A stretch of DNA of 64,000 nt from Opitutus terrae PB90-1 (GTDB lineage Bacteria > Verrucomicrobiota > Verrucomicrobiia > Opitutales > Opitutaceae): the NCBI RefSeq assembly GCF_000019965.1, contig NC_010571.1:2427001-2491000 (forward strand), in the 5' to 3' direction. This document shows positions 1-64,000 of the stretch, piece after piece. Position 1 is the first letter of the stretch, and each line of letters begins with the position of its first letter. A program made the translations under genes and the position numbers. Below the pieces are notes generated by a model that saw nothing but the letters and a program-made list of their open reading frames with translations, ran no database searches and was not told where the DNA came from.

Positions 1-2
1 AG

Positions 3-440
3 GAGATCGAGCGCATCATCCGGCCGGTCGGACTTTTCGCGGCGAAGTCGAAGGCGATCGCCGGACTCGCACGGATGCTGATGGAAAAGCACGGCGGGCA
101 GGTGCCGCGGACGTTCGAAGAATTGGAGGAGCTGCCGGGAGTGGGGCACAAGACGGCGAGCGTGGTGATGACGCAGGCGTTCGGCGTGCCGGCGTTTCCG
201 GTCGACACGCATATCCACCGGCTGGCGCAGCGTTGGAAGCTGACGAGTGGAAAGAGCGTCGAGCAGACCGAGCGCGATTTGAAGGCGCTGTTTCCGGAGG
301 CGCGCTGGAACAAGCTGCACCTCCAGTTCATTTATTATGGCCGGGAGCACTGCACTGCGCGCGGCTGCGATGGCACGATCTGCGAAATTTGCCGGACGCT
401 GTTTCCCGACCGCAAACGCGCCGTGACGACGCGGAAGTAG
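3..440 (+). CDS. nth: Endonuclease III, 5' end outside the window
   Basis: DNA-glycosylase/AP lyase of base-excision repair that removes oxidised pyrimidines. The reading frame is open from base 3, so the N-terminus lies upstream of the window. Visible are the helix-hairpin-helix LPGVGHKTA with the catalytic lysine and the FPVDTHIHRL segment with the catalytic aspartate. The C-terminal cysteines are spaced C-X4-C-X4-C-X2-C instead of the C-X6-C-X2-C-X5-C of E. coli Nth, so the 4Fe-4S cluster may be altered or absent. The family assignment is firm; the state of the cluster is inference. Confidence 0.93.
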   Translation, partial: EIERIIRPVGLFAAKSKAIAGLARMLMEKHGGQVPRTFEELEELPGVGHKTASVVMTQAFGVPAFPVDTHIHRLAQRWKLTSGKSVEQTERDLKALFPEARWNKLHLQFIYYGREHCTARGCDGTICEICRTLFPDRKRAVTTRK

Positions 441-837
441 AATCGCCTCCTACCTGTCCGCAGCCCGGGAGGGGAAGATGGGGACGCGACGCCCTCGTCG
501 CGTTTTTTGAGCCGAACCCCGCGACGAGGGCGTTGCGGCTCCAAGGGACAACCGCGTCCGCGTGCGTGGGCGCGGCCAGTTTACCCCGGCACGTCGGGGT
601 CCCGGCCGCATCCGTTTCCAAGGCGGGCAAGAGGCTCGCACTCCCAGAGGCGGGGAAGGAGTTTCGCGCAACAGTTCAGAGGGTAGGGCGGGCATTCCGC
701 TGCCCGCCGTGAAGTCGCTCGACGTTCGCGGCGCTCACGGAGTGAGCACCCTACCTTCGCCAGCTCTCGAGGGAAGTGCATGCCGGCCTTTCGCGCGGCT
801 TGCCTCGCGGCCGCCGGCGCGCCATTCGCAGTGGATT
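441..837. repeat. Intergenic stretch with hairpin repeats
   Basis: No convincing gene. A near-perfect long hairpin has arms at 489-502 and 520-533 (14 bp perfect, extended by about 4 bp including a G-T pair) and its loop begins with a T run. Its core sequence (cgcgacgagggcgt) recurs at 18288-18301. It lies just after the nth stop and could limit read-through, but it lacks a T tract after the stem. Bases 685-757 hold further GC-rich inverted stretches of the kind seen in other gaps here. Long frames through this region are open only because of base composition. Confidence 0.6.
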
Positions 838-2214
838 ATGAGACTCGGCGACCCCGGATCCGGCGTGGCGAACGGCCTGCGGATCATGTGTGTCGCCATG
901 CTCACGCACGCGGCGGTCGCCGCGGAGTTCTACGTCGCGCCGGACGGGCGGGACGCGAATCCCGGCACGATCGAAGCGCCCTTCGGCAGCGTGCAACGGG
1001 CGTCGTCGGCGGCGCGTGCCGGCGACACCGTGTTCATCCGCGGTGGCACCTACGTGATGAGCGAGGCCCAGATCGCCGGCCGGGACGGCCCGTATGCCTG
1101 CGTCGTCATGTTCGAGCGCAGCGGCGCGCCGGGCCGGCCGATTCGGTACTGGGCGTATCCCGGTGAACGACCGGTGTTCGACTTCTCCCACGTCAAACCG
1201 GCGGGGCGGCGGGTGACGGCGTTTCGCGTGAACGGCTCGTGGCTCCATCTGCGCGGGCTCGAGGTGGTCGGCGTGCAGGTGACGATCAAGGAGCACACCC
1301 AGTCGATCTGCTTCGACAATCGCGGCAGTCACAACGTCTACGAGGCGCTCAGCCTGCACGACGGCATGGCGATCGGACTGTGGATCGGCGGCACGGCTAG
1401 CCACAATCTCGTGCTGAATTGCGACGCCTATCGGAATCACGACCCGGTGTCGGAGGACGGACTGGGCGGCAATGTCGATGGGTTCGGCTACCACGGCAAG
1501 AAAGGGAGTGTCGGCAACGTGTTCCGCGGCGGCCGGGCCTGGTTCAACAGCGACGACGGCTTCGATTTCATTCACGCCGAGGAAGCGGCGGTGATCGAGG
1601 GCTGCTGGGCCTTCTACAACGGCTACTCGCCCGAGTTTCGTTCGCTCGCCAACGGCAATGGGTTCAAGGCGGGCGGATTTTCGCGCACGCCGGTCGATCG
1701 GCTGCCCGATCCGATTCCGCGCCATGTGGTCCGACGCAGCTTGGCGGTGCGGAACAAGGCGAACGGGTTTTATGCGAATCACCACGTCGGCGGACTCGAT
1801 TTCATTCACAACACCGGCTACCGAAACCGCGTGAACTTTAACCTGCTCGGTCGTGAACCGTCGGACAACACGACGCTGATCGATGGCCGCGGGCACCGGT
1901 TGAAGAACAATCTCGGGTTTGCGGCGCGGGAGAACGAGGTCGCGCGGCTCGATCTCCAGCGGAGCGACGCGAGCGGCAATTCGTTCACTCTGCCCGTGGA
2001 AATCACCGCGGAGGATTTTCTGAGCGTCGACGAGGCGGAACTGACGAAGCCGCGGCAGCCGAACGGCGACCTTCCGAGGGTCCGTTTTCTGCACCTGGCG
2101 CCGGGCAGTGATGCGATCGACGCTGGTGTGGATATCGGCCAGCCGTTCAACGGCGCGGCTCCCGATCTGGGCGCGTTTGAGGCGCTGCAGCCTCCGATTA
2201 CGGCACCCCACTAG
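838..2214 (+). CDS. Secreted pectate lyase-like right-handed beta-helix protein (PL9-like)
   Basis: Predicted extracytoplasmic polysaccharide lyase, about 458 residues. The ATG at 838 is chosen because in-frame upstream sequence is repeat-rich; two further ATGs (886, 898) precede a short hydrophobic stretch ending AAVAAEF, consistent with a signal peptide. The mature start FYVAPDGRDANPG is typical of parallel beta-helix carbohydrate enzymes. The segments GNVDGFG and NSDDGFDF match the calcium-binding aspartate motif of family PL9 pectate lyases, and NGFKAGG has the lysine expected as the Bronsted base. Fold and family are well supported; the actual substrate (pectate or another uronic-acid polymer) is inference. 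It is monocistronic, with no nearby sugar-utilisation genes. Confidence 0.82.
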   Translation: MRLGDPGSGVANGLRIMCVAMLTHAAVAAEFYVAPDGRDANPGTIEAPFGSVQRASSAARAGDTVFIRGGTYVMSEAQIAGRDGPYACVVMFERSGAPGRPIRYWAYPGERPVFDFSHVKPAGRRVTAFRVNGSWLHLRGLEVVGVQVTIKEHTQSICFDNRGSHNVYEALSLHDGMAIGLWIGGTASHNLVLNCDAYRNHDPVSEDGLGGNVDGFGYHGKKGSVGNVFRGGRAWFNSDDGFDFIHAEEAAVIEGCWAFYNGYSPEFRSLANGNGFKAGGFSRTPVDRLPDPIPRHVVRRSLAVRNKANGFYANHHVGGLDFIHNTGYRNRVNFNLLGREPSDNTTLIDGRGHRLKNNLGFAARENEVARLDLQRSDASGNSFTLPVEITAEDFLSVDEAELTKPRQPNGDLPRVRFLHLAPGSDAIDAGVDIGQPFNGAAPDLGAFEALQPPITAPH

Positions 2215-2412
2215 ATAGCGTGTTCGTGGCGCTTCGCCCGTTGTGGCCCGCTGCAACGATCGAGTTTTGTTCACTGGCCAGCCTCGGACGGGGCGTAGAC
2301 GAGTTTCAAGGGGCGGAGCGGGAGCTTTTCCGCATCGGACACTCTCGTCGCAGCGGTACAAAATCACGGCACGATCCGTTGGCTCTTGCGCGTAACAGGT
2401 CCCTTCCTTCGG

Positions 2413-3279
2413 TTACCGGTATTGTCCTCCGAAATCAGCTATGCCTGCTGCATTCCCCGGTAAAATAGTACCAAATGCTTTGATCACCCCGTTCAATGTA
2501 ACATAGTATCGCGCTCCAGTCGCGGGCCCAGAAAAACTCACGCCAGTTACGTCGATAACGCCGCACGATTCGGATGCCGCGAAGTGCCACGCGAACGATG
2601 GGGTGCCGACGAGAGACACTGTTGCCGCGGGCGATAGCAGTATTACCGACTGAATGGCGTAGAGGTGGCGTTTCGCGGGGCCTACGATTGAATAGCTGCC
2701 AGCCGCGAAAACTTTCCCATGGTTTGCGGCAAATACATGGAAATCCGTCGCCGCGCCAAACACAACGTTCGAAAATACCACCTCACTGTAATCAGCTTTG
2801 ATGCACGCTCCTCCTGGCGCGCTAGTCTGCATCTTTACACCCTCGATGCGCCATACCTGGCGGCCACCACCGGAGTAAAAGCAGCATCCCCCTGTTTCTC
2901 CTGGAGTTGTCAGGTCTATCAGTACGCTGGAAGGCGATGCCACGTTACCCCTAAGAACTACTTCGCTACCTGAGCTGAGCCACGGCCTCAGCCACACGCC
3001 AGAAGTGTAAACTCCATCGGCAATTTGGATCGTCACGTCGAACTCGCCTAAATCGAGATCTTCTGAAACAACGTTAACCGCCTTTTGGATCGTGCGGAAG
3101 GCACCAGTCGCGTCGTCGATCAATCCACTGTTAGCATCATCGCCGTCCGGACGAACAAAATATGTGCGGTCTGCGGCGAGCGGGTCTCGAATCGGAATCC
3201 TGCGACTAAGTTCAGCGTTTACGCTGGTAAGTGGTAGCAAGAATAACAATGCCAATAACGTGGTGAATTTTTGTTGCAT
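2413..3279 (-). CDS. Secreted beta-helix protein of unknown function
   Basis: 288 residues with a clear N-terminal signal peptide (hydrophobic LLALLFLLPLTSVNA, cleavage likely after NA). The mature part starts with RTYFVRPDGDDANSG and a FRTIQKAVN segment, as in DUF1565/pectate-lyase-superfamily and some phage tail-spike beta-helices. No catalytic motif is seen, so it may bind rather than cleave carbohydrate. Its base composition is clearly less GC-rich than the flanking genes, which suggests acquisition. It lies at the left edge of a patch that also contains an integrase stub. The function is unknown; the secreted beta-helix fold is well supported. Confidence 0.7.
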   Translation of the reverse strand: MQQKFTTLLALLFLLPLTSVNAELSRRIPIRDPLAADRTYFVRPDGDDANSGLIDDATGAFRTIQKAVNVVSEDLDLGEFDVTIQIADGVYTSGVWLRPWLSSGSEVVLRGNVASPSSVLIDLTTPGETGGCCFYSGGGRQVWRIEGVKMQTSAPGGACIKADYSEVVFSNVVFGAATDFHVFAANHGKVFAAGSYSIVGPAKRHLYAIQSVILLSPAATVSLVGTPSFAWHFAASESCGVIDVTGVSFSGPATGARYYVTLNGVIKAFGTILPGNAAGIADFGGQYR

Positions 3280-3330
3280 CTTTTAACAGTGGTTGAGGCT
3301 GTTTAGCTGGGTTGTAGGCTGGAATACGGA

Positions 3331-3852
3331 ATGGCAGGGTGGCAGACAGGCTTGTTCCTGCAAGTTGTATTCGCGAGCCGCTGCAACGCCCAAGACGATG
3401 GACAGGAGAATCGACAGATTGAGGAGAACCAGGGCTCGGCGGTGGAGGCTCACTGTGTCTACCAGTTCCACCACCAGACCGTGATTGACTTGCTGGCGGA
3501 AGCCCTGACGCCGTTCTTCCTTTTCCTAGCGGCCGGTCGGGGAGCGTCTTCGCCGTTCAACAACCTTGAGCAACGGGCATGGGTGCTCCTGTTCGCATGC
3601 CGTCCGGATCTGCTCGCAGGTGACGATTGCGGGGCAGCAGCAGCCCGTCGCTGGGGCATTGATCAGGCGGCAGTGACTTCCCTCGTGAGGGAGTTCGAAG
3701 CCTATGTGCCGGGGTTTCGGTCCCTCGGAGGAGGGACGAAACGACGGAGCGATTCAGTTCGTTTGGCGGTCAGTCGCGCGCGGCATCGTGAACAGCTCCA
3801 GCGCGAAACTGGGAGCGACCGGCCTTTCCTTGCTTATCCTCGACGTAAGTGA
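3331..3852 (+). CDS. Hypothetical protein with HTH-like segment (doubtful)
   Basis: An open frame of 173 codons. Only the middle looks protein-like: a run beginning EQRAWVLLFACRPDLL followed by ARRWGIDQAAVTSLVREFEA, which could be a helix-turn-helix. The first part overlaps a tRNA-Leu-like relic on the other strand and the start is unsupported, so if a gene is here it probably begins later or is a fragment. Function unknown. Confidence 0.3.
   Translation: MAGWQTGLFLQVVFASRCNAQDDGQENRQIEENQGSAVEAHCVYQFHHQTVIDLLAEALTPFFLFLAAGRGASSPFNNLEQRAWVLLFACRPDLLAGDDCGAAAARRWGIDQAAVTSLVREFEAYVPGFRSLGGGTKRRSDSVRLAVSRARHREQLQRETGSDRPFLAYPRRK
3424..3480 (-). pseudogene. tRNA-Leu-like relic
   Basis: On the minus strand, bases 3480 down to about 3450 read like the 5' half of a bacterial tRNA-Leu: GGTGGAACTGGTAGACACAG is the typical D-arm sequence, followed by TCCACCGCC as in the 3' side of the anticodon stem and start of the long variable arm. 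The anticodon loop is shortened by about five bases and no matching acceptor 3' strand follows, so it cannot be a working tRNA. It may mark an old integration site. A short frame starting MVELVDT here is just this tRNA sequence read as codons. Confidence 0.45.
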
Positions 3853-3931
3853 CCGGAGGCGTAGCGAGGCTATTGCCGTAGGCGGTTTCGGTCTTGAGAC
3901 CGGATTGCGGTTTGTTAAATAACCGTCGTCC

Positions 3932-4870
3932 ATGAGTTCAACCGATTCTACCCCGCTCGCAGTTCTCGCCCGGCCCTATTCATTGACTCGTTCCCGGTTG
4001 GGAACTGAGACGAAAATCTTCTCCGAAAGATATCTTTGTACGCCGGGCAGCATTGCAGTTCTCTGTGAAAGTATAAGTACAAAGCTGCAGTCGCTTACTC
4101 CAAAGGCAGGCGGCTTCAGCTATCTGCTCTCGTTTTCTGACAGGACCCATTTGGATAAGTCGGACCTTGGCTTCCTGTGTAAGTCTACCATAGATACTGG
4201 AAAGACGACGGAGCGACTAGTACTGAAGTGGATCGTCACGCACGATATTAACGGTGAAGACAATGAACTAACGGTGGTGATCCGGATCGCTAACCCGATT
4301 AATCCACTGTTGTTCTTTCAGGCAGCACTTAGCAAGTCGCCGCAGGATATCGACAACGTCGATTTTGAGCTGGGATCTACCTGCGTATCCGTTTCAGGAG
4401 CAGGTCAGATTTTGTGCGACGAGTTTTTTGGATTGGTGCATCGTTGGATTGAGGCGAGGGATAAACCGTATTCATTCATTGGCATAGACGCATTCGTTAA
4501 GAAGCATGGTAGGAAGATCGCTTTTCTGAACCGGTTCCTTCTCCCGTATATTTTGCTCGCTGGTACAATGCTGGTCAGCGGCGGGCTAGAAACGAAGTTC
4601 GGGTGTGCTCCCGAGCAGGTTCTGATCCTAGCTCTGTTGTTGTTCTTTGTATCCCGCGATCTTGGCCTAGCGGTGAACAAGAAAGTCGAGCAATGGGCAC
4701 AGAATCTGTTTAAGTTCAGTATCTTCCAAATAACTACGGGGGATAATGATTTAGTCACAAAACTGGTCGCGAAGTCGAAGAATAGCTCGCTCAAGCTGTG
4801 CGGGAGTGTGGTGTATGCTTTCGCAATCAATATTGGCGCCAGCGCGGTGTTTTGGTGGCTCACGAAATAG
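3932..4870 (+). CDS. Orphan membrane protein, unknown function
   Basis: 312 residues starting MSSTDSTPLAVL. I do not recognise the family. The N-terminal two thirds (about 1-190) is a soluble alpha/beta-looking region without obvious motifs. The last third has hydrophobic segments around residues 200-217 (NRFLLPYILLAGTMLVSGG), 230-245 (ILALLLFFV) and the extreme C-terminus (YAFAINIGASAVFWWL), so it is probably a C-terminally anchored inner-membrane protein. Its base composition is markedly lower in GC than that of the chromosomal genes, and it sits between a tRNA-like relic and an integrase remnant, all signs of horizontal origin. Confidence 0.6.
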   Translation: MSSTDSTPLAVLARPYSLTRSRLGTETKIFSERYLCTPGSIAVLCESISTKLQSLTPKAGGFSYLLSFSDRTHLDKSDLGFLCKSTIDTGKTTERLVLKWIVTHDINGEDNELTVVIRIANPINPLLFFQAALSKSPQDIDNVDFELGSTCVSVSGAGQILCDEFFGLVHRWIEARDKPYSFIGIDAFVKKHGRKIAFLNRFLLPYILLAGTMLVSGGLETKFGCAPEQVLILALLLFFVSRDLGLAVNKKVEQWAQNLFKFSIFQITTGDNDLVTKLVAKSKNSSLKLCGSVVYAFAINIGASAVFWWLTK

Positions 4871-4886
4871 AAGCCGATATGATGCG

Positions 4887-5148
4887 CTAGCGACTCGGTA
4901 GGATCTGAAAATATTTTGTGGCATCTGCTGCCGTCGCTCTTCCCTTGTAGTGCTGGTACAGCATTCGGGGATTGGCGTGACAGAGGATGACGGCGGTGCG
5001 GGCGGCATCCTTGTGCTTTGCGACGTGGTAGGAGCAGAACGAGTGCCGCAGCACGTTCCCGGGGTTCTGGATGCCCGCTAGCCGGAACACGTCGGATTTC
5101 TGGGCTAGGTATTGACGCTCGGTCAGCGTCCACGCCGCGTCAGGTGCA
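4887..5148 (-). pseudogene. C-terminal remnant of a tyrosine recombinase
   Basis: About 85 codons remain in frame before an upstream stop. NVLRHSFCSYHVAKHKD matches the HxxR box of phage-type integrases and ANPRMLYQHYKG contains the catalytic tyrosine region. The N-terminal domains and the first catalytic arginine are missing. The remnant and the low-GC genes to its left are best explained as a decayed integrative element, distinct from the intact element that starts at 5646. Confidence 0.72.
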
Positions 5149-5156
5149 GTGCGCAG

Positions 5157-5498
5157 CTATTTCGGGAACTTTTCGTGTAGAAGTTCGCTATGGTGGCTCT
5201 CGCGGGTTTCTGCGAAACAGTCCGCGTAGATGCTAAACGCCAAGTGGCGTCGGCGGAATTCATGTCCTGAGCCGGTCTTCAGGTACTGCTCGAACGCGAG
5301 CGCGCGTCGCTCGTCGGCGAAGGCATGATAGCACACGAGATTCCATGGGCGGAACTTGGCAGTGTGAGGTGACCGCCCGGCGTTGTGATCCTCGATTCGG
5401 CCCCTGAGATTGTCCGTGCTTCCAACGTATTTCTCGCTCGGCGTGTGCGTCGATTCGAGGATATACACGTAGTGCACGGCAGTTCCTTTGTCGCACAT
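5157..5498 (-). CDS. GIY-YIG family nuclease-like protein
   Basis: 113 residues from ATG at 5498, chosen because AAGGAGG lies a few bases upstream; the longer frame to 5561 runs into an intergenic repeat. The core reads HYVYILES...EKYVGSTDNLRGRIEDHNAG, i.e. the two-strand GIY-YIG signature in the form VYI/YVG, followed by the arginine helix and an FEQYLKTGSG stretch, like small stand-alone UvrC-N-domain proteins (UPF0213/YhbQ-like). Cellular role is not established for this group. It lies just outside the left attachment repeat of the integrative element. Confidence 0.8.
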   Translation of the reverse strand: MCDKGTAVHYVYILESTHTPSEKYVGSTDNLRGRIEDHNAGRSPHTAKFRPWNLVCYHAFADERRALAFEQYLKTGSGHEFRRRHLAFSIYADCFAETRESHHSELLHEKFPK

Positions 5499-5645
5499 CT
5501 GGCCCTCCTTCGCCAAGCCTCCTTCGTGATGCCTGCGGAGGCTTCGGCCTACGGAGGGCATCCTTCGCTTCGTCTGCGATTAACACACCGAATGCTTCAG
5601 GATGGCCTGCCATCCGTAGCCTCAACCGGTTGCGGTTGAGCGAAG
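5499..5645. repeat. Intergenic repeat-like sequence
   Basis: Short inverted and GC-rich stretches such as gcctgcggaggc and gcctacggagggc, plus paired ggatggcctgccatcc and caaccggttgcggttg palindromes. No gene is seen. This resembles dispersed intergenic elements elsewhere in the window and ends at the left attachment repeat. Confidence 0.4.
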
Positions 5646-5677
5646 GATGGTGGACGCTCCCGGACTCGAACCGGGGA
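5646..5677. repeat. Left attachment repeat (att) of the integrative element
   Basis: A 32-bp sequence identical to 17845-17876, which is the 3' end (CCA, acceptor strand and T arm) of the intact tRNA-Val. The left copy has no tRNA 5' half, so it is the duplicated 3' end left by site-specific integration. The intact integrase starts 105 bp to its right. Confidence 0.85.
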
Positions 5678-5751
5678 TAACACGGCTGCGTCGTGTAAGT
5701 CGCTGTTTCACTCGTAGAAACACGTCCAGAAACATGGGAACATACCCTTGG

Positions 5752-5776
5752 ACGTTGGCACTAACGTTGTCACTAA
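5752..5776. promoter_or_regulatory. Possible integrase arm-binding repeats, left end
   Basis: ACGTTGGCACTA followed by GTTGTCACTAA just upstream of the integrase start. The same pair, with one base more between the halves, occurs in the same orientation at 17785-17810 beside the right attachment site. Each copy holds two similar 9-mers (TGGCACTA/TGTCACTAA). Presence near both ends suggests integrase or excisionase arm sites, possibly also autoregulation; this is inference. Confidence 0.5.
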
Positions 5777-5782
5777 ATTGGC

Positions 5783-6958
5783 ATGGCCTCGTTGCGTAAA
5801 CGCCTTCGCTCCCCCTACTGGTTCGCGTGCTTCTACAACGCGGACGGAACCCGTGCGCAGCGCTCGACGAAGCAGAGCGATAAGCGAAAGGCGCTCGGGA
5901 TCGCGAACCAATGGGAGCGTGCCGCGAAGCTCGCCGGACAGAAGCGGCTCGGCGAAGCGCAAGCCCGACGCGTGCTGTCCGATATCTACGAGATCACGAA
6001 CGACGAGCCGCTGCCGTCCGCCACAGCCAGGGATTTTCTGACGCGCTGGGCGGAGCGTCGGAAGCTCGACACGGCCAACCGGACTTTCCAGGCGTACAAA
6101 CAGGTCGTCCGCGATTTCCTGAAATCGCTTGGGCCTCGCGCCGAGCGGGACATTTCCCAGATCTCGAAGACCGACATCGTGACGTATCGCGATGAAGTGC
6201 TGACTCGGACTTCGATCGCGACCGCGAACAAGTCGCTGAAATATCTCAGAGTCGCACTTGGCGCGGCCTACAAGGACGGACTGACGCAGGACAACGCCGC
6301 GAGCAAAGTCGACGCGATCCGGCGTCGGGACGACGAGCGCAAGCAGCGCCGGCCGTTCACGCTGGGCGAACTAAAGGCCATCCTGGCGAATGCGTCCGCC
6401 GAATGGCGCGGCCTGATCCTGTTTGGGTTCTACACGGGTCAGCGGCTCTCGGACATCGCGAACCTCACTTGGCAAAACCTCGATCTCGAACGGGAGGTGA
6501 TCCGGTTCGTGACCGGCAAGACCGGGCGCCAGATGGAAATCCCGATTGCGGCGCCGCTCCTGGCGCACATCGAGACAATGCCAGCGTCGGACGATCCGTC
6601 GGCGCCACTGTTTCCGGAATCGTCGTCGGTCGCGGCGGGCGAATCGGCCGACTCGCGGCTGTCGCAGCACTTCTACGATCTGTTGGTCGCCGCTGGCCTC
6701 GCGAAGGCACGGCGGAGGGACAAGCAACGCGATGAAGGCGCACCAGCACACGGCCGCTCGCGGCGTCGGACGGTGCACGAAATCTCGTTCCACTCGCTGC
6801 GGCATACGGCGACATCGCTGCTCAAAAACGCCGGCGTTTCCGAGGCGGTGGCGATGGACATCATCGGCCACGACTCCGAAGCGATCAGCCGCCACTACAC
6901 GCATATCGAAACGAAGGCGAAGCGGAAGGCCCTGGCGAAGCTACCGAAGCTGTTCTGA
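5783..6958 (+). CDS. int: Tyrosine site-specific integrase
   Basis: 391-residue phage-type recombinase expected to insert the 5646-17876 element into the 3' end of tRNA-Val. N-terminal arm-binding domain (about 1-75), core-binding domain (about 80-180, ending in RVALGAAYKDG) and catalytic domain (about 190-391). Catalytic residues are all present: Arg in TGQRLSD, Lys in VTGKTGR, HxxR in HSLRHT, His in IIGHDS and the nucleophile Tyr in SRHYTHIE. It reads inward from the left attachment repeat, and the putative arm-type repeats lie within its 5' region. It looks intact and functional. Confidence 0.95.
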   Translation: MASLRKRLRSPYWFACFYNADGTRAQRSTKQSDKRKALGIANQWERAAKLAGQKRLGEAQARRVLSDIYEITNDEPLPSATARDFLTRWAERRKLDTANRTFQAYKQVVRDFLKSLGPRAERDISQISKTDIVTYRDEVLTRTSIATANKSLKYLRVALGAAYKDGLTQDNAASKVDAIRRRDDERKQRRPFTLGELKAILANASAEWRGLILFGFYTGQRLSDIANLTWQNLDLEREVIRFVTGKTGRQMEIPIAAPLLAHIETMPASDDPSAPLFPESSSVAAGESADSRLSQHFYDLLVAAGLAKARRRDKQRDEGAPAHGRSRRRTVHEISFHSLRHTATSLLKNAGVSEAVAMDIIGHDSEAISRHYTHIETKAKRKALAKLPKLF

Positions 6959-7230
6959 GCAACGCGGCGGCGAAGCGTCGCCGATTTGACTGGTTTTGCC
7001 TGGAAGCGGAGCGTTGCGCCGTGGTCAAAAAAGAAGGTACCCGGACACCCTCCCAGCGATTCGAAGCCCTAGCCCAAGGGCTTATTGCGGTGACAGCAAA
7101 AGAGGTAGGAAAGGCAGAGGCATCCGTAATGTCACGCGTGCGAACAATCAAGAGCGCGCAACGAAAGCCGTATTGACTAACCGATACACGCACGGTAACG
7201 ATGGGGTAGCATCCAACCGTTGTAGGGACA

Positions 7231-7407
7231 ATGATTGCCGCGATTAAATGGCTGCTGTGTATTGTCTTTTGCTCCGGCTCCATCTATTTGGTTTTCAGGA
7301 ATAAAGGGGAGCCGGGTGATGTTCAGGGCCATTATATCCTCAAGACGCTTTGCGTCCTTCCATTTGTAGCGTGGTTGGTGTGGGCAGCGATAATTTTGCT
7401 TGGATAA
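7231..7407 (+). CDS. Small membrane protein, unknown function
   Basis: 58 residues, MIAAIKWLLCIV...AWLVWAAIILLG. Two hydrophobic helices (about 3-22 and 40-57) are separated by a short polar loop (RNKGEPGDVQGH). The charge and hydrophobicity pattern looks like a real inner-membrane miniprotein, but no strong ribosome site is visible before the ATG. It is carried by the integrative element between the integrase and a leftward gene. Function unknown. Confidence 0.45.
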   Translation: MIAAIKWLLCIVFCSGSIYLVFRNKGEPGDVQGHYILKTLCVLPFVAWLVWAAIILLG

Positions 7408-7439
7408 CTGCGTAAACGCTTATCCGTCGCATAAGTGAA

Positions 7440-7475
7440 ACAAAAAGGGCGGCGACCCCGAAGGACAGCCGCCCC
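7440..7475 (-). terminator. Rho-independent terminator (leftward)
   Basis: Read on the minus strand: GGGCGGC stem, 14-base loop, GCCGCCC, then TTTTTG. It lies about 20 bp beyond the stop of the leftward gene 7498-7830 and supports that gene being transcribed. Confidence 0.75.
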
Positions 7476-7497
7476 AGGATGGCTGTGGGTTCCCAAG

Positions 7498-7830
7498 TCA
7501 CGCCGTTGTCTGAACGTCCATGCTAGACGACCAGCCGTTCACCGTCTTTGCGAGTGGATCGACGTAAAACGGCCCCACCTTCCCACTCGTCCGACGGGGC
7601 GCGTCCCAGACGGAGTCACGGAGATCAGCGATGCGAATCAGAACGCAGAGACCGCTCGCTAGTCGGTAGCATACGGAGTGGACATCGGGGTTGGACAGGA
7701 CGCTTGCGGGGATGTCAGTTCGCCAGAGTGAGCGATTGGCCCAAGTAGCGGGGACGTTGCGGTGCCAGACGTGGTTGAGGACTTTCGGTGATCTCATAAT
7801 ACCGAGAAGTCTGCGCCCTACGCCCAGCAC
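7498..7830 (-). CDS. Hypothetical protein
   Basis: 110 residues from a GTG at 7830 with GGAAGG about six bases upstream; an internal ATG at 7797 is an alternative. No domain is recognised. Support for reality comes from the ribosome site and the intrinsic terminator directly after its stop. The residues are of mixed character with several Trp and Arg and no membrane segment. A hairpin at 7841-7877 lies just upstream. It is cargo or a regulator of the integrative element; function unknown. Confidence 0.5.
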   Translation of the reverse strand: MLGVGRRLLGIMRSPKVLNHVWHRNVPATWANRSLWRTDIPASVLSNPDVHSVCYRLASGLCVLIRIADLRDSVWDAPRRTSGKVGPFYVDPLAKTVNGWSSSMDVQTTA

Positions 7831-7840
7831 TGTACCTTCC

Positions 7841-7877
7841 GTACCTACGCTCTCGTACGCGCGAGGCGCGTAGGTAC
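7841..7877. promoter_or_regulatory. Long perfect inverted repeat
   Basis: Arms GTACCTACGC (7841-7850) and GCGTAGGTAC (7868-7877), with a nested CTCG/CGAG pair inside. It sits about 10 bp upstream of the GTG of the leftward hypothetical gene and downstream of the toxin gene, so it could be an operator or an attenuator/terminator without a T tract. The role is inferred from position only. Confidence 0.4.
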
Positions 7878-8108
7878 CAGATCACAGGCCAACTTGTTCC
7901 AGAATTGGTGTAATAACTAGAGTGAGTTTGCCTCCCGTCATTTCCGCGAACTCGAAGAAAGTAAGCCTCGCACCACTTAGGAGCGGGCTGCGTCGTCTGA
8001 GCCCCATTCTTGGTTCTTTGCCGACGCGGCAAGTTCGTTCAATTCCCGGCGTACTGGCCACAACGAATCACTCGTTAGCTTCCGCATCCGCGTCCCCGCT
8101 GTCGGTAG

Positions 8109-8402
8109 TCAGCGTTCTCCCAGGCGGCCGAGGTCCATGGCGGTGTGCAGAACCGCGATTACGCGAATCGCGTCGTCATCGACGCGGTAATAGACGGCGT
8201 AAGGAAACCGCCGCAGAAGGACACGCCGCAGGCCTCGATGAACAGGCGGAAACAGCAAGGGCTGGCGGGTAATGCCGGCGAATGCGGCATCAGCCATCCG
8301 CACGAAGTCCTTGCCCAGTCCGGGCGACTGATGCTCGTACCAATCGTGCGCCGCGAGCAGGTCGGCGCACGCCGCAGACGTTGGCCTGACGACGGCGGGC
8401 AT
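8109..8402 (-). CDS. RelE/ParE-family toxin
   Basis: 97 residues. The pattern ADLLAAHDWYEHQSPGLGKDF...FPPVHRGLRRVLLRRFPYAVYYRVDDDAIRVIAVLH is typical of the ParE/RelE toxin fold: two N-terminal helices, then the strand RRFPYAVYY and the C-terminal strand. Its ATG overlaps the antitoxin stop by one base (TGATG), the usual antitoxin-first arrangement. It probably stabilises the integrative element. Whether it targets gyrase (ParE) or ribosome-bound mRNA (RelE) cannot be told from sequence. Confidence 0.85.
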   Translation of the reverse strand: MPAVVRPTSAACADLLAAHDWYEHQSPGLGKDFVRMADAAFAGITRQPLLFPPVHRGLRRVLLRRFPYAVYYRVDDDAIRVIAVLHTAMDLGRLGER

Positions 8403-8620
8403 CAGCGCCGGCGCAGTTCGTCACGAACTTCGTCCCACGGCCGTCCCTGATCTGGATTCTTTTCTAACGAATCAAGGCGCCGGTCTAGCTCTACACGATG
8501 TGAAGCCGAAACCGGAACGCTCTCGGGCTCGGCGGCAATGCGATCCCAAATCTCCTCCACGAGCAGGATGCGCTCGGCCGGAGATAGCGCGCGGAGTTCC
8601 GATTCGATCGCAGGATTCAT
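8402..8620 (-). CDS. Antitoxin of the addiction-module family
   Basis: 72 residues from the ATG at 8620; the longer frame to 8689 has no better start. The segment ELRALSPAERILLVEEIWDRIAAEPESVPVS, followed by a charged C-terminal helix ending WDEVRDELRRR, is the pattern of the short PF09720-type antitoxins that pair with ParE/RelE-like toxins. It is cotranscribed with and overlaps the toxin gene. It should neutralise the toxin and may repress the operon. Confidence 0.83.
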   Translation of the reverse strand: MNPAIESELRALSPAERILLVEEIWDRIAAEPESVPVSASHRVELDRRLDSLEKNPDQGRPWDEVRDELRRR

Positions 8621-8685
8621 CAGCCGGGAAATCTGGCCGTCTCCCTCGCTGACGCAATTCATTCCGGCGAAATTGCCGTCCGTCC

Positions 8686-8949
8686 TCACAAGCTGGTGGC
8701 GCTCATCTCGCCCATTGACCGGCGGATGTAAGCCGCCACGGAATCGTAGGCCACCAGGCGAACGCCGCGGAGCGCACCGCGCTGGCGGAGGGCCACCGTT
8801 TTGATTTCACCGGCGGCTGCGGCCTTGTAGTACCAGCCGCGCGACAGCCCGAAATGCGGATCACGTTTGCCGGGTGCAGGGAGTCGGAAGAACTCGACCC
8901 GATGCGATGCAGTTTCGGTGGATGGTAGTGTGAGTGTTCCTGAGTTCAT
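8686..8949 (-). CDS. AlpA/excisionase-like DNA-binding protein
   Basis: About 87 residues from ATG 8949; a GTG at 8970 in the same frame is an alternative. The sequence FFRLPAPGKRDPHFGLSRGWYYKAAAAGEIKTVALRQ followed by RLVAYDSVAAYIRR has the winged-helix layout of AlpA/Xis proteins: recognition helix after LSRGWYY, then a wing and a closing helix. It lies just upstream of the antitoxin gene on the same strand. It may be the recombination directionality factor or a transcriptional switch for the element; it is far from the integrase, so the role is inferred from family. Confidence 0.6.
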   Translation of the reverse strand: MNSGTLTLPSTETASHRVEFFRLPAPGKRDPHFGLSRGWYYKAAAAGEIKTVALRQRGALRGVRLVAYDSVAAYIRRSMGEMSATSL

Positions 8950-9252
8950 GGTCGTCTTTTTCGGTGTCACTGTTCGCGTGCGAGCCCGCGCGACAAGAGG
9001 GCGGGTCTACCGAGATCAGGGCAGCTCTGATCCCCTTTCAGCGGTAGTTCTCCGTTCGCTGCTCATCGATGACGCCGGCACGCATTCGAGTTGGTTGATG
9101 CCTTCATCGCTACAGATCACACCGGCCACCGGCTGCGACAATCACACGCATCTACTGAAATCGTCGTAGAGCTCCTACTGTTTTCCCAGTAGCTCGATAG
9201 CGAGACAACGACGATCCGACCGCGCACACATGGCGCTGAATCTGGCGTGCAC
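8950..9252. other. Gap without a recognised gene
   Basis: No frame with convincing coding character. A weak imperfect hairpin (CTACTG/CAGTAG around 9175-9192) lies downstream of the leftward gene ending at 9253 and could mark its 3' end. This gap probably contains the promoter of the AlpA-antitoxin-toxin genes, but I cannot name a specific box. Confidence 0.4.
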
Positions 9253-9888
9253 TCAGGACCCGACAATCAGCCTGCAACTAACCTGAGCGATTTCGGAAGT
9301 CACCTCGACGATTTGAGAGACCTCGGCCATGGATTGCTCTGAGATCGTTGTTGTTCCTAGCACCCACATGAGAGCGGACCGAATCATCGCTCCTCCGACT
9401 TTCTGGGCAGTCTCGGGCAAGTATTCGGCCTCGGCCGTCGTATTCGCGGCCATCGCGGCAAATTGAAGCGATCGCATGTCCTGCATGACGGTGAACGCCT
9501 CTTGGAAAGTTAACTCGCGTCCAACCACGGATTCCGCTCCATCCCGATTGAGCCAGTCGACGTGATACTTGCAGAAGTGCTCCATCTCGACCCGGAGTCC
9601 CAAAATATCGTACAACCTGATTGTCGCTCCGGGCCAATGCGCCGTATTCCGTACCCCCGCCGCCAAATCTAGCCGAAACTCGGGCGTGGAGACCTTCGGA
9701 TCTAGAACGACGACTCTCGATGCCGCAGCATTCTCGACAAGAGAATAGACACCCAGCATCGCGCGGAAGAATTGCCGGGAGTTTTGCTCGATCCACGTTG
9801 GCAGCATCTCCCCAACCCGGCTTTCCGCCAGCTTGAGCCCACAGGCGAGCCCCACGCCATAGCCCGTTCGGTCATTTCGTGAGGACAT
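9253..9888 (-). CDS. Orphan protein, second gene of a two-gene unit
   Basis: 211 residues. Family not recognised. It appears soluble and largely alpha-helical, with a central TIRLYDILGLRVEMEHFCKYHVDWLNRDG segment and an Ala/Met-rich helical C-terminus. No membrane segment, signal peptide or nucleotide-binding motif is visible. The ATG is 6 bases after the stop of the upstream gene (9895-10467), so the two are almost certainly co-translated and may form a complex. Carried as cargo by the integrative element; a defence or maintenance role is possible but unsupported. Confidence 0.6.
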   Translation of the reverse strand: MSSRNDRTGYGVGLACGLKLAESRVGEMLPTWIEQNSRQFFRAMLGVYSLVENAAASRVVVLDPKVSTPEFRLDLAAGVRNTAHWPGATIRLYDILGLRVEMEHFCKYHVDWLNRDGAESVVGRELTFQEAFTVMQDMRSLQFAAMAANTTAEAEYLPETAQKVGGAMIRSALMWVLGTTTISEQSMAEVSQIVEVTSEIAQVSCRLIVGS

Positions 9889-9894
9889 GGCGCT

Positions 9895-10467
9895 TTATCG
9901 AGCTAAGCTTTGCCGCCGCTTCACTTGGGCGATTACGTCCAACACGGCGGCGTTCCACATCCCGACCATCGGCTCTGCTACGCACTTCCGCGGATCACGG
10001 TCGTCAAATACGAGAAAATCTCCAACAGCCAATTTCGTCCGCACGTGGAACCACGGGACGACCGATCTCCCCAGCGCCAACATTCCCGACGGAAAAGAGA
10101 CGTAATCACGATGCAGGGTACACTTTCCGATGCGCGCGGTCCCGCCTTCCTCAAGGCTACGGTCGATTCGTTGGCTGATGACCGGCAACACGTATGCATA
10201 GGAATCCCGCAAGAACTGCTCGTATTGTGCTTTCAACATACCGTGGCCCTCGAAGCTCACGGCAAAAACAAATTCGATCATCTTGCCGTCAGTTGCCCGC
10301 AGGACGATCTCGGCTTCGTAGACTTTGGTTCCGTCCGGCATCAGGTATTGTGGAGAATCGCGCACCCCCCAGCGGACAGCATCCACGCGATCAATCGGCA
10401 CCGCCACACCGCGGTTTGCCACATGGTCGGCAAAAATCCCGTACGATTGAGCTGAAGTGGATGACAC
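9895..10467 (-). CDS. Orphan protein, first gene of a two-gene unit
   Basis: 190 residues from a GTG preceded by AGAGGAACC, a good ribosome site. Family not recognised. The chain looks like two beta-rich halves with final helices: VRWGVRDS...KVYEAEIVLRATDGKMIEFVFA, then a helical linker, then GTARIGKCTLHRDYVSFPS...VGDFLVFDD and a C-terminal helix VLDVIAQVKR. This is reminiscent of tandem bacterial PH-like modules, but only at the level of pattern. Followed after 6 bases by 9253-9888. Confidence 0.6.
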   Translation of the reverse strand: MSSTSAQSYGIFADHVANRGVAVPIDRVDAVRWGVRDSPQYLMPDGTKVYEAEIVLRATDGKMIEFVFAVSFEGHGMLKAQYEQFLRDSYAYVLPVISQRIDRSLEEGGTARIGKCTLHRDYVSFPSGMLALGRSVVPWFHVRTKLAVGDFLVFDDRDPRKCVAEPMVGMWNAAVLDVIAQVKRRQSLAR

Positions 10468-10619
10468 CTGGTTCCTCTGTCCGAGCTAACCGGATCATTA
10501 AACTTGTCTCAATGCGAAACAGCCGACCACACCGGTGCAGTCCGTGAGTGTGCGATACGGCTCGACGGCCTTGCACATGAGCGAGGTTCTGCGAACCGAC
10601 GCTGCCCCTCGGAATGGCA

Positions 10620-10976
10620 TTACTTGCTCGTACGCGGGCGCGGACACGCGCTCAGTTTGCTGACGAATGGCGCCGTGGCCGCCAATCCAGCGTAGGCCGA
10701 CGGCAGCACGCGCAAGCCGGTCAGACTGGAGCATTCGATCGCCTCCATCACCTGGCCGAGGTTGCGGCCGTGGATCTCGACTTCGCGCTCGGCGAAGGAG
10801 ATCACGAGTTGGTCGCCGGTCAGGCAGGCGCCGAGATAACGCGACCAGGGCAGGGAGAGCAGGTCGCCATTCGCGAAATGCAGCGTGAGTGACACCGCGT
10901 CGCCGGGAGCCGTGGTCGACATGCATGGCGGCGGACGGACCGGTTTGGCTGGGGTCACTGGTTCACGGTTGTTCAT
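10620..10976 (-). CDS. Small protein coupled to the relaxase gene
   Basis: 118 residues. The middle part (SLTLHFANGDLLSLPWSRYLGACLTGDQLVISFAEREVEIHGRNL) reads like a compact beta domain and the tail like a helix plus basic end. Not recognised as a named family. The ATG overlaps the relaxase stop by four bases (ATGA), so it is translationally coupled to the relaxase and may be a relaxosome accessory or regulator. The role is inferred only from this coupling. Confidence 0.55.
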   Translation of the reverse strand: MNNREPVTPAKPVRPPPCMSTTAPGDAVSLTLHFANGDLLSLPWSRYLGACLTGDQLVISFAEREVEIHGRNLGQVMEAIECSSLTGLRVLPSAYAGLAATAPFVSKLSACPRPRTSK

Positions 10977-13705
10977 GCGCTCATTCCCATCCGCTGCCCT
11001 TCACGCAGGTGCATTTCCTGACGCGGCCGCTGGGTAGCCCAGAGTTCCTGTCGGTGCTGCTGGGTCCAGCGGAGCGCTAACGCCAGCCGCTCGCCCTCGG
11101 TTGCGAGTTCCCGCTCGCCTGGCGACTCGACGCGGGTGCGCAATTGATCCTTGTCCGGCGTGAAGACCACAACGCGCTTACGCCCTCGCGAAATCGTCAC
11201 GTACCACTGCTGCGCGTTCGTGGCCGCGCGTTCCCCGGCATCAGCGAACAGTACCGTGTCGACCGTCTTCCCCTGGGAGCCGTACGACGTGACCGCATAG
11301 CCACGCACCAGCAGCCGCTGTGATGACGTGAGCGTCTTCGTTGCTCCACGTTCATCCGTGACGATCAACGCGCCGGACGAATCGACATTCGCCACGGTGA
11401 CGAGTTCTCCGTTGTGCAGTCGCGTGCCCTCGACGCTTCGACCGTTAGCCTTCAGTTGCAGCCGATCGCCGGGCGCGATTTCCATGTCGGTCCGTTTGGT
11501 GACGATGAATCGTTCCGCGTGCCGGTAGCCGACCGTCGATCGCCGGCCATCCTTTACCAAGACAACGCCGCGATCGTTCGCCTCGGCGATTTCGCAGGTG
11601 TCGCCTTTCTTGAATCGGCCGTAGCTGCGAAGGAAGTGCGCCGCTTGCCCGGGTTCGTAAAACCGCGGATCGCGTTTCTGGGATTCGCTGCGGTCGACCG
11701 GCTGGTAGGTCACCGTTGGTGTGCCGGGGCCCAGTTTCCCCGCCGAATGCAGCGCGGTGCGCACCGCATCGTTCACTGCATGGACTTCGTTCCACGTCTG
11801 AGCGACGACCACGACGCTTTCGCCGCGTTCCATCGCGGTCAGATACTCTCCAGCGACCGCAACCCCGCGGACTTCGTCCGGCAACTCGCGCACGCAACCG
11901 AGTTGGTCGAGCAGATCGAACGATTCGGCCTGTTTGCCTTCGGAAGCCTTCTTCACGACTGCCCGGTACCGTCTGATGAATCGCCGTTCTTCGCTCGTGC
12001 GTGCAAGCGCCGGGTTCTGCCGACGGATCGTCCGCAGCACGGCAACGCGTGGCTTTGCGTGCTGCTCGATGGCACGCAGTGCGTCCGACGCGGCGACGGC
12101 TCCATGCTGCCGCGTGTCACCGGAGAGAATCAGCCGGCCACCGTGTGCCTGGACGAGACGAATCAATGCATGAAGATCCCGACCGCCGACCTGTCCGGCC
12201 TCGTCGAGGATAACGACCGCACCATGATCGAGCCGACCGGTCGCCAGCGTTCGAGCGAGCGTTTCGGCTGGCAGACCGTCGGTCTCCAGTGCGTGCACCT
12301 GCTGCCGCTGGGGAGCCAGCACGACCACCGGACGTTCCGCTGCCGCGAGTCCCAGAGCGACTTCCTTGAGCGTGTGACTCTTCCCGGTTCCCGCTCCGCC
12401 ACGGAACAGCGTGATGAAATCGCGGCTCGTCAGGATCCGCCGGGCAGCGCGTTCTTGTTCAGAGGAGAGCGAAGGGCTGGGGTGATAGTTCGGATTGAGC
12501 GCCCGGTGCCGTTTACGGCCATCCTGGGCGGCAAGCACGATGTCCAACTCGCAGCGCAGCAGTTCGGCGGAGATCAGCTTGCGCGTGCCATCCTCGCGCA
12601 GATACCCGTGCTGCTCGACAGCGCTTCGCAACGCATCGAGATCGAAGTTCTCGCCGCGGCCCCGAGCCAGTGCCGTGGCGATCAATTCGTAGTCGTTCAC
12701 CACTGCCCGATGCGTGAACAGGTGTTCGTCTGCCCAGCCAACGATGCTTCGCAGGTCCGCTCGTTGGGTGATGGCTGGAACGCCTCGCAAACCCGTCAGC
12801 GCCCGCGCTTCGTCGGGCGACAACTGCCGGTTCCAGTGCTCACGTAGCAACTCCGCCGTCGCACCTTTGATCTTCCGGTCGCGATGCTCATGCGCCAGAC
12901 GACGCCGTAGCGCGCCAATGTCGCCATCGTAGCCGTTGGCGACGTAGCGCTCCGCCTCTGCGGCAATCTGCGCGTGCCGTTTCGAGAACCGTTCGATCAA
13001 AGCCGCCGGCACCCGGCTGATCTCAAAATTGCGCGCGTTGTTCTCGATGCCGTAGCCGAGCGACCGCAACCGTTTGCTCAGTTCGTGAAAGTAGAGGTTC
13101 TCGGCAAACTTCTGTGCGCGGTACATGCCGACCGTCTGGAGCGCCTTCCAGCGGTTTTCCACCGGGTCGAAGGTCGCGTTGAACACCACGCAGTGCGTAT
13201 GGAGGTGCGGATCGAGCGCACGGCTGGTGTCATGCTGGAAGCAGGCGGCCACGATATTGCCGGTGACACGCTCAGCGTTCTGCTTCGACTTCCGGATCCG
13301 GGTTTCAGCGAACTTTTCCAGCTCGATCATCGCCAGCCGCACGGCGTCACGATGTGCATCCACGATCCGGGAATCCTGACAGCGTGCGACGATGGAAACG
13401 CTCTTCGGCGGACTGATGGTGAAGTCGTGGAAGATCCGGCGATTCGCTGCCAGCTTCCCGTCGACACGACGCGCCGTGTTCATTCGTGCGGTCAGTCGCT
13501 TGCCGGTCTCCGGATGCAGCCCTTCACAGAGCGCCAGGAATTCCTTTTCGGTGACGGCGCCTGTAAGTCCGAGCCGCTCGGCTGCGAGCCCCAGCCAATC
13601 GCCGGCGATCGTCTGACCCTCGGAGTAGTAGTCGCCGACGCGCAGGTGATCGCGGAAATACTCGCGTGCGTTCTGAAGGTTGAGCTGTGGTTTTGGTCGC
13701 AGCAT
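10973..13705 (-). CDS. MobF-family (TrwC/TraI-like) conjugative relaxase-helicase
   Basis: 910 residues. It should nick the element's transfer origin, stay covalently bound to the 5' end and unwind the strand. The N-terminal relaxase domain (about 1-300) has the catalytic tyrosine pair in GDYYSEG (residues 26-27) and the metal-binding triad in DPHLHTH (about 165-172). The C-terminal RecD-like helicase has Walker A GGAGTGKSHT (about 440) and Walker B VVILDEAGQ. Length fits the family. No TraD/TrwB coupling ATPase or type IV secretion gene is present in the element, so transfer would need a helper. Confidence 0.93.
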   Translation of the reverse strand: MLRPKPQLNLQNAREYFRDHLRVGDYYSEGQTIAGDWLGLAAERLGLTGAVTEKEFLALCEGLHPETGKRLTARMNTARRVDGKLAANRRIFHDFTISPPKSVSIVARCQDSRIVDAHRDAVRLAMIELEKFAETRIRKSKQNAERVTGNIVAACFQHDTSRALDPHLHTHCVVFNATFDPVENRWKALQTVGMYRAQKFAENLYFHELSKRLRSLGYGIENNARNFEISRVPAALIERFSKRHAQIAAEAERYVANGYDGDIGALRRRLAHEHRDRKIKGATAELLREHWNRQLSPDEARALTGLRGVPAITQRADLRSIVGWADEHLFTHRAVVNDYELIATALARGRGENFDLDALRSAVEQHGYLREDGTRKLISAELLRCELDIVLAAQDGRKRHRALNPNYHPSPSLSSEQERAARRILTSRDFITLFRGGAGTGKSHTLKEVALGLAAAERPVVVLAPQRQQVHALETDGLPAETLARTLATGRLDHGAVVILDEAGQVGGRDLHALIRLVQAHGGRLILSGDTRQHGAVAASDALRAIEQHAKPRVAVLRTIRRQNPALARTSEERRFIRRYRAVVKKASEGKQAESFDLLDQLGCVRELPDEVRGVAVAGEYLTAMERGESVVVVAQTWNEVHAVNDAVRTALHSAGKLGPGTPTVTYQPVDRSESQKRDPRFYEPGQAAHFLRSYGRFKKGDTCEIAEANDRGVVLVKDGRRSTVGYRHAERFIVTKRTDMEIAPGDRLQLKANGRSVEGTRLHNGELVTVANVDSSGALIVTDERGATKTLTSSQRLLVRGYAVTSYGSQGKTVDTVLFADAGERAATNAQQWYVTISRGRKRVVVFTPDKDQLRTRVESPGERELATEGERLALALRWTQQHRQELWATQRPRQEMHLREGQRMGMSA

Positions 13706-14214
13706 GCCGGTTCAGCGTGAGTGCTGTTGTCGTGACGGTGTCCGATCTCGGTACCGTTTCGTTTGCCGAGAACCGGCCGGTGATCAGACACGATTCGATT
13801 CCCACTGTGCGGCGTTTCTTCTCCCCTGAACACGGTAGTCGCGTAAGTGCTCAGCGAACGCGCCCGAGCGGAAACGCACCTGCGTTTCCCTTTGATCAGG
13901 TAGACACGTTACCCCTTGCCAATATGGCAACGAATGGTTCGTCCGGATACAACGTCAGTGAACGCACAGATCACCGCCGCTTGGACGACGCGAATCGCAC
14001 TTACGAAAGTTTTTCTTTCATCCGTTCGGCACCGAGTCGCCGATTACTGCGGCGGCTCGGCTCCGCCTCGGGGGGGGCCGCCGCCCCGAACGACACCGAA
14101 TGCGGGGCGCTCGCCGCCGCCCCCGCACCCCCGGCTCGGGGCAACTAAACAAGAAAGCAGCATCGCGGCACCTGGGCAGCGGCAACGGGGCTCCTGTTCA
14201 CCCGTTTGCCAACG
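13706..14214. other. Gap upstream of the relaxase, candidate oriT region
   Basis: No convincing gene. It holds a perfect 9-bp inverted repeat, GGAAACGCA/TGCGTTTCC, with a 2-base spacer (13870-13889), a TTGCC/GGCAA pair around 13918-13932, and an extremely GC-rich block (14040-14140). Transfer origins of MobF elements usually lie next to the relaxase gene and contain such repeats, so oriT is likely here; the nick site cannot be named from sequence alone. Confidence 0.4.
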
Positions 14215-14281
14215 TGACCTGCCCCCCTGAAACTGGAGTGGCGTGAGCGAGAAAGCCGGGTGAAAATGAACCTCACCCGAC

Positions 14282-14545
14282 ATGAAGAAGCACCACACCG
14301 AGGAGCAGATCCTCGGGATCCTGAAGGAAGCCGAGATGGGCAAACCGTTGCCCGATCTTTTGCGTCAGCACGCGATTTCCAGCGGCACGTTCTATCGGTG
14401 GAAGAGCCGTTACGGCGGCCTGGAGCCGAGCCAGCTGCAGCGGTTGAAGCAGCTGGAGCGGGAGAACACCGAGCTGAAGAAGATCGTCGCCGATCAGGCG
14501 TTGGACATCCGGATGCTGAAGGATGTGAACTCAAAAAACTGGTAG
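14282..14545 (+). CDS. IS3-family transposase OrfA
   Basis: 87 residues. N-terminal helix-turn-helix (QILGILKEAEMGKPLPDLLRQHAISSGTFYRWKSRYGG), then a leucine-zipper-like helix (LQRLKQLERENTELKKIVADQ) for dimerisation. It recognises the terminal repeats and, unfused, usually regulates transposition. The heptamer A AAA AAC at 14533-14539, read in the OrfA frame two codons before the stop, is a classic -1 slippery site that should yield the OrfAB transposase. Confidence 0.92.
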   Translation: MKKHHTEEQILGILKEAEMGKPLPDLLRQHAISSGTFYRWKSRYGGLEPSQLQRLKQLERENTELKKIVADQALDIRMLKDVNSKNW

Positions 14546-15465
14546 AGCCCGCCACTCGTCGTGCTGCTGTGGATTACCTGAAGACAAGTTATCCGGTGAG
14601 CAGGACACGGGCGTGCGGGCTGCTGCGTTTGGCCGTGAGCAGCTACTACTACCAGTCACACGGCCGGCGTGATGAGTTGCCCGTGCGGAGCGCCTTGCGG
14701 CGCCATGCCGTGGTGCGTCGACGCTGGGGCTATCGTCGGTTGCTGGTGCTGCTGCGCCGGGAAGGTATCGCTGATAATCACAAGCGGGTGTATCGGCTCT
14801 ATCGGGCCGAAGGCTTGCAGGTGCGGCAGCGACGCCGGCGCAAACAACGACTGGCTCGTGGCGTCGAAGCGGTCGCCGCGCCACAACGGCCGAACGAACG
14901 CTGGAGCTTGGACTTCGTCCACGACCGGCTGGCCAACGGGCGCTCGTTACGCCTGCTCACCGTGCATGACGACTACACCCGCGAGTGCCTGTGGATCGAG
15001 GCCGACACCTCATTGTCCGGGCCGCGGGTGGCACGCGTGCTCGACTATCTCACCGAGTTGCGCGGCCGACCCGGCAGCCTGCTCACCGACAACGGGCCGG
15101 AGTTTGCCGGCCTGGCACTCGAGCGCTGGACGCACGAGCGACAAGTGAACCATCGCTTCATCACGCCAGGAAAGCCGTCCCAGAACGGCTACATCGAAAG
15201 CTTCAACGGCAAGCTCCGCGACGAGTGCCTCAACGAAACCGAGTTTCTTTCGGTCAGCCATGCCCGCGATCTGCTCGAAGCGTTCCGCGAAGACTACAAC
15301 CACCAACGACCGCACAGCTCACTCCACGATCTGACGCCGGCCCAGTTTGCGGCCAAAATCGCGCGAGCCCCCATGGGGGCTCCTGTGGACCTGATCAACC
15401 CTCCGCTTGCAGTCCCAACCCTCGTCAGTAAACCAACCTCAACCGATCCGGTTCTCTCGTTTTAA
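14530..15465 (+). CDS. IS3-family transposase OrfB (DDE domain), made by -1 frameshift
   Basis: The catalytic half, in the -1 frame relative to OrfA. The coordinates begin at the frameshift; translation as OrfAB would start at 14282. HTH_21-type region (SYPVSRTRACGLL...WGYRRLLVLLRREG) followed by the rve integrase core. The DDE residues are Asp in ERWSLDFVHD, Asp in LLTDNGPEF and Glu in NGYIESFNGKLRDECL. The frame is intact to its stop, so the IS is probably active or recently so. Confidence 0.9.
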   Translation, partial: LKKLVEPATRRAAVDYLKTSYPVSRTRACGLLRLAVSSYYYQSHGRRDELPVRSALRRHAVVRRRWGYRRLLVLLRREGIADNHKRVYRLYRAEGLQVRQRRRRKQRLARGVEAVAAPQRPNERWSLDFVHDRLANGRSLRLLTVHDDYTRECLWIEADTSLSGPRVARVLDYLTELRGRPGSLLTDNGPEFAGLALERWTHERQVNHRFITPGKPSQNGYIESFNGKLRDECLNETEFLSVSHARDLLEAFREDYNHQRPHSSLHDLTPAQFAAKIARAPMGAPVDLINPPLAVPTLVSKPTSTDPVLSF

Positions 15466-15584
15466 CCCTCCAGCTTCGGGGGGCAGGTCAAACAGGCCCC
15501 GATGCGACGTCTTCCATAGTGACGTGTTTCGCAGCCGACTTCTTGATCGCCGAATCGACCCTGCGAGCACCGGAGCCACATCGG

Positions 15585-16235
15585 TCAGCAAGAAGGCCAC
15601 CACGCAGAGAAGACAGCGGCGGCTCCAACTGCGAGCGCCAGAAAGATGAGACCTCTCCGGTAATATGCTTCTGCAGCGACCAGCCGGTTTGCCTTCATCC
15701 CCAAAAATGCTTCGTTTCGCTTGGTCCGGACGATAACTGAGTGGATCCGTTCGTTTCTTATCTTTCCTTTGCGATCCAACGTTTCAACGAGATCTGCAAC
15801 CGTTGGGAGGTAAAGCTCTCCGACCCGGCGAACCGCCATTGCCATCCAAAGGGACGTAACGAGATGTATCCCAGCCAATAGGTAGGTCGCCAACAGAACA
15901 TGTAATCTCCATCCCTCGACAATCCAGATTCTCCCGGAAAGAACTGGGGAGACCGCAAACAACGCAGTCACGATGCCTGTGGCTTGGAATAGTGTCCCCG
16001 CCTTATCTTCGATTCGCTCCCGCCGTTTGACCTCCGATTCGAGTAGCATCGTTGCATATTCCTCGAGCTGCTCGAAGTCATCCCCGTGTGAGTCGATTTC
16101 TCGTTTTAGCCGCTCCTCTTCCGCCTCCATGTCTCCCGATTGCTTGGACTTCAGTTTCTTTGGATCAATGTACTTGTCGGCTACGAGCACCTCGTACGCG
16201 GGCCAAACGAGGTAAATAGGTTTTCTCCAATTCAT
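15585..16235 (-). CDS. Membrane protein of the ATP-grasp peptide operon
   Basis: 216 residues from the ATG at 16235, which overlaps the stop of the ATP-grasp gene (ATGA). A cytoplasmic N-terminus (MNWRKPIYLVW) is followed by a charged coiled coil (about 45-90, ending ESEVKRRERIEDKA). Then come three hydrophobic segments: TLFQATGIVTALFAVSPVL, LHVLLATYLLAGIHLVTSLWMAMAV and the C-terminal GLIFLALAVGAAAVFSAWW. A coiled coil directly before membrane helices recalls small effector or sensor membrane proteins of conflict systems, but I do not recognise a named family. It may be a target, exporter partner or effector of the modified peptide. Confidence 0.7.
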   Translation of the reverse strand: MNWRKPIYLVWPAYEVLVADKYIDPKKLKSKQSGDMEAEEERLKREIDSHGDDFEQLEEYATMLLESEVKRRERIEDKAGTLFQATGIVTALFAVSPVLSGRIWIVEGWRLHVLLATYLLAGIHLVTSLWMAMAVRRVGELYLPTVADLVETLDRKGKIRNERIHSVIVRTKRNEAFLGMKANRLVAAEAYYRRGLIFLALAVGAAAVFSAWWPSC

Positions 16236-17194
16236 CGGGTGGTGTCCAAAGCTTGGAGCGTGTCGCAAATCGCCTCTGCGATCGGAAGGCCGACCGGCTG
16301 TTGTAGCCAGCCCCATTCACCCGACGGATTGATTTCAATGAAATACCATTCGCCTCGAGATTCGATAAGGTCGATGGCCCCGAAAACGAGCCCCGCATTC
16401 TGCACGAATTTAAGGCACATCCCCGCGATCTCTGCGGGAAGCTCAATAGGGACGAATTGCACCGCCGCTTTGCTAACCCGCCAATCGATGCCGTCTTGGG
16501 GTGGGTAACATACTTTCACCGCGAAAATTTTCGTCCCGACGATGGTGACCCGGTAATCGACCTTTGGGATCAGCGCTTCTTGGAAGATCGTCGGAGCCTG
16601 CCGTAACGCTGCCGCGTCATTAAGGTGACCTGATTCCACGAGACTGGTGAAGACGAAGCGGTCACGATCAATCCCTTCCAAGAGTGGAGCATAGAGAGCC
16701 TTAGCCGCGAGACCCGCGTGGTGTTCGCGGCGAAAGTTTTTTATAGCAGACGGTGAGTTTGAAACGATGGTGTCGGGGATCGTGAATCCAATTCGACGGG
16801 CCAGCGAAAGCTGACGAATCTTGTTTTCGAACAGTGAGGCAGGTGTGAGTGGGTTCATCCAGCCATCGCTGATCGCTACCTCCAGCGCCTCGATCCAAAC
16901 CATCCATTGTTCGACGACGAATTTCTCCTCATCTGGTGCGGGGCGTTCCGGCGTCGGCACTTCATCAAAAGCATGGCCCGGGCGCCGATGCCATACTGCT
17001 CCAATGTCCGATGACTTTACGGAAGAGCCATTGCGATCTATCGTCACCGAGGGCGCAGGTGAGAGCCGAAAGCTGCACTCACCCGTTCGCAGATCTTCGG
17101 TGTTCACCCGGACGTATGCAGCCCCTCGCCGTCTCAGCTCTCGCACGACAAAATCAGCTGAAACGTCCTGCTTGTTGGTCAGGATGAGAATCAC
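16232..17194 (-). CDS. MvdD-like ATP-grasp peptide ligase (graspetide-type)
   Basis: 320 residues. The N-terminus MILILTNKQDVSADFVVREL...RVNTEDL and the VWHRRPG segment match the ATP-grasp enzymes that form side-chain ester or amide links in microviridin-type peptides. The ATP-grasp core is complete: FENKIRQLSLARRIGFTIPDT, a lysine in GLAAKAL, VDYRVTIVGTKIFAVKV, and the metal-binding end AIDLIESRGEWYFIEINPSGEWGW. These enzymes use ATP to activate Asp/Glu carboxylates for attack by Ser/Thr/Lys. It lies 7 bases after a 74-residue candidate precursor and overlaps the membrane-protein gene, giving a three-gene operon. Enzyme class is well supported; the substrate is inferred from context. Confidence 0.88.
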   Translation of the reverse strand: MILILTNKQDVSADFVVRELRRRGAAYVRVNTEDLRTGECSFRLSPAPSVTIDRNGSSVKSSDIGAVWHRRPGHAFDEVPTPERPAPDEEKFVVEQWMVWIEALEVAISDGWMNPLTPASLFENKIRQLSLARRIGFTIPDTIVSNSPSAIKNFRREHHAGLAAKALYAPLLEGIDRDRFVFTSLVESGHLNDAAALRQAPTIFQEALIPKVDYRVTIVGTKIFAVKVCYPPQDGIDWRVSKAAVQFVPIELPAEIAGMCLKFVQNAGLVFGAIDLIESRGEWYFIEINPSGEWGWLQQPVGLPIAEAICDTLQALDTTR

Positions 17195-17201
17195 AACACA
17201 A

Positions 17202-17426
17202 TCAACGCCACATGCGGCGATCTTTCTGATCTTCGCCCTTCTCGATGTCGGCTTTTTTTGTCTTGGGTTCGACCAAGTGTGGGACTTCGATCAGGAGTGG
17301 ATTGCCCGGCAGATCAGACGCACGAAGCATGTCCACGTCGGAATCGAAGTAACTGGCTGACATCTTCGGAACACGACCTGGGGATTGGCAATCCTTAGCG
17401 TAGCGCAGGAGGAACGGGGTAGCCAT
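17202..17426 (-). CDS. Candidate graspetide precursor peptide
   Basis: 74 residues, first gene of the ATP-grasp operon. The N-terminus MATPFLLRYAKD resembles the PFFARFLE leader motif that microviridin ligases bind: Pro, Phe, the Arg at the same spacing and an aromatic residue after it coincide. Possible core regions are rich in donors and acceptors: SASYFDSDVD in the middle and the C-terminal KTKKADIEKGEDQ. No cleavage site can be fixed. The ATG at 17426 lacks a strong ribosome site, which is common in this genome. Precursor identity rests on gene order, size and the leader match. Confidence 0.65.
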   Translation of the reverse strand: MATPFLLRYAKDCQSPGRVPKMSASYFDSDVDMLRASDLPGNPLLIEVPHLVEPKTKKADIEKGEDQKDRRMWR

Positions 17427-17844
17427 ATATTGCGGTTGGTTGTAGTGCCGACCCTGATATTACCCGGTGTGCTGTGCCATGGGCAACCAAGAATGTCGGA
17501 TCGATACTCAAGGGCTGGGAGATCCTGAAGACGTTCGACCTCCTGAAGACGTCACGTCGGGGGGGCTGTAGCCCAGAGGGGGACCGTTGAAGCCCGTACA
17601 GCTCGATGAGACGGTGTTGTACGGAGCAAGAGTGCTACGTGAGCTTCGGGCGGACCCTGCGTCAGTCGATCAAACGGCGAAGATGCTTACCTACTTCGTT
17701 GTGGCCGTCAGCTCCAACCGGCCCGATTTCCACCAACACTTACGTCACCGAAACGCCGGCGCACACCCGGAGACAACTATGGCCACGTTGGCACTAGCCG
17801 TTGTCACTAACCGGATTCTGTTTCCTAACTCGCTGAGTATCAGC
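17427..17844. other. Gap between the peptide operon and tRNA-Val
   Basis: No gene with coding character; an open frame that runs on into the tRNA is spurious. A short direct repeat (cctgaagacgt) occurs around 17525-17550. The part at 17785-17810 duplicates the putative arm-type repeats found before the integrase. The region should contain the promoter of the leftward peptide operon, but no clear -10/-35 pair is evident. Confidence 0.4.
17785..17810. promoter_or_regulatory. Possible integrase arm-binding repeats, right end
   Basis: ACGTTGGCACTA and GTTGTCACTAA, same order and orientation as at 5752-5776, 35 bp inside the right attachment repeat. Together with the left copy this frames the element and suggests integrase or excisionase binding; not tested. 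Confidence 0.5.
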
Positions 17845-17876
17845 GATGGTGGACGCTCCCGGACTCGAACCGGGGA
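17845..17876. repeat. Right attachment repeat (att) of the integrative element
   Basis: Identical 32-bp copy of 5646-17876's left boundary sequence at 5646-5677. It covers the encoded CCA, the 3' acceptor strand and the T arm of tRNA-Val, so integration left the tRNA intact. Confidence 0.85.
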
Positions 17877-17923
17877 CCCCTAGTGTGTGATACTAGTGCT
17901 CTAACCAACTGAGCTAAGCGTCC
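17847..17923 (-). tRNA. tRNA-Val (anticodon CAC)
   Basis: Complete cloverleaf on the minus strand. The acceptor GGACGCT pairs with AGCGTCC, the D arm is AGCTCAGTTGGTTAGAGC, the anticodon stem CTAGT/ACTAG encloses loop ATCACAC with anticodon CAC (reads GTG), and the T arm is CCCGG-TTCGAGT-CCGGG. Discriminator A is followed by an encoded CCA. Its 3' end is the integration target of the adjoining element. Confidence 0.97.
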
Positions 17924-18458
17924 GTCAGGAACGCGAGAACGTGGAGTCCTCTCCGCCGCGAATCAATTCTGTTTTTTTGCCGAGTGATTCCGTCTCGGCG
18001 AACCGGCCAACGACACCTCGAGCTCACACCGGCCACGCTACGCGTTGAGGTTTTCCGCCCAGAACGACACCACTCGCAAGGTGACGCTGAAGGGGTGCAG
18101 GAGGGATCCAAGAAGGCAGCAAGAGGGCATCAAGAGGGACCGCCGGCTCGGACATCAACGAGTTGCACGAGCAACCGTGCGGATATACCCCAAAACGGCG
18201 ATTCGAGGAACGAACTCCGACGATCGGTTCGAGTGACCGCGATGACGCCAGCCGGCCGGGCTCAGCGAGCCCGGCTACAACAAACCCGCGACGAGGGCGT
18301 CGCGGCCCCATCCAAGACGCGGTGGCCGGCGTGGTCAGGGTGTCCCGCGGTGTGACACCGTGCGGCGCAGTCTGGCCCGGCTGATCCCGAAACCCGCCGG
18401 ATCACCGAGGGAATACCGCGCCGGCTTGCTGGCCCAAAATTTGCGACGAGGTTTCATC
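17924..18458. other. Gap upstream of clpB with intergenic repeats
   Basis: No gene seen. It contains a GCCGGGCT/AGCCCGGC hairpin (18255-18275) and a copy of the cgcgacgagggcgt repeat (18288-18301), both related to elements elsewhere in the window. The clpB promoter should lie near the 3' end of this gap; I could not identify a convincing heat-shock promoter or CIRCE element. Confidence 0.45.
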
Positions 18459-21077
<2,619 letters not shown>

Positions 21078-21113
21078 CGGTGGGCCGGCTGGCCGATTTT
21101 GCGGTTCGATGTA

Positions 21114-21162
21114 GCCGGGCTCGCTGAGCCCGGCGAAAGAGGCCGGGGTCGACGACCCCGGC
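21114..21162. terminator. Double hairpin between convergent genes
   Basis: Two GC-rich stems in tandem: GCCGGGCT/AGCCCGGC (21114-21133) and GCCGGGGTC/GACCCCGGC with a GAC loop (21142-21162). They sit between the ends of clpB and the leftward hydrolase and could act as a bidirectional terminator, though no T tract follows. The first stem belongs to the same repeat family as 18255-18275. Confidence 0.45.
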
Positions 21163-21195
21163 TACAGCGCTGGCGTTTGCGGTCAACCGTCCGCG

Positions 21196-22305
21196 CTACT
21201 CGCGTCGAAACGCCGCCAGCACCTGCTCGCAGGCGGCGAGTCCGGGCGCGCCGTTTTGATTCGTTGCCGCCAACAGCGCGAGGTCGCGTTCCGGTGCCAG
21301 CCACGTCACCGCGTACCACTGGCCGTTGCTGCCGTCGTGGTGCAGCACGCGTCCCGTCGCTGCGCGATCCGCGCCGCGGGCCCACGCGCGAGTGGAGACT
21401 TCCCAGCCACCGGCGTACGCCTCGCCGGCGGCGGGCGTGTGCAGCGCCGCGAAGGTTTCCGGCCGGAGCAGCGCGGCTTCGTGGTGCGGATTGGCCGCGT
21501 GGCCCCGCAGGTGGAGCGCGATGAACCGCGCCCAATCCGGGAGACTGAGGTGTGCGGTACCAGCCGGTCCGTAGAGCGGTGGTACCCGCCAGTCTGCGGC
21601 GAGCGACCCTGGCGCCACGGGCCGGCCGGAGCCGGCGTGGCCGCGCGGCTGATCGACCACCCCGGGCGTGCCCGGCGCGCCGAAGCCGCCGGTCGTGATG
21701 CCCAAGGGCCGCCACAGTCGCGCGCGCATCTGTTCCTCCCAAGGCTCACGGTTGATCCGCTCCAGCACGACTCCCGCGATGATGTACGCGACGTTCGAAT
21801 ATTCGTACGTCGCGCCGGGAGCAAAACGCGGCGCGGTCGCAAGGACGCGCCCGGTCAGCTCCAATCGCTGCCGGCGCAGCGACGCTTCGCGCAGCTGCAA
21901 AACGCGCCGCGTGCGACCGGGCGCGAGCGTGCGCCAGCTCGGATTGGGCGGCAGGCCGGCCCGGTGCGCCAGCACGTGCGCGAGCTGCACGTGTTGCCAG
22001 CCCGGATGCAGGCGCGGCAGGGTGGAGCCGAAGATCTCGGCCAGCGTCGTGTGCCAATCCAACCGACCTTGGTCCACCGTCAGTCCCACCAGCGTCGCGG
22101 TCATCGCCTTCGTGCACGAGCCGAGGTGAAACCGATCGTCGGGCGCGAGCCGCGCGGTGGAACCCCGGCGGCGCACCCCGGCGCAGCCGAGCATCGCGAT
22201 GTCGGGTCCATGCAGCAGCGCCGCAGCCAGACCCGGCACTCCGGTGCGTTCTACAATGCGCTGAAGTGTGCGATCCAGCCTGGAGGTTGCCGGGAGATCT
22301 GCCAT
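21196..22305 (-). CDS. Serine hydrolase of the class C beta-lactamase fold
   Basis: 369 residues. The fold of AmpC/penicillin-binding-type enzymes: nucleophile motif SCTK (SxxK, about residue 63), YSN (YxN) in GATYEYSNVAYI, and a third motif HDG in VLHHDGSNGQWY in place of KTG, as in many esterase/D-aminopeptidase relatives. No signal peptide is evident, so it is probably cytoplasmic. The substrate cannot be deduced; an esterase or peptidase is more likely than a beta-lactamase. It converges with clpB and stands alone. Confidence 0.85.
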   Translation of the reverse strand: MADLPATSRLDRTLQRIVERTGVPGLAAALLHGPDIAMLGCAGVRRRGSTARLAPDDRFHLGSCTKAMTATLVGLTVDQGRLDWHTTLAEIFGSTLPRLHPGWQHVQLAHVLAHRAGLPPNPSWRTLAPGRTRRVLQLREASLRRQRLELTGRVLATAPRFAPGATYEYSNVAYIIAGVVLERINREPWEEQMRARLWRPLGITTGGFGAPGTPGVVDQPRGHAGSGRPVAPGSLAADWRVPPLYGPAGTAHLSLPDWARFIALHLRGHAANPHHEAALLRPETFAALHTPAAGEAYAGGWEVSTRAWARGADRAATGRVLHHDGSNGQWYAVTWLAPERDLALLAATNQNGAPGLAACEQVLAAFRRE

Positions 22306-22474
22306 GGCGCCACAGGTAAGCCGGAACCCGGCGGCCGCAAATCCCCGCCACCGGCTGCGTGGACGAGGACCGCACCGGCTCTCATCGCGGCGGTCCCTGC
22401 GTGTTCAAAATCGTGTTACCTGACGCGTTTAGGGATTGCCAGTCGTAGCCGGGGTCGCCGAGATCGGCGTCGCT

Positions 22475-23572
22475 ATGCGCATCCTTTCCAGCTTGTTAGC
22501 ACTAGCCGCAGCGGCTGCGTCGACCATGTTTGCCGCCGAGCCCTCCATGATCGTGCTGAAGAACGGATCCCGGATCGTCGGCACCATCCAGAAAGAGGAA
22601 GCCGGCAAGGTGTACATCGACGCCGACCTGCTGGGACCGATCGTGATCGATGCCACGGCGCTCGCGCCCGCCGCTCCGGAGACCGTGACTCCGCCGCCTA
22701 CGATGCCGGAGCCAGTGGCACCCGTGGTGACCACCGCGACCCAGGCGCCGGCGGAGCTGCCGACGCACGCGGCGGCCAAGGTGGTTTGGAAGCGCATTTT
22801 TTCCATCAACGGTTCCTACAACTCCGCCGCCTACGTACAGGGCGCGGTGCCGGGCGCACCGGCTGAGTTGGACCTGACCGGGAAGGCTCTCGGGCTCTCC
22901 GGCACGCAGTCGATGGTGCAGTTCAACGGGATGATCCTCAGGGCCACCCCGACACTGGCCGTGTCACTGAGCGGCTCGTACGCTTATGCGAAGTACGAAC
23001 CCGCCGGAGCGGTGGTCGACAACTACAAGGGCGAGTTTCAGGTGACGCGGATGCTGTCGGACCGCCGCTACCTGCTCGCGCGCTCGAGCTACAAGGTCGA
23101 TCAGATTTCGCTGATCGATCGCTCGTTCGAACAGGTCATCGGTTACGGGTTCAAGCTGATCGACACCGACCGGACGAAGCTCGATGTGATCCCCGGCCTG
23201 TCGGAAGTAAACGAGGTGAAAGGTACCGAGTTCGACGATGAGTGGATCTTTTCGGCCGGTTTCCTGCAGCACCTTGAGTTCGCCTTCAACGAGCGCGTTT
23301 CGCTGAAGCAGCAGTTCAAGTATCGCATCGGTGTCACTGACACCGAGGTGTGGGCGATCAACTCCTACCTCGGGCTCGAGTCGCAACTCAGCGAACACGT
23401 GTCGCTGACCGTGGGTTTGACCTACACCTACGACAACACGCTTGGGCCGCTGCCACCATCGCTGGCGAATGGGCTGATCGCGAGCGGCGTGCCCGTGGAG
23501 ATCGTGCGCGCGCTCCGGCCTGGCGAAAAGGGCCAGCTCCAGCTCACCAGCGGACTGCAGTACAAGTGGTGA
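22475..23572 (+). CDS. DUF481-family outer-membrane protein
   Basis: 365 residues from ATG 22475, chosen because it begins a good signal peptide (MRILSSLLALAAAAASTMFA). After an N-terminal strand region with MIVLKNGSRIVGTIQKEE and a Pro-rich linker (about 65-95), the C-terminal part shows alternating strands typical of DUF481 beta-barrels (for example YLLARSSYKVDQISLIDRS and a final GLQYKW with C-terminal aromatic). Members are linked to salt or envelope stress in proteobacteria; here the function is unknown. Monocistronic. Confidence 0.85.
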   Translation: MRILSSLLALAAAAASTMFAAEPSMIVLKNGSRIVGTIQKEEAGKVYIDADLLGPIVIDATALAPAAPETVTPPPTMPEPVAPVVTTATQAPAELPTHAAAKVVWKRIFSINGSYNSAAYVQGAVPGAPAELDLTGKALGLSGTQSMVQFNGMILRATPTLAVSLSGSYAYAKYEPAGAVVDNYKGEFQVTRMLSDRRYLLARSSYKVDQISLIDRSFEQVIGYGFKLIDTDRTKLDVIPGLSEVNEVKGTEFDDEWIFSAGFLQHLEFAFNERVSLKQQFKYRIGVTDTEVWAINSYLGLESQLSEHVSLTVGLTYTYDNTLGPLPPSLANGLIASGVPVEIVRALRPGEKGQLQLTSGLQYKW

Positions 23573-23724
23573 GCAAGGGCTGAACCGACTTCTGCGGCTC
23601 GAACGAGGGCGCAGGCTTGCTGCGCCCCTGCTGCGCTGCTGTAGGCCCGGCCGGTGGCCGGGCGCCCACACACCGCGCGGGCCTACAACCCGCACGGTCG
23701 GGTCACACTCGGGTTTGATGCGCT
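23573..23724. repeat. GC-rich repeats between convergent genes
   Basis: Bases about 23600-23700 contain inverted GC-rich motifs (GGCCCGGCCGG/CCGGGCGCC, GCGCGGGCC and relatives) between the ends of the DUF481 and ParA genes. Probably bidirectional termination or a dispersed repeat. Confidence 0.4.
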
Positions 23725-24288
23725 CTAGAATGTGATGATCTCGAGCGCCACCTGCAGGATCTCCTCGCGGGCGGAGGAATCGAGCGCCTTCCAGCCGAGC
23801 ACGAGCGCGTGCTGGTAGCACTGGCGGCGGCTGACCTGATGCGTGAGCGCAGGCAGTCCGATCCGTTCGGCGAGCGGCCCGAGTTCCCTGGCCAGCAGCG
23901 TGTGCCGCTGGACCTGATTGAACAACAGCGCGGCCTTGTCGCGGTGATGGTGCTGGCGGATCACGCCGACGGTTCGCTGCGAGGTCCAGAGATCGGCCGG
24001 AGAGGGCGAACTCACCAGCACGACTTTGTCCGCCTGCGCGAGGCTTTCGTGCACTACTGCTGACTCCAGGTGAGGCGGGGTGTCGATGATCAGCGCATCG
24101 TAGGCTGCGTCGGGCTGCGCCAGTACGATCGAGGGTTTGGTCTCTTCGATCCACCGTGTCGCCGTCTGCTGAGGATCGCGATCCAGAAACGCGACGCGCC
24201 GGCCGGCGTCGGCCAGCGCGCAGCCGAGCAGGATCGAGAGCGTGGTCTTGCCCGCGCCGCCTTTGCCGTTGCAGAAGGTGATGACCAT
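23725..24288 (-). CDS. ParA-family ATPase (orphan)
   Basis: 187 residues from ATG 24288 (MVITFCNGKGGAGKTT); the frame continues upstream without support. The deviant Walker A KGGAGKTT with its signature lysine, the switch I-like FLDRDPQQTATRW and Walker B ALIIDTPPHLES are present. Short ParA/MinD-like proteins of this size partition plasmids or position cargo on the nucleoid or membrane. No ParB or parS is visible here; the neighbours on the same strand are two small membrane proteins, so its cargo is unknown. Confidence 0.87.
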   Translation of the reverse strand: MVITFCNGKGGAGKTTLSILLGCALADAGRRVAFLDRDPQQTATRWIEETKPSIVLAQPDAAYDALIIDTPPHLESAVVHESLAQADKVVLVSSPSPADLWTSQRTVGVIRQHHHRDKAALLFNQVQRHTLLARELGPLAERIGLPALTHQVSRRQCYQHALVLGWKALDSSAREEILQVALEIITF

Positions 24289-24407
24289 GGGAAGCGGATG
24301 ACCGCCGAACCTCACTCACGCAGCCCGCGCGACGCACGGCGCGCGCAGGCCAAAGAAAAAGGCCCGAAGCGCGAGCCTCGGGCCCGGGAAAACGAGCGTC
24401 GGGTAAC

Positions 24408-24599
24408 TCAGGCCGCGGGCGCGGCGGGCGTGGCCACGGCGACCGGGCGCTTGTCGGAGGCGAGCACCAGCAGGAAGCCGATGATCGGATCGAGCAGCAA
24501 GGAGGCGAGGAGGTAGCCCCAGAAGCCGAACTTGCGTTCACGACCGAGATACGCGACGAGACAGCAGATGCCGATGTAGAGAAGCGAGAGGACGAGCAT
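24408..24599 (-). CDS. Small two-helix membrane protein
   Basis: 63 residues, MLVLSLLYIGICCLVAYLGRERKFGFWGYLLASLLLDPIIGFLLVLAS plus an Ala/Pro-rich tail. Two transmembrane helices are joined by a basic loop (GRERKFGFWG), a pattern common in small bacterial envelope proteins. It starts 11 bases after the stop of the DUF697 gene, so the two probably form an operon. Specific function unknown. Confidence 0.7.
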   Translation of the reverse strand: MLVLSLLYIGICCLVAYLGRERKFGFWGYLLASLLLDPIIGFLLVLASDKRPVAVATPAAPAA

Positions 24600-24610
24600 G
24601 GGAGGAGTTG

Positions 24611-25105
24611 TTAGATTTTGACTGCGGCCACCTTTTTCATTCCGGCTTTCACCTCTTCGGTGAAACTGGCTTGAAAGTCTTTCGCGTTGAAGGTCAGGAG
24701 CGTGCCGCCCGACTCATAATGCCGGATGAACACCTGGCCGATCGCGTATGTGCAGCCGCCCGCGAGCACGGGCAGCGCCACGGCACCGACGAGCGAGCCG
24801 ACGCCGGGCAGCATCTTGAAGAAGATCCCGAAGGTACCGTGGGCGAGCATCCCCGGCGCCAGTCCGCCCACGAGTGAGGCCACGGCGGATTTGCCGACGT
24901 TCTCCGCAAACGGCACGCCATAGACGGACGAGATGTCGGCCAGCATCTTCAGCTGGACGCCGGTGACCGCGACCGCGTCCCAGATCGGAATCGGCAACGC
25001 GCCCGCGCCGGCGCCGAGCATTGTGCTGGTGAGAACGATACGATCCGCCGCGGTTTTGCGGCTGGTCGTCGGTTCGAGGGTCACGGTGGTGTCGGAGGCG
25101 CTCAT
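24611..25105 (-). CDS. DUF697-like membrane-associated protein
   Basis: 164 residues from ATG 25105 (MSASDTTVTLEP). The core is a glycine-rich amphipathic/hydrophobic domain (GALPIPIWDAVAVTGVQLKMLADISSVYGVPF, then VGGLAPGMLAHGTFGIFFKMLPGVGSLVGAVALPVLAGGCTYAIG), the hallmark of DUF697 proteins, which often accompany dynamin- or GTPase-like proteins. The C-terminus is a soluble basic helix. Upstream of and probably cotranscribed with a small membrane protein; function unknown. Confidence 0.75.
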   Translation of the reverse strand: MSASDTTVTLEPTTSRKTAADRIVLTSTMLGAGAGALPIPIWDAVAVTGVQLKMLADISSVYGVPFAENVGKSAVASLVGGLAPGMLAHGTFGIFFKMLPGVGSLVGAVALPVLAGGCTYAIGQVFIRHYESGGTLLTFNAKDFQASFTEEVKAGMKKVAAVKI

Positions 25106-25502
25106 AGTTGAAGAGGAGGGTTCGGGTGAAGAGGAGGAGGGTGCGGCGACACCATTGGCCGTGTCGAGTGATTCGGCAAGCTTGCTGCGCAACCGGCTGG
25201 AGTTCGACTTCCTCACCATAAATCGGTTAGGTGATCAGATTGCTGATCTGGTCGGAGGGTCAAGGGAAAATCCCGGGCGTATCCTGCCGGGTGCGTCATC
25301 GGCCCGTGGGGCCTGGATACAGCCGTGGTGGTGGCGTCGGGACAACGGCGAGGAACAATGCCGCGGTGCCGCGCGCGACCGGGACGTCCGGCGGGCGTCC
25401 GCAATCGTACGCGTCACCGGAAATTCGCTTGCTAAGTGCAGCGGCGCGTTGGATTCAAACGGCGCCCTGCGGGTCCCTGCCGGGCGCGCTCCAGCTCACT
25501 TC
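25106..25502. other. Divergent gap between the DUF697 and ABC transporter genes
   Basis: Frames through this stretch lack protein-like character. It presumably contains promoters in both directions; no distinct operator, repeat or RNA is recognised. Confidence 0.4.
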
Positions 25503-27137
25503 ATGGAATTTCTCCGTTTTCTTCAGCGCGAATCCGGTGCGATCGGCCGTCGGATCGCTCTCGTCACGCTGCTTGGCGGAGCGGTGAGCGGGCTGATGGT
25601 GACCATCATCCTCGGCGCGGCCTCGGCGGCGACGGCGCAAGGGGAGTCCTTCCGCTACCTGCTGTTGTTCCTCATCGCGCTCGTCGCGATGATGACCGCC
25701 AAACGCTACAGTCTGCGCCATACCGGCGAGCTGACGGAAGGCATCGTCGAGCGGCTGCGCTTGCGCGTCGCGGACAAGATTCGCCGGGCCGAGCTGCTGT
25801 TTTTCGAGTCCACCGGGCCCGCGCAGTTCACGACGCTGCTGACGAAAGAGACGCAGACGATCTCCTCCACCGTGTCGATGGCGATCAACGCCTCGGCTTC
25901 GGCCGTGATGCTGCTGGTGGCGTTTCTGTTCATCGCCTACCTGTCGGTCCCCGCGTTCCTGCTGACGCTCGGCGCCATGGCCACGGCGGTGATTGCCTAC
26001 CGCTGGAGTTTGAGTACCGCCGAGCCGCAGCTGCAGCAGACGCTCGAGATGGAGGTCGGCTTTTTCGGGCTGATCGAACACCTGCTGGATGGTTTCAAGG
26101 AGCTGAAGGTCGACGCGCGCAAGAACCGCGATCTGTTCGACAACCACCTGCGCCCGCTCGCCACGAAGGTCACGAACCTGAAGGTCGAAACGAACAACAG
26201 CTTCGTCACCACCACGCTGATCACCCACTCCGCGTTCTACGGGCTGCTTGGGGTGATCATCTTCCTGCTGCCGCGGTTCGCACAGGCCGAGGGCTCCGTG
26301 GTGATCAAGATCTCCACGGTGATCCTGTTCATTTTCGGCCCGATGGCCGAAGTGGTGGGCGTCGTGCCCTACATCGCCAAGGCCGCCGTCGCGATCCGCG
26401 CCATCGAGACGATGGAGTCGAAACTGGATGACGAGCTGAGCCACGTGCCGACGGTGAACTTCGCCGACGATCCCGCGCCGCTGCCGCTGCGCGAGATCGA
26501 GGTCCGCGATCTGGTGTTCTCCTACAAGAATCCGGATGGGACGCCCGGCTACACCGTCGGTCCGCTCAACGTCACGATTCCGCTGGGCGAGGTGTTGTTC
26601 ATCCAGGGCGGCAACGGCGGCGGCAAGTCGACGTTCCTCAAGCTGCTCACCGGATTGTACCAGCCGGCGGGCGGCGCGCTGTATCTCAACGGCCACCGGC
26701 TGCAGCCTTCGCAGTATCATCGCTACCGGAACATGTTTTCCGTGATCTTCACGGACTTTCATCTCTTCGACCGGTTGTACGGACTGCAAAACGTCGACGA
26801 GGACCGGCTGAACGAGCGGCTGCAGGAGATGGAGCTCGACGCCAAGACGAGCTATTACGAGGGCCGGTTCTCGACGCTCAACCTCTCCACCGGGCAGCGC
26901 AAGCGGCTGTCGCTGATCATCGCGCTGCTCGACGACAAGCCGATCCTGGTCTTCGACGAGTGGGCCGCGGATCAGGACCCGATTTTCCGCCGTCATTTCT
27001 ACGAGGTGATTCTCCCGGAGCTGAAGCGCCAGGGGAAGACGATCATCGCGGCGACCCACGACGACCGGTACTTCTCGGCGGCCGATCGCGTATTGAAGAT
27101 GGAATACGGCCGCTTCGTGAACGGCGCGCCGAAATAG
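25503..27137 (+). CDS. Cyclic-peptide-type ABC exporter (SyrD/PvdE-like)
   Basis: 544 residues from ATG 25503 (MEFLRFLQRESGAIG). One polypeptide carries a six-helix membrane domain (about 15-320) and an ATPase domain (about 340-544), as in SyrD/PvdE-type exporters of lipopeptides and siderophore precursors. Walker A is GGNGGGKST, the signature is LSTGQRKR and Walker B is PILVFDEWAADQDP followed by the switch His in ATHDDRYF; the GGNGGGKST and FDEWAADQDP forms are characteristic of this family. It lies about 3.8 kb upstream of the PKS/NRPS genes and is the likely exporter of their product, though it is separated from them by an SPFH gene and a binding-protein gene. Confidence 0.9.
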   Translation: MEFLRFLQRESGAIGRRIALVTLLGGAVSGLMVTIILGAASAATAQGESFRYLLLFLIALVAMMTAKRYSLRHTGELTEGIVERLRLRVADKIRRAELLFFESTGPAQFTTLLTKETQTISSTVSMAINASASAVMLLVAFLFIAYLSVPAFLLTLGAMATAVIAYRWSLSTAEPQLQQTLEMEVGFFGLIEHLLDGFKELKVDARKNRDLFDNHLRPLATKVTNLKVETNNSFVTTTLITHSAFYGLLGVIIFLLPRFAQAEGSVVIKISTVILFIFGPMAEVVGVVPYIAKAAVAIRAIETMESKLDDELSHVPTVNFADDPAPLPLREIEVRDLVFSYKNPDGTPGYTVGPLNVTIPLGEVLFIQGGNGGGKSTFLKLLTGLYQPAGGALYLNGHRLQPSQYHRYRNMFSVIFTDFHLFDRLYGLQNVDEDRLNERLQEMELDAKTSYYEGRFSTLNLSTGQRKRLSLIIALLDDKPILVFDEWAADQDPIFRRHFYEVILPELKRQGKTIIAATHDDRYFSAADRVLKMEYGRFVNGAPK

Positions 27138-27185
27138 GCTGTTCTCTCCCCGGTCGATTCGCTAACGATTTCCTCGGATCCCTTC

Positions 27186-28268
27186 ATGCCTGACGCCGCC
27201 CCTCCCAACCCTGCGCCCGAGCCGACGGGCGAACCGCGGCCGGCCGGCGCGCCCGCGGCCGGTGCCGAAGGCCCGGCCGCCGCCAACGCGGCCCGACCGG
27301 CGCCGGCCTCCGTCCAGCGCGCGGAGGCTCCCGTGCGTCGGCCCGGGCTGTTGCGCCGGATCCGCCGCAACGCCGGCGATCTCTGGCGCGAACACCGCGT
27401 GGTGCTGGTGATTGCCGGCTTCCTCCTCGCCTTCGTGGTCGCGTTCTTCTGGAACCGGATTTTCATCCGGATCGAGGCGGGCCACGCGGGGGTGCTCTAC
27501 CGGCTGTTCCAGGGCGGCACCGTGACCAAGCACGTTTACGGCGAAGGTCTGCATGTGATCGCGCCGTGGAACACGATGTTCATCTACAACGCCCGCGTGC
27601 AGCAGGTCGCCGATGCCTTCACCGTGCTGTCGCAGGACGGCCTCGCCATCAACGTGGAGGTGTCGATCCGTTTCCGCCCGCTCTATGATCAGCTCGGATT
27701 GCTGCACAAGCACGTGGGCTACGACTACGTCGACAAGGTGGTGAAGCCGGAAATCCAAGCGCAGTTCCGGTTCGTCCTCGGCCAGTACAAGCCCGAGGAA
27801 ATCTACACCTCGCAAAACTTCATCGTCCAAACGGTGGTGCAGGGCGCGCTCGCGAACGTCGGTGATCGGCACATCCTGCTGGATGACCTGCTGCTGAAAG
27901 CCGTGACGCTGCCCCGGCCGGTCGCGGAGGCAATCGAGTCGAAGCTGCGCGCGCAGCAGCTCGCGCAGGAGTTCGACTACCGGCTGCAGACCGAGGGCAA
28001 GGAGGCGCAGCGCAAAAAGATCGAGGCGCAGGGCATCCGCGATTTCCAGGACACGATCACCGGCGGCGGCATTTCAGAGGAGTTTCTCCGGTTCAAGGGC
28101 ATCGAGGCGACGCTGGAGATCGCGCGCTCGCCGAACTCGAAGGTGGTGATCATCGGCGGCGGCGAGGACCGGCTGCCGATCATCCTCGACGGCTCGTCGC
28201 GCAGCGGTGACGCCGCGCCGGCGGCGACCCACGAGCGACCGCCCGTCTCCGGTCCGCCGCGACGTTGA
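27186..28268 (+). CDS. SPFH/band 7 (prohibitin-like) membrane protein
   Basis: 360 residues. A Pro/Ala-rich disordered N-terminus (about 1-55) and basic stretch precede one transmembrane helix (VVLVIAGFLLAFVVAFFW, about 77-94). The band 7 domain follows (IEAGHAGVLYRLFQGGT...GEGLHVIAPWNTMFIYNARVQQ...VEVSIRFRP), then a helical region ending in an EFLRFKGIEATLEIARSPNSKVVIIGG segment typical of prohibitin/HflK-like proteins. Such proteins form membrane microdomain scaffolds. The gene begins 48 bp after the ABC exporter and may be cotranscribed. Role unknown here. Confidence 0.88.
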   Translation: MPDAAPPNPAPEPTGEPRPAGAPAAGAEGPAAANAARPAPASVQRAEAPVRRPGLLRRIRRNAGDLWREHRVVLVIAGFLLAFVVAFFWNRIFIRIEAGHAGVLYRLFQGGTVTKHVYGEGLHVIAPWNTMFIYNARVQQVADAFTVLSQDGLAINVEVSIRFRPLYDQLGLLHKHVGYDYVDKVVKPEIQAQFRFVLGQYKPEEIYTSQNFIVQTVVQGALANVGDRHILLDDLLLKAVTLPRPVAEAIESKLRAQQLAQEFDYRLQTEGKEAQRKKIEAQGIRDFQDTITGGGISEEFLRFKGIEATLEIARSPNSKVVIIGGGEDRLPIILDGSSRSGDAAPAATHERPPVSGPPRR

Positions 28269-28330
28269 GCGGAGCGAGCTGCCGGCGGCGCTGCTCGGTG
28301 CGGCCGGCGGCCGGACGCCGCAGCTGCCCT

Positions 28331-29548
28331 TCAGCTGGACGCCGGCGTGAGCGTCGTCGGAGCCACGGGCACGGTGATCGACGGCGTCACCGGGCTGCTG
28401 CCCGCTTTCACCTGTTTCCACACCCGGTCGTAGACCTCCTCGGAGACGCGTGCGTCCTCGAGCGTCACGTTCTTTTTCTCGCCCGAGGGATGCAGGAAAT
28501 AGGACGGACCGTTGAGGATCCGCCGGTCGATCATGGGACGGGCTGTCGGAATCGTGGTGGCGAAGAGCGAGTAGTTGGTGACGACGGCGGCGACCTCGGG
28601 TTCGAGCAGGTAGTTCACAAACTCCTCCGCCTCGGCCCGGTTGGTCGCGGCGGTGGGCAGGCAGAAACCGTCCTTGAACAGGATCGAACCTTCGCGCGGC
28701 AGCGAGATCCGGATGTTGAGGTTGGGTGCGAACCTCCCGTCGGGATCGCCCTCCATCGCGCGCGTCACATCTCCCGACCAGGCCATGGCGAGATCCACCC
28801 GGCCGGTCGCGAGGAGTTCCGCCACGCGGTCGCTTTCAAAAAACGCGATCCGATCCCGCAGCTGGTACAGCACCTCACCGGCCCGCTCGACATCGGCCTC
28901 GGTGGCGGTGGCGGGCGTGAGCCCATGGTAGATCAAAACGTTGCCGAGCGCGTAACGGGCGTCGTCCAGCACGGAGACTCCGGCCACCTCGCCGTCCACG
29001 CGCGTCTGCAGGATGAACAGGTCGGACCAGCTTTTCGGCAGTCCGTCGATGCGATAGGCGTTGTAGCCGATTCCCGTCGCGCCCCAGATATACGGCACGA
29101 ACCAGTCGCACGCCGGATCAAATCGCGAACCGAAGGTTCGCTGGTCGACGTTCGCGACGTTCGGGAGCCGCTTCCGGTCAAAAGCTCCGATCAGTCCGAG
29201 TTCACGCAGATACTGCGCCATGAAGCCTGACGGCATCACCAAATCGTAGGGTTCAGCGCGCGCGCGGAGCAGGTCGGGCAACGGGTCGTTCGAGCTGAAA
29301 TAGTGCAGCACCGGCCGGATGCCCGTGCGCGCCTGGAATTCGTCCAACACCTCCTGCGGCAGATAGTCGGCCCAAATGAGCACATGGATTTCACCGCGCA
29401 CCGCGACGGCACGGTGGAACGAGAAGCGCTCCAGCTTGCTGCAGCCCGCCGCGGCGAGTCCGGCGAAGGCGGCGCCGATCCATTGCCGGCGGGTCCAAAG
29501 CGACGCGCCGGCCGAGGGGCTCACAGACGAATCAGGGGGCGGCATCAT
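28331..29548 (-). CDS. PotD-like polyamine-binding lipoprotein
   Basis: 405 residues. The N-terminus has a twin-arginine-like start TRRQWIGAAFAGLAAAGC with a lipobox cysteine, so it is probably an exported lipoprotein. The remainder is a type 2 periplasmic-binding fold close to spermidine/putrescine-binding proteins: VLIWADYLPQEVLDEFQARTGIRP, YDLVMPSGFMAQYL, PYIWGATGIGYN and AMAWSGDV segments. No permease or ATPase genes lie beside it, so the partner transporter must be elsewhere or the protein acts as a sensor. Ligand specificity is inferred from family only. Confidence 0.87.
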   Translation of the reverse strand: MMPPPDSSVSPSAGASLWTRRQWIGAAFAGLAAAGCSKLERFSFHRAVAVRGEIHVLIWADYLPQEVLDEFQARTGIRPVLHYFSSNDPLPDLLRARAEPYDLVMPSGFMAQYLRELGLIGAFDRKRLPNVANVDQRTFGSRFDPACDWFVPYIWGATGIGYNAYRIDGLPKSWSDLFILQTRVDGEVAGVSVLDDARYALGNVLIYHGLTPATATEADVERAGEVLYQLRDRIAFFESDRVAELLATGRVDLAMAWSGDVTRAMEGDPDGRFAPNLNIRISLPREGSILFKDGFCLPTAATNRAEAEEFVNYLLEPEVAAVVTNYSLFATTIPTARPMIDRRILNGPSYFLHPSGEKKNVTLEDARVSEEVYDRVWKQVKAGSSPVTPSITVPVAPTTLTPASS

Positions 29549-29804
29549 GGATTAGCGAGTGATGGTCGATTCACTGCCGCGTGGCAAGCGACGTGTCGTT
29601 GATTTTGCGATGCAACCGGCCGCGAATCCGGGCCAATCGAGGCGCATGCGGGAGTGACGCCGAGGTAGGGCGGTCGCGGGCGGCCGCGCCGGACCCGAGC
29701 ACCGGCGCGTCTTCTGGGAATCATCAACAAGCAAAGCCTCAGCTTCACTACCGAGATTCGCGTTCATTCGCGTGATTCGCGGGCGCTCTTCCGCCTGGTG
29801 ACGG
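29549..29804. repeat. Gap with dispersed repeat copy
   Basis: Contains attcgcgtgattcgcgggc at 29766-29784, which recurs exactly at 47717-47735, and gcgttcattcgcg (29760-29772), whose inverse is at 47692-47704. No gene seen. Confidence 0.55.
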
Positions 29805-30572
29805 TCAACCCGCAAGGCCGGCGAGCGTCGCTTGCAGCCGCGCGAGCAGCGCCGTCCGGTGCGCCTGCGGGAAAAAGTGCCCGCCCGCGAACAGGTGCAG
29901 CTGACAGCGACCGCGCGTGTGCCGCGACCAGGCCGCGAGGCCCGGCTCGCTGGTCCAGGGATCCTCCGTGCCGCCGAACACCGTGAGCGGCGCGTCGACC
30001 GGGCCGGCGTCCCGCCAGGCGTACTCGTTCACCAATTGAAAATCCGCGCGCAGAATCGGGCCGAGCAGCGCGGCCATCTCGCGGTCGGCGATGAGCTCGG
30101 CCGGCAGATTGCCATAGTGTCGCGCCACGGCCGGCAGGAACTCGCCATCGGGCAGCGTGTGCAGCAGCGGCAGCCGCGAGGGCAGATGCGGCGCGTTGTG
30201 CCCGGCGAGAAACAGGTGCCGCGGCGGGTTCGCCGCGCCGCGGCGGGCGAGTTCGCGCGCGAGCTCGAACCCGAGCAGCGCGCCCATGCTGTGACCGTAC
30301 AGCGCGCACGGGCCGGGGGCGATCTCCGGCCACGCATCGGCCAGCGCCTGCACCATCGCCGGCGCCTGCGGCAGGCACGGTTCGCCGTAGCGGTTTTCGC
30401 GGCCGGGATACTGCACCGCGCGGACCTCGATGCCGGCGGACTGCAGCGCCGCGCCCCAGCTGAAAAAAGTGGAGGCGCCCGCGCCGGCGTGCGCCAGACA
30501 CACCAGCCGGAGCCGCGCCGCCGGCTGCGGCCGCGGCACCATGCACCAGCGTGCGGCGGCGACGGAACTCAC
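29805..30572 (-). CDS. Type II thioesterase of the PKS/NRPS cluster
   Basis: 255 residues from a GTG at 30572 that overlaps the MbtH stop (GTGA); the same overlap style is used by the PPTase gene of this cluster. External alpha/beta-hydrolase that removes aberrant acyl groups from carrier domains. Motifs: LVCLAHAGAGASTFFSW (oxyanion region), nucleophile elbow YGHSMGALLGFELA, and the catalytic His in FAGGHFF; a conserved Asp lies in GGTEDPW. Length and motifs fit GrsT/RifR-like proteins. It is transcribed divergently from the synthases, with MbtH as first gene. Confidence 0.93.
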   Translation of the reverse strand: MSSVAAARWCMVPRPQPAARLRLVCLAHAGAGASTFFSWGAALQSAGIEVRAVQYPGRENRYGEPCLPQAPAMVQALADAWPEIAPGPCALYGHSMGALLGFELARELARRGAANPPRHLFLAGHNAPHLPSRLPLLHTLPDGEFLPAVARHYGNLPAELIADREMAALLGPILRADFQLVNEYAWRDAGPVDAPLTVFGGTEDPWTSEPGLAAWSRHTRGRCQLHLFAGGHFFPQAHRTALLARLQATLAGLAG

Positions 30573-30787
30573 GGCGTCGCGGCGTTGCGCGCCCGGCGCA
30601 AGCTGGCCGGCGTCATGTCGGTCCACACCGCCTTGATGTGGGCGAGGCACTCCGGCTTCGTCCCCGTTGTGCCGTCGTGCCGCCAACCGCCGGGAATCGG
30701 CAGATCGACGGGCCAGATTGAATACTGCTCCTCATCGTTCAACACGACGTGGTAACGGGTGGAGTCGTTCTCCGATTCTGCGGACAT
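30569..30787 (-). CDS. MbtH-family NRPS accessory protein
   Basis: 72 residues. It matches the family consensus closely: NDEEQYSIWP, the tryptophans in PIPGGW and KAVWTDM, the CLAHIKAVWTDMTPASLRR end. MbtH-like proteins bind adenylation domains and are often needed for their solubility and activity. It probably serves the Ser- and Thr-type A domains of this cluster. First gene of a two-gene leftward operon with the thioesterase. Confidence 0.96.
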   Translation of the reverse strand: MSAESENDSTRYHVVLNDEEQYSIWPVDLPIPGGWRHDGTTGTKPECLAHIKAVWTDMTPASLRRARNAATP

Positions 30788-30936
30788 GAGTGAAGTGAAG
30801 GAAAAAACGTCGCGGATGTGGCGCGCGCCGAAAAGCGGATTGCCAAGGCCGTGCGGCCCGCGTTGATAAAGCGTTTGTCGCAGTAACGCTTTCGGCGTGA
30901 CAAGCCTTTTTGGCGGTGAGTCCAGCCGCCGTCCTG
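30788..30936. promoter_or_regulatory. Divergent promoter region of the biosynthetic cluster
   Basis: 149 bp between the leftward MbtH/thioesterase operon and the first PKS. It has an inverted repeat AAAGCG/CGCTTT (30868-30892) and a nested TTGTC/GACAA pair (about 30877-30906), candidate operator sites for a shared regulator. No regulator gene is present in this part of the cluster. Promoter elements themselves are not clear. Confidence 0.4.
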
Positions 30937-37247
<6,311 letters not shown>

Positions 37248-37248
<1 letters not shown>

Positions 37249-38198
37249 TGCCGCCGCCGCGACTCATCCTTTGCGACGGGCTGCCCGGTTCCGGCAAGAC
37301 GACGACCACGCAGCAGCTCTGGCTGCATTTGGAGGCGTGCGGTGAGCGCGCCCGCTGGTGGTTCGAGCACGAGCTGGATCATCCGGTGCTCAGCTTCGGC
37401 GAGGCGCGCGAGGCGATGCAGGCGGGCCCCGTCGAATATCGGCGCGCACTGACGAAGGCGCACGACGGCTGGGCGGCGCTTGCGCGAGGGCTGCGTGAGC
37501 CAGGCGATACGGTGCTGCTCGAGGGCACGCTGTTTCAGGCGACGCTCGGTACGCAGCTGCTGATGGACCTGTCGCGCGCGGAGATCGCGACGCATTTCGA
37601 CCGCACCTGCGAACTCCTCGCGCCCGTCGCGCCAGTGCTGATCCACCTCCGGCCGGCGGACGTGGCGGAGGCGCTGCGCGTGACTTGTGCCCGGCGCGGC
37701 GCGTGGTTTTGGGATTTTCTCCAAGGCGAGTTCGCCGCCACGCCGCGCGGTCGCCGGCTCGGGCGCAGCGATCCCGCGGCGATCCTCGACTATTTCCGCG
37801 AGCGCCGCGAGTGGAGCGACGAGCTGACGGCGCGATTTCCCGGACGCGTGTTCGTGCACGACAACGCGGATGCCGACTGGCCGCGACAGGGGCGAGCGAT
37901 CAGCGATTTCCTCGGCGTGCCCCCGATCGTGCCGCCGCCGCGGCCGGCGAACGCGGAGGAGCTGACGGGCCGGTTCTGCGCGGCGACGGGCGACGAGTGG
38001 CGGATCGTCGCGGACGACACCGGACTCCGGCTCGTGGGCGAAAACGCGCCGCGGCTGCTGCCGCACGGACCGGATCGGTTCGTGATCGAGGGCCTGTGCG
38101 TCGAGCTCGCGTTCGAGCGCGACGCCGGCGGTGCGATCGCCGCGATTCGCTGCGCGGGCAGCCTGCCTGACCTGCCGCCGCGGTGGACCAAGGCGTGA
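37248..38198 (+). CDS. P-loop kinase-like protein inside the PKS operon
   Basis: 316 residues. Its ATG overlaps the PKS stop by one base (TGATG). The N-terminus RLILCDGLPGSGKTTTTQQLW is a Walker A motif of the small-molecule kinase/zeta-toxin-like P-loop group, followed by a Trp/His-rich segment (WWFEHELDHPVL) and LLEGTLFQATLGTQLL. The C-terminal third (about 250-316) is a separate beta-rich domain. Function unknown. Embedding between two PKS genes suggests phosphorylation of the product, for tailoring or self-protection, or a regulatory role; this is inference. Confidence 0.7.
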
Positions 38199-38240
38199 CC
38201 TTGGCACCCGCCGAACGGCTCTCCATTCTCACCACGATCC

Positions 38241-41200
38241 ATGAGCGCGCCTGTGCCGGAACCCGCGAAGTTCAACCCGCAGCGGCTGCTGCGCGCGCTG
38301 GACGAGGCGGCGGAAAAACTCGTCGCGGTCGAGCGCGCGCGGACCGAGCCGATCGCGATCATCGGTCTGGGCTGCCGGCTGCCCGGCGGCGTGCGTGACG
38401 CGGCGGGTTTTTGGGAACTGCTGCGCGCGGGCGTCGACGCTACGAGCGAGGTGCCCGCTGACCGCTGGGACGCGGACGCGCTCTACGATCCGAACAGCGA
38501 CGCGCCAGGGAAGATCTGCACGCGGCGCGGCGCGTTTCTCGACGAGGTGGACCGGTTTGACGCGGCCTACTTCGGCGTGTCGCCGCGTGAGGCGGCCGCG
38601 ATGGATCCGCAGCAGCGGTTGCTGCTCGAGGTGGCGCACGAGGCGCTGGACAGCGCCGGCGGGCTGGGCGATCGCTTCGAGCAGAATGCGACCGGCGTGT
38701 TCGTGGGCATCACGAACAACGACTACGGCCAGCTGCTCAAGGCGCACGCGGGTGACCGGCCGCTCGACGCGTATTTCATCACCGGCAACGCGCCGAATGC
38801 CGCGGCCGGCCGGATCTCGTATCTGCTCGGGCTGCGCGGACCGTCGCTCTCGGTCGACTCGGCGTGCTCGTCGTCGCTCGTGACCGTGCATCTGGCCTGT
38901 CAGTCGTTGCGCAGCGGCGAGTGTGCGCTGGCGCTGGCGGGCGGCGTGAACCTGATCCTCGCACCGGACGCTTCGGCGGCGTTGTCGCGCGCGCGGATGC
39001 TGGCGCCGGACGGCCGCTGCAAGACGTTCGATGCGGCGGCCGACGGCTATGCGCGCGGCGAGGGCTGCGGCATGGTCGTGTTGAAACGCCTCGGCGACGC
39101 CCAGCGCGACGGCGATTGCATCCTCGCCGTAATCCGCGGCAGCACGGTGAACCAGGACGGGCCGAGCAGCGGGTTCACCGTGCCGAGCGGCGCGGCGCAG
39201 CGGCAGTTGCTCCGCGCGGCGCTGGCGGCGGCGCGGCTCACGCCGGCGGAGATCGATTACGTGGAGGCGCACGGCACGGGGACAGCGCTCGGCGATCCGA
39301 TCGAGGTCGGCGCGCTCGCCGACGTCTACGGTCCGCAGCGGCCGGCGGACCGGCCGTTGCTGCTTGGGTCGGTGAAGACCAACATCGGTCACCTCGAGTC
39401 GGCCGCCGGCATCGCGGGGTTGATGAAGGTCGTGCTGTCGCTCTGGCATCGTCAGCTGCCGGGACACCTGCATTTCCGCGAACCCTCGCCGCGGATACCG
39501 TGGAGTAAGGTGCCGGTTTCGGTCGTGCGCTCGCTGCGTGACTGGGCCGATCCCGGCCGGCCGCGCCGGGCGGGCGTGAGTTCGTTCGGCGTGAGCGGCA
39601 CGAACGCGCACCTGATCCTCGAGGAAGCGCCGGTCGCCGCAACACCGCGCGCACTGCCGTTGCCGAAACGACGATTTCACGGCGAGCGCCACTGGGCGTT
39701 GCCGCCGGTCGGAACGCGAACGTCCGCCGACTGGCTTTACTCGATCGACTGGCGCGAACAGCCGCGACGCGAACGCAGCGCAACCACCGCGCAGTTTGCG
39801 CCGCCGGAGCAACTCGGTGCGAAGTTGCGCGACTGGCTCGCAGGGACTGCGCTCGGCGAACGCGACGCGGCTTATGCCGGATGTCTGGCCGCGCTGGAGC
39901 GGATCGCCGCGGGATTCGCGCGCGACGCCGTGGCGGAGCTCGGCGGCCACGGCGAGGGCATGTTGCCCGGTTACGCGCGGCTGTTCGCGCGATTGCAGCA
40001 GCTCGCGGAAAAACCCGACGCCGCGGCGAATCCGTCGGCTGCGATCGACGCGCTGGTGTCGCAGGTGCCAGCGGCGAGGACGGAGGCGACGCTGCTCGCA
40101 CGATGCGGCGCACGGCTGCCGGAGGTGCTGCGCGGGCAGGTCGATCCGCTCACGCTGTTGTTTCCCGCGAATGAACCGATTACCGTGGCAACGCTCTACG
40201 GAGCGACGCCGACGGCGCAGGCGATCAACGCGCTTGTGGGTTCCACGATTCGTTCGCTGGTGACGGGGGATCGTCCGCTGCGCGTGCTCGAGATCGGCGC
40301 CGGCACCGGCGGCACCACGGCCGCGATCCTGCCGGCGCTGCCCGGAGCGAACGTCGAATACGTGTTCACGGATGTGTCGCCGGTGTTCGTGGCGCAAGCG
40401 CGCGCGCGCTACGGCGATCGGCCTTGGATCCGCGCCGAGCAGCTCGACATCGAGCGCGATCCACTGACGCAGGGCTTTGCCGCCGGCGAATTCGATCTCG
40501 TGGTCGCGGCGAACGTCCTGCATGCCACGCGCGACGTCGCCGCGTCGCTGCAGAATGTGCGCCGGCTGCTGGCGCGTGACGGCGTCCTCCTGCTGCTCGA
40601 GGTCACCGCGCCGCTCGCGTTGCTCGACCTGATCTTCGGATTGACGGAAGGGTGGTGGCGGTTCGCGGACGCGCCGTTGCGTCGCGAGCATCCGTTGCTC
40701 TCACGCGAACGCTGGGCCGAGGTGCTCGGCACGACCGGGTTTGCGTCGCCGGAAGCCTTCGCGTTTCCGGCGGCCCAAGGAGAGATCTTCGCGCAGCAGT
40801 CGGTGATCGTGGCGCGCGCAAGCGGCGCCGCGCCTGCCGCTGCGGCTGACGCCGGTCGCTGGCTGATCGTCGGCGAGCCCGGATTGCCGCGGTTCGACGC
40901 GCTTGCGGCGTCACTCGAGCGTGCCGGTGCGGTGTGCGAGCGCGTCGCTCCGTCGGCGGACGTGGCGGCGCGGTGGTCGGCACGGACCGACTGGTGCGGG
41001 GCGATTCACGCGGCGGCGCTGGACGCGACGGATCCGCTCCAGCCGGAACCGCTGGCCAGCGCGCTGCGGCTGGCGCAGGCGCTCGCGGCCCAGCCGGCGC
41101 GGCTGTTCTTTGTCACGGCGGACGCGATCGGGACGAGCGCGGACGACGCGGTCGGTGGACTGGCGGGTGCGGCGCTCTGGGGTTTTGCGCGGACCGTCGC

Positions 41201-44200
41201 GCAGGAGCATCCGGAACTGCAGCCGACGTGCCTCGACCTCGACGAGCAGACGGACCTCGACGCGATCGCCATGGAGATCCTGCGGCCGGAGCCGGAAACG
41301 CAGATCGCGTGGCGGCGCGGGTGGCGCCGGGTGGCGCGGCTCGTGCACGCGCCGACCGCGGGAAGCGGCACGGCGAAGCGGGCCGCGATCTCGCCCGATG
41401 CCACCTATCTCATCGTCGGTGGGCTTGGCGGACTCGGAGTTCCGCTGGCGCGCTGGCTGGTCGACCGCGGCGCGCGGCATCTGGTGCTGGCGAGTCGGTC
41501 GGCGGGCGGCGAGCAGGCGTCGGGCGTGATCGCGGAATTTGCCACACGCGGCGCTACGCTCCGCTGCGAGCCGATGGACGTGTCGAGCGAGAGTGACGTT
41601 GCCCGTGTGCTGGCGCGGATCGCCGCGACGCCGTGGCCGCTGCGCGGAGTGGTGCACGCGGCGGGCGTGCTCGATGACGGCGTGCTGCGGCAGCTGACGT
41701 GGTCGCGGTTTCAGCGCGTACTCGCGCCGAAGCTGGCGGGCGCGTGGCAACTGCACCGGTTGACGGCGGAGTTGCCGATCGACTGGACGGCTTATTTTTC
41801 GTCGGCCACGGCGACGGTCGGCGCGCCGGGCCAGGCGAATCATGCGGCGGCGAACGCGTTCCTCGATGCGCTGGCGCAGCATCGCACCGCGCGCGGAGCG
41901 TTGACGTTGAGCATCGCATGGGGCCCGTGGTCGGAGATCGGAGCGGCGGCGGAGCGGTCCGTCGGCGCGCGGGTGAAGGCGAAAGGCTTCGGCACGATCG
42001 CGCCGGCGAAGGGCTGGCGCGTGCTGGAGTCGCTCTTCGACGCGATGCCGACGCAGGTGGCGGTGATGCCCGTGACGTGGGCGGACGTGCCGGCGGCGTT
42101 TACGGCCATGCCGTTTTTCGCGGACGTCCGGAGCGTCGGCTCCGCCGAGCCGAGCCTGGCGACCGGCGCTGCGGAGGAGTGGGGGCAACTCGCACCGACG
42201 CTGCGGGCGCAGCGGCTGCTGGCGGAAGTGCGGACGCAGGTCGCGGGCGTGCTGGGGCTGGATCACGCCGAGCGCGTGGATCCCGCGGTGGGCTTTTTCG
42301 CGCTGGGAATGGATTCGCTCACGTCGGTGGAGCTGCGGAACCGGCTGCAGACGCGGCTCGGCCGGGCGTTGCCGTCGACGCTGGCGTTTGACCATCCCAC
42401 CGCCGAAAAGCTGGCTGCATTTCTCGGCTCGCTCTGGGATCCGGCCTCGCCGGAGCGGGCGACGCGCACCGGGACGGATCTGCCGGTGGCACAATCGCCT
42501 GGCGCCGCGACCGCGGGTCACGAGGCAAGCCCGCCGCTCGCCGTGATCGGCTACGCGCTGCGGTTTCCGGGCGCGGACACGCCGGAAAAGCTGTGGGAGC
42601 TGCTGCGCCAGGGGGTGGACGCGATTTCCGAGGTGCCACGCGAACGGTGGGACATCGACGCGTTCTACGATCCGGATCCGGCGGCGCCTGGCAAGATGGT
42701 CACGCGCTGCGGCGGATTCGTGTCCGGCGCGGAGCAGTTCGATGCGGGCTTCTTTGGCATCTCGCCGCGCGAGGCCGAGCACATGGATCCGCAGCAGCGG
42801 CTCCTCCTCGAAACGGCGTGGGAAGCGCTCGAGCGCGCGGGCGTGGCGGCCGACGCGCTGGCGGGCACGCCGACCGGAGTGTTTGTCGGCATCGGCAGTC
42901 AGGACTATTCGCAACTGCTCGTCGCGCGCGGGCTGGATACGCTCGATCCGTACGTTGGCTCGGGCAATGCGCACAGTGTCGCGGCGGGCCGGCTGGCGTA
43001 TACGCTCGGGTTGCAGGGCCCGGCGGTCGCGATCGACACGGCGTGCTCGTCGTCGCTCGTCGCAATCCATCTCGCCGCGCAGAGCCTGCGCACGGGCGAG
43101 TGCGAAGTGGCGCTGGCCGGCGGTGTGAACCTGCTCCTGTCGCCCTTCATCACGGTCAACCACTCGCGCGCGCGGATGCTCGCGCCGGACGGCCGCTGCA
43201 AGGCCTTTGACGCGTCGGCCGACGGCTTCGTGCGGTCGGAGGGCTGCGGCATCGTGGTGCTGAAGCGACTCGATGCGGCGCAGCGCGACAGCGACCGGAT
43301 CCTCGCGGTGCTGCGCGGCAGCGCGGTGAACCAGGACGGCCGCACCAGCGGTCTCACCGTGCCGAGCGGACCCGCGCAACAAGCCGTGATCCGCGCCGCA
43401 CTGCGGCAGGCCGGCGTCACCCCGGCTGAAGTTGGTTACGTCGAGGCGCACGGCACGGGCACGTCGCTCGGCGATCCGATCGAGCTCGGTGCGCTGCAGG
43501 CGGTGTTCGGCGAGGGACGTCCGCGGGGGGCGCCGTTGCGCGTCGGCTCGATCAAGACGAACCTCGGCCATCTTGAATCCGCCGCCGGCGTGGCGGGACT
43601 GATCAAGGCGGTGCTGGTGCTGCAGCATCGCGAGATTCCACCACACCTGCATTTCAAGAATCCGACGCCGCATGTGCCGTGGTCCGAGTGCGCGCTCGAG
43701 GTGCCCACACAGCCCACGCCTTGGCCGGTCGCGGCGGGCGCGGGACCGCGGATCGTCGGCGTGAGCTCGTTTGGGTTTGGCGGAACGAACGCGCACCTTG
43801 TGCTGAGCGAGCCGCCAGAGCAGACGGCCGGCGCCTCGAACACGAGCGGGCTCGACGGCGTGCCGCTGCTCCTGTCCGCGCGCAGCGAACCCGCGTTGCA
43901 GGCGCTGGCGCAGCGTTATGAGACCTTCCTGCGAGGCACGGGGGAAACGTGGCCGGTGATCTGCTGCACCGCGGCGATCGCGCGGTCTGCCTTCCGTCAC
44001 CGGCTCGCGGTGACCGCCGATCGCGCCGATAAGGCGGCGGAGCGGATCGCGGCTTACCTGCGCGGCGCAGCAACGCCGGACGTTTTCAGCGGAACCGTCG
44101 GCGAGCCGCCGAAGGTGGCGTTCCTGTTTTCCGGCCAGGGTTCACTCTACGCGGGAGCCGGGCGCGAATTGTTCGCGCACGAGCCGGTGTATCGCGCCGC

Positions 44201-46883
44201 GCTGGAGGAGTGTCGCGCGATCGTGCAGGCGCGCGCGGGCTGGGACGTCGTGGCCGCGCTCGAATCGGAGGAGAAGCTGAGTCACACCGAGTTCGGCCAG
44301 GTGGCGCTGTTCGCGCTGCAGTACGCGCTCGCGCGGACGTGGCAGGCATGGGGCGTGCAGCCGGCGGTCGTGCTGGGACACAGCGTCGGCGAATACGCGG
44401 CGGCGTGCGTGGCGGGCGTGTTTACGACCGAGGCGGCGCTGGCGTTGCTCATCGAACGCGCGCGGCTGATGGGCGAGTTGCCCGAGGACGGCGCGATGCT
44501 GGCGGTCACTGGCACCGAGGCTGACGTGGAGGAGATCCTGGCGCGCGGCGACGTCGAACTGGGCGCGGTCAACAGCCCGAGGCAAGTGGTGCTCACGGGC
44601 GAACGGCGCCGCATCGAGGCGGCGCGGGCGGAGCTCAAGGCGCGCGGCGTGCGCGCGCAACTGCTCGCGGTCCGGCAAGGCTATCATTCGCGGCAGATGG
44701 AGCCCACGCTGCCAGCATTTCGGCGCGCAGCGGCAGCGACGGCGTTTCGCAGCGAACGGACGTGCGAGTTCGTTTCCGGTGTGACGGGCGACGTGGCGGG
44801 TGCGGAACTCGGGACGGCCGACTACTGGGTGAAACAGATTCGCCAGCCGGTGCGGTTTGGCGCGGCAGCCGCAGCAGCGGAACGCGCCGGCGCGCAGGTG
44901 GTGATCGAGGTCGGTCCGCGGGGTTTGCTGATCGCGCTGGCGCAGCAGACGTGGACGGCTGGAGCGACGGAGTGGCTGACGAGTCTCCGACCCGGTCGCG
45001 GCGAATCGGCGCAATTGCGTGCGAGTGCCGGACAGGCCTGGGTGCGTGGCGTGCCCGTGCGGTGGCGCGAGGTGATTGGTCGGCGGACGTTGGGTCGCGC
45101 CGAGCTGCCCACGTATCCTTTCCAGCGACGACGGTACTGGTTCGAAGAGGGTCCGACCGACACAGCCGCTGTGGTGCCAGCTCCCGCCTACGTGGTCGGC
45201 TGGGAGCCGCAGCCGGCACCGCCGCGCGGCGTGCACGCGGACGGTGCGTGGTGCATCGTCGGCGATAATCTCGAACTGGCGGCCGAACTGCGCCGGTTCG
45301 GCGAGCCGGTCACCGACGATCCGGCCTCCGCGCAGCGCGGGGTCGTGTGGTGTGCGGCGGGCGAGGAATCGGACGGACCGCAGCTGCAGGCCGTGTTGCG
45401 CGCGGTGCGCGCGCCGGCGCGGCTGTGGGTGGTAACCCGCGGCGCGGTGGCAGTCGACGAAGTGGACGGCAAGAACGTGCGCTCGGCGGCGGCGGTGGCG
45501 TGGTCCGCGGCGAAAATCGCGGCGCTCGAGTATCCGGAACTGCGTGTCACCCGCATCGATCTGGGTGCGGACGTGTCCATGACCACGCTGGCGGTCGAAC
45601 TACGGGCGGATCACGCCGACGACGACGTGGCGCTGCGCACGGCCGGCCGGTTCGGTGCGCGGCTGCGCGAGCATCCGCTGCCGGCAACTCGGTTTGTGCC
45701 GCGAGCCGACGGAACCTATCTCATCACCGGCGGACTGGGCGCGCTGGGAATGCGTATCGCCGAGTGGCTGGTGGAACGCGGCGCGCGGCACCTGCTGCTG
45801 CTTGGACGACGCGGACCGTCGGCCGCAGCGGAGGCGACGCTCCAGCGCTGGCGGGTGCAGGGCGTGACGGTGACGGCGCAGGCGGTGGACGTGGCGGATC
45901 GCGACGCGCTCGCCGCGGTTTTGAGCGGTTGCACACCGCCGCTGCGCGGCGTGTTTCATGCCGCGGGCGTGGCGGGCGAGAAGCCGTTGAACGAATTGAC
46001 GCCGGCGGACTGGGAGGCGGGGCTGCGCGGAAAAGGACAGGGCGCGCGCGCGCTCGACGAACTCACCGCAGACCAGACACTCGATGTGTTCGTGCTGTTC
46101 TCCTCGATCGCGTCGGTGTGGGGTTCGAAGGCGCAGGCGCACTACGCTGCGGCGAACGGCTGGCTCGACGCGCTGGCGGTGCGACGACGCGCGCAGGGAC
46201 GACCAGCGCTGAGCGTGAGTTGGGGCGCGTGGGCGGGTGGCGGGATGGCGACCGCGGAGGCGGCGAGCCGGCTCGAGGCGGCGGGCGTGCGACTGCTCGC
46301 GCCGTCGTCGGCGCTGGCGGCACTGGAACGCGCGCTCACCGGCGATGCGCCGCACGTGGTGGTGGCATCGGTCGACTGGCCGCGATTCCGGTCGATCTAC
46401 GAAGCGCGCGGGGCGCGTTCGCTGTTCGAAGCGCTGCCCACCATGGACACGACGGTGTCGGCGCCGGCGGCAGCGACGGTTGCGGCGGTCGTGTCCGCGG
46501 TCCGTGCCGCCGCGCCCGACCAGCAGCTGCCGTTGCTGCGCGCTTACGTGCAGCAGGTGCTCGCCGCGATCCTGAAGCTCGCGCCCGGCGAGTTGCCGGA
46601 CGCGCGGCAGGGGTTCGCCGACCTCGGCGTGGATTCGCTGATGGCGGTCGAACTGAAGAACCGGCTCGCGCGCGAACTGGGGGTGACGCTGCCGGCCACG
46701 CTGGCGTTCGACTATCCGGACGTGGAGCGGCTCGCGCGGAATCTGCTGACGCGACTCGCTCCCGATGCTTCGGTCACCGCCGGGCCGACGAACGACGCCC
46801 GCCAGATCACCGAGGCGCAGATCGCCGCGGCGTCGGACGCGGAGGTCGAGGCGCTGTTGTTGAAGAAGCTGAAGAAGCTGTGA
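38241..46883 (+). CDS. Bimodular PKS: KS-cMT-KR-ACP-KS-AT-KR-ACP
   Basis: 2880 residues. Module 1: KS (about 37-455, DSACSSS, Cys near 207), no acyltransferase (the KS adaptor runs straight into a FHGERHWALP post-AT-like linker), C-methyltransferase with SAM loop VLEIGAGTGG (about 681), KR (about 1050-1235) whose catalytic Tyr is His (GQANHAAAN), ACP (GMDSL, Ser about 1357). Module 2: KS (about 1432-1852), full AT with GHSVGE (about 2046) and QGYHS rather than HAFH/YASH, suggesting malonyl though the match is unusual, KR (about 2490-2675, Tyr in AHYAAAN), ACP (GVDSL, about 2798). Ends in a charged docking-like helix (EVEALLLKKLKKL). Expected output: an alpha-methyl-beta-keto unit, then a beta-hydroxy unit. 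Confidence 0.93.
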   Translation: MSAPVPEPAKFNPQRLLRALDEAAEKLVAVERARTEPIAIIGLGCRLPGGVRDAAGFWELLRAGVDATSEVPADRWDADALYDPNSDAPGKICTRRGAFLDEVDRFDAAYFGVSPREAAAMDPQQRLLLEVAHEALDSAGGLGDRFEQNATGVFVGITNNDYGQLLKAHAGDRPLDAYFITGNAPNAAAGRISYLLGLRGPSLSVDSACSSSLVTVHLACQSLRSGECALALAGGVNLILAPDASAALSRARMLAPDGRCKTFDAAADGYARGEGCGMVVLKRLGDAQRDGDCILAVIRGSTVNQDGPSSGFTVPSGAAQRQLLRAALAAARLTPAEIDYVEAHGTGTALGDPIEVGALADVYGPQRPADRPLLLGSVKTNIGHLESAAGIAGLMKVVLSLWHRQLPGHLHFREPSPRIPWSKVPVSVVRSLRDWADPGRPRRAGVSSFGVSGTNAHLILEEAPVAATPRALPLPKRRFHGERHWALPPVGTRTSADWLYSIDWREQPRRERSATTAQFAPPEQLGAKLRDWLAGTALGERDAAYAGCLAALERIAAGFARDAVAELGGHGEGMLPGYARLFARLQQLAEKPDAAANPSAAIDALVSQVPAARTEATLLARCGARLPEVLRGQVDPLTLLFPANEPITVATLYGATPTAQAINALVGSTIRSLVTGDRPLRVLEIGAGTGGTTAAILPALPGANVEYVFTDVSPVFVAQARARYGDRPWIRAEQLDIERDPLTQGFAAGEFDLVVAANVLHATRDVAASLQNVRRLLARDGVLLLLEVTAPLALLDLIFGLTEGWWRFADAPLRREHPLLSRERWAEVLGTTGFASPEAFAFPAAQGEIFAQQSVIVARASGAAPAAAADAGRWLIVGEPGLPRFDALAASLERAGAVCERVAPSADVAARWSARTDWCGAIHAAALDATDPLQPEPLASALRLAQALAAQPARLFFVTADAIGTSADDAVGGLAGAALWGFARTVAQEHPELQPTCLDLDEQTDLDAIAMEILRPEPETQIAWRRGWRRVARLVHAPTAGSGTAKRAAISPDATYLIVGGLGGLGVPLARWLVDRGARHLVLASRSAGGEQASGVIAEFATRGATLRCEPMDVSSESDVARVLARIAATPWPLRGVVHAAGVLDDGVLRQLTWSRFQRVLAPKLAGAWQLHRLTAELPIDWTAYFSSATATVGAPGQANHAAANAFLDALAQHRTARGALTLSIAWGPWSEIGAAAERSVGARVKAKGFGTIAPAKGWRVLESLFDAMPTQVAVMPVTWADVPAAFTAMPFFADVRSVGSAEPSLATGAAEEWGQLAPTLRAQRLLAEVRTQVAGVLGLDHAERVDPAVGFFALGMDSLTSVELRNRLQTRLGRALPSTLAFDHPTAEKLAAFLGSLWDPASPERATRTGTDLPVAQSPGAATAGHEASPPLAVIGYALRFPGADTPEKLWELLRQGVDAISEVPRERWDIDAFYDPDPAAPGKMVTRCGGFVSGAEQFDAGFFGISPREAEHMDPQQRLLLETAWEALERAGVAADALAGTPTGVFVGIGSQDYSQLLVARGLDTLDPYVGSGNAHSVAAGRLAYTLGLQGPAVAIDTACSSSLVAIHLAAQSLRTGECEVALAGGVNLLLSPFITVNHSRARMLAPDGRCKAFDASADGFVRSEGCGIVVLKRLDAAQRDSDRILAVLRGSAVNQDGRTSGLTVPSGPAQQAVIRAALRQAGVTPAEVGYVEAHGTGTSLGDPIELGALQAVFGEGRPRGAPLRVGSIKTNLGHLESAAGVAGLIKAVLVLQHREIPPHLHFKNPTPHVPWSECALEVPTQPTPWPVAAGAGPRIVGVSSFGFGGTNAHLVLSEPPEQTAGASNTSGLDGVPLLLSARSEPALQALAQRYETFLRGTGETWPVICCTAAIARSAFRHRLAVTADRADKAAERIAAYLRGAATPDVFSGTVGEPPKVAFLFSGQGSLYAGAGRELFAHEPVYRAALEECRAIVQARAGWDVVAALESEEKLSHTEFGQVALFALQYALARTWQAWGVQPAVVLGHSVGEYAAACVAGVFTTEAALALLIERARLMGELPEDGAMLAVTGTEADVEEILARGDVELGAVNSPRQVVLTGERRRIEAARAELKARGVRAQLLAVRQGYHSRQMEPTLPAFRRAAAATAFRSERTCEFVSGVTGDVAGAELGTADYWVKQIRQPVRFGAAAAAAERAGAQVVIEVGPRGLLIALAQQTWTAGATEWLTSLRPGRGESAQLRASAGQAWVRGVPVRWREVIGRRTLGRAELPTYPFQRRRYWFEEGPTDTAAVVPAPAYVVGWEPQPAPPRGVHADGAWCIVGDNLELAAELRRFGEPVTDDPASAQRGVVWCAAGEESDGPQLQAVLRAVRAPARLWVVTRGAVAVDEVDGKNVRSAAAVAWSAAKIAALEYPELRVTRIDLGADVSMTTLAVELRADHADDDVALRTAGRFGARLREHPLPATRFVPRADGTYLITGGLGALGMRIAEWLVERGARHLLLLGRRGPSAAAEATLQRWRVQGVTVTAQAVDVADRDALAAVLSGCTPPLRGVFHAAGVAGEKPLNELTPADWEAGLRGKGQGARALDELTADQTLDVFVLFSSIASVWGSKAQAHYAAANGWLDALAVRRRAQGRPALSVSWGAWAGGGMATAEAASRLEAAGVRLLAPSSALAALERALTGDAPHVVVASVDWPRFRSIYEARGARSLFEALPTMDTTVSAPAAATVAAVVSAVRAAAPDQQLPLLRAYVQQVLAAILKLAPGELPDARQGFADLGVDSLMAVELKNRLARELGVTLPATLAFDYPDVERLARNLLTRLAPDASVTAGPTNDARQITEAQIAAASDAEVEALLLKKLKKL

Positions 46884-47596
46884 GCGAAGGTGCGTCACTC
46901 GAGTTGGGCGCAAACGAAATCCACATGTGGAGCTTCGGGCTGGAGGCGTCGGAGCCCGAGGTGGTGCGATGCTCGAGCTGCCTCTCGACCAACGAGCAGA
47001 CGCGCGCCGCGGCGTTTCGGCGGCCGCAAGATCGCGTTCACTACGTGGTGGCGCATGCGGCGCTGCGCGAGCGGTTGGCGGGCTACCTGGGCTGCGCGCC
47101 GGCGGCGCTGGGCTTCCGCACGGGGCCACACGGCAAGCCGGAACTGGGCGAGGGGTTTCCCGCGACCCTGCGGTATAACCTTTCGCATTCGGGCGGCCGC
47201 GCACTGCTGGCCGTCGCGCGCGGCTGCGAGGTCGGCGTGGATCTCGAACAGATGAACCGCGACGTCGACATGGCGGGGGTGGTGGCAACGCATTTTTCCG
47301 CGACGGAGCAGCGTACATGGGCGGCGCTGCCGCCCTCGCAGAAGCCAGCGGGCTTTTTTCATGGCTGGGTGCGGAAGGAGGCGTACGTGAAAGCGCGCGG
47401 CGAAGGGCTGCTGCGCAATGGCGCGGCCTATACGGTCGAGCTCGACCCGGCACGTCCCGCCGCGCTGCTGGCCGACGTGCTGGTGCCCGATGCTCCGGCG
47501 CACTGGCGGATCGAGGGGCTGGAGGTCGCGGCCGGATTCGCGGCGGCGCTTGCGTATGCCGGACCCGTGCGGCGCGTCGTCGTGCGCGAGCTCTGA
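46880..47596 (+). CDS. Sfp-type 4'-phosphopantetheinyl transferase
   Basis: 238 residues from GTG 46880, overlapping the PKS stop (GTGA). Converts the apo carrier domains of the cluster to holo form using CoA. Motifs: TGPHGKPEL, LRYNLSHSGG, the magnesium-binding VGVDLEQ (GxDxE-type) and WVRKEAYVKARGEGL. The size is that of broad-specificity Sfp/Gsp enzymes. Translational coupling to a megasynthase ties its level to that of its substrates. Confidence 0.95.
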   Translation: MSEGASLELGANEIHMWSFGLEASEPEVVRCSSCLSTNEQTRAAAFRRPQDRVHYVVAHAALRERLAGYLGCAPAALGFRTGPHGKPELGEGFPATLRYNLSHSGGRALLAVARGCEVGVDLEQMNRDVDMAGVVATHFSATEQRTWAALPPSQKPAGFFHGWVRKEAYVKARGEGLLRNGAAYTVELDPARPAALLADVLVPDAPAHWRIEGLEVAAGFAAALAYAGPVRRVVVREL

Positions 47597-47915
47597 CCCG
47601 GAGAATTCCGTTCAACCACAGATCGATACCCGGGCATACAGATCCGGATCGGTTTGCGGATTCCAGACTCTGTTTTCGGCCCGCTAGTCCACGCGAATGA
47701 ACGCCGATTTGCGTCTATTCGCGTGATTCGCGGGCACCGGCCTCCGCCTCGTTGCCGTTTATTCGCGGGCGCTCAAACCGAGCCCGGCGCGGGCTGCCGC
47801 CGACCGAGCGACAAATCAAGCGGACAATTCCTGTCGGAAGGGTGAAAAATCATTGCTGGTTAGGTACATTGCTCAACGCTGACGGTTGCCACACACCGCG
47901 CGTTCCAGCCGCTTG
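47597..47915. repeat. Gap inside the cluster with dispersed repeats
   Basis: 319 bp, the only large break in the rightward gene train. It contains the repeat attcgcgtgattcgcgggc (47717-47735; also 29766-29784) and an inverted copy of its neighbour (47692-47704). No gene is seen. A second promoter for the downstream PKS/NRPS genes is likely here. Confidence 0.5.
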
Positions 47916-55231
<7,316 letters not shown>

Positions 55232-55235
<4 letters not shown>

Positions 55236-58200
55236 GCGCCAGCGACAACGAGCCGCTCGCGCGGCCGAACGACATCGCGGTGATCGGGCTCGCGCTGCGC
55301 GTGCCCGGCGCGCGAAACGTGGAGGAGTTTTGGGCCAACCTGCGCGCCGGCCGCGAGGCGGTGACGTTTTTCACGGACGAGGAGCTGCGCCGCGCCGGCG
55401 TCGAGGCCGCGAAACTGGCGAATCCGCGGTATGTGAAGGCGAACGCCGTGCTGGCGGACGCCGATCGTTTCGACGCCGAGTTCTTCGGCTACACGCCGCG
55501 TGAGGCCGAGCTGCTCGATGTGCAGCAGCGCGTGTTTCTGGAGTGCGCGTGGACCGCGCTCGAGCATGCCGGTTACGATCCACTCGCGGTGCCGGGCGCC
55601 TGCGCCGTGTTTGCCGGTGCGGGGCTCAATACCTATCTGCTGCGGCAGCTGATGCAGAATCCGGCGGCGGTCGAGTCCGCGGGCGGGTTCCAGGTACTGA
55701 TCGCCAACGACAAGGATTTCCTCGCCTCGCGCGTCTCGTACAAGCTGAACCTGCGCGGGCCGAGCGTGGCCGTGCAATCGGCCTGTTCGACCTCGCTGGT
55801 CGCGATCCACCTCGCGGTGCAAAGCGTGCTCGCGGGCGATTGCGACGTGGCCCTGGCCGGTGGCGTCTCGATCCGCGTGCCGCAAACGGAAGGTTACCTG
55901 TGGCAGGAAGGCATGATCCTTTCGCCGGATGGCCACTGCCGCCCGTTTTCGGCGCGCGGCGCGGGTATCATCGGTGGCAACGGCGCCGGAGTGGTGGTGC
56001 TGAAACGGCTCGAGGACGCGCTCGCGGACGGCGACACGGTACACGCGGTGATCCGTGGTTCCGCGGTGAACAACGACGGCTCCGCGAAACTCGGCTACAC
56101 GGCGCCCAGCCAGGAGGGGCAGGAGGCGGTGATTGCGGAGGCGCTGGCGGTGGCTGGCGTGGTGGCGGACGACATCGGCTACGTCGAGGCGCACGGTACG
56201 GGCACGCCGCTGGGCGATCCGATCGAGGTGGCGGCGTTGACGCGGGTGTTCCGGCGGACGACGCCGCGCACGCAGTTCTGCGCGCTGGGCTCGGTGAAGA
56301 GCAACCTGGGCCATCTCGACACCGCGGCGGGCGTGGTCGGATTCATCAAGGCAGTGCTGGCCGTGAAGCACGGCGAGATTCCGCCGAGCCTGCATGGCGA
56401 GTCGCCGAATCCGCAGATCGATTTTGCGTCGAGTCCATTCCGCGTGGCTACGGAGCTCACCGCCTGGCCAATGGCGGCGGAGGCGCCGCGGCGGGCCGGC
56501 GTGAGCTCGTTCGGCATCGGTGGCACGAACGCGCACGTGATCCTCGAGCAGCCACCCGCGATGAGGGTTGGGCCCGCGAGCGAAGAGGATCAGTTGCTAA
56601 TCGTCTCGGCGCGGACCGAGGCCGCGCTGCGCCAGAGCGGTGCTGCGCTGGCCGCGGCGGTGAGCGGCGGGCACCTGCCGCTGGCGGACGTCGCATCGAC
56701 GCTCGCGCTGGGCCGGCGGGCGTTCGCGCATCGGGCCTACGTGGTGGCACGGGATCCGGCGGACGCGGCGCAACAGCTCCGTGCGGTCGAGCCTGCCGTC
56801 GCCGGCGAGCGGATGCGGCAAGTGGCGTTCCTGTTTCCCGGCCAGGGTACGCAATATCCGGGCATGGGCGCCGGGTTGTATGCGGCCGAACCGGTCTTTC
56901 GGACGGAGGTTGACCGGTGTCTGGAGTTGTTGCGCCCGCACGTCGATTTCGATCTCCGCGCACTGCTGCTGGATCGGACCGGCGACGCGCGGCTGCTGGC
57001 ACGCACCGACGTCGCGCAACTGGCGCTGTTCGTCGTGAGCTACGCGTTGGCGCGGCTGTGGGAAGCGTGGGGCGTGCGGCCCGAGGCGATGCTGGGTCAT
57101 AGCATCGGCGAATGGACGGCGGCGTGCCTCGCGGAGGTGTTCACGCTGGAGGAGGCGCTCCGGCTCGTGGCCGCGCGCGGCCGGCTGATGGCGGCGCAGC
57201 CCGCGGGCGCAATGCTGGCGGTCGCACTCGGCGAGGCCGACACGCGTGCGCTGCTCGATGATCGTTTCGACGTCGCCGCGGTCAACGCCGCGGGACAGAC
57301 CGTGGTTTCGGGGACCATCGCGGCGATGACTGCGCTGGCCGATACGCTGGCAGCGCGTGGGATTGGCTCGACGCGATTGCAGACCTCGCATGCGTATCAT
57401 TCGGCGATGATGGAGCCCGCGGCCCAAGCGCTGATGAGCGCGTTCCACGAGGTGCCGCGACGCGCGCCGACGCGGCGGTGGATTTCCAGCACGACCGGCA
57501 CGTGGATCACGCCGGAGCAGGCGGCGGATCCGGGTTATTGGGCGCGGCATTTGCGCGGGACGGTGCGATTCGCGGACGGACTGGCCACGCTGCTCACGGA
57601 TCCGGAGATCGCGCTGCTCGAGGTCGGCGCGGGCCGGACCTTGTGCGGACTGGCGGAACGGCATCCCGCGCGCGGGACCGGACGGGTCATGGCGCACTCG
57701 CTGCACGGAGCGAGGGAGGCAACCACGGATGAGACGACGATGCGCCACGCGCTGGGGCGGCTCTGGGTCGCGGGCGTGCCGATCGCGTGGGCGGAGGTTT
57801 ACCGCGAGCAGAAGCGACGGCGCGTGCCGTTACCGACGTATCCGTTCGCCGGCGAGCGCTACTGGATCGAGGCCCAGCCCAGTGGCGCGAGGAACGTTGA
57901 CGTGGGCGGCAAACGTCAGGATCCGGCCGACTGGTTTTATGTGCCGGGGTGGCGGCGGGGACTCGCGCTGGCGGCGTTGCCGCCGATCACCGGCGGCGAA
58001 TGGGCGCTGATTCCGGACGCGAGCGGCCTGGCCGAGCGGCTGGCGGCGCGGCTGCGCGGGCTCGGCGCAGCGGTGCGCATCGGCGCGGATCCGACGAAGC
58101 TGCTGGGCGCCCGCTGGATCGTTTCGCTGCGGGACGTGAGCGCGGCGGACGCTAGCGAGCCGAAGCTCGACGAACTCTGTGCTCTCGGTCGCGTGCTAAG

Positions 58201-60967
58201 CTCGCAGGCGCTGGCCGAGACGCGACTGACCGTGGTGGCGACGGGACTGCATGCGTTTCCCGGAGAAAATTCCGCGGAGCCGGCGAAGAGCCTGCTGCTG
58301 GGGGCCGCGCGCGTGCTGCCGAACGAGATTGCGGGAATGTCTGTCCGGGTCATCGACGTGGCGCGCGCAGAACTCTCGGCGGAGTCGCTGCTCGACGCGC
58401 TGATCGCGGAGGCGCGCGGGGGCGAGGACGAGTTCGTCGCGCTGCGCGGTCGCGAACGCTGGATGCAGACGCTCGAGCCGGTGCGGCTCGAGGTGGGCGA
58501 AGCGAAGCCCTGCCGACCCGGCGCGGTGGTGGTGATCACGGGTGGGTTCGGCGGACTGGGACTCGCGCTCGCGGAGAGCTTGTTCGAGCGGGCACGGGCG
58601 CGGCTCGTGCTCGTGGGCCGGTCGACGGCGGCGGCGGCCGCACAGCAGCGGATCGATGCACTCATCGCGCGAGGCGCGGAGGTCATCACCGCGGTCGCAG
58701 ACGTCACCGACGAGTCAGCGCTGCAGCGCGTGCATGCGCAGATCCGTTCGCGGTTTGGTGGGTGTCAGGGCGTGATCCATGCCGCCGGCGTGGCGGGCGG
58801 CGGAGCGCTGGCGCGTCGCGACCCGGTGGCAGCGGCAGCGGTGCGCGCGGCCAAGGTCGCGGGGACGCTCGTCGTCGACCGGGTGTTCGGCGCGGAGGCA
58901 CTCGACTTCTTCGTGCTCATGTCGTCGCTGACGGCGCAGCTCGGCGAGTTCGGCCAGGCCGACTACGCGGCGGCGAACGCGTTTCTCGATGCTTACGCGA
59001 CGGCGCGTCGCCGCGAGGGCGTGCCGATGGTGGCGATCGGGTGGGATGCGTGGCGCGACGTCGGCATGGCGGCGCGGTTTGAGCCGCAGGGTGCGCTCGC
59101 TGCGTGGCAGGAGCGGCAAAAGGAGCTCCGATTGACCAACGCCGAAGGAGCCGAGGTTCTCGTGCGCGCGGTCGCAGCCGGGGTGCCGCACGTGATCGTC
59201 TCGACGGTCGATCTCGCGTGGCGCCGACGCCAGACGCGCGCGCCCAAGGGTACGACCAGCGGCGCGACGAAGGACGCAGTTCCAGCACGAGCGGCGCATC
59301 CGCGACCGGCACTGCCGGTGACGTTTGCACCGCCGCAAACAGCGACGCAGCGGAAGATCGCCGCAGTCTGGGAAGAACTGCTCGGCGTTGCGCCGGTGGG
59401 CGTGAACGATGATTTCTTTGCGCTGGGCGGCCATTCGCTGCTGGCGTCGCAAGCGGTGGCACGATTGCGCGACGCGGGCGTGAACGGGTTGACGCTGGCG
59501 ACGTTCTTCGAAGCGCCGACGATCGTGCGGCTGGCGGCGACGGTCGCCGCCGACAGCGCCGACGAGCCGGCGCTGGTGCCGGCTGCGCGCGCCGGGCGGC
59601 TGCCGCTGTCGTTCGCGCAGCAGGCGCTCTGGCTGCTCGATCGAATGGAAGGCCGCAGCGCGCACTACAATGAGTTCGGCGCGCAGCGGATTCGCGGACC
59701 GTTGGAGGTGGCGCGGCTGCGGCGGGCACTGGGGATGATCGTCGACCGGCACGAGGTGCTGCGGACGCGATTTGTCGAGCAGGACGGCGAGGCCGCCCAG
59801 GTCGTTGATCCGCCGGCGGCGCTGGAGCTGCCGGTCGAGGAACTGCCGGAGTCGCGGCTGGCGGCGCGCGCGGCGGAGATTGCCGGCGAGGCGTTCGATC
59901 TCGTGCGCGGACCGCTGCTGCGCGCGCGGCTGGTCAAGCTCGGGCCGGACGACCACGTGCTGATGATCGCGGTGCATCACATCGTGTTCGACGGCTGGTC
60001 GTCAGCGGTGTTTTTCCGCGAAGCCATGGCTGCGTATGCCGCGCTCGCGCGGGGCGCGGACCCGGCGTTGCCGGCGCTCGCGGTGCAGTATGCTGATTAC
60101 GCGGTGTGGCAGCGGCGCTGGCTGACCGGCGCGCGGCGCGAGGCGCTCGCGGCGTTTTGGAAGGAGCAGCTTGCGGGTCCGCTGCCGGTGCTCGCGCTGC
60201 CGACGGATCACCCGCGGCCGGCGACGGCCGGGCATCGCGGTCGGCGGCTGCCGCTGGAGTTTGGTGCAGACCTGACGAGCCGACTCCGGGCGCGCGCCCA
60301 GGAGCAAGGCGCGTCGCTGTTCATGCTCGTCCTAAGCGGATACGGCGCCGTGCTTGGGCGCACGGCGGCTCAGGAAGAGGTGATCGTCGGTTGCCCGATG
60401 GCGGGCCGGGAGCGGCGCGAACTCGAGCCGTTGATCGGCTTCTTCATCAATCCGCTGCCGATCCGGATCAGCCTGGCCGGGGCACCGCGGCTGACGGATG
60501 TGGTCGAGCGCGTCCGAGGTCGGGTGGTGGCGGGATTCGCGCACGCGGCGTTGCCCTTCGAGCAGATGGTCACGGCGGTGCAGCCGCCGCGCGATCCGAG
60601 TCGCTCGGCGGTTTTCCAAACCGTGCTGACCTTCCAGAATGCGGCGGGTGTTTCGGGCTCGGCAGCGGGGACGTCGCTGCAGCTGGAGCCGTGGGAACGC
60701 GACGAAGTCCCGGTGCGGACGGACTTGGATTTCTACTGCTGGGAAACGCCGGATGGGCTGCGCGGCTATTTCGTCTACAACGTGGATCTGTTCACCGCGG
60801 CGACGGTGCAGCGGCTCGCGACGCGATTGCGGAAGGTCCTCGAAACGCTGGCGGCAGACCCCGCGACCCGGCTAGCGGCCGTGGCGTTCGAAGCCGCCGC
60901 GCTGCCGGCCTTGCGACCGGTGCGGAGCACGCCCACCCCGAACGCACCGAAGCTTTCCGTGCCATGA
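55232..60967 (+). CDS. Hybrid PKS/NRPS: KS-AT-KR-PCP-C
   Basis: 1911 residues. KS (about 15-440; QSACSTS with Cys 188, HGTGT, KSNLGH), of the hybrid type that follows an NRPS module. AT (about 530-840) intact: FPGQGTQ, GHSIGEW (about 624), HAYHS near the specificity site, suggesting malonyl. KR (about 1095-1290, TGGFGGLG, Tyr in GQADYAAAN). Carrier with an NRPS-like LGGHSL (about 1402). Condensation domain (about 1450-1890) with intact HHIVFDGW, but no adenylation domain follows: the protein ends and the next gene starts with another condensation domain. Start and stop overlap both neighbours by ATGA. Confidence 0.93.
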
Positions 60968-63900
60968 GGTTCCCGCTCTCGTCTCATCAGGAACGTCTTT
61001 GGTTCATCGACCAGTTCGAGGCCGGTCACGTCTACCCGGCTGCACCGACGTATCACAATATTCCGCTGCTGTTGCACGGCCGCTGCTGGCTGGATGGCGC
61101 GCGGCTTGCGGCGGCGTGGCGGCAGCTCGTCGCGCGGCACGGGGCGTTGCGCACGCGGATCGTGGCGGACGGCGCCGGCGCGCTGCAATCCGTGGAGGCT
61201 GAGATCGATGCGCCGTTGATCGAACGACATCTCGGTAACGTCGATGCTACCGCAGCGCTGGAGGCGGCGCTCGCCGATGCGCAGCAGCCGATTGCGCTCG
61301 GTCGCGACTCGCTCGTGCGCGCGACGTGGTGGCGCTACGGGCCGGCCGAAGGCGAGGAGTTTGTGCTGGCGATCACGCTGCACCACCTGGTGGGCGACAA
61401 GCCCTCGCTGCGGATCCTGGCCGAGGAGCTGGCCGCGCTGCTGCGGGGCGAGGGCGGCACGTTGCCGGCGCCGGAGCTGCAGTATGCGGATTTCTCGGAA
61501 TGGCAGCGCACGCTCCCGGCGGACGCGTTGGAGCCACTGCTGTTTTATTGGAAATGGCAGCTGCGCGGCCGGCTCGCGGCGCTCGAGCTGCCGTCGGCGC
61601 GGCCGCGACCCGCGGTGCACACGTTCACGGCCGCGCACCACCGGTTCGCGTGGGAGGCGGGGCTGGTTGGTGGGCTGCGGGCGCTGGCGCAACGCATGGA
61701 GGTCGAGCCCGCGGTGGTCGCGCTGGCCGCGTTTCAGATCCTGCTCCACCGCTATGCGCGGCAGGACGAGATTGTCCTGGGCACGAGCTTCCCGTGTCGC
61801 CGTCAACCGGGTTCCGAGCGACTGGTTGGTCCGGTGGCCAATCTCGTCGTGCTCCGGCAGACGCTTGCGGATAATCCGGCCGGCACGACCGTGATCGGGG
61901 AATCGGCGCGGATCTGGGGCGAGGCCCGCGAACACCAGGAGATGCCGTTCGATCCGCTGGTGCTCGCGCTGAATCCGGAAAAGGACATGAGCCGGACGGC
62001 GCTGTTCGACGTGCTCTTCGGCTACGAAGACGCGCCGCTGCCGGTGTTGGACCTCGGCGGCGGCGGGACGGCGCATCAGGTCGACGCGAATCTCGGGCTG
62101 GGGAAGTACGACCTGAACCTGGCGCTGCAAGCCGAACGCGACGGCGGCATGACCGGTGCGCTGGTGTACAACGCGGACCTCCACGACGCCGGGTTCATCG
62201 AGCAGATGATGCGGCACTACACGCGGATCGTCGCCGCGCTGGTCGCCGAGCCGGAGCGGCGGATCGACGAGATCGTGTTGCTCGATGCGCAGGAGGAACG
62301 GCAGCAGCTCGAAGCCTGGAATGCCACGGACGCGCACGCGCCGCGCGAGCTGACGCTGCACGCGTTGTTCGCGGCGCAGGTGCGGCGGACGCCGGAACGG
62401 ATCGCGATCAATTTTGGGGCGGAACAGCTGACGTATGCCGAGCTCGACGCGCGGGCGAATCGGGTCGCGCAGCGGCTGCGCCGGCTCGGCGTTGGACCGG
62501 ATGCGCTGGTCGGGCTGTATTTCGAGCGCTCGATCGAGCTGATCGTCGCGATCCTCGGTGTGCTGAAATCCGGCGGTGGTTACCTGCCCTTTGATCCGAT
62601 TTATCCGCCGGAGCGGATTGCCTTCATGCTGGCCGACGCGCAGCCGCGCGTGCTGCTGACGCAACCGGAGTGCCTCGAACGCGTGCAGCGCGTGATCGCG
62701 ACGCTCGCGGCGGAAACCGGCGGTGGCGAGGTCGCGGCGGCGTTGACGGTCGTCGCGCTCGAGGATGGCGCGGCACTGCTGGCGGACGAGTCCGCAGCCG
62801 CGCCGGAGGAGATCGCGCGACCCGAGCATCTGGCCTATTGCATCTACACCTCCGGCTCGACCGGCCGGCCGAAAGGCGCGCTGATCGAGCACCGACAGGT
62901 GGTGCGGCTGCTCCTGAACGACCGGCTGCCGTTCGCGTTTGGCGCCGACGACGTGTGGACGCTCTTCCACTCGTGCTGCTTTGATTTTTCGGTGTGGGAG
63001 ATGTACGGCGCGCTGCTGTATGGCGGGCGGTTGGTGATCGTGCCGCGCGCGGTCGCCCAGGATCCGGCAGCCTTCGCGGAGCTGGTCGCACGCGAGCAGG
63101 TGACCGTGCTGAACCAGACCCCGACGTCGTTCTATCAATTCGCGCGCACGGTCCTGGCGCGGCGGGAGCAACTCGCGCTGCGGGTGGTGATCTTCGGCGG
63201 CGAGGCGCTCGCACCCCTGCACCTCCGCGAGTTCCGGGCTGCGTATCCGGCCGTCCGACTCGTCAACATGTACGGCATCACCGAAACCACGGTGCACGTG
63301 ACCGTCGAGGACGTGAGCGACGTGGACATCGCGGCGAATCGCAGCACCATCGGCCGGCCGATCCCGACGACGACGACGAATCTGCTCGACGGGCAGCTCC
63401 AACTCGTGCCGGTCGGCGTGCCCGGGGAAATCTGCGTGGGCGGCGAGGGCGTGGGTCGCGGTTACCTCAAGCGCGACGAGCTGACGCGCGCACGATTTGT
63501 GGTGAACCCCTACCGTTCGGCCGAACGGCTCTACCGCTCGGGGGACCTCGCGAAGCAATTGCCGGACGGGCGGATGATCTATCTCGGCCGGATCGATGAT
63601 CAGGTGCAGATCCGGGGCTTCCGCGTCGAGCTGGGCGAGATCAAGACGCGGCTGCTGCAACATCCCGCCGTGTCCGAGGTGGAGCTGATCGCGCGGCCGG
63701 GGGCGTCGGGCGCGCTGGAGCTTGTCAGCTACTACGTGCCCCGCACCGAGGTCGCGACGACCGAGCTGCGAAGGCATCTCGTCGCCACGCTACCGGACTA
63801 CATGGTGCCCTCGGCGTTTGTGCCTTTGCCGGCACTTCCGCTTACGTCCAACGGCAAGGTGGACCGTCGCGCGCTGCCCGAGCCCGCGGCGCTCGGGGAC

Positions 63901-64000
63901 GGTGCCGCGGCGGACTACGTGGCGCCCCGCACGCCGACGGAGGAGAACGTCGCCGCGATGTTTGCCGAGGTGTTGCGGCAGGAGCGCGTCGGCGCGAACG
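60964..64000 (+). CDS. NRPS: C-A(Thr)-PCP..., runs off the window
   Basis: At least 1012 residues, open to the end of the window. C domain (about 1-430; LSSHQERLWFID, active site HHLVGDKPS, the usual DG being DK). A domain (about 450-950; YTSGSTGRPKG near 628). The code residues read D-F-W-N-I-G-M-V-H with final K, the standard threonine code. A carrier domain is just beginning (APRTPTEENVAAMFAEVL) when the window ends. Start overlaps the preceding stop by ATGA, so it is in the same operon. Later modules and the terminating thioesterase are expected beyond the window. Confidence 0.93.
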   Translation, partial: MRFPLSSHQERLWFIDQFEAGHVYPAAPTYHNIPLLLHGRCWLDGARLAAAWRQLVARHGALRTRIVADGAGALQSVEAEIDAPLIERHLGNVDATAALEAALADAQQPIALGRDSLVRATWWRYGPAEGEEFVLAITLHHLVGDKPSLRILAEELAALLRGEGGTLPAPELQYADFSEWQRTLPADALEPLLFYWKWQLRGRLAALELPSARPRPAVHTFTAAHHRFAWEAGLVGGLRALAQRMEVEPAVVALAAFQILLHRYARQDEIVLGTSFPCRRQPGSERLVGPVANLVVLRQTLADNPAGTTVIGESARIWGEAREHQEMPFDPLVLALNPEKDMSRTALFDVLFGYEDAPLPVLDLGGGGTAHQVDANLGLGKYDLNLALQAERDGGMTGALVYNADLHDAGFIEQMMRHYTRIVAALVAEPERRIDEIVLLDAQEERQQLEAWNATDAHAPRELTLHALFAAQVRRTPERIAINFGAEQLTYAELDARANRVAQRLRRLGVGPDALVGLYFERSIELIVAILGVLKSGGGYLPFDPIYPPERIAFMLADAQPRVLLTQPECLERVQRVIATLAAETGGGEVAAALTVVALEDGAALLADESAAAPEEIARPEHLAYCIYTSGSTGRPKGALIEHRQVVRLLLNDRLPFAFGADDVWTLFHSCCFDFSVWEMYGALLYGGRLVIVPRAVAQDPAAFAELVAREQVTVLNQTPTSFYQFARTVLARREQLALRVVIFGGEALAPLHLREFRAAYPAVRLVNMYGITETTVHVTVEDVSDVDIAANRSTIGRPIPTTTTNLLDGQLQLVPVGVPGEICVGGEGVGRGYLKRDELTRARFVVNPYRSAERLYRSGDLAKQLPDGRMIYLGRIDDQVQIRGFRVELGEIKTRLLQHPAVSEVELIARPGASGALELVSYYVPRTEVATTELRRHLVATLPDYMVPSAFVPLPALPLTSNGKVDRRALPEPAALGDGAAADYVAPRTPTEENVAAMFAEVLRQERVGAN

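Follow-up and report, generated by a model that had tools for sequence, protein, structure and literature searches.

A predicted graspetide cassette with a membrane partner on an integrative element of Opitutus terrae, and its relatives with a fixed precursor tail

Known graspetide systems

In graspetide chemistry, the leader helix of the precursor docks on the ligase, Asp or Glu side chains are phosphorylated, and Thr/Ser or Lys side chains attack them. The described systems with the closest likeness to the locus considered here are the thuringinin type, the microviridins (group 1), the AMdnB/AMdnA pair and corallotide. In the accessible part of Makarova et al. 2022 (PMC8939145), thuringinin-type precursors are described with repeated Thr/Glu/Asp cores and with a specific membrane protein. 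In the available text of PMC12291112, ester-forming graspetide enzymes are reported to accept amine nucleophiles, and then to yield amides, and a Lys-Asp isopeptide has been reported in a graspetide in the accessible text of Carter et al. 2026 (PMC13097080). As far as these texts go, a core with Lys is therefore chemically ordinary.

The locus lies in a window of 64,000 nucleotides, the whole stretch of DNA that was analysed, from Opitutus terrae PB90-1 (contig NC_010571.1, positions 2,427,001 to 2,491,000). The window contains a three-gene operon with the following features:

17202..17426, minus strand: precursor peptide of predicted graspetide type, 74 aa (translation; HMM of 42 homologs)
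17397..17417, minus strand: leader motif PFLLRYA, residues 4-10 of the peptide (HMM from seven TKT-group leaders)
17223..17261, minus strand: core TKKADIEKGEDQK, residues 56-68 (comparison with homologous tails)
16232..17194, minus strand: ATP-grasp ligase, 320 aa, GTG start, predicted macrocyclase (NCBIfam, Pfam and PDB matches)
15585..16235, minus strand: membrane protein, 216 aa, three long hydrophobic helices (HMMs of the TKT and KK partners; helices read by eye)

The order of precursor, single ATP-grasp ligase and membrane protein is that of the thuringinin type (Makarova cluster 13, membrane cluster 18). A PFLxxFA leader and a TK[TK]-acid core plan are also common to both, thuringinin being compared by its description. 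The window differs in having one core and not several, in a second acceptor that is Lys and not Thr, and in a ligase motif NPSGEWGWL (from residue 289) instead of NPNGQWAW; in the KK group of relatives described below, the core is also invariant and C-terminal.

The ATP-grasp class, the PFxxR-aromatic leader spacing and Lys, hydroxyl and acid residues in the core are held in common with the microviridins. Membership of that group was considered and rejected: the TxKxPSDxE/D core is absent from the translation, as the first-pass annotation of this DNA had said, there is a single ligase and no MvdC/MvdD pair, and the ligase falls below both curated cut-offs (MvdC 188.2 bits, cut-off 425; MvdD 147.2 bits, cut-off 475). 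A membrane protein is also added. AMdnB has the motif EINPTGEWG in common with the window ligase, and its precursor, AMdnA, differs. The corallotide synthetase is likewise of graspetide class and joins Lys to Asp as an isopeptide, whereas the corallotide precursor is very large, with five KIVAD repeats, is modified by an oxygenase and is confined to Corallococcus in the accessible text of that paper (Carter et al. 2026).

The precursor peptide

Translation of the minus strand of 17202-17426 gives MATPFLLRYAKDCQSPGRVPKMSASYFDSDVDMLRASDLPGNPLLIEVPHLVEPKTKKADIEKGEDQKDRRMWR-stop, and the plus strand is interrupted by an in-frame stop. The first-pass annotation had proposed this open reading frame, with no strand given, as a precursor with a microviridin-like leader motif. 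It is a genuine frame of the minus strand, and its reading as a graspetide-type precursor is supported by the graspetide-class ATP-grasp ligase encoded as the next gene, seven bases downstream on that strand, and by core columns conserved in homologs. By sequence comparison the ligase, core and leader are homologous to those of other cassettes, and the window peptide can with high probability be called a graspetide precursor. The more interesting features of the locus had gone unremarked in that annotation: the ligase, the membrane protein, the mobile element and a tail that does not vary across the family.

Against an HMM of 42 distinct homologs, built without the window peptide, the peptide scored 24.6 bits, nearly all of it supplied by the tail. 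The best of 5000 shuffles of the peptide reached 8.9 bits, and the peptide ranked first among 854 stop-to-stop fragments of the window; its resemblance to the family is thus greater than chance. The core retains eight of ten residues that are invariant in the tail of the family, the altered positions being Thr to Lys and Gly to Asp. The peptide ends in DRRMWR-stop in place of the G[EQ]-stop of the KK family, and it lacks the His and the Trp found in every KK-group peptide. No family match to the peptide was found in NCBIfam, Pfam or PADLOC. A search of 288 genomes of the phylum with the 74-aa peptide returned nothing better than E 0.02 besides itself, and the sole match inspected (L003) is not followed by such an operon.

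The leader motif PFxxR[FY] occupies residues 4-9, and within the first 30 residues it occurs in one of 501 window ORFs of 30-150 aa, the window peptide itself. Scored alone with the KK-group HMM, the leader gave 0.4 bits, a value equalled or bettered by 269 of 20000 shuffles. With the HMM of TKT-group leaders it gave 10.6 bits, reached by none of 20000 shuffles, with a domain i-Evalue of 0.66 that is weak in absolute terms. A leader motif PFLxxFAxPR is common to the window peptide and the TKT sister group, and the kinship of the peptide is not with microviridin in particular. Two donor/acceptor runs had also been suggested. One of these, KTKKADIEKGEDQ, is the conserved core; the other, SASYFDSDVD, lies in the leader or linker outside the core, at a position where homologs retain an aromatic and usually also an acid or Asn. 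The alignment of homologs, which had been expected to show conserved leader and core columns, does so in the core, at its acid, Lys and hydroxyl positions, and in the leader, through the motif common to the sister group. A complete lack of such conservation, named beforehand as counter-evidence, is thus not what was observed. In the group with the closest core, the Pro and Phe of the leader are unconserved (His and Ile/Val/Leu/Pro instead).

Relatives with a fixed tail

Ligase matches were obtained in 88 plasmid records and two phage records, of which eight of the 90 were opened. Peptides from Rhizobium and Martelella plasmids end in SKKQDVETGEDQKGQ and KTKKNDLETGEDQKGE, plainly the KTKKADIEKGEDQK of the window. 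A scan of genome contigs with the window ligase alone returned no loci, whereas an alignment of three ligases (window, Rhizobium and Martelella) yielded 80 genome-contig and two viral-contig loci. A KK-tail peptide precedes the ligase in 37 of these 82 loci, the other 45 being Chryseobacterium. In all, 39 loci were read in detail, and 43 further Chryseobacterium loci were scanned for the tail peptide only.

The 37 KK loci belong to Gamma-, Beta- and Alphaproteobacteria, Bacteroidota and Firmicutes, with further ones in single metagenome bins named Omnitrophota, Eisenbacteria, Acidobacteria and others. Cassettes are also found on plasmids and on phage or viral contigs. A comparison of the Lelliottia cassette with complete E. 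coli genomes gave no DNA match. Within the accessible text of Carter et al. 2026 (PMC13097080), 43 graspetide groups are counted and 19 new ones listed, several with unidentified partner proteins; the KK group may already be numbered in the tables of that paper. A literature search, with subscription papers and figures mostly outside its scope, found neither the tail string, nor a link between graspetides and defence, nor a graspetide group with a conserved core or a membrane partner.

The loci contain 43 KK precursors, 42 of them distinct (L123 repeats L049), with a length of about 67 aa. The tail [ST]KKxDxETGEDxKG is present in all 42 distinct homologs and is near-invariant up to the stop, the last residue being E in 28, Q in 12, A in one and G in one. 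Ten residues (K, K, D, E, T, G, E, D, K, G) are the same in 42 of 42, where the collecting pattern itself required K K [DE] E GED, and the independent part is the T, the last K, the G and the position of the stop. Outside the tail, one His close to the N-terminus and one mid-peptide Trp are invariant in the group as well. At the DNA level the 42 copies of the tail comprise 41 different cores, and changes at the invariant residues are synonymous only, for example ACA/ACT/ACG/ACC for Thr. Judged from these sequences, the tail is under purifying selection and is kept while the remaining peptide drifts, which points to a product that is fixed and not diversifying.

Four loci (L056, L061, L072 and L078) encode two tandem KK precursors with differing leaders, the same tail and one ligase. 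In a Xenorhabdus bovienii megaplasmid (L180, 5989-7646), a 372-base CDS and an IS630 transposase come after a KK-type precursor, and the cassette is apparently interrupted.

The KK-tail peptide was found in no Chryseobacterium microviridin locus. Chryseobacterium accounts for more than half of the 80 genome loci. The two that were read (L053 and L060) prove to be microviridin clusters, in which the leader is PFFASFLE and the two ligases form an MvdC/MvdD-type pair; the pair of L053 scored 412 and 475 bits. The motif FLEVNPQGEWGML was matched 44 times in the Chryseobacterium loci. The Chryseobacterium MvdC motif is NPQGEWGML and that of MvdD is NAAGEFFWL.

The TKT sister group

The TKT group consists of three-gene operons on plasmids of Pseudomonas, Croceicoccus, Agrobacterium and Sinorhizobium and on viral contigs. 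Its precursors have leaders such as DPFLLRFATPR, and several TKTxxxQExDD or TKTxxxQESDD-like cores where the window peptide has one core of the KK type. The group matches the published description of the thuringinin type, and the two are equated here on that description. In the order to which the window belongs, L032 and L181 carry a TKT-type operon, and L033 and L034, ligase matches in the family of the window itself, are without this operon. A TKT ligase profile had 16 matches on viral contigs, of which only four (L125-L128) are TKT cassettes; the majority of the rest resemble other graspetide clusters.

The leader and membrane protein of the window fit the TKT group, while its core is KK-like and its ligase has the GEWGW motif of the KK group. 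On these sequence features the window cassette is a bridge between the KK and TKT groups. With its TKT-like front and KK-like core, it is either an intermediate or a mosaic.

Among the viral contigs, L131-L136 and L139 encode a graspetide-type ligase followed by a protein that, by its appearance, resembles isoaspartyl O-methyltransferase. A TKT cassette is present in a Leptospira phage genome record (L039) and in two IMG/VR contigs (L127 and L128), the proteins of these records being nearly identical or related, and L039 and L128 almost copies of one another.

The ATP-grasp ligase

The window ligase scored 203.7 bits with TIGR04187, under the curated cut-off, and it passes Pfam PF21068 (MvdD pre-ATP-grasp) narrowly, with 28.2 bits against a cut-off of 27. 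The nearest solved ligase by sequence is AMdnB (PDB 7m4s, 119.8 bits). Other solved relatives are 5ig9/5ig8 and CdnC (7mgv), with 7drm more distant. Every column that is invariant in nine aligned ligases, the window's included, is present in the window ligase. One ligase match per genome was found in each of 19 genomes.

The motif NPTGEW[GS]W occurs in 38 of 38 KK ligases and NPNGQWAW in nine of nine TKT ligases. Over residues 1-40 the mean identity of the window ligase is 0.49 to TKT and 0.35 to KK ligases; over residues 201-320 it is 0.42 to KK and 0.37 to TKT ligases. In the ligase tree, the KK clade has support of 100/99, and the window is placed at the base of this clade with weak support (87/51) and on a long branch (1.42). 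Both the tree and the identity figures exclude the TKT row L127.

The GEWG sequence was considered as a marker of amide-forming ligases and dropped. AMdnB forms omega-esters and carries GEWG, so that GEWG alone is no predictor of amide formation.

The membrane partner

The ATG of the membrane-protein gene overlaps the ligase stop by four bases. The window protein scored 38.1 bits with the HMM of the TKT partners versus 20.8 bits with that of the KK partners, and the two families of partner are homologous (profile comparison 96.4%, E 1.1e-9). Of 36 KK loci examined, 35 have a membrane gene adjoining the ligase, and in the lone exception (L103) the contig ends 378 bases beyond the ligase. In L104 the membrane gene is 4971-5861. 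The gene is apparently shortened or split in L054, L058 and the Martelella plasmid. TKT loci with a membrane gene are L032, L035-L040, L125-L128 and L181. The membrane family has conserved R and K residues ahead of its first long helix and a conserved R-N pair ahead of its final one.

An AlphaFold2 model of the window protein has long helices, with a mean pLDDT of 84.4 and a pTM of 0.80. A fold search with this model in PDB and BFVD returned no match at E <= 0.001. In VIA, the best Z was 11.1, to FAK FAT domains, within the range that is uninformative for helical bundles, and Orai channels stood at a Z of about 9.5. Kinship to SLATT proteins was first indicated by a weak SLATT_1 match (E 0.017). 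It was not upheld by hhalign (1.6%, with a 4-sequence profile), and SLATT_1 was matched at E 0.1 in only two of 32 members of the membrane family. Kinship to PycTM was likewise not supported (hhalign 5%, with a small profile of five sequences). Since neither kinship was supported and no fold match was significant, the assignment of the membrane protein as an effector is a guess.

Carriage on an integrative element

A 12.2-kb integrative element, with att repeats in tRNA-Val, carries the operon as cargo. This assignment is made because of the att repeats, an integrase, a relaxase, the tRNA site and a lower G+C content, the element stretch having 55-63% G+C versus 70% further right. The elements of the assignment are as follows:

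5646..5677: att repeat at the far end of the element, 32 bp identical to 17845-17876
5783..6958, plus strand: tyrosine-recombinase-like integrase, 391 aa, near one element end (family recognised by eye)
10973..13705, minus strand: MobF/TrwC-like relaxase, 910 aa (family recognised by eye)
14260..15465, plus strand: IS3-family transposase frames adjoining the operon (NCBIfam transpos_IS3, 235.7 bits)
17845..17876: att repeat within the 3' end of tRNA-Val, 32 bp identical to 5646-5677
17847..17923, minus strand: tRNA-Val (cac), the integration site

The integrase thus stands near one end, followed by the relaxase and the IS3 element, with the operon beside the tRNA. In the whole genome, no third complete copy of the 32-base repeat occurs among the matches listed. 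A ligase match at E 1e-25 or better was found in four of 372 genomes of the order, the window's included, and at 1e-10 in four of 387 genomes of the phylum. This sporadic distribution is as expected of mobile cargo. Inspection by eye recognised no defence gene in the element.

Gene neighbourhoods of the KK cassettes

The flanks of 30 KK loci (six loci left out) were represented by 149 of 180 ORFs of at least 110 aa. The control was 144 of 146 ORFs (the two longest left out) from 20 arbitrary regions of 16 of these genomes. Matches to PADLOC families at 1e-5 numbered 336 in the KK flanks versus 36 in the control, both counts being inflated by redundant PADLOC models; the best control matches were to generic families, such as RtcR and MotB-like proteins. 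Ten proteins chosen by eye supplied the named PADLOC neighbours. These include a complete Thoeris (ThsA and ThsB; L070), a complete Septu (PtuA and PtuB; L055), a type II methyltransferase (L062), PD-Lambda-3_B (L058) and PDC-M36A (L090); in L056, a CBASS cyclase and a PDC-S02 nuclease candidate lie directly downstream of the cassette. Genes for AbiEi/AbiEii adjoin the cassette of the Martelella plasmid. Defence neighbours were resolved in seven of the 30 loci, most flanks consisting of metabolic or unidentified genes. Pfam families among the KK neighbours include phage integrases (three), transposases (three) and a Mu portal protein. Taken together, the neighbourhoods are read as a defence-island habit of the KK cassettes. 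The three window proteins had no convincing match in PADLOC 2.0.0, the best being E 0.04 to a CorA model.

Proposed mechanism and alternative explanations

It can be said with high confidence that the window operon is a graspetide cassette. From the comparisons above we infer that its peptide is cross-linked in a particular ring pattern with the help of the leader, that the product controls the membrane protein and that the cassette functions in defence. The ATP-grasp ligase would bind the 74-aa peptide by its N-terminal leader helix (PFLLRYA) and activate core Asp/Glu residues as acyl-phosphates, which would be joined to Thr56 and to Lys57/Lys58 of TKKADIEKGEDQK. The product would contain one or two nested side-chain rings, a Thr ester and a Lys amide. 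An ester of Thr56 and an amide of Lys58 (or Lys57), to Glu62, Glu65 or Asp66, are predicted because the alignment of TKTxxxQExDD with TKKxDxExGED swaps the second Thr for Lys. The cyclised peptide would be no diversifying, secreted antibiotic and would act inside the cell, holding in check or switching on the three-helix membrane protein, and the cassette would be an abortive-infection-like defence module carried in mobile and defence islands. Once the cassette is granted, such an intracellular, defence-linked role is about evenly balanced against its negation. The best explanation as a whole, a graspetide cassette that is element cargo and has an internal, defence-linked role with the membrane protein, could likewise fall either way.

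The serious rival is that the graspetide is exported and serves, for instance, as a protease inhibitor of the plesiocin or microviridin sort; the membrane protein would then be an exporter or an immunity protein, and an unlinked peptidase would remove the leader. This is a real possibility, to be held tentatively. According to the accessible text of Makarova et al. 2022 (PMC8939145), all characterised graspetides are protease inhibitors, and transport is suggested there for the uncharacterised membrane proteins of thuringinin loci; the sister TKT group also has repeated thuringinin-like cores. Against it, the operons that were read contain no peptidase-ABC transporter, a result with which an unlinked peptidase is still compatible. 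The KK-group core forms the very C-terminal end of the peptide and stays the same from phylum to phylum, which would not be expected of a diversifying bioactive core, and the setting is one of mobile elements and defence islands. The internal, defence-linked role is favoured over export because of the defence-island habit, the fixed tail and the constant membrane partner.

The window copy might also be a decaying relic of a once functional KK cassette, its peptide deprived of essential positions. Two of the ten invariant tail residues are changed, a six-residue extension replaces G[EQ], the His and Trp that all KK-group peptides have are gone, and the ligase branch is long. Decay is nevertheless improbable, as none of the three frames is interrupted or shortened, the ligase retains every column that is invariant in the nine aligned ligases, and the leader and membrane protein fit the TKT group better, so that the differences look like those of a distinct lineage. 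Less probable by far is a peptide tag, by analogy with Pup, which is joined to its targets through a terminal Glu (deamidated from Gln); the ATP-grasp enzyme would join the peptide to other proteins via its C-terminal G[EQ]. The length of the KK peptides, their final E or Q after an invariant KG and the ability of the enzyme class to form amide bonds from carboxylates would suit a tag, but the window peptide ends in DRRMWR, two of the 42 homologs end in A or G, and the internal repeated acceptor/donor cores of the TKT group fit intramolecular rings. The reading of the peptide as a chance ORF that resembles a precursor, to which its small size and the weak leader-only score with the KK-group HMM might lend some colour, is refuted for practical purposes and has a negligible probability, given HMM scores that beat shuffles and other window fragments and a gene order that is the same as in 37 loci.

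The internal, defence-linked role can be given a more specific form, in which the invariant cyclised peptide would be the guard or trigger of a three-helix effector in a graspetide-run defence module. Infection that disturbed the peptide, the ligase or ATP would free the effector and halt the infected cell. This version is rather unlikely as it stands. If it were true, it would represent an immune system switched by ribosomal peptide modification and spread by integrative elements, plasmids and phages, and the window element would link the repeated-core and single-core branches of that module. Characterised graspetides are described as protease inhibitors with variable cores, whereas the tail of the KK branch is fixed across phyla. 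This branch is mobile, lies next to one membrane protein and is often in defence islands, which suggests a different use of graspetide chemistry, inside the producing cell. The window would be an intermediate that links this Lys-core branch to the thuringinin-like branch.

Sequence flanking the element

Just outside the element, at 3932-4870 of the window, there is an ORF of 312 aa with C-terminal hydrophobic stretches. It lies in a patch of low G+C content (49% at 4001-5000). A 29-base repeat, 90% identical between its two copies, flanks the element at 515-543 and 18282-18310.
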